Source: a virus. Taken from it: 34,403 nt of DNA. This document shows positions 1 to 34,403 of the stretch, one piece after another. The first letter of the stretch is position 1. Every line of letters begins with the position of its first letter. The position numbers were made by a program, and so were the translations under genes. Below the pieces are notes generated by a model. It did no database searches, was not told the DNA's origin, and was given only the letters and a program-made list of their open reading frames with translations. The DNA is taken from the IMG/VR virus record IMGVR_UViG_3300037502_000635, positions 1-34,403 of that record; one strand, 5' to 3'.

Positions 1-127
1 AATTGTGTGGTCATGGCTTTTCTTTCCGGTTAGTCCTTCAATGATTTCACGGCGGCTGCGGTCTTTGGCGCTTTCGTAAACTTTCGGCTGGCCTTTGATC
101 CAATCAGCTTTCAATCCCTGGCTCCCG
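1..127. repeat. Terminal direct repeat, left copy (assembly overlap of a circular genome)
   Basis: Bases 1-127 are identical to 34277-34403. The repeat lies inside coding sequence, and joining the ends restores a complete reading frame for the O-like replication gene. Exact identity and a length of 127, a common de Bruijn k-mer size, point to assembly overlap of a circular or circularly permuted molecule rather than a biological terminal repeat. The non-redundant length is 34,276 bp. Confidence 0.95.
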
Positions 128-723
128 CGCAGGCACCATTCCCGTAAAAACTGCTCTAGCGACCAGTTGAGCTTAGCGGCTTCGTCTTTTGCGGCTTTGA
201 TTACCGTTTCGGAAACAACGGCGTTTTTGCGTTTCCGTAGTGCAATCCAATCTTCCCAAACTGTTTCATCGACATCGGGGGGGCGCAACGGAGTTGCGCT
301 ATTCCTTTTTCCTGTTCCCTTTCCCTGTTCCCTGTTCCTTTCCTTTCCAGAGGGTAGGACTACCGAATCACTACCGTAGTCGTGTCGTATCTCGCAAAAT
401 GCCTTGATTTTGCTAGGTGTTTTCTTATTGATGACTTGATGCTTTTCAAAGTTGACAACTCGACCATAAGTCTTGCCATCAGACCCCGAAAAAAGGTCGA
501 TATAACCAATACCGGACAACTCCCGTAGTAGTTCGGTAGTGGTAATTTTGAGTGTGCGGAGTGGGAAAACGTCGGATTCGACCAGCTTCGGATGAGCGTT
601 AAAGTACCCCTCATCATCGCTGTGGTTCAGCAGCCCGACCGCTAGCAAAGCGGCTTCGGCGCTGATTGTTGACAGCTTTTCGTCGCGCCAAAACTCAGGC
701 TTAATGGTTCTTATGCGTGCCAT
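1..723 (-). CDS. Replication initiation protein O-like, winged-helix (split by the window edge)
   Basis: The reading frame starts at ATG 723 and runs off the left edge. Across the circular junction it continues for three more codons to TGA at 34265, giving 244 aa. The N-terminus MARIRTIKPEFWRDEKLS and the next ~95 residues are the helix-turn-helix domain typical of phage O-type initiators. A Lys/Gly/Arg-rich linker follows (about 125-148), then a C-terminal domain with WEDWIALRKRK (156-166) and LREWCLRGSQGLKADW (193-208), as in DnaT/O-like proteins that recruit the helicase loader. A GAGG Shine-Dalgarno sits 7 nt before the ATG. The gene overlaps the start of the P-like loader by 26 nt. The candidate origin lies in the linker-coding part. 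The role in initiation is inferred from family and position. Confidence 0.85.
   Translation of the reverse strand, partial: MARIRTIKPEFWRDEKLSTISAEAALLAVGLLNHSDDEGYFNAHPKLVESDVFPLRTLKITTTELLRELSGIGYIDLFSGSDGKTYGRVVNFEKHQVINKKTPSKIKAFCEIRHDYGSDSVVLPSGKERNREQGKGTGKRNSATPLRPPDVDETVWEDWIALRKRKNAVVSETVIKAAKDEAAKLNWSLEQFLREWCLRGSQGLKADWIKGQPKVYESAKDRSRREIIEGLTGKKSHDHTI
275..355. other. Candidate replication origin inside the O-like gene
   Basis: In the linker-coding part of the initiator gene, a run of seven G (277-283) leads into a perfect 7-bp inverted repeat (283-289 with 293-299, loop GGA). A polypyrimidine tract follows, holding three copies of CCTGTTCC at 311-318, 324-331 and 331-338. Lambda-type phages place their origin iterons at this spot, between the two domains of O. 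The repeats are seen directly; origin function is inferred. They could instead just encode the low-complexity Lys/Glu/Gly/Arg linker. Confidence 0.42.
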
Positions 724-955
724 TTTTCGCCTCGTCATTTTTTGGGTTTTCAGGTCTTTCGATTAATCCATCAGCCCAAGCGAAAATCATTTCTTCGTGA
801 TAATCATCAACTATTCTGGCAATTTCCCACGCCATCGCTGGTGTTAAAACAACGCTCACTTGTTTTCCAAATTCGAAACTTTTTTGTTTAATTACTAGGC
901 AACCAGCATCGCTAATGTAGGCTTCACAACCTTCAGTATCCTGAAATTTCAACAT
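701..955 (-). CDS. Small hypothetical protein at the position of lambda cII
   Basis: An 84-residue product starting MLKFQDTEG. I chose ATG 955 over the GTG at 979 because GGGGA precedes it at normal distance and the GTG would start inside the U-tract of the upstream terminator-like element. It is acidic in the middle (IVDDYHEEMIFAWADG) and basic at the C-terminus. No domain is recognised and no clear helix-turn-helix is visible, so this is not evidently a CII. It overlaps the O-like gene by 23 nt, implying cotranscription. Confidence 0.7.
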   Translation of the reverse strand: MLKFQDTEGCEAYISDAGCLVIKQKSFEFGKQVSVVLTPAMAWEIARIVDDYHEEMIFAWADGLIERPENPKNDEAKNGTHKNH

Positions 956-966
956 CGCTTTTCCCC

Positions 967-1048
967 AAAAAAAAAGCACTAGGCGGAACTCTCATCCTTT
1001 TGGATGTTGGCGGACTGGCAGGTACCAGCAGAGTTCCGTCTAGTGCTT
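967..1048 (-). terminator. Large branched terminator-like RNA element upstream of the replication genes
   Basis: Two 19-nt arms (974-992 and 1030-1048) pair with a single G-U/A-C type mismatch. They enclose two smaller hairpins: 993-997 with 1002-1006 (4-base loop) and 1015-1018 with 1025-1028. Read on the minus strand, the outer stem ends directly in nine U residues (967-975), as in a Rho-independent terminator. It lies after the Cro-like gene and its small partner and before the O-like gene, the place of tR1 in lambda. The three-way-junction fold is unusual for a simple terminator, so it may also be a regulatory RNA or antitermination site. Confidence 0.65.
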
Positions 1049-1082
1049 ACCTGTACACGCCGCCAAGCGTGGCTCAATCTTA

Positions 1083-1193
1083 CTAATCTGCGCTGGCCAT
1101 GTAAAGCCAGATACACCAAATCAACCAGCCCCACCAGGGTGCTTCAGCCCCCAGCAGAATCACAAACCCAGCAATCAGCGCAAATAGCCTCAT
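1083..1193 (-). CDS. Tiny membrane protein downstream of the Cro-like gene
   Basis: A 36-residue product, MRLFALIAGFVILLG through LYMASAD, with one or two hydrophobic stretches (about 3-15 and 20-32) rich in Trp. It probably inserts in the inner membrane. Its ATG overlaps the TGA of the Cro-like gene (ATGA arrangement), so translation is probably coupled. It is followed by the branched terminator-like element. No family is recognised. Its early position would fit a host-takeover or superinfection role, but nothing in the sequence shows this. Confidence 0.6.
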   Translation of the reverse strand: MRLFALIAGFVILLGAEAPWWGWLIWCIWLYMASAD

Positions 1194-1348
1194 GCAAACC
1201 AATCCGGCTTTAGCACTTGTAGCTGCCAGACCCGCGCCTGCGGCAATCCCTCGCGCTTCCAGTGGGTAATTGCCTGTCTGGTAACGCCCAGCAGCGCAGC
1301 CAATGCTGTTGCCGAACCTGCAAGTTTTATGGCTTTTTCGGTATCCAT
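1190..1348 (-). CDS. Cro-like helix-turn-helix repressor, 52 aa
   Basis: The protein begins MDTEKAIKLAGSATALAALL and contains a clear helix-turn-helix: ALAALLGVTRQAITHWKREG (about 15-34) with LPQAR after it, as in Cro/YdaS-type repressors. The expected helix-turn glycine and the basic recognition helix are present. At 52 aa it is slightly shorter than lambda Cro (66 aa). There is no Shine-Dalgarno before the ATG. A near-consensus promoter (-35 1383-1378, -10 1360-1355, 17-bp spacer) places the transcript start on the A of the ATG, so translation is probably leaderless. It most likely binds the divergent operator at 1379-1394. Without a visible CI partner it may act as the phage's only early switch. 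Confidence 0.8.
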   Translation of the reverse strand: MDTEKAIKLAGSATALAALLGVTRQAITHWKREGLPQARVWQLQVLKPDWFA

Positions 1349-1354
1349 GCGCGG

Positions 1355-1383
1355 ATTGTAAATTATTTTTGAGATTCTGTAAA
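1355..1383 (-). promoter_or_regulatory. Leftward early promoter (drives Cro-like and replication genes)
   Basis: On the minus strand: -35 TTTACA (1383-1378, 5 of 6 matches), exactly 17 bp spacer, -10 TACAAT (1360-1355, 5 of 6). Six bases separate the -10 from the ATG at 1348, so the predicted first transcribed base is the start codon itself. Confidence 0.72.
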
Positions 1384-1394
1384 AAATACTTTAC
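1379..1394. promoter_or_regulatory. Symmetric operator between divergent promoters
   Basis: GTAAA (1379-1383) and TTTAC (1390-1394) form a perfect 5-bp inverted repeat around a 6-bp centre. These arms are largely the two divergent -35 boxes. Further half-sites of the same type occur at 1358-1362 (GTAAA) and 1411-1415 (TTTAC). A dimeric repressor bound here would block both directions. The repeat is seen; binding by the Cro-like protein is inferred. Confidence 0.55.
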
Positions 1395-1418
1395 CCAACC
1401 GCAAATTTGCTTTACTAT
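1390..1418 (+). promoter_or_regulatory. Rightward early promoter
   Basis: -35 TTTACC (1390-1395) and -10 TACTAT (1413-1418), each 4 of 6 matches, with a 17-bp spacer. The spacer contains a perfect 10-bp palindrome GCAAATTTGC (1401-1410) that could be a second operator. The predicted start is near 1425, so the first genes have a short leader starting with a hairpin. Confidence 0.55.
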
Positions 1419-1428
1419 TCAATCCATG

Positions 1429-1449
1429 CCGTCACCCGACGGTCTTTTT
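1429..1449 (+). promoter_or_regulatory. Leader hairpin followed by U-tract, just before the first early gene
   Basis: CCGTC (1429-1433) pairs with GACGG (1438-1442) across an ACCC loop and is followed by TCTTTTT and then the Shine-Dalgarno AGGGGG (1450-1455). It resembles a short terminator or attenuator, but it lies only a few bases from the predicted transcript start. A 5' stabilising or translation-control hairpin is therefore as likely. Confidence 0.45.
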
Positions 1450-1459
1450 AGGGGGCAAT

Positions 1460-1636
1460 ATGCGCTACACAGCAGAACTCTACGACGACGAAGATATGCG
1501 CCCACACTGGTGCGTAGTCGAGTGGGAACAAACCGGCGAGTATTCAACCGGCAAGACCATCGAACGCTGCACTTGCCAGTGGGAAGCAGAATCACTCGCC
1601 CAGGCTTACCAACTAATTCACGCGCTTACACACTAA
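1460..1636 (+). CDS. Early hypothetical protein, 58 aa
   Basis: The product starts MRYTAELYDDEDMRPHWCVV and is acidic. It contains a GEYSTGKTIERCTCQWEAE stretch (27-45) with two Cys close together, and an amphipathic C-terminal helix (SLAQAYQLIHAL). The strong Shine-Dalgarno AGGGGG lies four bases before the ATG. It is the first gene of the rightward early operon and so is probably made immediately after infection. It resembles small phage early proteins of unknown function; a host-takeover role is only inferred from position. Confidence 0.75.
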   Translation: MRYTAELYDDEDMRPHWCVVEWEQTGEYSTGKTIERCTCQWEAESLAQAYQLIHALTH

Positions 1637-1637
1637 T

Positions 1638-1660
1638 CCCTCACGGGTCTTTTAAGGAGC
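1638..1660 (+). promoter_or_regulatory. Second leader hairpin plus Shine-Dalgarno
   Basis: CCC TCAC GGG (1638-1647) is followed by TCTTTT and AAGGAG (1654-1659). The core resembles the leader of the preceding gene (short GC hairpin, TCTTTT, purine-rich ribosome site), suggesting a repeated translation-start module. The stem is only 3 bp. Confidence 0.3.
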
Positions 1661-1664
1661 TTTT

Positions 1665-1847
1665 ATGTTCATTGACTTTGTTATTCTCCCTTCCGATTTC
1701 AACGACACCACGATCACCTTCGTGGCCGAAACCGACGCAGCTAAAGCCCGTTTTGGCGGCGCAATTGCTGCGCAAGTCCGCAAGTCAGCAGCTCCCGACT
1801 ACGCCGATCAGCTTGAAGCTGAAGGCTTCACGGTGCGCACAGCATGA
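1665..1847 (+). CDS. Early hypothetical protein, 60 aa
   Basis: The product is MFIDFVILPSDFNDTTITFV and onward. The first half is beta-rich; the second is an Ala-rich helix (AKARFGGAIAAQVRKSAAPD) ending in a short acidic patch. AAGGAG lies 5 nt before the ATG, one of the best ribosome sites in the window, so strong early expression is likely. Its stop overlaps the next start (ATGA). No family is recognised. Confidence 0.72.
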   Translation: MFIDFVILPSDFNDTTITFVAETDAAKARFGGAIAAQVRKSAAPDYADQLEAEGFTVRTA

Positions 1848-1942
1848 ACCGCGAACCTTCCGACCTCGTTCTGGCACTGGCGGCAGTCTGCGCTGGTGCC
1901 GTTTTGTACGCCCTGCTGTGGGTCGCAATGGCGATCTTCTAA
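1844..1942 (+). CDS. Single-span membrane peptide, 32 aa
   Basis: MNREPSDLVLALAAVCAGAV leads into LYALLWVAMAIF: a short polar N-terminus followed by a hydrophobic segment spanning nearly the whole rest. It overlaps the preceding stop by 4 nt (ATGA) and shares its last base with the next ATG (TAATG), so it fits tightly in the operon. This spacing is the main support for it being real. Function is unknown. Confidence 0.55.
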   Translation: MNREPSDLVLALAAVCAGAVLYALLWVAMAIF

Positions 1943-2232
1943 TGGCTGGCTTAATTAAATTCTTTGACGCGCTGGCACTGATCCCGATGTTCATCTTGGG
2001 ATTCGTGCTGGTCGCGGCGCTAGGCGAAAAGCCCGAACCACCCGTAGTTGAAGCAGCCGCAGTAGAAACACCAGCAGTAGTAAAAACAGCATTACCAGCA
2101 ACACCGGCACCACCCGCAATGCTTGCAGTACCAATTGAAAATGCAGCCTTAATTGTTGAACCATCGCCCGAAGTTGGGCAGACAGTTATGGGTCAACCAA
2201 ACAAAGAGGACTCTTATGGAAACCTTCAGTAA
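1942..2232 (+). CDS. Membrane-anchored Pro/Ala-rich protein, 96 aa
   Basis: An N-terminal hydrophobic segment (about 5-27, FFDALALIPMFILGFVLVAA) is followed by a long Pro/Ala/Val/Glu-rich stretch (about 29-70) and a hydrophilic tail. The shape, one membrane anchor plus an extended Pro-rich arm, is like TonB-type or periplasm-spanning proteins. The frame is also open upstream, but the ATG abutting the previous stop fits the operon best. It overlaps the ERF gene by 17 nt. It could have an envelope role in superinfection control; this is inferred only from topology. Confidence 0.68.
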   Translation: MAGLIKFFDALALIPMFILGFVLVAALGEKPEPPVVEAAAVETPAVVKTALPATPAPPAMLAVPIENAALIVEPSPEVGQTVMGQPNKEDSYGNLQ

Positions 2233-2797
2233 AGTAGCAGCAGCGTTTGTCAAAGCCCAGCGCGAATTCGGCCCTGCGCTTAAATCGCACACCAACCCGC
2301 ACTTCCGGTCGCGTTACGCCGATCTGTCAGCTTGCGTCGAAGCAGTCATTGACGCGCTAAACGCCAACGGCATCGCCATGACCCAGCGCACCAGCATTTG
2401 CGACAACGGCATCATCATCGAAACCGTGTTTATCCATGAAAGCGGCGAAGTGCTGAACTGCGGCCAGCTTCACGTTCCCGCCAGCAAGCACGACCCGCAA
2501 GGCTACGGCTCGGCGCTGACCTATGCCAGAAGATACAGCCTGATGGCTGCCTGCGGCATTGCGCCTGAAGATGACGATGGCCAGGCTGCCAGCCGCCGCA
2601 AACCGCTGCCCGACATTACCGACCACTTAAGCGCCATCGAAGCCAGCGCTAATAGCGACGAGCTGGCGGTCGTATTCAAGGCGGCAATTGAGGCTTGCGG
2701 CGAACATCAGGAATTGCAGGCTAAGGTAATCGCAGCAAAGAAAACCCGTGTCGAACGCGCTAAAAAGGAAATGGCAAATGAAAAACAAGGAAATTAA
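2216..2797 (+). CDS. erf: ERF-family single-strand annealing recombinase
   Basis: A 193-residue protein of the ERF superfamily (P22 Erf-like), which anneals complementary single strands and can circularise terminally redundant DNA. The N-terminal core has VKAQREFGPALKSHTNPHFR (12-31) and SRYADLSACVEAVIDALNANG. The family signature DPQGYGSALTYARRYSL spans 93-109, followed by GIAPEDDDGQ. The C-terminus is Lys-rich and probably helical. ATG 2216 is preferred over the earlier in-frame ATG at 2153 because AGAGGA precedes it at the right distance and the conserved domain begins there. It stands just before a small coiled-coil gene and the exonuclease, a typical two-component recombination module. 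P22-like headful phages need such a system after injection. Confidence 0.92.
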   Translation: METFSKVAAAFVKAQREFGPALKSHTNPHFRSRYADLSACVEAVIDALNANGIAMTQRTSICDNGIIIETVFIHESGEVLNCGQLHVPASKHDPQGYGSALTYARRYSLMAACGIAPEDDDGQAASRRKPLPDITDHLSAIEASANSDELAVVFKAAIEACGEHQELQAKVIAAKKTRVERAKKEMANEKQGN

Positions 2798-2993
2798 AGC
2801 CCTCGAAAAGGAGTTCAACGACACCGTCGAACGGGGCCGCGAGTTGTGGGATCAACTCCAGCCACTAGCAAAGCGGTGCAACGAAATCCTAGATACGTTG
2901 CGCAGCAACAAAGTGGAATTTGACGAAATCGCGCTGCTCTTTGGCGGCGAATTACAAATTGAAACCGCAGGCAACGATGAGGATAACTACTAA
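2778..2993 (+). CDS. Small coiled-coil hypothetical protein, 71 aa
   Basis: MKNKEIKALEKEFNDTVERG and the following residues up to about 50 form a charged helix with heptad-like spacing. The tail is acidic (GNDEDNY). The start at 2778 is supported by AAAGGAA upstream and by a 20-nt overlap with the end of erf; an in-frame ATG at 2748 lies deeper inside erf and is less likely. It sits between the annealing protein and its exonuclease, so it may be an accessory of the recombination pair. No family is recognised. Confidence 0.72.
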   Translation: MKNKEIKALEKEFNDTVERGRELWDQLQPLAKRCNEILDTLRSNKVEFDEIALLFGGELQIETAGNDEDNY

Positions 2994-3613
2994 TGGACGA
3001 GCAACGCACAGAAGATTGGTTCCAGCAACGCCTGGGCAAAGTGACCGCCAGCAGCTTGCACAAAGTGCTGGCGCGGACTAAGACCGGCTACGGCGCAGAC
3101 CGCGCTAATTACCTGACCCAGCTTGTGCTAGAGCGCTTAACCGGCACCAAAGCCGAAGGCTACGTCAACGCCGCAATGCAGTGGGGCATCGATCAAGAAC
3201 CCTTCGCACGGGCGGCTTACGAAGCCTCTAAGGGCGTTTTAGTGGATGAAGTGGGTTTCATACCGCACCCGACCATTGAAGCCTCTGGTGCCTCGCCTGA
3301 CGGCTTGGTGGGCGTTGACGGCATGGTCGAGATTAAATGCCCTGACAGCAAGACCGCGCTTGAGTGCTGGCTGTCAGCCGATCCGGTGGAATCTAAGTAT
3401 TTCGCGCAAATGCAGTGGCAAATGGCCTGCGCTGGGCGGCTGTGGTGCGACTACGTTGTATTCGACCCTCGGATGCCTGCCAAAGCCCAGCTCTTTGTTC
3501 ACCGCGTTATGCGCGACGAACAATGGATCAAGGAAACCGAAGTCGAAGTTAAAAAGTTTTTGGCTGAAGTCGATGCCAAAGTTGCAGCACTACTGAAAAA
3601 ACTAGGAGAGTGA
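2993..3613 (+). CDS. YqaJ-like / lambda-exonuclease-family viral recombinase
   Basis: A 206-residue PD-(D/E)XK nuclease that resects double-stranded ends 5' to 3' to make substrate for the ERF partner. The N-terminus TEDWFQQRLGKVTASSLHKV (6-25) is the usual RxGxVTAS start of the YqaJ family. Catalytic residues are visible in ASGASPDGLVG (D103) and VEIKCP (E113, K115), followed by the conserved YFAQMQWQMA (136-145) that completes the active site. Its length matches the family. Start and previous stop share a base (TAATG), so the genes are coupled. Confidence 0.93.
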   Translation: MDEQRTEDWFQQRLGKVTASSLHKVLARTKTGYGADRANYLTQLVLERLTGTKAEGYVNAAMQWGIDQEPFARAAYEASKGVLVDEVGFIPHPTIEASGASPDGLVGVDGMVEIKCPDSKTALECWLSADPVESKYFAQMQWQMACAGRLWCDYVVFDPRMPAKAQLFVHRVMRDEQWIKETEVEVKKFLAEVDAKVAALLKKLGE

Positions 3614-3614
3614 A

Positions 3615-3875
3615 ATGTCGAAAGTCATCAAAGAAATTAGCTGCATCGTCGGAACCTACACCAACGCGCAAGGCCAGCAGAAAAACCGCTACCAGCGGAT
3701 CGGCTCGGTCATTGCCACGCGTAACGGCGAAATGCTCAAACTTGATGTCATACCGCTGAAGGAAGGTGGCTGGGACGGCTGGGCATATATGAACGACCCA
3801 AAGCCCAAAGAAGGATTGACAGTGCCACAGCGTCAGCCGGTGGATTTTGACGATGACATTCCGGATTTCAACTAA
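3615..3875 (+). CDS. SSB-like small protein with acidic C-terminal tail
   Basis: An 86-residue protein starting MSKVIKEISCIVGTYTNAQG. It is predicted beta-rich (GTYTNAQGQQKNRYQRIGSV, EMLKLDVIPLKEGGWDGWAY) and ends in an acidic tail VDFDDDIPDFN, very like the C-terminal tip of bacterial SSB (DDDIPF) that recruits repair and replication proteins. Similar short proteins stand beside recombination genes in other phages. GGAGAG precedes the ATG. A single-strand-binding role is inferred from tail and context; the body is shorter than a canonical SSB. Confidence 0.7.
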   Translation: MSKVIKEISCIVGTYTNAQGQQKNRYQRIGSVIATRNGEMLKLDVIPLKEGGWDGWAYMNDPKPKEGLTVPQRQPVDFDDDIPDFN

Positions 3876-4081
3876 TGAACGCCGCTAACTTCGACAAGTC
3901 GGATCGGCTCCAGCGGGTGTACAAACTGCTCAAAAAGGGCGGCGAGTACACCACACTGGAAATTATCCAACGCGCAGGGGTCTGCGCAGTCAACAGTATT
4001 ATTTCTGAGCTGCGCCAGCAGGGGTATCAAATAACCTGCCAGCGCCGTGCGGATAAGTGGTTCTACCGCTTAGTCAGCTAA
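3875..4081 (+). CDS. Winged-helix DNA-binding protein, 68 aa
   Basis: A helix-turn-helix is visible in YTTLEIIQRAGVCAVNSIIS (25-44) followed by ELRQQGYQITCQRRADKWFY, whose beta-hairpin wing and length fit the small winged-helix proteins that close phage recombination operons. The ATG shares its A with the stop of the SSB-like gene. Its last 12 nt overlap the end of the endolysin gene on the other strand. It may be a regulator of the early arm or a DNA-binding accessory; the target is not evident. Confidence 0.8.
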   Translation: MNAANFDKSDRLQRVYKLLKKGGEYTTLEIIQRAGVCAVNSIISELRQQGYQITCQRRADKWFYRLVS

Positions 4082-4525
4082 CTCAAAGTGCGGCCCGTCG
4101 ATGAATACGCGACGGCCTTGTGAGCGGCGCAGCGCGATGTAAGAATCCTGCGCCGCTTGCATGGTGCCTGACCATTTTGTGATGTCTAGCACCGACCAAG
4201 CGCCACCCCATCGAATCGGCACGCCGATTTCAATAGCTGCGACTTTTACCGCGTCGGCAATGTCATCGTACAGATTAAGCTCCCAGCTTGGCCTAGTGCC
4301 GATGTACGCCATCAAGTCCACCGCCCGACCATCCAAGTGCTTGCTCTGCATGGTCTGGCTGGCACCTTTAGCGACCAGTTCCTTTTGCCGCGCTTGAGTG
4401 CGAACGCCCTCAATGACCGCAAAATCAATTTTGCTGATCGTAATTGCGCGGTAAACGACTTCGACTAATTGCTGGTTGACCCCCGTCAGCATCTTGATGC
4501 TGCGGGGCGATAACTTAAAACTCAT
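4070..4525 (-). CDS. Endolysin, M15-type peptidase (L-alanyl-D-glutamate or D-Ala-D-Ala type)
   Basis: A 151-residue zinc peptidase of the M15/VanY group that cuts peptidoglycan cross-bridge peptides for lysis. Visible motifs are VIEGVRTQARQKEL (38-51), SKHLDGRAVDLM (61-72, zinc ligands H63 and D70) and the C-terminal DGPHFEL (143-149, third ligand H146). Length is close to the T5 endolysin type. There is no signal peptide, so release depends on a holin. Its ATG overlaps the stop of the holin-like gene (ATGA). It ends the long leftward operon, facing the rightward early operon with a 12-nt overlap. Confidence 0.9.
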   Translation of the reverse strand: MSFKLSPRSIKMLTGVNQQLVEVVYRAITISKIDFAVIEGVRTQARQKELVAKGASQTMQSKHLDGRAVDLMAYIGTRPSWELNLYDDIADAVKVAAIEIGVPIRWGGAWSVLDITKWSGTMQAAQDSYIALRRSQGRRVFIDGPHFELAD

Positions 4526-4686
4526 CCCTTAGTCACCACCCCAATCAGACCCGCCACAGCCAGCCCTGCGCTAACAATCGCTTCCGACAACGCCGGTGCC
4601 AATGGCACGCCCATCGCGGTCAACAGCAGGGTAATACCGCGCCAGGTGGACGGTTCTCTTGCGCGATCAAGAATGTAATCTTTCAT
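4522..4686 (-). CDS. Holin-like small membrane protein, 54 aa
   Basis: MKDYILDRAREPSTWRGITL is followed by two hydrophobic segments (about 18-33 and 35-52) joined by a short PALSEA turn, ending in VVTKG. This WRGI-type N-terminus followed by a hairpin of membrane spans is common in small proteins encoded just before phage endolysins. AAAGGGG precedes the ATG. It probably forms or assists the inner-membrane lesion that releases the M15 peptidase. Assignment rests on topology and on direct coupling to the endolysin. Confidence 0.75.
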   Translation of the reverse strand: MKDYILDRAREPSTWRGITLLLTAMGVPLAPALSEAIVSAGLAVAGLIGVVTKG

Positions 4687-4697
4687 GGTTACCCCTT

Positions 4698-4928
4698 TCA
4701 ATGTTTACCAAAAAACGACATAACATAACCAGCGGCGGCGGACGCTGCCGAAACAATAGACATACCAACCCAGAACCCACCGCGCCCTTGATTGGCTAAA
4801 GCAACCAAGTGTTCAAGCTGGTTTTCCATTTTGTCCATTTTCTTGTCCATTTGGTCAAACCGGCGCTCGTAGTCTTGGACCTTTTGCCAAAGCACGCCGT
4901 ATTTGACTGGATCAATTTGCTCATTCAT
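4698..4928 (-). CDS. XhlA/holin-accessory-like membrane protein, 76 aa
   Basis: The N-terminal half is a charged coiled coil (VQDYERRFDQMDKKMDKMEN, about 17-36, continuing QLEHLVALA). The C-terminal half is one membrane span (WVGMSIVSAASAAAGYVMSFF, about 53-73) ending in GKH. This layout matches XhlA-type hemolysin/holin partners. It is the first of three lysis genes. No spanin pair is recognised nearby. Confidence 0.7.
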   Translation of the reverse strand: MNEQIDPVKYGVLWQKVQDYERRFDQMDKKMDKMENQLEHLVALANQGRGGFWVGMSIVSAASAAAGYVMSFFGKH

Positions 4929-4951
4929 TTCAGTATTATGCGTGTAATTAT

Positions 4952-6628
4952 TTATCGATTGGGTTGCCCTAAGTTCATTACATCCCGCAAATAAAACAAA
5001 TCTTCCGGCTTAATTTCTTGGCTTGTTTTAAGCAAATCCGACAACGCCAAAGCTCCAGCAGGACTTACACCCAATCTGCGGCTAATATCAGCAACAGGTC
5101 TTGCTGCCCTGCCACCGGCATAAGCAACTTCGCCAACTACTCGTGGCGTTTGAAATGGGATACTTGCTAGATATGCAGGATTATACAAACCCCCTAGCAT
5201 AGTCAATGCTTCTACGCCGCCAGCCAGACCGCGTGCGGTGGGTGAACTTAAAGATTGTCCAGCCAATGCGCTGATAAATGGTTTACCACCCTCGGCTTCT
5301 AATGTTTGCGCTAAATTTAGCCGGTTGCCATAATTTGTGTAAACATTATTTCGATTCAAACTTTGCAACTTGCGCATAGCGGTATCTGCCGATGCGCGAT
5401 TACCTAAAGACAAAGCCCGTTCTATCTCTTTAATTTGATCTGACGCTTCTGCGTAATCACGCATAACCTCAGCATACTTTGGTGCTTGTTTTGAAATTGT
5501 GGCTTTTGTTGCATTGTAAATATCATTGCCAATCCGCAATGAATTGCGTTCATCAATAGGAACAGAATCAACAATTGCGCCAATCTTTTGTTTTAACGCA
5601 TCCAATCCTTCAGGCGTGTGATAGTCCGCAGGATTTTCTTTTTTCCAATCTGCTATTTCACTTTCAATTTTGTCATAGAAAGTTTTTGCTCTTTCGTCTT
5701 TAACTTTGCCTTTGAATTCAATTTGTGCTTTAGCGTTTGCAAGTGCTTTGTCAATATCGTTAAAGTCTAAAACGGTTTTATCAGCACTAATGTCAATCAT
5801 GCCCGAACGGTATGCGTTGCTGCGATTCTGGCGCATTACGATTAAATTATGCCGCGCATCTTCTAACGGCTGCGTCATAACACCTCGACCGCGCAACTGC
5901 TCAAGAAATGGGCTGGTCTTATCATAAGCAGATTGGAATCCTGCTTTTGCTGCTTGTCGCACGGTTTCTGCGCTTGTGCCGGTAAGCAACCCTAATGTCG
6001 GACTAACTATTTTTTCGGCACTCTTAGTCGCCATCAATAAAGGGTTTGTAACATCCCCAGCAGTGCGTAATGCTTGCGATAACTTGGCAATTTGACCAGT
6101 TTGCGAAACAGGTCGAATTGCTGCGCCAGTGCCAGTAAACAGCGTAGAAATATCGGCAGCAACGCCAACCGGATCATTTGCCAACGCTTGTTTGAATCCT
6201 TCGCTGCTGCCATAACGCTCTTTATAAAATTTTCCCAATTGTGATGCGGTGTCGCTTGCGCGTTGCGCCGCTTCAGGGTTGGCCTCGTACCTATCAATAA
6301 ATTCTACAATTTGGCGCGGTGTAATGTTTCGTAACGCACCAGCACCAACATCCAACAAACTTTTTACAGATTCAACAGGACTGGTAATTGCCTCATACAT
6401 ACCTTTGCCAAATTCATAACCGCTTTTAGGTATGTTGGTAATTGCTTGCACAGGCACATCTAACCAAGACATCCCTTCTGGCTTCGGCGCATTTCGCATC
6501 ATCTGCCTAAAATTTTCGGCAGTAATGTCTGCGCTTGGCATCGGCTGCGCGGGTGCTGGCTGCGTGGATCGCAACAAATTTATAAATTCATCTGCGCCCA
6601 AAAAAGATTCTTGATTTTCATTTGCCAT
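4952..6628 (-). CDS. Ejection (internal virion) protein, gp16 position
   Basis: A 558-residue product, hydrophilic with helical and Ala-rich stretches and an N-terminus MANENQESFLGADEFINLLR. The middle (about 280-400) is rich in charged helices (AKAQIEFKGKVKDERAKTFY); the C-terminal third has hydrophobic Gly/Ala-rich segments (ALTMLGGLYNPAYLASIPF) that could interact with membrane. Size and place as the last of three genes after gp4/gp10 match P22 gp16 (609 aa), which enters the host with the DNA. No catalytic motif is seen. It shares its first base with the last base of the upstream gene. Codon use is AT-rich compared with the head genes. Confidence 0.62.
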   Translation of the reverse strand: MANENQESFLGADEFINLLRSTQPAPAQPMPSADITAENFRQMMRNAPKPEGMSWLDVPVQAITNIPKSGYEFGKGMYEAITSPVESVKSLLDVGAGALRNITPRQIVEFIDRYEANPEAAQRASDTASQLGKFYKERYGSSEGFKQALANDPVGVAADISTLFTGTGAAIRPVSQTGQIAKLSQALRTAGDVTNPLLMATKSAEKIVSPTLGLLTGTSAETVRQAAKAGFQSAYDKTSPFLEQLRGRGVMTQPLEDARHNLIVMRQNRSNAYRSGMIDISADKTVLDFNDIDKALANAKAQIEFKGKVKDERAKTFYDKIESEIADWKKENPADYHTPEGLDALKQKIGAIVDSVPIDERNSLRIGNDIYNATKATISKQAPKYAEVMRDYAEASDQIKEIERALSLGNRASADTAMRKLQSLNRNNVYTNYGNRLNLAQTLEAEGGKPFISALAGQSLSSPTARGLAGGVEALTMLGGLYNPAYLASIPFQTPRVVGEVAYAGGRAARPVADISRRLGVSPAGALALSDLLKTSQEIKPEDLFYLRDVMNLGQPNR

Positions 6629-8265
6629 TATCGCGCCCCTCGAACTAACCGCAATAGCTCATCACGTTGCTTGAAAATGTTTTTTATTTCATCGTCAGAT
6701 TTGGGGCCAAAATGCTTGTTCAATTGCAACAAATCCGAATTAGTTAATTGATTTTGTTTTTTATTCCCAACAATACCAATTAAATACGTTACATCTGGAT
6801 TCGCAAGACCAGTAAATTTATTGTCAAATTCGGCAATTGCAGCTAAGTTTGGACTGCCTGTGCTTCCTTGCGCATTTTTGATCCCTTCGTAACGCAACCG
6901 CTGCGCAGCCAGTACGCCCTTGTCGGTATAAATAATGTCGCGGAGAGCTTCTTTAGCAGTTCCAAAATTACCGAAAGCATTTCTTTGTGAATCTTGATCT
7001 TGATTAGTTCGCGCAGCTTGCTGGCGAATTCGTTGTTCAAGATATTTCATCACTTCTTGTTGGTCTGGATTTAATCCGATCCCACCTGTATTTTTACGGA
7101 TAGCATCCGATATTGGCCCAATTGATACATTTTTCTTTTCAAGCAAATTAAGAATTTTATTGTTGATGTTTTCCATGTTAGGGATGGAATCAGCGGTTGC
7201 TGGATTCAACAATGTATTTGCTTCTAAAGGTAATTTTGAAAGGCGACTTACCCGCTCTTTGTAAGCGTCGTAAGTTTCATAAGGCTGTCTTGTTATGGGC
7301 ATGGATGAACTTACAGGCGCTACCGCAGCATTTGCAGGACGCGCAGGCGCAGCAGCCGCAGCAGGCGCAACAGCCGCAGCACCTCGATCTTTACGTTGCG
7401 GCGCAGGAGCAGGCGCACCTTCGGGCGCTAAATTGACAATACCACCTGCCATACCTGGTTTAACAACAGTTTCGCCAGTTTCAGTGACAGCAGTAAACGG
7501 CGCCATTCCTTCTTTTGTTAATGTGCCAGGTTGAATTGCTCCGCGCTGGGTTAATGCAAACGGACTTGTTTCAACAATTGCGGCACCCGATCCAAATGTT
7601 CTTTCAACACCTTTGCCAAGAATTGAATCTAATCTGCTTTTAGAATCAAGTTGCGCCAATAATTTATCGCCCAAAAATCTTTGAACATTTTGCGGATTGT
7701 TTCTTGCTTCATTAATGTACTCAGCCCCAAATTTTTCGATTTCTTCTTTTGAATAACCTAATGATTCGCCTTGTTTTTCAACATAAGTTTTCAATAAACT
7801 TTCTAATTTACCTTTGTTTTGTTGCGCAAATTTTGGATCATTAGCTGATTTTATGACTAACGGATGCGTATATAAGGTTGTTGCCTTATCGACAATTAAA
7901 TCTACTTTTTGGCTCGCAAGTTTTAACTTCGCTTCTTGTTCTTGAGCTTGGGCAAGCCCTGATTCCGCTTTTTGTCGCGCTATTACATCTTCAGCCGTTT
8001 CCTGTGTTTTTCTTAATTCGATCGCACTTCTGCTTGCTTCTGATTCTGCGCGGCTTGCTTCTTCTTGCGCTTTTTTAATTTGCGCCGCTTCAGTGCCACG
8101 TTGAACACCCAACTGGCTTTGATAATATTCCAGTTGCATCGGCAGCAATTGCTCTGCCTGCTGAAATTGTTGTGCTCCACGCGCAAAATTTATCATTTCG
8201 CCAAGCGTCATGCCTTGCATTGGCTTAATGTCTGCTCCAACAGGTCGTAATGATAAGTCAGCCAT
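6628..8265 (-). CDS. Ejection (internal virion) protein, gp20 position
   Basis: A 545-residue protein with an N-terminal coiled-coil region: GAQQFQQAEQLLPMQLEYYQ (30-49) then long Ala/Glu/Lys/Arg helices to about 115 (AQIKKAQEEASRAESEASRS). A low-complexity Ala/Pro linker lies near 275-320 (APAPAPQRKD, AAAAAPARPANAA). The C-terminal domain is helical. In gene order it matches P22 gp20, which with gp7 and gp16 forms the transperiplasmic conduit. Function is inferred from order, length and helical character. The linker is coded by GC-rich, repetitive sequence within an otherwise AT-rich gene. Confidence 0.6.
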   Translation of the reverse strand: MADLSLRPVGADIKPMQGMTLGEMINFARGAQQFQQAEQLLPMQLEYYQSQLGVQRGTEAAQIKKAQEEASRAESEASRSAIELRKTQETAEDVIARQKAESGLAQAQEQEAKLKLASQKVDLIVDKATTLYTHPLVIKSANDPKFAQQNKGKLESLLKTYVEKQGESLGYSKEEIEKFGAEYINEARNNPQNVQRFLGDKLLAQLDSKSRLDSILGKGVERTFGSGAAIVETSPFALTQRGAIQPGTLTKEGMAPFTAVTETGETVVKPGMAGGIVNLAPEGAPAPAPQRKDRGAAAVAPAAAAAPARPANAAVAPVSSSMPITRQPYETYDAYKERVSRLSKLPLEANTLLNPATADSIPNMENINNKILNLLEKKNVSIGPISDAIRKNTGGIGLNPDQQEVMKYLEQRIRQQAARTNQDQDSQRNAFGNFGTAKEALRDIIYTDKGVLAAQRLRYEGIKNAQGSTGSPNLAAIAEFDNKFTGLANPDVTYLIGIVGNKKQNQLTNSDLLQLNKHFGPKSDDEIKNIFKQRDELLRLVRGAR

Positions 8266-8276
8266 TTTTACACCAT

Positions 8277-8993
8277 TTATGCAGTGTTAAAGTCAAAATT
8301 TCCTTGCTCTATTACTGGGAAAGGTGATCGATACGTTGGTATCGAAGCACCAGGTTGCGGTCTATTCAAATACGCATACATCATTGCCGTATTACCAACG
8401 TTACCTAGCCCACCAGCTATTGCGTTTGCTGCTCCAATCTGACCGCCAGCTAAAGCACTAGCGCCGCCAATTGCTGCTTGTCCTATGTTTCCAGCAAATG
8501 TTTGGCCCATTTGCCCTGTTTGAGTTTGTGCTGTCTGTCCAATTCCTGCAATGCCTGCCAGCGTGTTGTAAATATTTTGACGCTGCGCCAATACTTGCGG
8601 CATAGCCGTGCCAAGTGTGTAATCAATTGCAAACTTTTGAGCTGCGCGATCAACGTTAGAACCACCCCCGCCGACGTTCATCATTTGCCGCGCCGCGCCG
8701 GTGCCTTGTTCAATATTAAATTGATAGCCAGGTAATCCTAGTATTTCTTCACGACTTATTGGTTTTATAAATGAAGGCAACATTTCACCAATTTTTGAAA
8801 GCGCACCATAACCTGCTTCCCTATATGGTTTTTGTTGTTCATTCAAAAGATCAAACATTTGTTTTTGCACGTCCGTGGCATAACGTGCGCCTTCTGCTTG
8901 AGTTCGCGCTGCGCTTTTTGCAGCGCTCGCTTGTTGCCCAGCTCCTATCAGACTTGCACCCGCTGAAATTATTGATGCGGCGATAAATGTCAT
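8277..8993 (-). CDS. DNA transfer protein, gp7-like
   Basis: A 238-residue protein (P22 gp7 is 229). The N-terminus has a hydrophobic, Ala-rich stretch MTFIAASIISAGASLIGAGQ followed by QASAAKSAARTQAEGA, then KQMFDLLNEQQKPYREAGYG (49-68), a motif I recognise from phage DNA-transfer proteins. Next is a GLPGYQFNIEQGTGA segment, then Gly/Ala/Gln-rich repeats (about 150-205). It probably travels inside the virion and is ejected first. It stands directly after the cupin-like gene, one base apart. Confidence 0.72.
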   Translation of the reverse strand: MTFIAASIISAGASLIGAGQQASAAKSAARTQAEGARYATDVQKQMFDLLNEQQKPYREAGYGALSKIGEMLPSFIKPISREEILGLPGYQFNIEQGTGAARQMMNVGGGGSNVDRAAQKFAIDYTLGTAMPQVLAQRQNIYNTLAGIAGIGQTAQTQTGQMGQTFAGNIGQAAIGGASALAGGQIGAANAIAGGLGNVGNTAMMYAYLNRPQPGASIPTYRSPFPVIEQGNFDFNTA

Positions 8994-8994
8994 A

Positions 8995-9456
8995 TCAATT
9001 CCCTTCTAATTGCTTCATGTCCGTAACTATTTGTTTTAATTTGTTACCTGAATCAAATAGCGCAGTTTCATCAGGCTCAATCAATTCTTGCTCAATTTCA
9101 TCTAAATCGGTCTTGTCTGTTAAATGCACCGTAACCCCGATGGAATCTGTTACAGCCAACGTGACCCTCTTTGTGCCTGGCTTTGATTCCACCACGTCGC
9201 CAGCCTGCAACCGCCGCATTCCCGTTTCAGTCCAAGCAATTATCTCGCCTTTAGCGCATAGAAAAAAGTGCGGCTGTTTATGAACCTTGCCCACAATTAA
9301 CGTGCCAGCAGGCCGATACACCCGACGCAGGTACATACCCGGACTAAAAAAATGCTCGGTTTCCAGCTCGGCTTGTGGCATTTTTGCCATTTCCGCTTGC
9401 AGCCGGTCAATTTGCTCTCGCGTCGGCGTTTCTGCCGTTAGCTGTATATCAGTCAA
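8995..9456 (-). CDS. Cupin-like protein at the P22 gp14 position
   Basis: A 153-residue protein. The middle has a single beta-barrel-like pattern: ETEHFFSPGMYLRRVYRPAG (32-51), VHKQPHFFLCAKGEIIAW (58-75), RRLQAGDVVESKPGTKRVTL (81-100). The GE and AGDVVxxKPGTxR elements are typical of cupins. The usual metal-binding His pair is incomplete, so metal-dependent catalysis is uncertain. The C-terminus is acidic and helical. It lies between the tail-completion genes and the ejection proteins, where P22 has assembly factor gp14. A structural or assembly role is inferred. Confidence 0.6.
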   Translation of the reverse strand: MTDIQLTAETPTREQIDRLQAEMAKMPQAELETEHFFSPGMYLRRVYRPAGTLIVGKVHKQPHFFLCAKGEIIAWTETGMRRLQAGDVVESKPGTKRVTLAVTDSIGVTVHLTDKTDLDEIEQELIEPDETALFDSGNKLKQIVTDMKQLEGN

Positions 9457-9692
9457 AACGTACCCCCGCCGATCCCATTTAACGCTGTCAGCAGGGTAAA
9501 CGTACCCGCTGCCGGTGTCACATTACCGATGATCGTATCGTTAATCTCGCCGCCGTTAATAATCTGATACTGCACTGTACTACTGACGATGTTCGGGTTT
9601 TGCAGCCAGACAATCCACTCCCGCGCCGGTCTGCCTGTAGCTGGCTCAATAAACGGGCTGGTCGGGAACCGGATGTTGGTCAGCGCAACCAT
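9453..9692 (-). CDS. Small tail-associated protein, 79 aa
   Basis: It starts MVALTNIRFPTSPFIEPATG and includes REWIVWLQNP. It ends with a fibre-like tail (NVTPAAGTFTLLTALN then GIGGGTF) that closely resembles the end of the 828-residue fibre (GIGGGAF). It holds the position of the P22 tail needle gp26 but is far too short and lacks needle heptads. Both ends overlap neighbours (TAATG with the gp10-like gene, 4 nt with the cupin gene). Probably virion-associated; exact role unknown. Confidence 0.65.
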   Translation of the reverse strand: MVALTNIRFPTSPFIEPATGRPAREWIVWLQNPNIVSSTVQYQIINGGEINDTIIGNVTPAAGTFTLLTALNGIGGGTF

Positions 9693-11161
9693 TAGTTATC
9701 GCCTGCCGATGCTTTCAGATTCGCCGACACAATCACAGCCTTGACCGGATCGGTAATCGCCACCTCAAAGATACGATCCCGCGCCCAGCCCAGCCGCCGC
9801 CAAATAGCGCGGTTTGTGTAATTCCCCTGCCGCCCAATACTGACCCAATGCTCATTCGACCAAGTAGAGCCGCCGTCATTGGACCAGCGCAGCATGGCTT
9901 GAGGGTCTTCCCCCTGCCCTGTGGTCAGACCAACGCCAGGTTGGAATTGAATTTGGAATTCCTCGAAATATTGTCTTTGCAGGTCGGTGGTCAGGTGCGG
10001 CGCTCTGCGCAGCCGCCGGATCGGATTGCCAGCATCGGTGTAGGTGTCAAAGTTTAAGCTGTAAATCTTGCCGTTTTCGTAGTCGCCGACCAGATTTTTA
10101 TTAGCGAACGCGATGCAATTCTGCCCCCTGTGGCGCTTATAGACCGCGTTCGGCGCATCCCACCACAGCCATTTGAACCATTGCTGGGTCGCCAGGTCAT
10201 AAGCCCAGGTCAGGTCGATAGATGGAAAGTTAATCACATAGATTTCATGACCCTCAATCTGGAACGACCAAGCTCTAGCGTCCGATACGTCAACCCCGAC
10301 CAGACTATTCTCGACCGCGTGGGTCGATAGCCGCTGAAATTCGTAGCCTTTCATCTGGCCAATGGTCGCGGTTCCCAGCGTATCCCGCGCCAAAAACATA
10401 AAGGTTTCGGCAAAGCGAACAATTGAGAACGGCGCACCGCAACCGTTCTGGCTGCTGGTTCCTGACACCCGCTGGAACGGGAACGTAATGATGTTGGGTA
10501 TCTGGCTGCCAACATCGATCCAAACCTCAGTGGTTACTTCGCCCAGCAGATAAACCTGCCGGTGGTCAACGATCAGCGCCACCAGCTTGTCAGGCGACCC
10601 ATCCTTAGCCCCGTACAGCCCCGTGGTGGACAGCGGCGACCCTAAATCAGTCACCGCCCAATTCTGCGTGCCTGGCTCATTGTAGGCGATGTAATTGTCC
10701 ACCGTATCAACCATCGTCGCGCCTACCCAATCGCCGTCAGATAAGGGCAAGGTTGTAAATGTGTTAGTGGCCACAACGTAGTAATAGCGATTTGCCCCGT
10801 CCACGATGTAAGCAGTCAGCCCTTGCGTAGTCATTACGTTATCCGTAATAGACACAGGCCCTACGCTGGTGGTCAGCGTCCCGACTTGGATATACGTTAG
10901 GTCGGTAGCGATGCGATAGACCCGATTACCACAGACCGCGATGGCATATTGCAGGCCAGATAGCGCCCTCATCCCGCGAATCTCAGCCTCAATTGGGAAC
11001 GTAATTTCGGTCACTAAGCCTGGCGTTGGATACAGCGCGACGATGCCCCTTTCGCCTGCTTGTTTGGTCGGGTCGATTTCAGGGTAAAAATTAATGCACT
11101 CAGAATCGTTCTGATAAATCGATCGAGTGGTGTACGACGCGCCGACAAAACCGAAATCCAT
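9692..11161 (-). CDS. Packaged-DNA stabilisation / head completion protein, P22 gp10-like
   Basis: A 489-residue protein (P22 gp10 is 472) that closes the portal channel and carries tail parts. The N-terminus MDFGFVGASYTTRSIYQNDS with ECINFYPEIDPT is the family hallmark, and the rest is beta-propeller-like with repeated aromatic-rich strands (LATQQWFKWLWWDAPNAVYK). ATG 11161 was chosen because the N-terminal hallmark starts there and AGGGGA lies 7-8 nt upstream; the frame is open further upstream but reaches into the HNH gene. It follows the gp4-like gene, as in P22, except that an HNH endonuclease now lies between them. Confidence 0.88.
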   Translation of the reverse strand: MDFGFVGASYTTRSIYQNDSECINFYPEIDPTKQAGERGIVALYPTPGLVTEITFPIEAEIRGMRALSGLQYAIAVCGNRVYRIATDLTYIQVGTLTTSVGPVSITDNVMTTQGLTAYIVDGANRYYYVVATNTFTTLPLSDGDWVGATMVDTVDNYIAYNEPGTQNWAVTDLGSPLSTTGLYGAKDGSPDKLVALIVDHRQVYLLGEVTTEVWIDVGSQIPNIITFPFQRVSGTSSQNGCGAPFSIVRFAETFMFLARDTLGTATIGQMKGYEFQRLSTHAVENSLVGVDVSDARAWSFQIEGHEIYVINFPSIDLTWAYDLATQQWFKWLWWDAPNAVYKRHRGQNCIAFANKNLVGDYENGKIYSLNFDTYTDAGNPIRRLRRAPHLTTDLQRQYFEEFQIQFQPGVGLTTGQGEDPQAMLRWSNDGGSTWSNEHWVSIGRQGNYTNRAIWRRLGWARDRIFEVAITDPVKAVIVSANLKASAGDN

Positions 11162-11162
11162 G

Positions 11163-11750
11163 CTAAGTCCCCTGACGCAATCTATTGCGACGCAATAATG
11201 AATCAATGGTTGCGCGTTTTTTATTCATGGCCATTGCTATTTGTTTCGACGTTTGTCCTAATTCCCGCATTTCTAAAACTTGCTGAATTTCATCATTTGT
11301 AAACACGGCTCTATGATGGTTTTCGCCTTTCGGCATTACTCTACGCCCTTTTTGCAGGCAATCTTCGTTATTTGTTTTGATGTCAGCAACTCGCAAATGT
11401 GCTGGATTGCAGCAAATTCGGTTGTCACAAAGGTGCATCAAAAACCCGCGCGCCTTTTTATCTCGCGGCGCGTGTAATTCAATTTCACCAGGATGCGCCA
11501 AGTTATAAATAACTCGGTGAGCGTAATAACCAACGTCATTAATCCAAGTTCGCCCATATCCTGATTCCGTTACGTATCCTACCCATGGCCAACATTCATC
11601 AGGCTGTCGAATATCGACCTTGCTCCACAGCATTTCCGGCGTGTTCGCTGGTCTGCCTGGATTTGCTGAAACTTCAACGCCTTTTTTCTTTCTTAAATAT
11701 TCCCTCATGTAAGCGTTATGTTTCAAACGCTGTTCTTCAGTTTTTTTCAT
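11163..11750 (-). CDS. HNH homing endonuclease inserted between gp4-like and gp10-like genes
   Basis: A 195-residue free-standing HNH enzyme. The HNH/zinc region includes YYAHRVIYNLAHPGEI (75-90) and LMHLCDNRICCNPAHLRV (104-121, H106, N115, H118), the zinc-finger-type HNH pattern. The C-terminus carries a resolvase-like helix-turn-helix DNA-binding segment (ELGQTSKQIAMAMNKKRATI, 163-182). The N-terminus is Lys/Arg-rich. ATG 11750 has GAAAGGG 8 nt upstream; a TTG at 11765 is the alternative. The gene breaks the P22 order gp4-gp10 and is preceded by a very AT-rich gap, both signs of insertion. Confidence 0.88.
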   Translation of the reverse strand: MKKTEEQRLKHNAYMREYLRKKKGVEVSANPGRPANTPEMLWSKVDIRQPDECWPWVGYVTESGYGRTWINDVGYYAHRVIYNLAHPGEIELHAPRDKKARGFLMHLCDNRICCNPAHLRVADIKTNNEDCLQKGRRVMPKGENHHRAVFTNDEIQQVLEMRELGQTSKQIAMAMNKKRATIDSLLRRNRLRQGT

Positions 11751-11769
11751 AACAAGCCCTTTCAAAAAG

Positions 11770-11812
11770 AGCTGTTATTTTATATTAAAACTCCCTTCTG
11801 CATATTATATAA
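11770..11812 (-). promoter_or_regulatory. AT-rich gap with a possible -10 box before the HNH gene
   Basis: Minus-strand TATAAT at 11809-11804 lies in an AT-rich gap just after the gp4-like stop (11814). No good -35 is found at 16-18 bp. A self-standing promoter is common for homing endonuclease genes, but the evidence here is one hexamer. Confidence 0.3.
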
Positions 11813-11813
11813 A

Positions 11814-12794
11814 TCAGCCGAACCCTCCATCGTATATGAAAGCCGCATCTTTCGGTCTGCCGGTCATCAATACGTCAGGATACTTGCTGACCTGTGGCGG
11901 CTTCATGTTCGTGCGCTTAATCGTAGCCTTCGCCTGCGCTGCGTACGCCGTGATCTGGCTTACCTGAATCTGGTTGACCTTGCCGTACATTGGCATCATT
12001 CTTTCGGCCAGGCACCAGCGTAGCGCCATGTTATAACCCTGTGGGAACTCCATTGACCCGTACAAGTCACCAAACTCGCGGAAAATGGTCTGGGTAAACA
12101 GGTGCATCTCGCCCTGAGCTGGGTTTGGCCACAAGTAGATCGTTCCCAGCAGCTCAGACGGTTGGTAGTACAGCGCTTTTGGCCAGGGGCCGTTTAGCGT
12201 TTTAAGTCCGATGGACTCGTATTCCTCAAGGCTCAGAATTGAAATCGGATAATCCAGACCGCCGCCATAAATCGGCACGCCGTTGGATGTCGTTGTCACC
12301 CGCACAAACGCGCTCTCAATCGTCAAGGGGCGCTGGTAGTACGCATCAATGATCTGGCTTACCACCGGCGTTGTATGCGTCCTGCTGACCGTATAAGTGC
12401 CTTGCTCATTAACGTTGCCGCCTGCGCCTGTCCCGAAACCCACAATCGTGGTGCCAGACAATACGCCCGACCCAGATAGCGTCATGCCGATGGTGATTGC
12501 GCCTTTAGTCACGCCGTCCTGCGGCACCGTCAGCGTCGTGCCACTAATTGATCCAACAAACCTTGCCGACACGTTACCCGACGGGCCGATTGTGTATTGC
12601 ACCTGATTTTGAACGCACGGAAACACAATCTCGGTGCGGTAAAACACCATCATGTTTTCATTCGACCATTGCGCCAGCATATCGTTGAGCAAATCTAGCC
12701 CATCCTGCGCTTCCGCAGCAGTCGGGTTTTCCCCCGCAGCCAACGCGCCAATGTCCTTCATGGCGCGGGTAATGATGTCGTAAGGTGTTGTCAT
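11814..12794 (-). CDS. Head-tail adaptor, P22 gp4-like, with inserted beta module
   Basis: A 326-residue protein. The N-terminal part (MTTPYDIITRAMKDIGALAA, 1-20, then LLNDMLAQWSNENMMVFYRT) and the C-terminal part (IESAFVRV, LAERMMPMYGKVNQ) match the gp4 family that docks on the portal (P22 gp4 is 166 aa). Residues about 80-147 form an extra Gly/Thr-rich block (SISGTTLTV, IGMTLSGSGV, GTTIVGFGTGAGG, GTYTVS). I recognise it as a repeat module found in many phage structural proteins. It interrupts the family pattern between YTIGP and RPLTIESAF. The ribosome site AAGGG lies in a hairpin loop. Confidence 0.85.
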   Translation of the reverse strand: MTTPYDIITRAMKDIGALAAGENPTAAEAQDGLDLLNDMLAQWSNENMMVFYRTEIVFPCVQNQVQYTIGPSGNVSARFVGSISGTTLTVPQDGVTKGAITIGMTLSGSGVLSGTTIVGFGTGAGGNVNEQGTYTVSRTHTTPVVSQIIDAYYQRPLTIESAFVRVTTTSNGVPIYGGGLDYPISILSLEEYESIGLKTLNGPWPKALYYQPSELLGTIYLWPNPAQGEMHLFTQTIFREFGDLYGSMEFPQGYNMALRWCLAERMMPMYGKVNQIQVSQITAYAAQAKATIKRTNMKPPQVSKYPDVLMTGRPKDAAFIYDGGFG

Positions 12795-12818
12795 TACAAA
12801 CCCTTAATTAATTTGTAA
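12794..12818 (-). promoter_or_regulatory. Hairpin holding the gp4-like ribosome site in its loop
   Basis: TTACAAA (12794-12800 on +) and TTTGTAA (12812-12818) pair perfectly. The 11-nt loop holds both the stop codon of the spike gene and the AAGGG Shine-Dalgarno; the last stem base is the A of the gp4-like ATG. This could tune translation of the adaptor. Confidence 0.45.
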
Positions 12819-15015
12819 AGTATGTTCCTGAAACAATAATTACAGCATTTGATGAAAAATTAGCCGCAGCAACACCAGTAGGAATGCCTGTCGTTCTCAT
12901 TTGTTTAATAAAACATTTATTTGTATTTTCATCAATAACACCATACAACCCCGTAAAATTTGCCGATGGCGAAAAATTTGTAACAGGACTTACATTTACG
13001 GTGTATTTCATATTTGTGGTTGAATTTGCCGTTGTTGGCAAAGTAAGGTAAGAATCTGCCCCAATTGATCCAGGTGTATCAATAAACAATCTTCCGGTAA
13101 AAGTTATTTGTCTGCCATCAATACGATAAAATAATGTATTAGCACTTAATGTTGCTGAATTTGTGCCATCAGTTAATGATGTCTGAAAAGATAAAATTTC
13201 TGGGTTTGCGCCAGCATTATTGCTTTTTACAGAAGTTGCCGCAAAACTTGAAAAGTTAATAACAGGGTTTGTTACACAACTTGGCGCATTGTTATTTGAG
13301 TAGTTATTTGTTCCACCATCAGCGCCACCAACCCCATCAGTACCAATGACAGGAAAATCAGTTGTGGTTAAAGTGTTATTTGAAAATTGAGTATTTGAAA
13401 TTGAACCTTTGCACTCAATAAAAGCTGATGTTGCATCAATGATTGCGTAACTGGTGTTACCGCTGATTGTGTAAAATCTATTAACATTGCCGCCAGTTGT
13501 ACTTCCTACATTTATCTTTCCTAATCTAAACGAATTACCCAAAACCCATTGGTAATAAACGGCGTTGCCAACATTAATTATTCCATTATCAAACGAATTA
13601 TTTGAAACTACGTTGCACGCATTTAATGGCGCTCCTGTTGCCCCTGTAATATTTACGCCGCCTGTAATTGGCGTGCCGCCGCTATTTGATTTGCCAATAA
13701 TTTCATCTGCCCAATAGGTAGAAGTTCCACTAGGAACAATTGGCGTTACATATCCAGCAGGGAATTGATTGCCTTCAACAAAAATTCCATAAGTGCTTTG
13801 GTCTGCTATATTGTTTGGCTCAAAATCCAAAACCCCATAAATTACGTTGTCTTGAAGCACAACATTCTGAGCATCAACCGCCGCAAATGCCCATTGCGAT
13901 TTTGATCCGCCAGCTGACGATGAAGTTCCGTTGCCGTATCTTGTTTTGATAATACTGTCTCTGATTGTTATATTCAAACAAGTATCAGCAGTACCGCCGC
14001 CAGCCACATTAGGATCACCAACCGTGTAAATCGTATAGCCCAAACTGTTTGTTATGTAACATTCGGCAATAGAAATAAATTTTGAGCTTTTGAAAATGCC
14101 AATCAAATTATCGAATTCTCTTGATGATCCTAACGAACCACCAACAAAACCCACCATTTTTAAACCTAAAACACTAATATTTGACGCATTGCCAATAGCC
14201 AACGCGCAACCCGGCGCGCCTTGATATATTGCGGCTCCATTTCCTTGTAAAACAACATTATTTGCAGCATTGGTTACCGTCATGCTGCCTAATAGCAATT
14301 GAGCGTTTAATCCCGACGATGTAAATGAATAACTTGTTCCCAAATAATATTGCCCTTCAGGAAATACGACTTGGCAATTTCCGTTAGTTGCTGCGTAATT
14401 TAATGCTGCTTGAATCGCTATACGATCATCAGTGCCAACCCCTGTTGATGGATTAAAGTCGCCCTTTGCACCGAAGTCTTTAACGCTAATTGATTCTTGT
14501 AGTTTCTTTTGTACAGTTCTGGATAGTTGCGCTGTGCCAGACCCCGAACCTACGCCTGTCGCAACAAAAAACACACCAGGCGCATTTAGTGGCGCACCAA
14601 TTAAAGTAAAATCAGTGTTGCCAACGCTTAAAATTCTGTAAGTATTGCCAATCACAAAGTTACCAGCTGTTACCGTATAACCTTGTTCATACATAATTGA
14701 ATCAGCATCATTGGCAGCCGGTGCCTGCGCTGCTGAAGGAATGTTGTCGTAAGTGCCAATCAAAACATCATCAGCAGACTTCAAAACAAATTTGTATCCA
14801 ACGCCAATTGTTAGCCAGATTTCATTGACCCGACCAGCCGCGTCTAAAACGATTGGATTGGTGTGCGCAATGTTTCCGCCGACTGTGGTGTACGTTGCAA
14901 GTGGCGTGGTGGTTCCAGCGGCGTAAGTAAATATTTTGCCGCCAGATAACGGGTTGCCATTATCGTCAAAAAATTGTGCGCCAGCGCCAGCTAGTAGTGA
15001 AAGAGTGACAGTCAT
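12808..15015 (-). CDS. Tailspike with pectate-lyase-like beta-helix
   Basis: A 735-residue receptor-binding protein. The N-terminus has LSLLAGAGAQFFDDNGNPLS (5-24) and VLDAAGRVNEIWL, the capsid/tail-attachment domain common in podovirus spikes. Residues about 110-162 form a separate small module (GNTYRILSVGNTDFTLIG, VATGVGSGSGTAQ). The start of the beta-helix is marked by VKDFGAKGDFNPSTGVGTDD (178-197), the usual pectate lyase 3 entry. Asn/Ser/Gly-rich parallel-helix rungs follow to the end. No catalytic residues can be assigned by eye; a polysaccharide target is inferred. ATG 15015 is preferred over the upstream TTG at 15036. The gene is clearly more AT-rich than the fibre genes beside it. 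Confidence 0.85.
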   Translation of the reverse strand: MTVTLSLLAGAGAQFFDDNGNPLSGGKIFTYAAGTTTPLATYTTVGGNIAHTNPIVLDAAGRVNEIWLTIGVGYKFVLKSADDVLIGTYDNIPSAAQAPAANDADSIMYEQGYTVTAGNFVIGNTYRILSVGNTDFTLIGAPLNAPGVFFVATGVGSGSGTAQLSRTVQKKLQESISVKDFGAKGDFNPSTGVGTDDRIAIQAALNYAATNGNCQVVFPEGQYYLGTSYSFTSSGLNAQLLLGSMTVTNAANNVVLQGNGAAIYQGAPGCALAIGNASNISVLGLKMVGFVGGSLGSSREFDNLIGIFKSSKFISIAECYITNSLGYTIYTVGDPNVAGGGTADTCLNITIRDSIIKTRYGNGTSSSAGGSKSQWAFAAVDAQNVVLQDNVIYGVLDFEPNNIADQSTYGIFVEGNQFPAGYVTPIVPSGTSTYWADEIIGKSNSGGTPITGGVNITGATGAPLNACNVVSNNSFDNGIINVGNAVYYQWVLGNSFRLGKINVGSTTGGNVNRFYTISGNTSYAIIDATSAFIECKGSISNTQFSNNTLTTTDFPVIGTDGVGGADGGTNNYSNNNAPSCVTNPVINFSSFAATSVKSNNAGANPEILSFQTSLTDGTNSATLSANTLFYRIDGRQITFTGRLFIDTPGSIGADSYLTLPTTANSTTNMKYTVNVSPVTNFSPSANFTGLYGVIDENTNKCFIKQMRTTGIPTGVAAANFSSNAVIIVSGTYFTN

Positions 15016-15041
15016 AATTGTGCCTTGTCCATGCAATTAAC

Positions 15042-16433
15042 TTACAAAGTTTTTAACGCCGCTACATCAGCTTTTAATTGGTCAATTATTGTTTGCTGTT
15101 CTTTAATCAATTTCTCATGCGCTTGCCAACCAGCGATCAAGTGAAAGGTAAACGCAGTTTTATCTACGCCCCACGGTCTGTATTCTGTGGTGACATTTCC
15201 ATCAGCGTCAATTTTTTCAATGTCGCCGCCAACAACTACCGCACCCTTATATGTTTCATAAAGTTCCTGAGCAATGACACCAATTTGCGGCTTTTGGTCT
15301 GGGTCATCTTTCCATGCGTATTCTCTGATGCGAGTCGTGTTAAGAATTTCTAACGACCGCTGACCATTTGCGTCACCAATTAGATTTTTAAGAGTTGCAT
15401 CAGATGTAACGTTGTAACGAACCTGTCCGGCACCTCTGTTGTAATCAATGTTCCCTCTCGTCGTATATGCTGTTTCTGTGCTGAACATTACGAAAAGATT
15501 GTTTCCGCTTGTTGCGTTATTCCACGCCTCATAAGTGGCCGACACTGATCCCGCGCTGTTTTTTCCTGTTATTGCTGGCGAGGCATTATCTAACGCTATT
15601 GCCGCGATTGCTTCGCTGTTATTTACAACAGCCGCCGTAGTATTAACTCTAAAATTTGACCCATTAAAATAAAGTCCGGTTCCCGTTGCTAATGCTGATG
15701 TTGATGAAGAATAAACAACAGCATTTGCAGTAAACGAAGTTAAATTTGTTCCACCATTTGCGGTTGGCAGAGTGCCAGTCACCCCATTAGCTAAATTAAC
15801 TTGCGCCCAAGCGGGATTATTATTGGTTCCTGTATTTGATAAATAGCGAGTTGCCGTCGCATCTTTTGCCAATCTCGCCAAAGTATTAGCAGCAGACGCA
15901 TATAACAAATCGCCTTGAGCTGTAAGCACCGATGTAGCGGAGGCTTGCCAACTTGGTGCTGTGCCGCCAGCATTAACTTGAAATGCTTGGTACGCACTTC
16001 CAATAGAAACAAAGGTTGTTGCGCCAGCGCTTGATTGGTAAGGCACAGAGCCAGCCAAACCACCTGCCAAATTAGTCGCTGTGCCAATCGCTATGCTGCT
16101 TGCCGCAGTCCATTGCGGAGCTGAACCGCTGCTGGTTAAGATTGTCGTACTTGCCCCAATCGCCAGCTTAGTTAAGGTTGTGCCACTGGCGTAGTACACC
16201 AAATCGCCTGCGGTGTAGCTCGTCAGCCCCGTGCCTCCCGCAGTCGTTGGAACAGTTTTCCAGCCAATCACCTGAACCGCGTTTGCGTTGTCTTTATAGA
16301 ATAATTTGCCGTCAGTAATATTGATGGCGAGTTCCGACCCCAACGTGCTATTGGTCAAATTACTTGCAGACGGCGCTTGGCTGGCCGTCGTGCTGCTGTA
16401 AATTAGGATCGGTGTGTAGCCTGTCTGTGCCAT
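15042..16433 (-). CDS. Tail fibre with C-terminal S74-type intramolecular chaperone
   Basis: A 463-residue fibre. It begins MAQTGYTPILIYSSTTASQA, a common fibre start, then has Thr/Gly-rich repeats, including ATNLAGGLAGSVPYQS (119-134) shared with the 828-residue fibre. The C-terminus carries a peptidase S74 domain: TSDATLKNLIGD (autocleavage Ser expected in the SD step), IREYAWKD, QIGVIAQELYET, and a final coiled coil (LIKEQQTIIDQLKADVAALK). S74 domains trimerise the fibre and are then cut off. The 5' half is GC-richer than the 3' half, hinting at domain exchange. Confidence 0.88.
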   Translation of the reverse strand: MAQTGYTPILIYSSTTASQAPSASNLTNSTLGSELAINITDGKLFYKDNANAVQVIGWKTVPTTAGGTGLTSYTAGDLVYYASGTTLTKLAIGASTTILTSSGSAPQWTAASSIAIGTATNLAGGLAGSVPYQSSAGATTFVSIGSAYQAFQVNAGGTAPSWQASATSVLTAQGDLLYASAANTLARLAKDATATRYLSNTGTNNNPAWAQVNLANGVTGTLPTANGGTNLTSFTANAVVYSSSTSALATGTGLYFNGSNFRVNTTAAVVNNSEAIAAIALDNASPAITGKNSAGSVSATYEAWNNATSGNNLFVMFSTETAYTTRGNIDYNRGAGQVRYNVTSDATLKNLIGDANGQRSLEILNTTRIREYAWKDDPDQKPQIGVIAQELYETYKGAVVVGGDIEKIDADGNVTTEYRPWGVDKTAFTFHLIAGWQAHEKLIKEQQTIIDQLKADVAALKTL

Positions 16434-16712
16434 TTAGACCTCTGGCGTAAATGTTTGCGGCAGCCACGGCGCAATTGCCTTTGGCTTATTAATTACGGCG
16501 ATCTGGCGCTCTAACGTGGCTTGGATAATCTCTCCCGCCTCAGCCGTCACCCACTCCACCACATCTGCTTCTTGAACTTCAGCAAACGGCATATCGCTTA
16601 ATTGCTTAAAAAACCACCAGCCTTCGGTCTGAACGTCGCCCATTGAGCATAGGTATTTCGCGGCGGTAATTACGCCATCCCGTGCTTCGATGTCCAAAAT
16701 CTTGCAATTCAT
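16434..16712 (-). CDS. Small protein between fibre genes, possible fibre assembly factor
   Basis: A 92-residue protein starting MNCKILDIEARDGVITAAKY. It has Trp-rich patches (EGWWFFKQL, VVEWVT) and a Pro-rich end (PKAIAPWLPQTFTPEV). Size and place right after a long fibre gene, overlapping it by one base (start and stop shared), fit a fibre assembly or chaperone protein. No known family is visible. Confidence 0.62.
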   Translation of the reverse strand: MNCKILDIEARDGVITAAKYLCSMGDVQTEGWWFFKQLSDMPFAEVQEADVVEWVTAEAGEIIQATLERQIAVINKPKAIAPWLPQTFTPEV

Positions 16713-19198
16713 TAGAACGCGCCTCCACCGATGCCGCCTGTGGTCGTTAGAACGCCGCTAGACGGGTTAAATTTGAGTTTAGTCGATGATACGCTGATCG
16801 GATGATTTCCTGACGTATTGTTGACCCAAGTGGGGTAATAGTCCGCATTCGTCGTTGTATCGTCCGTCACCGCCACGTTATTCGCGTTGGTCGCCGTTGT
16901 CGCCGATCCAGCCGACCCGTCAATATTCACCCCTGTCAGGCTTTGGCTGGCGCTTGCCCTGTTTAGCGCAATCGCGGTGGTTCCGATATACAAAGTCGAG
17001 TTACCCAACACCCCTGACGGAATCGTGCCTGACAAGTTGCCAGCAGGCAAATTGGTCAAACTCGCGCCTGATCCGCTAAACACCGTTGCGGTCAATGTTC
17101 CTGTGGACGGGTTGTATTGCAGCTTGGTCGAGCTGGTAAATTCAGTCGTTAGGTTGCCGCTAGTCTGATTCGCAAACAGCGGGTAGAACGTCGAATTCGT
17201 GGTGGTGTCATCCGTAACCGTCGCATAAGCCACCGGCGTGACCCAGCTCGGCGCACTCGTCCCATTACTTTGTAAGACCTTGCCAGAATCCCCCGCCGCA
17301 GACGCGAGAAACGCCGTCGTGCCGGTCGCAGATTGGTACGGAATACTCGCCGCTGCTCCGCCTGCCAGATTCGTCGCCGTCGTTGCATTTGTTGCGTTTG
17401 TGGCGTTGCCGACCGTAATCCCCGTCGGGTTTGTCCACACCGGCGCAGATGCGCCTGCGGTCAGAATGTAGTCAAGGGTGCCTAGCCCCAGAAAAGTTGT
17501 TGCACCAGCCCCAGACTGATACGGCAGCGCCCCAGTGGTTCCACCCGCCAGATTCGTCGCCGTGGTCGCTGTGGTCGCCGATCCTGCGCTGCCTGCGGTC
17601 GCCGCATAGCTAACCGACAGACTCGAGGCCGCCACATTCTGCCAATACTGGCCAGTGCTGTTGTACTGAATAACGTCAAGGTTGTTGAGGGTGCCAAATT
17701 GAACGTTGCCATCAGTACCCCCTAAAACCGATCCGTAAGTCGGTCGGACAAACAAAATGCCGTTACTTGTGCCAACGTGAACCACCGCAGCCACCAACGC
17801 AATGGCATTCGGCACTGCTGGCTTGTTTTTTGTCAGCCCACCCGTCACTGCAGGGTTGTAATACAGTTCTTGCCCCTGAACCCAGCTTTCAGCACCGCCA
17901 GTGGTGTTTAGCCCTTTAACCTCGCCAAAGGTCGTAACAAAAATCCAATCGTTATTCGCTCCGGTTTCGCAGGCAACGCCCAAAATGTAATAGCTTTGGT
18001 CTTTGGTCAGCCCCGTTGCCGCTTTTCCCTTTAGACCGCCAGACGATCCCAACGTACCGGCAAACGATACAACCTGCCCCTTAGTGACCGGCCCATCGCA
18101 TTTGACGCGGTAAAACTGCTCTTCACCAATCTTTTGCACCACGTTGCCGTTCATTTGGAACGCAAGGGTTTGGAATTGGTCGGTGCTGTCGTAGTAAAGC
18201 CGCGCCGTCGCATTGGTCGGCAGCGGGTTTTGCGTGCTGTTAAAGTCAATATATGTCGGGGTCGCAATCGCGCCTGTAATCGCCGACATACTGGTAATGT
18301 CGTTATTTGCGCCCAGAATAGCCGCCGACAGATTTGCCCTAGCCCCAGCCGCATCTGACGCGCCCGTGCCGCCATGTAACACCCCAACGTCGGTCGCTTC
18401 CCAAACGCCCGTGCCAATCGTGCCGAGCGTTGTGATACTGGTTTGCCCCGCATACGTCGTGGAAATGCGTAACCCGCTGCTGCTGGCATCTAAAGTCGTG
18501 CCATTTAACTTGACCGAAAACTGATTCGAGATCAGTTGCAGCCCGTTTCCAGCGGTGTACGTCCCCGCCCCGCTAAACTGCGTCCACGGCATATTGGTAA
18601 CACCAATCGTGCCGGTCGATCCTGCCGTGGTCACCCAGCCGGTCGCCGATAGCGTTGCGCCATCCTCAATAAACGTGAACGCACCAGGCACTTCAGCCCA
18701 GTTATTCATGTCAGCGGTGCGCGTCCAGCCCGATGCAGCCGCAGCATAAATGCCGTTTTGCGCCTGATTGGTCTGGTTTTTGACCAAAATCCGGTCGCCA
18801 GCGGTCAGGCTTGACGGCCAATCGCCCCCAGCCTGCGTACCCAGCCCCGACAGCGTAATGTTGGCGGTTGTGGTGTACAAACACGACGCTTTGATGTCCA
18901 AACCCTGCGCGACAGAATCCACATAGGCTTTATTGGCCACATCGGTGTCTGCCGTTGGAGTCGCAGCGACCTGCGCAGTCGTGAAATACGCCGCAGCCGG
19001 TACATTTCCGCCAATAATCGACGAATCGATGGTCGAATTCGTGATCGTCAAACCCGATTGATTCGGGTTAATAACCGGATAAAAGTACGAACCAGCAGGA
19101 CCGACCAGCGTTATCGGCGTAAACGTCGGCTCAGGGCCGAATATGCCCTGTACCGGAACAATATTTATAGTCTGCTGGCTGGCGACTTGATTCGCCAT
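16712..19198 (-). CDS. Long tail fibre protein, 828 aa, with internal repeats
   Basis: It begins MANQVASQQTINIVPVQGIF. The region ATPTADTDVANKAYVDSVAQ (79-98) is the typical fibre motif linking repeat units. Further on are GVLHGGTGASDAAGARANL (272-290), a widely shared fibre repeat, and a 45-residue unit that occurs twice (about 660-705 and 776-820), each with VTDDTTTN, TSGN, SSTKL and NPSxGxL. Two ATNLAGG/PYQS units lie at about 548-570 and 608-631. The C-terminus ends GGIGGGAF. No S74 domain is present, so maturation may differ from the downstream fibre. GC-rich, unlike the spike. Confidence 0.85.
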   Translation of the reverse strand: MANQVASQQTINIVPVQGIFGPEPTFTPITLVGPAGSYFYPVINPNQSGLTITNSTIDSSIIGGNVPAAAYFTTAQVAATPTADTDVANKAYVDSVAQGLDIKASCLYTTTANITLSGLGTQAGGDWPSSLTAGDRILVKNQTNQAQNGIYAAAASGWTRTADMNNWAEVPGAFTFIEDGATLSATGWVTTAGSTGTIGVTNMPWTQFSGAGTYTAGNGLQLISNQFSVKLNGTTLDASSSGLRISTTYAGQTSITTLGTIGTGVWEATDVGVLHGGTGASDAAGARANLSAAILGANNDITSMSAITGAIATPTYIDFNSTQNPLPTNATARLYYDSTDQFQTLAFQMNGNVVQKIGEEQFYRVKCDGPVTKGQVVSFAGTLGSSGGLKGKAATGLTKDQSYYILGVACETGANNDWIFVTTFGEVKGLNTTGGAESWVQGQELYYNPAVTGGLTKNKPAVPNAIALVAAVVHVGTSNGILFVRPTYGSVLGGTDGNVQFGTLNNLDVIQYNSTGQYWQNVAASSLSVSYAATAGSAGSATTATTATNLAGGTTGALPYQSGAGATTFLGLGTLDYILTAGASAPVWTNPTGITVGNATNATNATTATNLAGGAAASIPYQSATGTTAFLASAAGDSGKVLQSNGTSAPSWVTPVAYATVTDDTTTNSTFYPLFANQTSGNLTTEFTSSTKLQYNPSTGTLTATVFSGSGASLTNLPAGNLSGTIPSGVLGNSTLYIGTTAIALNRASASQSLTGVNIDGSAGSATTATNANNVAVTDDTTTNADYYPTWVNNTSGNHPISVSSTKLKFNPSSGVLTTTGGIGGGAF

Positions 19199-19201
19199 AA
19201 T

Positions 19202-19543
19202 TTATCCAGCCGCCAGCGGTGTTACCAATAGCTCACCATTCGCTGCGCTGCCAATGATCGAAATAAAAAAACCATTTCGCGGCGCAGGCACAACGATTGG
19301 GTAGTTCATAGTCGGCGGCAGTAGAACGCCTGGCACCGATGTGCCGGTCAATGGCACCGTTGGGGTAACCGTTGTACCTGATGTCGTGCCAAGCGATACC
19401 GTCACCAGCGCGGAACCGGTGTTGGTGAGCGCGACGTAGTTGTTTTCAACGTTGGTATTCGGGACGATTTGCAGCGGCGTGGACGCGCTGCTCGGTACGG
19501 TAATGCGGTAGGACGGGCCGTTGGGTCTGAAACTTGGCAGCAT
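19202..19543 (-). CDS. Small beta-rich virion protein, 113 aa
   Basis: The product (MLPSFRPNGPSYRITVPSSA onward) is Thr/Val/Pro/Gly-rich, with alternating hydrophobic strands as in Ig-like or decoration proteins. It has no signal peptide. It lies between the coat module and the long fibre, three bases upstream of the fibre's ATG and downstream of the terminator-like hairpin. A head-decoration or fibre-base role is possible; not recognised. Confidence 0.6.
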   Translation of the reverse strand: MLPSFRPNGPSYRITVPSSASTPLQIVPNTNVENNYVALTNTGSALVTVSLGTTSGTTVTPTVPLTGTSVPGVLLPPTMNYPIVVPAPRNGFFISIIGSAANGELLVTPLAAG

Positions 19544-19573
19544 AGCTTTGCCCCTTATCTAAATTTCAATATG

Positions 19574-19603
19574 AAAAAACCACCCCTTTGGAGGGTGGCT
19601 TTT
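19574..19603 (-). terminator. Rho-independent terminator after the capsid/decoration genes
   Basis: On the minus strand, CCACCC (19598-19593) pairs with GGGTGG (19585-19580) and six U follow (19579-19574). It stands between the 140-residue and 113-residue protein genes. It could partly separate highly expressed capsid genes from fibre genes. On the plus strand the same stem is followed by only CTTTT, so leftward termination is favoured. Confidence 0.75.
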
Positions 19604-19625
19604 CCAGTGCGTTATTCCATTCCGA

Positions 19626-20048
19626 TCAGGAAAGGAACGTCAGGTCGTAGCCGTAGATATAGACATCGGCTGTGGCTGCTGCGCCCTGCGCGGTGGTGCA
19701 ACGGATGTACAAGACATCGCCGGTCAACGCATCGGTATCGTCAGCCGCCGTCACAACCACCTTATCGCTGGCCGAGTTGCCGGTCAGTGCATAAGCGGTT
19801 TTGACTGCGGTGCCGGTGCCGCCTGCGCCCGTACGCACCGCCAATTCCGCAGTGGTCAGGTCAACGCTGGCGTTAGCGACGATGATGTCCTGAACGCTGT
19901 ACGACGATGAATTAAGCACGTTGGCAACGGTATCGCCCACCGAGTTCAAGTTCACCCCCTGTGCGCTGGCCAGCAGGCGGTATGCCTGGTTGGTGGCCAG
20001 ATTCGAAGGGTGGTTGGTAGTGGTACTTGCTGGTCCTGGATTGCTCAT
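19626..20048 (-). CDS. Probable head decoration or minor structural protein, 140 aa
   Basis: MSNPGPASTTTNHPSNLATN is followed by LASAQGVNLNSVGDTVANVL and beta-rich segments (DLTTAELAVRTGAGGTGTAV, ADVYIYGYDLTFLS). Many phages carry a small beta-rich protein directly after the coat gene that decorates the shell. AAAGGAAAC precedes the ATG. No known family is visible by eye; the function rests on position and composition. Confidence 0.62.
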   Translation of the reverse strand: MSNPGPASTTTNHPSNLATNQAYRLLASAQGVNLNSVGDTVANVLNSSSYSVQDIIVANASVDLTTAELAVRTGAGGTGTAVKTAYALTGNSASDKVVVTAADDTDALTGDVLYIRCTTAQGAAATADVYIYGYDLTFLS

Positions 20049-20070
20049 GTCAGTTTCCTTTCAATGGTAA

Positions 20071-21327
20071 TTAGGCTGCGACACGGCAGGCCAGTTCTTG
20101 ATACAGCGGAGCCCAGCCATACAGGACATCCAGACGGGTCGGGATCGAGTCGTTGTTGATCGTATATTGACGAACCACACGAATCGACAGACCCAGCTCC
20201 TTGTCCGATGCGCGACCGGCGAAATGCACACCGTCAGGCAGTTCAAGGTCAGCAGTCGCCAGCGTAAACGCATTGCGGTGCATAACGATATTCTGCGGCG
20301 ATACGGTGCCGGTGGCCGACGTACCGATTGAGAACGGGGTCACAGTCGCAGTTGCCGAAGTGGTCGGGATGGTGACGTTTTGGAACTGACCGCCAGTGAT
20401 GATTGCAGGCACCACAGTCACAGACATGGTGGACGAACCCGAACCCGTAACGGTGCTTTGCACCACGAAGTTACGCGCCTTGTTCGAGCCATACGCCTGA
20501 CGGTTCTGCGGGTTGACCGCAAACACGTTAGCGATCTGGATCACATCGCCTTGACGCAAGGTCAGGCCAGCCGAGTGGGTCAGGGTAATGGTCGATGACG
20601 ATGCCCAGCCGGTCGAGATACCAATCGACTGAGTGTTAGCCGTCAGCGTGCCAGCAGTTGTAGTCCATGCGCCGAAAGTCTGCGCGACCACGTTCTGATC
20701 CATCTTCCAGTTCATGCCGCCCGAATCACGACCCATCAGACCTTTTTGATACTGATCCGATACCGACGATTGCGGGTTAAACAGACCTTTCAGGCTGTCA
20801 ACAATGGTCGCCGAAGTGAATGGCTCGATGATGCAAGAACGACGGCCATCACGCGGTGCGCCTTCAGAGTCCAGATAGGCTTGCGCGGTCAGGTAAGTAA
20901 TAAGACCAGTCGGCGGCGTGCCAGCAGTACCGACAATGTTCGCGGTATTGTTTTTCGCCATTGTCAGACCGTCAAAGTCGATCTTGTTGGCGATAGCAGC
21001 CACAGCAGGCTTTAGGACGCGGTCGCTGAACATATCGAGCGACAGTGCCAAATCCTGAGTTGTGAACTGGGTGTCAACGTGGAACTGAGTTGACAGGGTG
21101 ACAGGGATGCTGGTTTCGTTGAAATCTTCAACGTTCAGCGCAGGGCCGGTCGTACCAATGAAACGGCCAGGACGACGGACGTTCAGGGTGTTACCAATCT
21201 TCGCGCCGACAACAGCGAATTGATCGTCATATTCGCGGTTGACTTCGCTCGTAAAGGTCAGTTCGTTTTCCAAGACCATCAACGCCTCGTTGGTGATCTT
21301 GCTAATGGTTAGCAAATTATTGGACAT
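20071..21327 (-). CDS. Major capsid protein, P22 coat family
   Basis: A 418-residue coat protein (P22 gp5 is 430). Hallmarks are the N-terminal helix MSNNLLTISKITNEALMVLE, VGAKIGNTLNVRRPGRF (40-56), TLSTQFHVDTQFTTQDLALS (77-96) and, near the end, NIVMHRNAFTLATADLELPD. An inserted beta-rich section (about 220-340) corresponds to the I-domain of P22 coat. The protein assembles on the scaffold encoded just upstream. The AAAAGGAAAC ribosome site is strong, as expected for the most abundant virion protein. Confidence 0.93.
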   Translation of the reverse strand: MSNNLLTISKITNEALMVLENELTFTSEVNREYDDQFAVVGAKIGNTLNVRRPGRFIGTTGPALNVEDFNETSIPVTLSTQFHVDTQFTTQDLALSLDMFSDRVLKPAVAAIANKIDFDGLTMAKNNTANIVGTAGTPPTGLITYLTAQAYLDSEGAPRDGRRSCIIEPFTSATIVDSLKGLFNPQSSVSDQYQKGLMGRDSGGMNWKMDQNVVAQTFGAWTTTAGTLTANTQSIGISTGWASSSTITLTHSAGLTLRQGDVIQIANVFAVNPQNRQAYGSNKARNFVVQSTVTGSGSSTMSVTVVPAIITGGQFQNVTIPTTSATATVTPFSIGTSATGTVSPQNIVMHRNAFTLATADLELPDGVHFAGRASDKELGLSIRVVRQYTINNDSIPTRLDVLYGWAPLYQELACRVAA

Positions 21328-21358
21328 TTCTGTTTCCTTTTAGAAAAGGGTGTAAATG

Positions 21359-22282
21359 TCAGCGGATTTTCTTCGCTTGTCGGGCGGCTTTCCATTGTTG
21401 ATACGTCCCGTGGAAATTGCCGTCGGCATCCAAGTTCGCATCAACCGTGTTGACCGCACCGCGCAGCGGGTTAATCGGCGCTGGCGCTTTTGACTTCGCA
21501 GCGACAGGCTTCGGTTCCGGTTCTTTAGCCTTCTCGAATCGTGCTTCGAGTTTCCCAATCTCTCGAACAGCGGACACTGCGGACATATCGGCCAATTTCT
21601 TTGCAAAGTCGGTGTTTTCAGCCAACCAATACAAAATTTTTGGCCCATGCTCTGATTCGATGATCGCATCGCGGACAGGGTCAGATACCCGAACGTCACT
21701 GCTTTGCACCATGTCATCAAAATCGGGTAATTCGTTTTTGGCCGCATTTACTCGGTCAGCCCACGCAGAAAACTTTGCTTCCTGCTCGGCTGCCGCTTTG
21801 CGTGCCTTTTCCTCTTTATCCCGTTCCAGCAGCTTCTTGTCAGCGGTATATTCGGCAAGCGCTTTGGCGTACTCGAACATATCGTTGAACATCTCCGGCT
21901 TTGGTTCTTCGCCCAAGTCATCCTGCTCGGCTTGCGCCGGTGGATTTACTTTGGCTTCCAGTTCCTTAAGCCTGGCTTCCAAAGACTCCCGCGCTTCTCG
22001 CTCCCGCCGCGCTTCTTCTCGCGCTGCTTCGCGTTGCTTGGTTATCTCCGAAAACCGCCGTTCCAGCTTAGGATTCGGCTTCTTTTCCTTCGCCTCATCT
22101 GTTGCTGTCGCATCATTCCCTTCCCCGTCTTGTCCACTTTGATCTGCCTCTGCTACCGGCTCGGCTTCTGGTGCCGCCTCGTTCGCTGGCGTTTCAACTA
22201 GACCAAGTTTCTGGGCTGTGAATTCCGCTAAATTCTCACTAGTCACGACATTCGCAGCTAGTCTTTCTTGCACTTCAGACAT
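21359..22282 (-). CDS. Scaffolding protein
   Basis: A 307-residue protein (P22 gp8 is 303), highly charged and mostly helical. It has an acidic N-terminus (AAPEAEPVAEADQSGQDGEG), a long charged coiled coil (about 75-120, KQREAAREEARREREARESL), and a basic C-terminus with YQQWKAARQAKKIR as the likely coat-binding helix. It lies between portal and coat as in P22. The reverse strand contains a long open frame that is only an echo of this biased composition. The upstream gap holds a hairpin. Confidence 0.9.
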   Translation of the reverse strand: MSEVQERLAANVVTSENLAEFTAQKLGLVETPANEAAPEAEPVAEADQSGQDGEGNDATATDEAKEKKPNPKLERRFSEITKQREAAREEARREREARESLEARLKELEAKVNPPAQAEQDDLGEEPKPEMFNDMFEYAKALAEYTADKKLLERDKEEKARKAAAEQEAKFSAWADRVNAAKNELPDFDDMVQSSDVRVSDPVRDAIIESEHGPKILYWLAENTDFAKKLADMSAVSAVREIGKLEARFEKAKEPEPKPVAAKSKAPAPINPLRGAVNTVDANLDADGNFHGTYQQWKAARQAKKIR

Positions 22283-22303
22283 AGGGCATCCCTAAGAATT
22301 GAC

Positions 22304-22319
22304 CCAGTGATCGCACTGG
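22304..22319 (-). promoter_or_regulatory. Perfect 6-bp hairpin between portal and scaffold genes
   Basis: CCAGTG (22304-22309) and CACTGG (22314-22319) pair around a 4-base loop in the 69-bp gap between the portal stop and scaffold start. No U-run follows in either direction, so it is not an intrinsic terminator. RNA processing or differential expression of portal and scaffold is possible. Confidence 0.4.
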
Positions 22320-22351
22320 TACGTTTATTGTCATCCTGTATTTCTATTCTG

Positions 22352-24574
22352 TCAAACCATCGGCGGCTGTTCCATCGGCATTCCCTGCGGCATCTGTTGC
22401 ATGGCTTGCTGGGCGGCGATCTGCGCCTGCTGCCCTTGCATCGCTTGCAGGATTAGCTCTTGCCCCGCCTGAATGAACGGGTTGCCAGTTTCATTGACCT
22501 CGCCCTCGGCAAATTGCATTTGGGCGCGTTGCTCGGCATCCCGTCGGGCGATTTCGGCGCTCAAGGCTTGCATCGGAACCCCTGCCAGCACCAGCCGCAG
22601 CATGGCATCGACCTCGACCTTGTTCTGGTCGGTCGTGGCTTTCAAATTAGCTTGGTTGACCTTCGCTTCGTTGATCGTGTCGGTATTGTAAGCGCGGCTG
22701 ATAACGTCCATTAGCTTGCGGCGGCTTGCGCCTTCCTCGCGGATTTGCGCGACCTGACCGCGATTCTGAATCTCTAGCTGCATCGCCATCATCTGCTGCT
22801 GCATATCGGCGATCGTCTTTTGCGCTTGCAAAATCTGCATCTGCGCCTGCGGCGGGATGTCGGATTTCGGGTCGATCTGCGACAGCGGATTCATGGCGGC
22901 CAGCCGGTCGGCAATCACATCTGCGCCTGGGAAATCCATGTTGCGGAATAACAAATCACCAGCCGCTTGGAATACCGCAGGCTCGGCCATCAGCGGCATC
23001 ATGGTGTCCACAGCCTGCTGGCGCTTCGAGTTGTAGCCTGGTCCGGTGTCCATCACCACATCGTACAGCCCGACCGTCACATCGTTTAAGACCTCGCCGG
23101 TGGCTTGAACTTGGTTAATCGTCACCATGTCAGGCTTGCCATCAACCCCAATGATCCGCAGCACGCGCTGGGTGTCGTAGATTTTCGGGATCAGGTCGAG
23201 AATGATCTTGCCCGTGTGCTTAATGCTGCGCGTCATGTTGTCGTAAAAGTGGAAATTGCTCAAATCCACTTGCATTTGCTGGCCTTGCAGCGCCTTGCCC
23301 GAAATGTTGCCTGGTAGCGCCTGCGCAGGGTCAAATATGCCTAAGACCGTCTTTAGATCGTCAGCAATCGCGCCCGACGCGACCATAATCCCATCGGGCG
23401 GCGGCTCCGGCTGGATGCGCTGCGGCACCGGCGCAGGCACGCCTTCGATGTCCTTTTGCTTGTATCTCAGTACTGGCGTGGACTTGATGTTGGCCAGCGC
23501 CCATTCGGATTCATGCCCCTCATCCTGCCCCTCAGCGATCAGCCATTTCGGTTTGGGTGCCAGCGCAATAGATTCGGTCAATGCCGTGCGCCAGAAATTG
23601 AACATCCGTTGCGGGTCTTTAGCGAACCGAACCAACCCGTATTTCTTGCGCTTACCCTCGACCACGACCTGCGCCCCGTAGCACGGGACAATCGGAATGT
23701 ACTTGCCTGGCCACTCGCGTTCTTCCAAGACCTCCATCGCGGTCAGCTTGCACCATTTGACCTTTTTACGGAACGTCGGGCGGCGGTCAATGATCGTAAT
23801 CCCGCTGGCATCCAAGACCTCGGCGCTCGGCAGCTCATTCTCAAAGACTTTGGTGCCATCGGACAACAGGACCAGCGTGGCTTTTTCGCGCTCAATGTAC
23901 CAATACTCAGCCAGCCGAATGTCCTCTTTGGTTACCCACTCAGCATCGGAATCGCCCGTCGCCCGTGCGCTAAAGTTCGCGCCATCATCAGCACCAGGAT
24001 ATTGCTTGCGGAATAGTTCCTTTGAGATAACGCTGGTAATTAGGCAACGCTCCGCGTCCGACCCATCCGGTGCCACGCTGTTGGGGTCGAAATAGACCGA
24101 GAACGGGTCATCAATCGAATCAATAAAGATTTCCTGATCGAAAGAATCGTCAGAAATGTAGTTCGTATTAACCCGCCAGTAACCCCAGCCCATCTTGACC
24201 GCGTACTCGAATGCCGTGTCGTAAGCGGTATCGGCGCTGGAATTGACCTCAATGTGACGGGTGATGCCCTCAATGACCTCCGCGACTTTTAGGTCGCCCT
24301 CGTTATTGACCGGATGCACCTTGATGCGCGGTCGCTGCTGGCGTTGCTGGTTGGTGACTTGCCGCACATATGCGTCAATCTTGTTAATGGTCAGGCAAGG
24401 CCGTGATTCTAGGTTGCGGCTGTTTTGAATCTCGACCGGCCATTGGTCGCCAGCGGCGAATTTCAGGTCGCCCAGCGCCTCAGCGCGGTTCTGGCTGTCA
24501 GCCTCGCCCACCAGCCGAAGGAATTTAATCGCTTCGCCGATGCGCCCATCCATGTCTGTGTCTTGCCACGCCAT
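22352..24574 (-). CDS. Portal protein, P22-type
   Basis: A 740-residue protein (P22 gp1 is 725). The start MAWQDTDMDGRIGEAIKFLR and the segments LKFAAGDQWPVEIQNSRNLE (36-55) and RPCLTINKIDAYVRQVTNQQ are typical of this family, as is DIRLAEYWYIEREKATLVLL further in. The C-terminus is a long helical barrel, rich in Gln and Met (QAQMQILQAQKTIADMQQQM, QGMPMEQPPMV). The portal forms the dodecameric DNA gate and nucleates shell assembly. It is 9 bp downstream of terL. Confidence 0.94.
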   Translation of the reverse strand: MAWQDTDMDGRIGEAIKFLRLVGEADSQNRAEALGDLKFAAGDQWPVEIQNSRNLESRPCLTINKIDAYVRQVTNQQRQQRPRIKVHPVNNEGDLKVAEVIEGITRHIEVNSSADTAYDTAFEYAVKMGWGYWRVNTNYISDDSFDQEIFIDSIDDPFSVYFDPNSVAPDGSDAERCLITSVISKELFRKQYPGADDGANFSARATGDSDAEWVTKEDIRLAEYWYIEREKATLVLLSDGTKVFENELPSAEVLDASGITIIDRRPTFRKKVKWCKLTAMEVLEEREWPGKYIPIVPCYGAQVVVEGKRKKYGLVRFAKDPQRMFNFWRTALTESIALAPKPKWLIAEGQDEGHESEWALANIKSTPVLRYKQKDIEGVPAPVPQRIQPEPPPDGIMVASGAIADDLKTVLGIFDPAQALPGNISGKALQGQQMQVDLSNFHFYDNMTRSIKHTGKIILDLIPKIYDTQRVLRIIGVDGKPDMVTINQVQATGEVLNDVTVGLYDVVMDTGPGYNSKRQQAVDTMMPLMAEPAVFQAAGDLLFRNMDFPGADVIADRLAAMNPLSQIDPKSDIPPQAQMQILQAQKTIADMQQQMMAMQLEIQNRGQVAQIREEGASRRKLMDVISRAYNTDTINEAKVNQANLKATTDQNKVEVDAMLRLVLAGVPMQALSAEIARRDAEQRAQMQFAEGEVNETGNPFIQAGQELILQAMQGQQAQIAAQQAMQQMPQGMPMEQPPMV

Positions 24575-24583
24575 ATCTTCCCC

Positions 24584-25864
24584 TTAGCTCATCCAACTGC
24601 CAGCGTAGGCAACCGCAGGCTTTTTCTTGACCTTTGCAGGCTCCTTGACCATCAGCGCGATATAGCGGAATGCGTCAGCGCCATGCGAATAACGGTCATG
24701 CAACGGCATCTTGCCAAACTGCCCCGTGTCAGGGTCAACCTCATAGCGGTAATGCCGCAGGCAGTTTAGACCATCTGCTGTATTTTCTCTATCAAACCAG
24801 CAGTTCGGGAATATCGTCCGCGCTGCGTTGATCGAATCCACCGTCGGCACCCGTTCAAGCACTTTGGTCTTGAACCCCGCGCCCCGCACAATGTCCTCAA
24901 TGCTCCGGCCTGCCGCCGCCAGCGTCTTATTCTGCGCATCATGCGGCAGCCAAATGGTGTCGTACACATAGCCAAACGACTGAAGCTCAGCAAGGTAGCT
25001 GGTCATCGTGCGCTGGGCGCCTTCAAAGTAGCGGATCAGCCGCGTTTCCATCCCAACGAACTGGATGAACCACCAGGCTGTTGCGTCCGACCATCCGAGA
25101 TCGCAGACCGCGTGGACCGGCTTGACAGGGTCGTATGGGACTTTGCAGATGCGCTCGTCCTTCTCGGCTTGGATCATCTCTTTGCCGAATATCGCCCCGT
25201 CCACTGACTGCCTGCAAAGCCCTTCCCAGACCTGGTTATAGGCGGCTTCGTCCCGCGCCTTTAGCGCCTCTTTCTCGGACTTCAGCGTGTCAGGAAACCA
25301 CGGGTTATCAGACCAGTTGATCTTTTGCACCACCGCGTCTTCAGGTGGGTACATCACGAACCGCTGGTAGGTTTCGTCCGTTTCCAGCTCAGGGTTAAAC
25401 GTGACCCATATCTCGCTGCTTTCCTTACGGATGGTCGGGATTAGGATATTCCAGCTATTCCGGCTAACGGTCTGCGCTTCCTCAACCCAGCAGATGTCGA
25501 TGCCCTCGTAGGATTTGACGTTGGCGATATTGTTCTTCAGCCCAACGAACGCAAACTCGCTGCCGTTCTTGCCCCGCAGCGCGTTCTGGGTAATCTCAAA
25601 GAAGCTCGTCAGCTCCAGCGCAATGATCTGATCGCACAGTAATTTGTGGACGCTGTCCTTGATTGATGTCTGGTATTCCCGCGCACAGAGGATGCGCAGC
25701 GGCGACTTAGCGGCTTTGATGAGCAATGCCCTAGCAACCGCCCAGCTTTTTGCCCCACCTCGCCCACCGTACAGGACGCGATAGCGGGTCTTTGGTGGGT
25801 TAAATAAGACTTGCGCCTTAGCTGGGAATTCAGCCTTAGCGACTATGCCCTGAAGGTCACTCAT
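24584..25864 (-). CDS. terL: Terminase large subunit
   Basis: A 426-residue packaging motor. ATPase: Walker A LYGGRGGAKSWAVARALL (31-48) and Walker B IDICWVEEAQ (122-131); the coupling segment WVTFNPELETDETYQRF (153-169) is typical of the Terminase_3 family. Nuclease: VCDLGWSDATAWW (253-265, D255), WLPHDAQNKT (D309) and HDRYSHGADAFRY (389-401, D397), giving the acidic RNase H-like triad. With a P22-type portal, headful packaging is expected, in keeping with the circularly permuted assembly. It overlaps the upstream TerS candidate by 8 nt. Confidence 0.95.
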   Translation of the reverse strand: MSDLQGIVAKAEFPAKAQVLFNPPKTRYRVLYGGRGGAKSWAVARALLIKAAKSPLRILCAREYQTSIKDSVHKLLCDQIIALELTSFFEITQNALRGKNGSEFAFVGLKNNIANVKSYEGIDICWVEEAQTVSRNSWNILIPTIRKESSEIWVTFNPELETDETYQRFVMYPPEDAVVQKINWSDNPWFPDTLKSEKEALKARDEAAYNQVWEGLCRQSVDGAIFGKEMIQAEKDERICKVPYDPVKPVHAVCDLGWSDATAWWFIQFVGMETRLIRYFEGAQRTMTSYLAELQSFGYVYDTIWLPHDAQNKTLAAAGRSIEDIVRGAGFKTKVLERVPTVDSINAARTIFPNCWFDRENTADGLNCLRHYRYEVDPDTGQFGKMPLHDRYSHGADAFRYIALMVKEPAKVKKKPAVAYAGSWMS

Positions 25865-26132
25865 TCGGCTTAATAAATGTCACCTGAATGCCTGTCAGTA
25901 TCGAACTGCCGTCAGCGTTCTCTAGCGCCACAGCCTGATGCGCCTTGCCATCCACGCGGTCGATCAGCTCTTTAATCGCCCACGCTTCGCCTTCCTCGGC
26001 TTTGGTAATCAGTTCCTCAGCAATCTTGCGCAATCTCTCTGGGTTTTGCGTCAGCACAAGACGCAGCTTGTCGTAGAACATCCTCGACTTAGCCGCGTTC
26101 TGATTGCCTAATTGTCCACCACGCTCTGCCAT
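25857..26132 (-). CDS. Candidate terminase small subunit, 91 aa
   Basis: It starts MAERGGQLGNQNAAKSRMFY, then has a helical body (LVLTQNPERLRKIAEELITK, 26-45) and WAIKELIDRVDGKAHQAV, ending in a short beta stretch. The GNQNAAKxR start and the D-R-xDGKxxQ pattern occur in small proteins directly upstream of terL in many phages. It lies in the TerS place and overlaps terL by 8 nt. No classic HTH is clear, so DNA recognition for packaging remains inferred. Confidence 0.68.
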   Translation of the reverse strand: MAERGGQLGNQNAAKSRMFYDKLRLVLTQNPERLRKIAEELITKAEEGEAWAIKELIDRVDGKAHQAVALENADGSSILTGIQVTFIKPNE

Positions 26133-26140
26133 TCGTTACC

Positions 26141-26171
26141 AATTCTAAATAATTGATTTCATTTTAGAATT
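26141..26171. promoter_or_regulatory. AT-rich 9-bp inverted repeat upstream of the TerS candidate
   Basis: AATTCTAAA (26141-26149) and TTTAGAATT (26163-26171) are perfect inverted repeats around 13 AT-rich bases, filling the gap before the packaging genes. It could be an operator or an mRNA hairpin. I see no strong promoter around it. Confidence 0.4.
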
Positions 26172-26316
26172 ATTTCTTAGGCTTGTCTTTTTTCTCGGCG
26201 GCACGTTTCACGGCGTAACTTATCGCCACTGCCTGCTTCACAGGCACACCAGCCTTGACTTCCGCTTTAATGTTCTTTTGGAAAGCCTGTTTACTGCTCG
26301 ACTTGGTCAGCGGCAT
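26170..26316 (-). CDS. Small basic phage protein, 48 aa
   Basis: The product begins MPLTKSSSKQAFQKNIKAEV, continues KAGVPVKQAVAISYAVKRAA and ends in Lys-rich KKDKPKK. The pattern MPLxKxSSKxAFxxNI-KAGxPxKQAVAI is one I recognise from very small conserved phage proteins of unknown function. The ATG is preceded by AAAGGAGCGA and lies inside the end of the next gene upstream. It is probably a nucleic-acid or packaging-associated basic peptide, but no role is shown. Confidence 0.75.
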   Translation of the reverse strand: MPLTKSSSKQAFQKNIKAEVKAGVPVKQAVAISYAVKRAAEKKDKPKK

Positions 26317-26455
26317 CGTTCGCTCCTTTGCTTAGTTCAGCCAGTACACGGTTGTACTCTTGGATTGCCCCACTGATCTGCAACAGGATCGATTCATGTT
26401 GCTTCGCCAGTTCTTGCAGTTCAGCCAGGCGTTTAGCAATTTGGTCAGGTGTCAT
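26291..26455 (-). CDS. Small coiled-coil protein, 54 aa
   Basis: MTPDQIAKRLAELQELAKQH and onward is almost one continuous amphipathic helix with Leu/Ile heptads (about 5-42), ending in an acidic tail (NDAADQVEQ). It overlaps both neighbours: by 26 nt with the 48-residue gene and 4 nt with the 54-residue basic protein. Such dense overlap supports it being translated. No family is recognised. Confidence 0.65.
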   Translation of the reverse strand: MTPDQIAKRLAELQELAKQHESILLQISGAIQEYNRVLAELSKGANDAADQVEQ

Positions 26456-26616
26456 TTCTTCGCAGTCTTGGCGCTTTCTTTAAACGCTTTGGCCGTGGGT
26501 GCGCCTTCAGTCCCAGGCTTGCGCATACGCTCAGGGGTCTTGCCTGCGGCTTTCTGGCGCTCTATCCGTTCACGCTTGGCATGGATGTTTGCGTACAACC
26601 CAGGTTTAGTCGCCAT
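26452..26616 (-). CDS. Small basic conserved phage protein, 54 aa
   Basis: It starts MATKPGLYANIHAKRERIER, then has GKTPERMRKPGTEGAPTAKA and ends KESAKTAKK. The pattern GLYANIHAKR...MRKPGxxGAPTAKxFxxSAKTAKK recurs in many tailed phages as a tiny basic protein of unknown function near head or packaging genes. ATG 26616 gives the conserved start and lies downstream of GAAGGGGAATCGA. Probably a DNA-binding or virion-packaged basic peptide; not proven. Confidence 0.78.
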   Translation of the reverse strand: MATKPGLYANIHAKRERIERQKAAGKTPERMRKPGTEGAPTAKAFKESAKTAKK

Positions 26617-26782
26617 TCGATTCCCCTTCGCACAACTCATCGTCGCCTTTGCTCAATCGCGTCAGCAACATTTGATAAATTGCTAATGAGGTTTCAGCCT
26701 GAATCACAAAAGTTTGTGCCTTTTGCAACTCACGCTGAACCTCACTAATTTCAGCTTCGATAAACTCTCGGCTTATTTCCAT
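26606..26782 (-). CDS. Small helical protein, 58 aa
   Basis: MEISREFIEAEISEVQRELQ is followed by KAQTFVIQAETSLAIYQMLL: one long helix and an acidic C-terminus (GDDELCEGESNGD). The second helix resembles the short leucine-zipper-like proteins found in phage structural blocks. It overlaps the 54-residue basic gene by 11 nt and shares one base with the stop of the preceding 194-residue gene. Function unknown. Confidence 0.68.
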   Translation of the reverse strand: MEISREFIEAEISEVQRELQKAQTFVIQAETSLAIYQMLLTRLSKGDDELCEGESNGD

Positions 26783-27366
26783 TACTGGTCAGAAACCATC
26801 AGATAGTAAGCAGTGCCAGCACTGTCAACAATCTTGATCTTGTGCGACAGGGCTGCAGAACCCTTGACCGTTACCAACGCAGCAGGCACGTTCATTAGGT
26901 TGCCAATGGTGCCAGTGTTGCTGTTGGTAAAGCGCATAAATGCCGCCGAACCGGGCAGGGTTACGCTGCTTGGGAAATCCGAATCAACCTGAATTGCAGC
27001 CAATGTACCGCCAGGCGTTACGCCAGCAGCCACGCCCAAAGTGGCACGCAGCGCGTTAGCTGCGCCACTGATCGACCCGCCGCTATTCACGGACAAGCTA
27101 ATGTGTGCGCCGTTGGTGGTCTGGCCAGCGCCCTGAGCTGCGGTTACTTGCGAAAATGCACGCAGTGTTTCACCAGCGCCAGCGCCAGCAAAATTCACAC
27201 GGGCATAAAAGCCGCGCATATCACCCGACTTGTGGGTGGTCTTGGCGTAAGTCTGCGTCAAATTACCTGACGAAATAACGTCAATCGGGGCGGACGATGT
27301 GCCGACTTGATAGCTGTTTAATGCTGGGTCTGCGTAGGCAACCCCAATGGCTTGCGTATTAGGCAT
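26782..27366 (-). CDS. Probable structural protein, 194 aa
   Basis: The start MPNTQAIGVAYADPALNSYQ and the beta-rich, Ala/Gly-rich body (GDMRGFYARVNFAGAGAGET, TLGVAAGVTPGGTLAAIQVD) with a closing KIKIVDSAGTAYYLMVSDQ look like a virion surface or head protein; similar sequences occur in metagenomic phages. It lies directly before the small-protein cluster leading to terminase, unusually far from the coat gene. AAAGGATTATC precedes the ATG. The family is not recognised with certainty. Confidence 0.65.
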   Translation of the reverse strand: MPNTQAIGVAYADPALNSYQVGTSSAPIDVISSGNLTQTYAKTTHKSGDMRGFYARVNFAGAGAGETLRAFSQVTAAQGAGQTTNGAHISLSVNSGGSISGAANALRATLGVAAGVTPGGTLAAIQVDSDFPSSVTLPGSAAFMRFTNSNTGTIGNLMNVPAALVTVKGSAALSHKIKIVDSAGTAYYLMVSDQ

Positions 27367-27376
27367 GATAATCCTT

Positions 27377-27868
27377 TCAACAATTCCAGTTCTTTAGAGA
27401 TGCCTTCGCCCGTTCCGCTGGGCCTTTGGCGTGCTTTATTGCAAGATTTGCAGCTTGTGCCGCCGCAGTTCCCAGTTTATTCAATTGGCCGTTAACAATC
27501 AAAGGGTGCAAACGCCCGTGTTCGACGCGATGCATGACGCGCAAGTTTTCAACCCGATTGTCCCCATGCACCCCGTTAATATGATCGACTTGGTCATCTT
27601 TTTCTAATTGTTTGATAAAAGCATCGGCAACCAACCGATGCACTAAAAATGCTTTTCCTTGCACAGTGCGTGCAGACCCATCCCGAAAATGGACTTCCAC
27701 ATAAGGCTTTGTGCGCCCGTTTTCTTTTTTTGTATTTAATTTCATAATTCTTTCAGGAACAGGCACCAAAGAATTATTTTTGCCACGACGCTTGCGAGCA
27801 AGCGACTTAACTCGCCCTAAAGTGCTTATTTGGTACCGCCCTTCGTATCCACGAACGTCGGCCCACAT
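27377..27868 (-). CDS. NUMOD4/HNH homing endonuclease with a host-gene-like C-terminus
   Basis: A 163-residue protein. The N-terminus MWADVRGYEGRYQISTLGRV (1-20) is a clear NUMOD4 motif followed by KSLARKRRGK; the HNH core is VHRLVADAFI (76-85), DQVDHINGVHGDNRVENLRV (92-111) with H97, N104 and N108. The C-terminal 15 residues (GPAERAKASLKNWNC) resemble the end of the protein encoded just upstream (SRARASMRNWKC), suggesting that the element carries a replacement 3' end for its target gene. ATG 27868 lies one base after the upstream stop; an in-frame start further upstream would overlap the neighbour. Confidence 0.86.
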   Translation of the reverse strand: MWADVRGYEGRYQISTLGRVKSLARKRRGKNNSLVPVPERIMKLNTKKENGRTKPYVEVHFRDGSARTVQGKAFLVHRLVADAFIKQLEKDDQVDHINGVHGDNRVENLRVMHRVEHGRLHPLIVNGQLNKLGTAAAQAANLAIKHAKGPAERAKASLKNWNC

Positions 27869-27869
27869 T

Positions 27870-28148
27870 TCAATATCCCGAACATTTCCAGTTGCGCATT
27901 GAGGCTCTAGCACGGCTTCCCTTTTCACTTTTTTCTGCGATAGGTGCCATTCTCGCACAAAATGACGCTTTCCTGCCAGCGTCAGCCTTTGTTTTCGGGT
28001 TTGGTGCTGGTGGCTTTAAATTCGCATTGTTCTTGCGATTGTATTCGGCACGACCCTTTGCTGTCATCCCCGCGCCCTGCTCAGTCGGGCGGTAGTTCCG
28101 ATCTTTGCCGGTCGTGGTCTTGGCAATAGGTTTGTCGTGTTTAGCCAT
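27870..28148 (-). CDS. Small conserved phage protein, likely disrupted near its 3' end
   Basis: A 92-residue product: MAKHDKPIAKTTTGKDRNYR (1-20), PTEQGAGMTAKGRAEYNRKN (21-40), then KASFCARMAP. This is a widely shared phage protein of unknown function that usually ends in a (R/K)xWxC motif. Here NWKC is followed by SGY and a stop, instead of stopping after the Cys, and the next gene is an HNH endonuclease that encodes another NWNC ending. ATG 28148 is preceded by GAGG and overlaps the GroES-like gene by 8 nt. Confidence 0.82.
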   Translation of the reverse strand: MAKHDKPIAKTTTGKDRNYRPTEQGAGMTAKGRAEYNRKNNANLKPPAPNPKTKADAGRKASFCARMAPIAEKSEKGSRARASMRNWKCSGY

Positions 28149-28410
28149 TTTCAGCCTCAACAATCATGGCAATGTCGGCTTCCTGAATAATCTGGTAATC
28201 CTGCCCATCCACCTCGTGAACCGGCCAATCCAGATAAGTGCCGTTCCCGTACTTCACAAAATCCCCGACCTGAGCATCCCGCACTTGCGGTCCAACCGCC
28301 ACCACGGTGCCTTCGTTAAACTTTTCGTTGTTTGGAACGTACAAAATATCGGATAAGCGGCGCACATTTGGGCGCACGACCACCCGATCACGCAACGGTT
28401 TAATGTCCAT
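28141..28410 (-). CDS. Phage GroES-like co-chaperonin, 89 aa
   Basis: MDIKPLRDRVVVRPNVRRLS (1-20) is the GroES N-terminal strand; FNEGTVVAVGPQVRDAQVGD (31-50) and FVKYGNGTYLDW are the core barrel, and QEADIAMIVEA is the standard C-terminus. The mobile-loop segment (about 14-27, RPNVRRLSDILYVP) is altered: ILY replaces the usual GGIVL hydrophobic tripeptide that binds GroEL. Length is slightly below the bacterial 95-97. Phage co-chaperonins (T4 gp31 type) help fold the coat protein; that role is inferred. The upstream in-frame extension overlaps another gene and is rejected; AGGAAGG precedes ATG 28410. Confidence 0.87.
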   Translation of the reverse strand: MDIKPLRDRVVVRPNVRRLSDILYVPNNEKFNEGTVVAVGPQVRDAQVGDFVKYGNGTYLDWPVHEVDGQDYQIIQEADIAMIVEAENG

Positions 28411-28600
28411 TTTTCGGCCTTCCTCTTTTTTTAGGTTCCGCTTGCGCCATAACGACAGGCACCGACGCGACAGCAGATAACTGGTGTTCGCCACACCAGT
28501 CCATTTCATGCTTGTTTTGAACTTCGGGAAAACGACGGCATAAGCCCATGACTTGGGCCTGGCTAAAAAATCGGCAGGATTTGCAACGGACATCGCTCAT
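28400..28600 (-). CDS. Small Cys-containing, zinc-ribbon-like protein, 66 aa
   Basis: CKSCRFF (6-12), GLCRRFPE (19-26) and MDWCGEHQ (33-40) place four Cys residues as in a compact zinc-binding knuckle common in small phage proteins. The C-terminus is basic (EPKKRGRPKNGH) with an AT-hook-like GRPK. It overlaps the GroES-like gene by 11 nt. The function is unknown; nucleic-acid binding is plausible. Confidence 0.75.
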   Translation of the reverse strand: MSDVRCKSCRFFSQAQVMGLCRRFPEVQNKHEMDWCGEHQLSAVASVPVVMAQAEPKKRGRPKNGH

Positions 28601-28625
28601 AGGATGCCCGTTGTTTTATTGACAA

Positions 28626-28847
28626 TCACTTCTTTTGGTAGGACGAACGGTCGTGCGTATAGCACACACCCTTAGAACGGCCACCGTTAAATTCTTTGTT
28701 GCTGCCGGTGCCATCAGCCATGCCCATGCCTACGCCGTTCACGATCTTGCCACGGCGCTCACCCGACGAATCGGATGCGGACGCGCCAGCAGGCGGCTTA
28801 GTGCCGGAACCGTAGCCCTTTGGGGTCATTTCTGCGTTGTCTTTCAT
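28626..28847 (-). CDS. Gly-rich small phage protein, 73 aa
   Basis: MKDNAEMTPKGYGSGTKPPA is followed by a Ser/Gly-rich stretch, GKIVNGVGMGMADGTGSNKE and a Lys-ending tail (THDRSSYQKK). Low complexity suggests a flexible, possibly virion-associated protein. ATG 28847 with GAAAGGACTATC is preferred over the in-frame upstream start. Not a known family. Confidence 0.7.
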   Translation of the reverse strand: MKDNAEMTPKGYGSGTKPPAGASASDSSGERRGKIVNGVGMGMADGTGSNKEFNGGRSKGVCYTHDRSSYQKK

Positions 28848-28857
28848 GATAGTCCTT

Positions 28858-29217
28858 TCAGTCAAGGAATTTGAGTTTATACAGCGTCGAATCAATCAAT
28901 TCTGAGATTTCGTCAATGATATTCTGAATTTCGCTGTCTTGGGGTAAATGTTCCCGCGCTTCGTCAACAAATTTCTGCATTTGTTTGAGATAAGCCACCG
29001 GGTCTTTGCCTGCGTGGAAGTCGTCTGGGTACTTTTTAATCTTGGTATACCGCCCCTGATACGCCTCGGCAAAATTGTCAGTCAGCTCAATAATATCCTC
29101 GTAGTACCGCCCTAGCGCCTTGTGCGCCGAGTACGAATCCGTAGATAAGTGCATAAAATGCGCCACCGTGCTGCTGTGGAGTAGTGTGGCGATAAACTCT
29201 GCGGCTTCTTCGTCCAT
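28858..29217 (-). CDS. DUF5856-like helical protein, 119 aa
   Basis: The pattern FIATLLHSSTVAHFMHLSTD (8-27) SYSAHKALGRYYEDIIELTD (28-47) and AEAYQGRYTKIKKYP is what I recall from the DUF5856 family of phage ferritin-like helical proteins (Dps-like appearance, with H, Y and E/D on two helices). The rest is helical (YLKQMQKFVDEAREHLPQDS). It is the first gene after the tandem terminator, so it may head the late block. The role in the infected cell is unknown; family attribution is from memory. Confidence 0.68.
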   Translation of the reverse strand: MDEEAAEFIATLLHSSTVAHFMHLSTDSYSAHKALGRYYEDIIELTDNFAEAYQGRYTKIKKYPDDFHAGKDPVAYLKQMQKFVDEAREHLPQDSEIQNIIDEISELIDSTLYKLKFLD

Positions 29218-29226
29218 ATCAGCCTT

Positions 29227-29255
29227 AAAAAAAGACCGGGTTTGCGACCCCGGTC
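29227..29255 (-). terminator. Rho-independent terminator between middle and late genes
   Basis: On the minus strand GACCGGG (29255-29249) pairs perfectly with CCCGGTC (29240-29234) around an 8-base loop, followed by seven U (29233-29227). One of the strongest terminators in the window. Confidence 0.88.
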
Positions 29256-29258
29256 AAA

Positions 29259-29295
29259 GCAGCGTCCCCACTAGAGGAGTGAGAAGAGACGCTGC
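29259..29295 (-). terminator. Second hairpin directly upstream of the terminator
   Basis: GCAGCGTC (29259-29266) and GACGCTGC (29288-29295) form a perfect 8-bp stem; the TAG stop of the YbcO-like gene (29271-29273) lies in its loop. It is followed by TTTGA, then the main terminator stem, giving a tandem hairpin array. Confidence 0.6.
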
Positions 29296-29627
29296 CATTC
29301 TGTGTCATTTGGTACAGGTACGTCAACTGGCCACAGCCCCGCGTCCACCAAGTTTTCTACCGTCCGGCGATGCGCCAGCCACCACGCCTGCTGCCGTTCC
29401 TTACGCGACCATTTGCTGCCCTGATCGATGTCAAAATGGCACGACGCACATAACGCCGCTATCAAGTTATCGTCCGACTTTATCGACCGCCCCTTGCCGC
29501 CGCCCCAGTTCGTATGCGCTGCTTGCACAAAGTCATACGATCCGCAGAGCTGGCATTCTAGCGTAGCCACCAACCTCAATAGCTTCGGGCTGCGCACATA
29601 TTGGCGCTTTGGGATGCTAATCGTCAT
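29271..29627 (-). CDS. YbcO/DUF1364-like HNH nuclease
   Basis: A 118-residue protein. Zinc and HNH-type residues are in ECQLCGSYDFVQAAHTNWGG (24-43; C25, C28, H38) and LIAALCASCHFDIDQGSKWS (55-74; C60, C63, H64). This matches the YbcO-type phage recombination nucleases (DUF1364 family) found with NinB and related genes. The C-terminus (KERQQAWWLAHRRTVENLVD) is helical and basic. It closes the middle region and ends in a tandem-hairpin terminator. Likely a Holliday-junction or recombination-associated nuclease; activity is inferred. Confidence 0.8.
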   Translation of the reverse strand: MTISIPKRQYVRSPKLLRLVATLECQLCGSYDFVQAAHTNWGGGKGRSIKSDDNLIAALCASCHFDIDQGSKWSRKERQQAWWLAHRRTVENLVDAGLWPVDVPVPNDTEWQRLFSLL

Positions 29628-29779
29628 TTGGACTTGTACTCAGGACTATGCCGCGCCTCGAGTTCCCGCAGGTCGTTGGCTGCGTCCGATACGCCGTGCC
29701 AGTCCTCTAGCGCGATACAGACGTAAAGATATTCAAGCAAAACCCGCTTCTGGGTCTTAAAGTCGCTGTAATCGGTCAT
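29624..29779 (-). CDS. Small hypothetical protein, 51 aa
   Basis: The product begins MTDYSDFKTQKRVLLEYLYV and is mainly helical, ending ELEARHSPEYKSK. ATG 29779 is preferred over an in-frame start at 29824 because it has GAGAAAGACA upstream and a short overlap with its neighbour. It overlaps the YbcO-like gene by 4 nt. Not recognised. Confidence 0.68.
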   Translation of the reverse strand: MTDYSDFKTQKRVLLEYLYVCIALEDWHGVSDAANDLRELEARHSPEYKSK

Positions 29780-29939
29780 TGTCTTTCTCGTAATTTTTGT
29801 AAATGCTGCTTGATCTGCGCTCAATGCAAGCTAGGCAAACCCACCGTTTCGTGTTCCTGAACACCCGCATCACGCCTGTCGCCTCGTCGCGGTGCGCCTG
29901 GCAGCTTGTGCAAAATCGGCGCTTTGGTTCAGCTTGCAT
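29757..29939 (-). CDS. Small zinc-ribbon-like protein, 60 aa
   Basis: Two CxxC pairs (CTSCQ at 10-14 and CLAC at 35-38) separated by a stretch containing RVFRNTKRWV suggest one zinc ribbon. The N-terminus is short and basic (MQAEPKRRF). AAGGAG five bases before the ATG is among the best ribosome sites in the region and is encoded by the C-terminal KEK codons of the upstream frame. Probable nucleic-acid binding; unknown function. Confidence 0.75.
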   Translation of the reverse strand: MQAEPKRRFCTSCQAHRDEATGVMRVFRNTKRWVCLACIERRSSSIYKNYEKDNDRLQRL

Positions 29940-30078
29940 TCTTCTCCTTTAGCTTGACTTCAATAGCTATTGCGTAGTCTGGTGACGCCACATCGTAGTT
30001 GTCCATCAGTTCTTCTCGTTCCGCATCCGTCAGTCCTTGCCAATCGCGCTGTGGTGGTACGGTGTAGGAATGAATGCG
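29929..30078 (-). pseudogene. In-frame continuation after an amber stop; possible separated domain or readthrough product
   Basis: Immediately after the TAG (30081-30079) of the DUF551-like gene, the same frame stays open for 49 codons to TGA 29929. It encodes RIHSYTVPPQRDWQGLTDAE, then MDNYDVASPDYAIAIEVKLK and EKNAS. The stretch YTVPPQRDWQGLTDAE resembles parts of small phage proteins I have seen starting with Met. Here the only Met (30006) would give 25 aa with no clear ribosome site, and ATT is the first codon resembling a start. It may be a remnant, the result of a TGG-to-TAG change, or a readthrough extension. Confidence 0.5.
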
Positions 30079-30336
30079 CTAGTGTGTTATGTCGGCGTAT
30101 TCTGGGTTAATGAACTTTTCACCTGTGCCACTCCCTTCCCACCATAAATTACCATCAAACTGCGGAAACACGCCGCGCAATATAGACCCATCCGCCATGA
30201 GAATATCTAAGGGTTTTGTTTTTGGGTACTTATGCTCAATTGGCATCCACGCCACCGGCCCCGGTTCGAATACATTTTGCCGTTCGCATCCCGACTTTTT
30301 ACAAAAACCGCCGCAGCTTGAACATTGACTATCCAT
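30079..30336 (-). CDS. Cys-rich, DUF551-like small protein, 85 aa
   Basis: The N-terminus is Cys-rich (CSSCGGFCKKSGCERQNV, 5-22). The rest resembles DUF551: WMPIEHKYPKTKPLDILMAD (29-48), GSILRGVFPQFDGNLWWEGS, then INPEYADITH. DUF551 proteins commonly end ITHW.. followed by a Pro-rich tail; here a TAG replaces the expected continuation. It shares 8 nt with the upstream gene. Function of the family is unknown. Confidence 0.72.
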   Translation of the reverse strand: MDSQCSSCGGFCKKSGCERQNVFEPGPVAWMPIEHKYPKTKPLDILMADGSILRGVFPQFDGNLWWEGSGTGEKFINPEYADITH

Positions 30337-30541
30337 GATTTTTTTCTTTCAACTTGACTTCTTGTGCAACCAAATTCACTAACGCACGGATCATGTTTCC
30401 ATTTGGACTACTGAATGCTGGTGTGCCAGAGGCTTCCCAAACAATTCGCTGTAGCCGAGCTGCTTCATCAAACGTAAATGTGTGATTTTGTATTTTTGCC
30501 TTTTCGCAAATAGGTTCGTATCCTTGATCTGTATAAGTCAT
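30329..30541 (-). CDS. Small hypothetical protein, 70 aa
   Basis: It starts MTYTDQGYEPICEKAKIQNH and includes a helical DEAARLQRIVWEASGTPAFS segment, ending VNLVAQEVKLKEKNHG. ATG 30541 has AAAGGATTGAT upstream; the longer frame from 30610 would overlap its neighbour by 68 nt and is less likely. The end EVKLKEKN matches the end of the frame at 29929-30078; in both, the codons supply the purine-rich ribosome site for the next gene. Unknown function. Confidence 0.7.
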   Translation of the reverse strand: MTYTDQGYEPICEKAKIQNHTFTFDEAARLQRIVWEASGTPAFSSPNGNMIRALVNLVAQEVKLKEKNHG

Positions 30542-30542
30542 A

Positions 30543-30812
30543 TCAATCCTTTCCAGAGCCTGATACATACGGTATGCCCAACGCAAGTCGCTCTTTAATC
30601 TGCCAATCAAGTTCAGTCAGCAACTCTTCCGTCGTGTCGCCGTGGCCTGTGGCGTAGCCTTGCTGCATCATCCACTGCGCTACCTTCTCGCGCTCTGCTA
30701 CTGCGACTAGCTCGGCAAACCGTAGTTGGGCTTTTACAAAATCTGAATCACGCGAATTGCTAAAACCCCAACCAGCCTCTTGCGCCAGGCGGATAATGTC
30801 ATCTGTAGTCAT
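30543..30812 (-). CDS. Small hypothetical protein, 89 aa
   Basis: MTTDDIIRLAQEAGWGFSNS is a short helix-rich start often seen in small phage proteins; the middle is helical (LVAVAEREKVAQWMMQQGYA) and the end reads DWQIKERLALGIPYVSGSGK. It overlaps the next gene upstream by 4 nt and precedes the 70-residue gene by one base. The function is unknown. Confidence 0.74.
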   Translation of the reverse strand: MTTDDIIRLAQEAGWGFSNSRDSDFVKAQLRFAELVAVAEREKVAQWMMQQGYATGHGDTTEELLTELDWQIKERLALGIPYVSGSGKD

Positions 30813-30985
30813 AAATTCCTCTGTCGAATTAAATCAGCCAGATCAGCAGGCTGCATCGCGCGGTTCGCCTCATCGCAGAGTTTGGCGCACTGCTCCCGTT
30901 CTTGCTTAATTGCCCACACAATAGCGTCGCGCACATCGCTAAACGACAGCATTGCGTACTTCAGGATTTGGTCGCCGGTCATCAT
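30809..30985 (-). CDS. Small hypothetical protein, 58 aa
   Basis: It starts MMTGDQILKYAMLSFSDVRD, has a helix with AIVWAIKQEREQCAKLCDEA and ends LIRQRNL. The pattern KQEREQCAKLCDE is one I recognise in several small phage proteins. Either of the two consecutive ATGs (30985 or 30982) could be used. Overlaps both neighbours by 4 nt. Not characterised. Confidence 0.7.
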   Translation of the reverse strand: MMTGDQILKYAMLSFSDVRDAIVWAIKQEREQCAKLCDEANRAMQPADLADLIRQRNL

Positions 30986-31164
30986 AGCCGCAGCAAAAAC
31001 CCTAAGACCTTCGACAAAAACGACTGCCGCCGTTGCTCAATGCCCAACAGGACGGCTTGAACAAATTGTTCCTCTGGCGTACAAAATTGCGGCCGGTACT
31101 CCCGCGCATAGAACGCCCCGATTTTGATCGGCTTTTCCTGAATAAATTGTCCATCTCGTAACAT
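30982..31164 (-). CDS. Small hypothetical protein, 60 aa
   Basis: It starts MLRDGQFIQEKPIKIGAFYA and ends FLSKVLGFLLRL, with a hydrophobic C-terminal helix. ATG 31164 has a near-perfect GGAGG six bases upstream; an in-frame ATG at 31176 would start inside the NinB gene. It follows NinB with only two bases between. Unknown function. Confidence 0.7.
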   Translation of the reverse strand: MLRDGQFIQEKPIKIGAFYAREYRPQFCTPEEQFVQAVLLGIEQRRQSFLSKVLGFLLRL

Positions 31165-31166
31165 AA

Positions 31167-31568
31167 TCACCTCCATTCAATTGAGTTATATGCAGCCCAA
31201 GCCTCAAGCCATTCTATAAACTCACTTGCTTCCTCAACGCTAAATTTTTTACTTTGCAGCCCTAACTGGACCACCCGCTGCCCGTCCAAGCTCGGCACCA
31301 CCGACCCGATCCGGCGATCCGTGTCCGCAGCGAACTGGTCAATCAATAACCGCTTCCAATCCTCAACCGTCCAGCTCGACCCCGCCTGCCCCATCTGCTG
31401 CGCAATGTCGCCGATCATCGCGTGAAACTTGGCGTTCTGATCCAGCGTCCGGTTTAACGGCTTGATCTCAACGGTAAATTCCTTTCCGGCCTCTAACGCT
31501 GGCTTTAGCTTCGCCCAAAGTCGCTCCATCACGACCTTAGCCTGCGCTGGCGACCTTAATTCGATCAT
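31167..31568 (-). CDS. ninB: NinB-like recombination protein
   Basis: A 133-residue protein (lambda NinB is 146). Family traits are the central VEIKPLNRTLDQNAKFHAMI (33-52), QQMGQAGSSWTVEDWKRLLI (57-76) and a closing FIEWLEAWAAYNSIEWR. NinB binds single-stranded DNA and works with phage recombination in lambda. ATG 31568 begins the conserved part; the frame is open up to 31604 within the methyltransferase gene. Overlaps the methyltransferase gene by 32 nt. Confidence 0.88.
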   Translation of the reverse strand: MIELRSPAQAKVVMERLWAKLKPALEAGKEFTVEIKPLNRTLDQNAKFHAMIGDIAQQMGQAGSSWTVEDWKRLLIDQFAADTDRRIGSVVPSLDGQRVVQLGLQSKKFSVEEASEFIEWLEAWAAYNSIEWR

Positions 31569-32838
31569 AATTTTTGATGCAATATTGTTGGATGCGCTTA
31601 CCAATCCACGCCATGACAGGCACCGCCATGCTGTTGCCCAGCGCCTTGTACCGCGGGCCGTCAGGTGACTCTGGCTGCTTGCGCCAAGGGATGTTGGTAT
31701 AGTTGTCTGGGAAGCCCTGCAATCGCTCGCATTCGACCGGAGTCAGACGGCGCACAGCCATTGATTCAATCAATACATTTTCACCACCGGAGTTGCGCCC
31801 TTGCGCAAAGGCAACGTCACTGATACAAGGGTCTTGAGTGCCATGAATAATTGTTGGCTGCGCCACGCCTTGCAGGCTAGTGGTGTCCAGCGTGTACATC
31901 GTGCCGTCATCCTTCCAGCCTGCGCCGTTCTGATTTTTATCGCGGCTGCTTGTGTCGGCCAATGCTATCGGTTGTGCTGGCACAAACATCGGGCAACCAG
32001 CGTTGACATGCTGATCTTCTAATCCCTGTTTATCACCAAAATGAGCATCAAGCGTTCCAGTAATTTCAGCAGGCCACCGCGGAACTACTGGTTGAATCAC
32101 ATAAGCAGGATTTTGAGTTTCCCCAGCTGCGCCGGTATTTCTAGTGATTGAGCTACTAATAATGTCATATTTGATGCTTCCGATGGCTGGCGTCGAATAC
32201 GTCCTTACGCACTCCTCGTGGTTGTTGCGACTGATTCCAAAGCGCGCTGCAATGGTTCCGGCAACTTCTTGCCCCGTTTCTCTGCTCGGCGCAGTATCCC
32301 GGCGCAGGCTTTCTGGCTCAAAAAGAACCTCGGCGGCAGGTCGCCAATCTCCAAGGTATCCGACAACGAACACACGGCGGCGGCGCTGGGCCACTCCAAA
32401 GTACTGAGCGTCAAGCACTCGGTATGCGAACCCATACCTGAGTTCTGCCAGCGCCCCAAGGAAGGAACCAAAGTCCCGCCCACCGTTTGAACTGAGGACA
32501 CCCGGCACGTTTTCCCATACGCACCACTTGGGTCTAAAGTGGTCAAGAATCCCGCAATAGACAAGGGCAAGGTTGCCCCTTGGGTCTGCGAGTCCTTTGC
32601 GAAGTCCGGCGACGGAAAAAGATTGGCAAGGGGTTCCACCGACCAAAAGGTCAATTGCTCCAAGATTCCACTCCTTGTAGTTGGTCATATCGCCAAAGTT
32701 TTTAACAGTTGGGTAATGATGCGCCAGCACAGCCAAAGGAAACGACTCAATCTCTGCAAATCCTGCTGGCTCCCAACCAAGTGGGTGCCACGCAACCGTT
32801 GCAGCTTCAATCCCTGAACATACCGATAGGTATCTCAT
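31537..32838 (-). CDS. C5-cytosine DNA methyltransferase
   Basis: A 433-residue Dcm-type enzyme. Motif I LSVCSGIEAATVAW (4-17), IV GGTPCQSFSVAG (67-78, catalytic Cys71), VI WENVPGV (108-114), VIII AQRRRRVFVVG (150-160), IX RRLTPVECERLQGFPDNYT and X YKALGNSMAVPVMAW are all present, so it should be active. The long stretch between VIII and IX (about 185-355) is variable and rich in Asn/Thr/Gly, a large target-recognition region. It probably modifies phage DNA to escape host restriction. It overlaps the nuclease gene upstream by 4 nt. No partner restriction enzyme is seen. Confidence 0.94.
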   Translation of the reverse strand: MRYLSVCSGIEAATVAWHPLGWEPAGFAEIESFPLAVLAHHYPTVKNFGDMTNYKEWNLGAIDLLVGGTPCQSFSVAGLRKGLADPRGNLALVYCGILDHFRPKWCVWENVPGVLSSNGGRDFGSFLGALAELRYGFAYRVLDAQYFGVAQRRRRVFVVGYLGDWRPAAEVLFEPESLRRDTAPSRETGQEVAGTIAARFGISRNNHEECVRTYSTPAIGSIKYDIISSSITRNTGAAGETQNPAYVIQPVVPRWPAEITGTLDAHFGDKQGLEDQHVNAGCPMFVPAQPIALADTSSRDKNQNGAGWKDDGTMYTLDTTSLQGVAQPTIIHGTQDPCISDVAFAQGRNSGGENVLIESMAVRRLTPVECERLQGFPDNYTNIPWRKQPESPDGPRYKALGNSMAVPVMAWIGKRIQQYCIKNYDRIKVASAG

Positions 32839-33119
32839 AATTTCAATAATTTCAGCGCGTCATCCACTGTTTCAACCACCGCGACCGGCACACCCTGCCA
32901 GTTCCGATGCCAGATAACCTGCGCTGGCGTTAGCTTACGTTCGCTCGGCGGCGCTTTGTGATTTTTGACCTCGACCAGAAATGTCTGTTTCCTGAATCCC
33001 ACCAATAAATCCGGCACCCCCGCGCCCACCGCAGCCAAGCTCTGAACCGTCGCGCCAGCCTTTCGAAGTGCTTGGACAATCTCATCGTGGTTTTGATCTG
33101 TTCTTGCTGCTCTGCGCAT
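32835..33119 (-). CDS. VRR-NUC-like PD-(D/E)XK nuclease
   Basis: A 94-residue nuclease. The active-site pattern is visible: GAGVPDLLVGF (33-42, D37), TFLVEVKNHKAPP (46-58, E50 and K52), then LTPAQVIWHRNWQG and VAVVETVDDALKLL, as in phage-encoded VRR-NUC/Holliday-junction resolvase-like enzymes. It likely trims branched DNA in replication or recombination. It lies between a small Arg/Lys-rich gene and the methyltransferase. The start overlaps the upstream gene by 38 nt, so a later start is possible. Confidence 0.83.
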   Translation of the reverse strand: MRRAARTDQNHDEIVQALRKAGATVQSLAAVGAGVPDLLVGFRKQTFLVEVKNHKAPPSERKLTPAQVIWHRNWQGVPVAVVETVDDALKLLKL

Positions 33120-33303
33120 TCATGTCATCTATCAAGGTTTCCAACGCTGGCCGACCGCGCTTGTAAGCAATGTCGCCCTTTATTTTTTCCCACCACTTTG
33201 CCGTTTCTTTCGCGCCGTGCTGCTTGCGGTGTGCCTTGTACAGTCTGATCCATTCCCGCGCCTCGCATTCCCGCCGCCATGCCTCAGAACTGGTGTCAAT
33301 CAT
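33082..33303 (-). CDS. Small hypothetical protein, 73 aa
   Basis: MIDTSSEAWRRECEAREWIR is followed by LYKAHRKQHGAKETAKWWEK, then a basic end (SSKNRSKPR). The pattern RxxCEAREWIRxY...GxxxAxxWW is one I recall in small phage proteins near replication genes (DUF7696-like), with unknown role. Overlaps the membrane peptide gene by 8 nt. Confidence 0.74.
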   Translation of the reverse strand: MIDTSSEAWRRECEAREWIRLYKAHRKQHGAKETAKWWEKIKGDIAYKRGRPALETLIDDMNAQSSKNRSKPR

Positions 33304-33406
33304 CTAAAAATGCAGCCAGCACCGCGACCAGCAACGCAACCAGCCCCACGCCGATCAGCGTACCGGCTCCCAGCAAAAACAAACTAGCGACTAGCGATGT
33401 GGTCAT
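33296..33406 (-). CDS. Single-span membrane peptide, 36 aa
   Basis: MTTSLVASLFLLGAGTLIGV followed by GLVALLVAVLAAFLDD is nearly wholly hydrophobic, with an acidic end. It overlaps the HTH gene by 23 nt and the next gene by 8 nt. Such dense overlap supports expression, but ribosome-site support is weak. Unknown function. Confidence 0.5.
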   Translation of the reverse strand: MTTSLVASLFLLGAGTLIGVGLVALLVAVLAAFLDD

Positions 33407-33626
33407 TAGCCTGCTCAATCATCAGCCGGATTTGCGCCACCGGCAGGTTGTATTTCTCGTGCATCGTCAGAATATGTTCTGCTGAAATTGGCTGCGTACC
33501 ATGCCGCCACTTTGAAATCATGCTGGCAGCGCAACCAAGCTCACGCGCCAGCTCACGATCATTGACCAAATTCAACTGGTCGCGCAGGTAATCCAGCAAC
33601 GGATGTTCGATATTAGGTTTTCGCAT
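33384..33626 (-). CDS. XRE-like helix-turn-helix protein, 80 aa
   Basis: The helix-turn-helix is NDRELARELGCAASMISKWR (22-41), followed by HGTQPISAEHILTMHEKYNL. This is typical of small Cro/CI-family regulators, without the CI C-terminal cleavage domain. GAGGCGTTGA precedes the ATG, which overlaps the end of the P-like gene by 14 nt. It may be the second regulator of the phage switch or a later control protein. The target is unknown. Confidence 0.82.
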   Translation of the reverse strand: MRKPNIEHPLLDYLRDQLNLVNDRELARELGCAASMISKWRHGTQPISAEHILTMHEKYNLPVAQIRLMIEQANDHIASR

Positions 33627-34290
33627 TCAACGCCTCTTTCGCAAACTTAATTTGGATCGGCAGCAGGCTTTTGTCACCCGCCTCATGCCGCGCCATTATT
33701 TTTTTCGCCCACCGCTTATGATCGACTCCAGTAGATTCTGCCTTGAAATCTTGCAACTGTGCAAGATATTTTTCAGCAACATTCGCAGCGGCTTTTTCGA
33801 CCGGAATTGCCAGCGCAGGCTTCGGTATTTCAGCCCATTCCTTTTTTGCTAACTCATCCTCTAGCGCAACCGTCCACCGCGCCTGAATTTGTGGATAAGT
33901 TGAGTTTTTCATATCAAACGCGCCAATTCGCGTTGTAGCCCAAAAAATCGCCGGATGGCTCCATACCCCAACCTCGCCGCGATCTCGCGCCACAAGCCCG
34001 TTTAATGCCTCTACAAAGGCTTTTTGCGGGTCGATCTGGATGCGGCACAATTTGATGAACTGCGGCAGGCTCGGTGGCCATTCTTGGGTCATCAGCGCTT
34101 GTGCGCCTTTGGTCACTTCATCACGGCTTAGTTTGCCCAGCTCGTGCGCCCAAAGTGCCTTGACCTGCTCAGGGTCGGTGCCGCGCCACATATCGGCAAA
34201 CTTGCTGCCATAAAGCGCTGCCATGCGTTCAAACAGTTTCTCAATCCAAGCGGTCGGTAGCGGTTCAGATGTCGATAATTGTGTGGTCAT
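33613..34290 (-). CDS. Replication protein P-like helicase loader
   Basis: A 225-residue protein. WIEKLFERMAALYGSKFADM (16-35) and ALWAHELGKLSRDEVTKGAQ (46-65), then EWPPSLPQFIKLCR, form the characteristic lambda P-like segment, which binds the host replicative helicase (DnaB) and brings it to the initiator O. The C-terminal half is helical and charged. It overlaps the O-like gene, whose stop is at 34265, and is followed by the HTH gene. The full ATG is inside the duplicated terminal 127 bases. Confidence 0.86.
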   Translation of the reverse strand: MTTQLSTSEPLPTAWIEKLFERMAALYGSKFADMWRGTDPEQVKALWAHELGKLSRDEVTKGAQALMTQEWPPSLPQFIKLCRIQIDPQKAFVEALNGLVARDRGEVGVWSHPAIFWATTRIGAFDMKNSTYPQIQARWTVALEDELAKKEWAEIPKPALAIPVEKAAANVAEKYLAQLQDFKAESTGVDHKRWAKKIMARHEAGDKSLLPIQIKFAKEALNAKT

Positions 34291-34403
34291 GGCTTTTCTT
34301 TCCGGTTAGTCCTTCAATGATTTCACGGCGGCTGCGGTCTTTGGCGCTTTCGTAAACTTTCGGCTGGCCTTTGATCCAATCAGCTTTCAATCCCTGGCTC
34401 CCG
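34265..34403 (-). CDS. 3' end of the O-like initiator gene (duplicate copy at the right edge)
   Basis: The last 46 codons of the initiator gene, ending TGA at 34265. All but the final 12 bases repeat the left edge of the window. In the circular genome this is the same gene as the feature at 1-723; only its last three residues and stop are unique to this end. Confidence 0.88.
   Translation of the reverse strand, partial: GSQGLKADWIKGQPKVYESAKDRSRREIIEGLTGKKSHDHTIIDI
34277..34403. repeat. Terminal direct repeat, right copy
   Basis: Identical to bases 1-127. It should be removed when circularising the genome. It contains the start codon of the P-like gene and the end of the O-like gene. Confidence 0.95.

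Follow-up and report, generated by a model that had tools for sequence, protein, structure and literature searches.

A small homing-endonuclease element, made up of a leader and a NUMOD4-HNH gene, appears to target the 3′ end of a DUF6321 gene in a virus record of 34,403 bases, the whole of which was analysed and is here called the window; a probability of about 0.87 is given to this reading, which draws on comparisons among sequences. As shown by comparison with relatives, the element was inserted just after the conserved C-A-R-M codons of the gene and supplied a foreign, equivalent 3′ end, with which the DUF6321 frame remains complete. The native 3′ end was pushed downstream, where in the window phage it now forms an in-frame C-terminal extension of the endonuclease.

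The locus lies on the minus strand, and its genes follow one another in the order GroES-like gene, DUF6321 gene, endonuclease gene with NUMOD4 and HNH_3 domains, and a gene starting MPNTQAIGVAYAD. The DUF6321 gene (27870-28148, minus strand; Pfam PF19846, E=6.4e-15; 80 relatives), which is the target, is now a chimera of a native 5′ part and a replacement 3′ end apparently carried in by the element (27870-27946, minus strand), the latter reading APIAEKSEKGSRARASMRNWKCSGY up to the stop. Directly upstream of it, a GroES-like co-chaperonin gene (28141-28410, minus strand) was recognised by eye from the sequence, and in phage DSL-LC05 an annotated co-chaperonin GroES gene is also located nearby. 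No DNA similar to the window was present in the phage collection searched. The loci used for comparison, designated by L-numbers (L005, L156 and so on), are all on uncultured contigs.

Two homologous, diverged endings had been noticed in a preliminary description of the window, and they are real: the DUF6321 protein ends in SRARASMRNWKCSGY and the HNH protein in GPAERAKASLKNWNC, each followed by a stop; they share 7 of their 12 terminal residues, with a nucleotide identity of about 58%. DUF6321 relatives without an HNH gene (L003-L006, L008, L013, L017, L019, L024 and others) end in KASFCARMEGVVKHAKGPAERAKASLKNWNC and are followed about 10 nt later by the same next gene. The last 62 nt of the window HNH gene (27377-27438, minus strand; KHAKGPAERAKASLKNWNC) are identical to the native 3′ end of DUF6321 in L005 except at one position (61/62), and the homology runs on into the next gene (26782-27366, minus strand). 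This gene marks an unchanged context, as it lies 10 nt past the displaced native stop and is found with the same spacing after the native DUF6321 stop in L005, L006 and L019; the right flank of the window is 97% identical to that of the empty locus L005. Because of the 61/62 match and of the same gene following, the homology of the endings is not due to chance. The upstream ending is unlike the native tail CARMEGVVKHAKGPAERAKASLKNWNC of HNH-free relatives, and its tail type precedes the HNH gene in 80 of the 80 top HNH relatives. The ending fused to the endonuclease is evidently the displaced original and the upstream DUF6321 ending the replacement. The preliminary description had thus been right in proposing a mobile nuclease element with a replacement 3′ end, but had taken the HNH-fused ending for the replacement. 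The terminal SGY of the upstream protein, regarded there as an anomaly, is ordinary, as DUF6321 proteins with the same tail often end in W-x-C-P/S-G-W/F/Y or similar without any HNH gene.

The comparison with HNH-free relatives, which had been recommended, revealed the insertion site as well as the original ending. On the upstream side, homology with these relatives breaks at window position 27947, inside the codon after C-A-R-M, and in blastn alignments it restarts at 27438. L005, L006, L106 and L111 all gave these two edges, 9 nt apart in the empty site, and others agree, so that 508 nt (27439-27946, minus strand) stand in place of 9 nt (AAGGGGTGG) of the empty site. The insertion is therefore located after the CARM codons (27946/27947) and not just after the final Cys codon, as had been supposed. 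The independent contig L156 has the same arrangement and the same junctions, hence the arrangement in the window is not an assembly artefact.

From its domains and catalytic motif, the window nuclease is predicted to be an HNH enzyme of the I-HmuI type. Pfam recognises NUMOD4 (PF07463, E=8e-12, 45.7 bits against a cut-off of 23.4) and HNH_3 (PF13392, E=7e-10, 38.8 bits against a cut-off of 24.8), and a profile search matches I-HmuI in the PDB (1u3e, E=1e-12). The residues of the H / D-H / N motif (H77, D95, H96 and N104), invariant in 17 relatives, are all present in the window protein. The AlphaFold model, with a mean pLDDT of 44, was too poor to use.

The nuclease gene most likely starts at a GTG codon (27911-27913, minus strand) inside the DUF6321 gene, which gives an ORF of 178 aa (27377-27913, minus strand) of which the first 44 nt are shared, in a different reading frame, with the DUF6321 3′ end. 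An ATG does stand one base past the DUF6321 stop (27866-27868), where the start had been placed previously, but in some other HNH-bearing loci the position of ATG 27868 is occupied by Ile, Glu or Ala. When 56 HNH-bearing loci with distinct gene bodies were compared with 55 HNH-free relatives, the HNH frame through the replacement tail was interrupted by stops in none of the former and in 37 of the latter (P=4e-16), and an in-frame GTG arising from Arg-Ala codons was found in 55/56 and 8/55 loci, respectively (Fisher test, P=1e-21), a frame contrast which may partly reflect lineage history, the controls belonging largely to another DUF6321 subfamily. Moreover, Lys at the position creating an HNH-frame stop is absent in the presence of the HNH gene and occurs in 20 of the 55 HNH-free loci. 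A Shine-Dalgarno sequence precedes the GTG in 56/56 loci, which is not independent evidence because the E-K-G codons yield one anyway. A start far upstream (GTG at codon -30) was rejected as a universal start, 12 of the 56 loci having a stop about 24 codons upstream.

Codon diversity points in the same direction: in the replacement tail it amounts to 0.35 in HNH-bearing loci and 0.62 at the same codons in HNH-free loci (bootstrap interval of the difference 0.22-0.30), while it is equal in the gene body (0.60 and 0.62, respectively) and reaches 0.59 in the HNH core. Statistically, the replacement tail of HNH-bearing loci is thereby shown to be constrained in the HNH frame too, its DNA apparently coding for both proteins. 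Two residues of the HNH extension differ between the window and L156 through changes which are silent in DUF6321, and the protein constraint on the extension is therefore loose.

Upstream of the GTG and spanning the 5′ junction, a block of about 30 nt (27931-27960, minus strand; TTGTGCGAGAATGGCACCTATCGCAGAAAA) is conserved as DNA in HNH-bearing loci (TTtTGtgctAGaATGnnnCCtATcGCAgAAAA), with very low third-position entropy over codons 48-57, even though the HNH frame does not extend over it in many of these loci. HNH coding does not account for this conservation, since many loci have an HNH-frame stop before the leader, which is possibly a nuclease-binding or expression-control site. A promoter would be a possible cause: TAGAAT is found in 42/56 HNH-bearing and 3/55 HNH-free loci, yet it is absent from the window, and a promoter consensus scan at the window leader found nothing there. 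Local RNA folds of the tail region did not outperform those of shuffled sequences (z from -0.1 to 1.7), and no repeats of the leader motif beyond chance were present in the window.

The arrangement is not restricted to the window. All 80 top relatives retrieved by an HNH profile search lie directly behind a DUF6321 gene with the tail type P-I/V-A-x-K-x3-G-S-R-A-R/K-A, and the ninety-odd HNH relatives with at least 68% identity, which come from different phages, are all behind a DUF6321 gene with the replacement tail type. A scan with a divergent HNH member gave the same picture, none of the close relatives (at least 68% identity) lying anywhere but behind a DUF6321 gene of this tail type. HNH relatives which are more distant and occupy other sites have no W-x-C end, in agreement with the earlier attribution of this end to the neighbouring gene rather than to the HNH family.

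Furthermore, occupied and empty sites can be paired, with flanks which are 94-95% identical on both sides for L156/L106, 95-96% identical for L235/L078 and near-identical for L235/L045. Presence or absence of a gene at one site between near-identical flanks is what a homing element is expected to produce, and these pairs represent such a case. The left (5′) junction falls at the same codons in the window, L156, L235, L242, L225 and L192; L186 and L188 deviate from it by no more than about 10 nt. The right junction differs among occupied loci. In L192 the complete native tail GVVRNAKGPAERAKASLRNWKC comes straight after the HNH stop codon; 20-24 codons of it are fused in frame to the HNH gene in the window, L156, L186/L187 and L188; only the last 8-10 codons, in frame with HNH, are found in L173-L179, L176, L183, L184 and L221; and the native tail is absent in L235, L242, L225 and L228. 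The displaced tail was also matched to empty relatives in L186/L381 and L188/L404. The native tails displaced are of different types, ending in GPAERAKASLKNWNC and PMKDEKGKPTRKAASLKRWKC, and several insertion events must therefore have taken place.

The different parts of these loci are not equally similar. Between L186 and L196, identity is 96% in the tail, 83% in the HNH gene, 64% in the gene body and 40% downstream; between L186 and L235, similarity is confined to the stretch from -88 to +354 nt relative to the HNH ATG; and between the window and L156, the values are 95% for the tail, 91% for the HNH gene and 80% for the body. The tail and the HNH gene appear to move as one cassette between different hosts. 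Taken as a whole, the locus has the features of an element which replaces the 3′ end of its target, with a foreign 3′ end in frame directly upstream of the nuclease gene and, downstream of it, a displaced native end which is closer to empty relatives than the replacement is.

The replacement tail is not exclusive to HNH loci, which was ruled out by its occurrence, with different codons and often with the ending W-x-C-P/S-G-W/F/Y, in a large HNH-free DUF6321 lineage of another phage group; the replacement end could plausibly have come from this lineage originally. The DNA signature typical of HNH loci is retained in the DUF6321 tail of the HNH-free loci L275, L280 and L296/L349 (10/11 sites), probable HNH losses which left a scar, and in part in the HNH-free L258 and L333. 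Two intermediate HNH relatives, L429 (60%) and L430 (55%), are located behind DUF6321 genes with quite different tails and have a conventional start past the stop, perhaps the ancestral arrangement.

These last two loci, with DUF6321 genes keeping their own tails, and the natural occurrence of the replacement tail type without HNH would also fit an ordinary free-standing HNH gene between DUF6321 and the next gene, the tail then being a matter of flank co-conversion or allelic variation and the C-terminal likeness one of chance or convergence. Flank co-conversion is known for phage homing endonucleases (PMC2988022); in the comparison of the window with L005, an upstream co-conversion tract is not distinguishable from the general variability of the region. 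The free-standing explanation is nevertheless unlikely to hold, since convergence is ruled out by the near-identity of the fused end with the L005 native tail, which already refutes its C-terminal part, since the native tail is duplicated and not just replaced in the window, L192, L186 and L188, and since the tail sequence is also under constraint in the frame of the HNH gene.

The in-frame fusions could alternatively mean that the HNH protein with its DUF6321-derived C-terminus has been domesticated as a phage protein with a function of its own, the tail for example guiding HNH to the partner of DUF6321, and that its mobility belongs to the past. Fusions of this kind occur in several lineages, every remnant that can be recognised continues the HNH frame, and the differences between the displaced tails of the window and L156 are all synonymous. 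However, these synonymous differences partly match variants in native tails (L005, L106) and may reflect recombination, and most HNH relatives lack a fused tail and have kept their own short C-terminus, so that domestication is considered improbable.

A self-splicing intron, with an exon 1 reaching to CARM, an intron bearing the HNH gene and KHAKGPAERAKASLKNWNC as exon 2, would join the first exon and the native tail in frame and give a normal DUF6321 protein, but it is very hard to reconcile with the locus. No Rfam family, whether of group I or II introns or of other structured RNAs, was matched in 3.9 kb at E values up to 1, an outcome which covers the search for a group I core proposed in the preliminary description along with an intron-like joining of exon 1 to the second ending. 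The 508-nt insert is almost without non-coding sequence, only the leader of about 33 nt before the GTG lying outside the HNH frame, and there is therefore no room for a group I core. In addition, the upstream ORF is closed by a 3′ end of its own which looks complete and functional, the native gene has lost 9 nt at the junction, and the RNA folds do not exceed those of shuffled sequences. An intein was rejected, as the DUF6321 frame ends at 27870, ahead of the HNH core, and HNH is in another frame.

For the element which replaces the end of its target, we infer homing activity from these patterns. The HNH protein would nick or cut near CARM in the DUF6321 gene of a co-infecting phage without the element, leader, tail and HNH gene would be copied together from the occupied genome during repair, and the altered tail would shield the occupied allele from the nuclease. 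Once displaced, the native tail would be redundant and could remain intact (L192), become fused (window, L186, L188 and others) or be lost (L235, L228, L242). In-frame fusion is perhaps favoured because the native stop would stay beside the start codon of the next gene, which in most fused loci is within about 1 nt of the stop or overlaps it.

Homing nucleases usually spare the host gene by means of introns, inteins or intergenic sites. Replacement of the end of the invaded gene is a fourth way, documented in yeasts and fungal mitochondria and found here, repeatedly, in phages. In Torulaspora and Lachancea yeasts, WHO elements consist of a nuclease gene and an upstream 3′ end of the target FBA1, and each integration replaces the 3′ end while the old end is pushed downstream and decays (PMC7282813). 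There too, the mobile unit is a nuclease gene with a target 3′ end, and the history of the 5′ part of the target differs from that of its 3′ part; WHO nucleases, however, are intein-derived LAGLIDADG proteins with zinc fingers, unlike the phage NUMOD4-HNH nuclease of the window, and their gene lies apart from the FBA1 end (by 588 bp in strain L09), whereas the window HNH gene overlaps the target 3′ end out of frame (PMC7282813). The window element works like a WHO element and is not a member of that group, having an HNH nuclease and DUF6321 as target instead of FBA1. The mitochondrial mORFs of Allomyces atp6 and Glomus atp6, atp9, cox2 and nad3 are inserted endonuclease ORFs with a foreign C-terminal part, and here as well the native C-terminal copy stays downstream and matches insert-free relatives (PMC3630166). 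They differ in their LAGLIDADG or GIY-YIG nucleases, in their mitochondrial location and in that dual coding is not reported there; moreover, the Glomus atp6 mORF shares the reading frame of its host gene, while in the window the host gene stops and the nuclease is in another frame (PMC3630166).

Among phages, the ShiLan-type insertions hidden in methylase genes are similar in being HNH genes without intron or intein, with an ORF in a frame other than that of the host gene and a GTG start shortly into the insert; they lie within the host gene, whose own frame runs on across the entire insert, with neither replacement of the gene end nor a displaced copy (PMC11855218). Free-standing homing endonucleases, such as the T4 seg and mob genes and the I-HmuI-like HNHs of Skunavirus, share an I-HmuI-type HNH beside a presumed target, a start near or overlapping the upstream stop and an expectation of flank co-conversion, while in the portions of these sources searched no carried replacement gene end or displaced duplicate is described (PMC2988022, PMC12724721). 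No paper on a phage nuclease which carries a replacement end for a gene was found in the literature covered, from which subscription journals were mostly absent.

Among the loci compared here are occupied and empty sites, displaced tails both intact and fused, and probable scars. Nuclease homing can produce chimeric phage genes and new protein fusions, and the overlap offers a natural case of dual coding, where relaxed codons reveal what the loss of the nuclease costs. For annotation, the result is a warning that such HNH genes may begin inside the upstream gene.

In other phages with the same gene neighbourhood (L500, equal to L301; L501/L502; L503), a GIY-YIG endonuclease occupies the 5′ end of the gene which follows DUF6321. 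The start of the endonuclease is fused to native first codons of that gene (for example LAYSGTVGT, MATSGTVSTTI and MAYSDTYGQ), and its stop overlaps, as ATGA, a replacement start which restores the gene (MSYSGTVGTTVI, MSTSGTVSTTVI and MSYSDTYGQTV at their beginnings). These elements appear to be a mirror image of the HNH element, providing a new 5′ end for the gene after DUF6321. On balance, it is probable that the HNH loci represent a class of phage homing element with the endonuclease gene overprinted on the 3′ end of its target, in which the nuclease cannot be gained without a new, presumably cut-resistant target end, and that together with the GIY-YIG elements there are at least two independent intron-free ways into genes without breaking them.

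Two more HNH-type genes, of other families, are located elsewhere in the window (11163-11765 and 29271-29627, minus strand), one with a zf-His_Me_endon domain and one DUF968-like, just under the Pfam cut-off. Another possible dual-coding region is at 32205-32663, where a 152-aa ORF inside the cytosine methyltransferase gene (31537-32838, minus strand), in another frame, matches phrog_16143 (DNA methyltransferase; E=4e-9).
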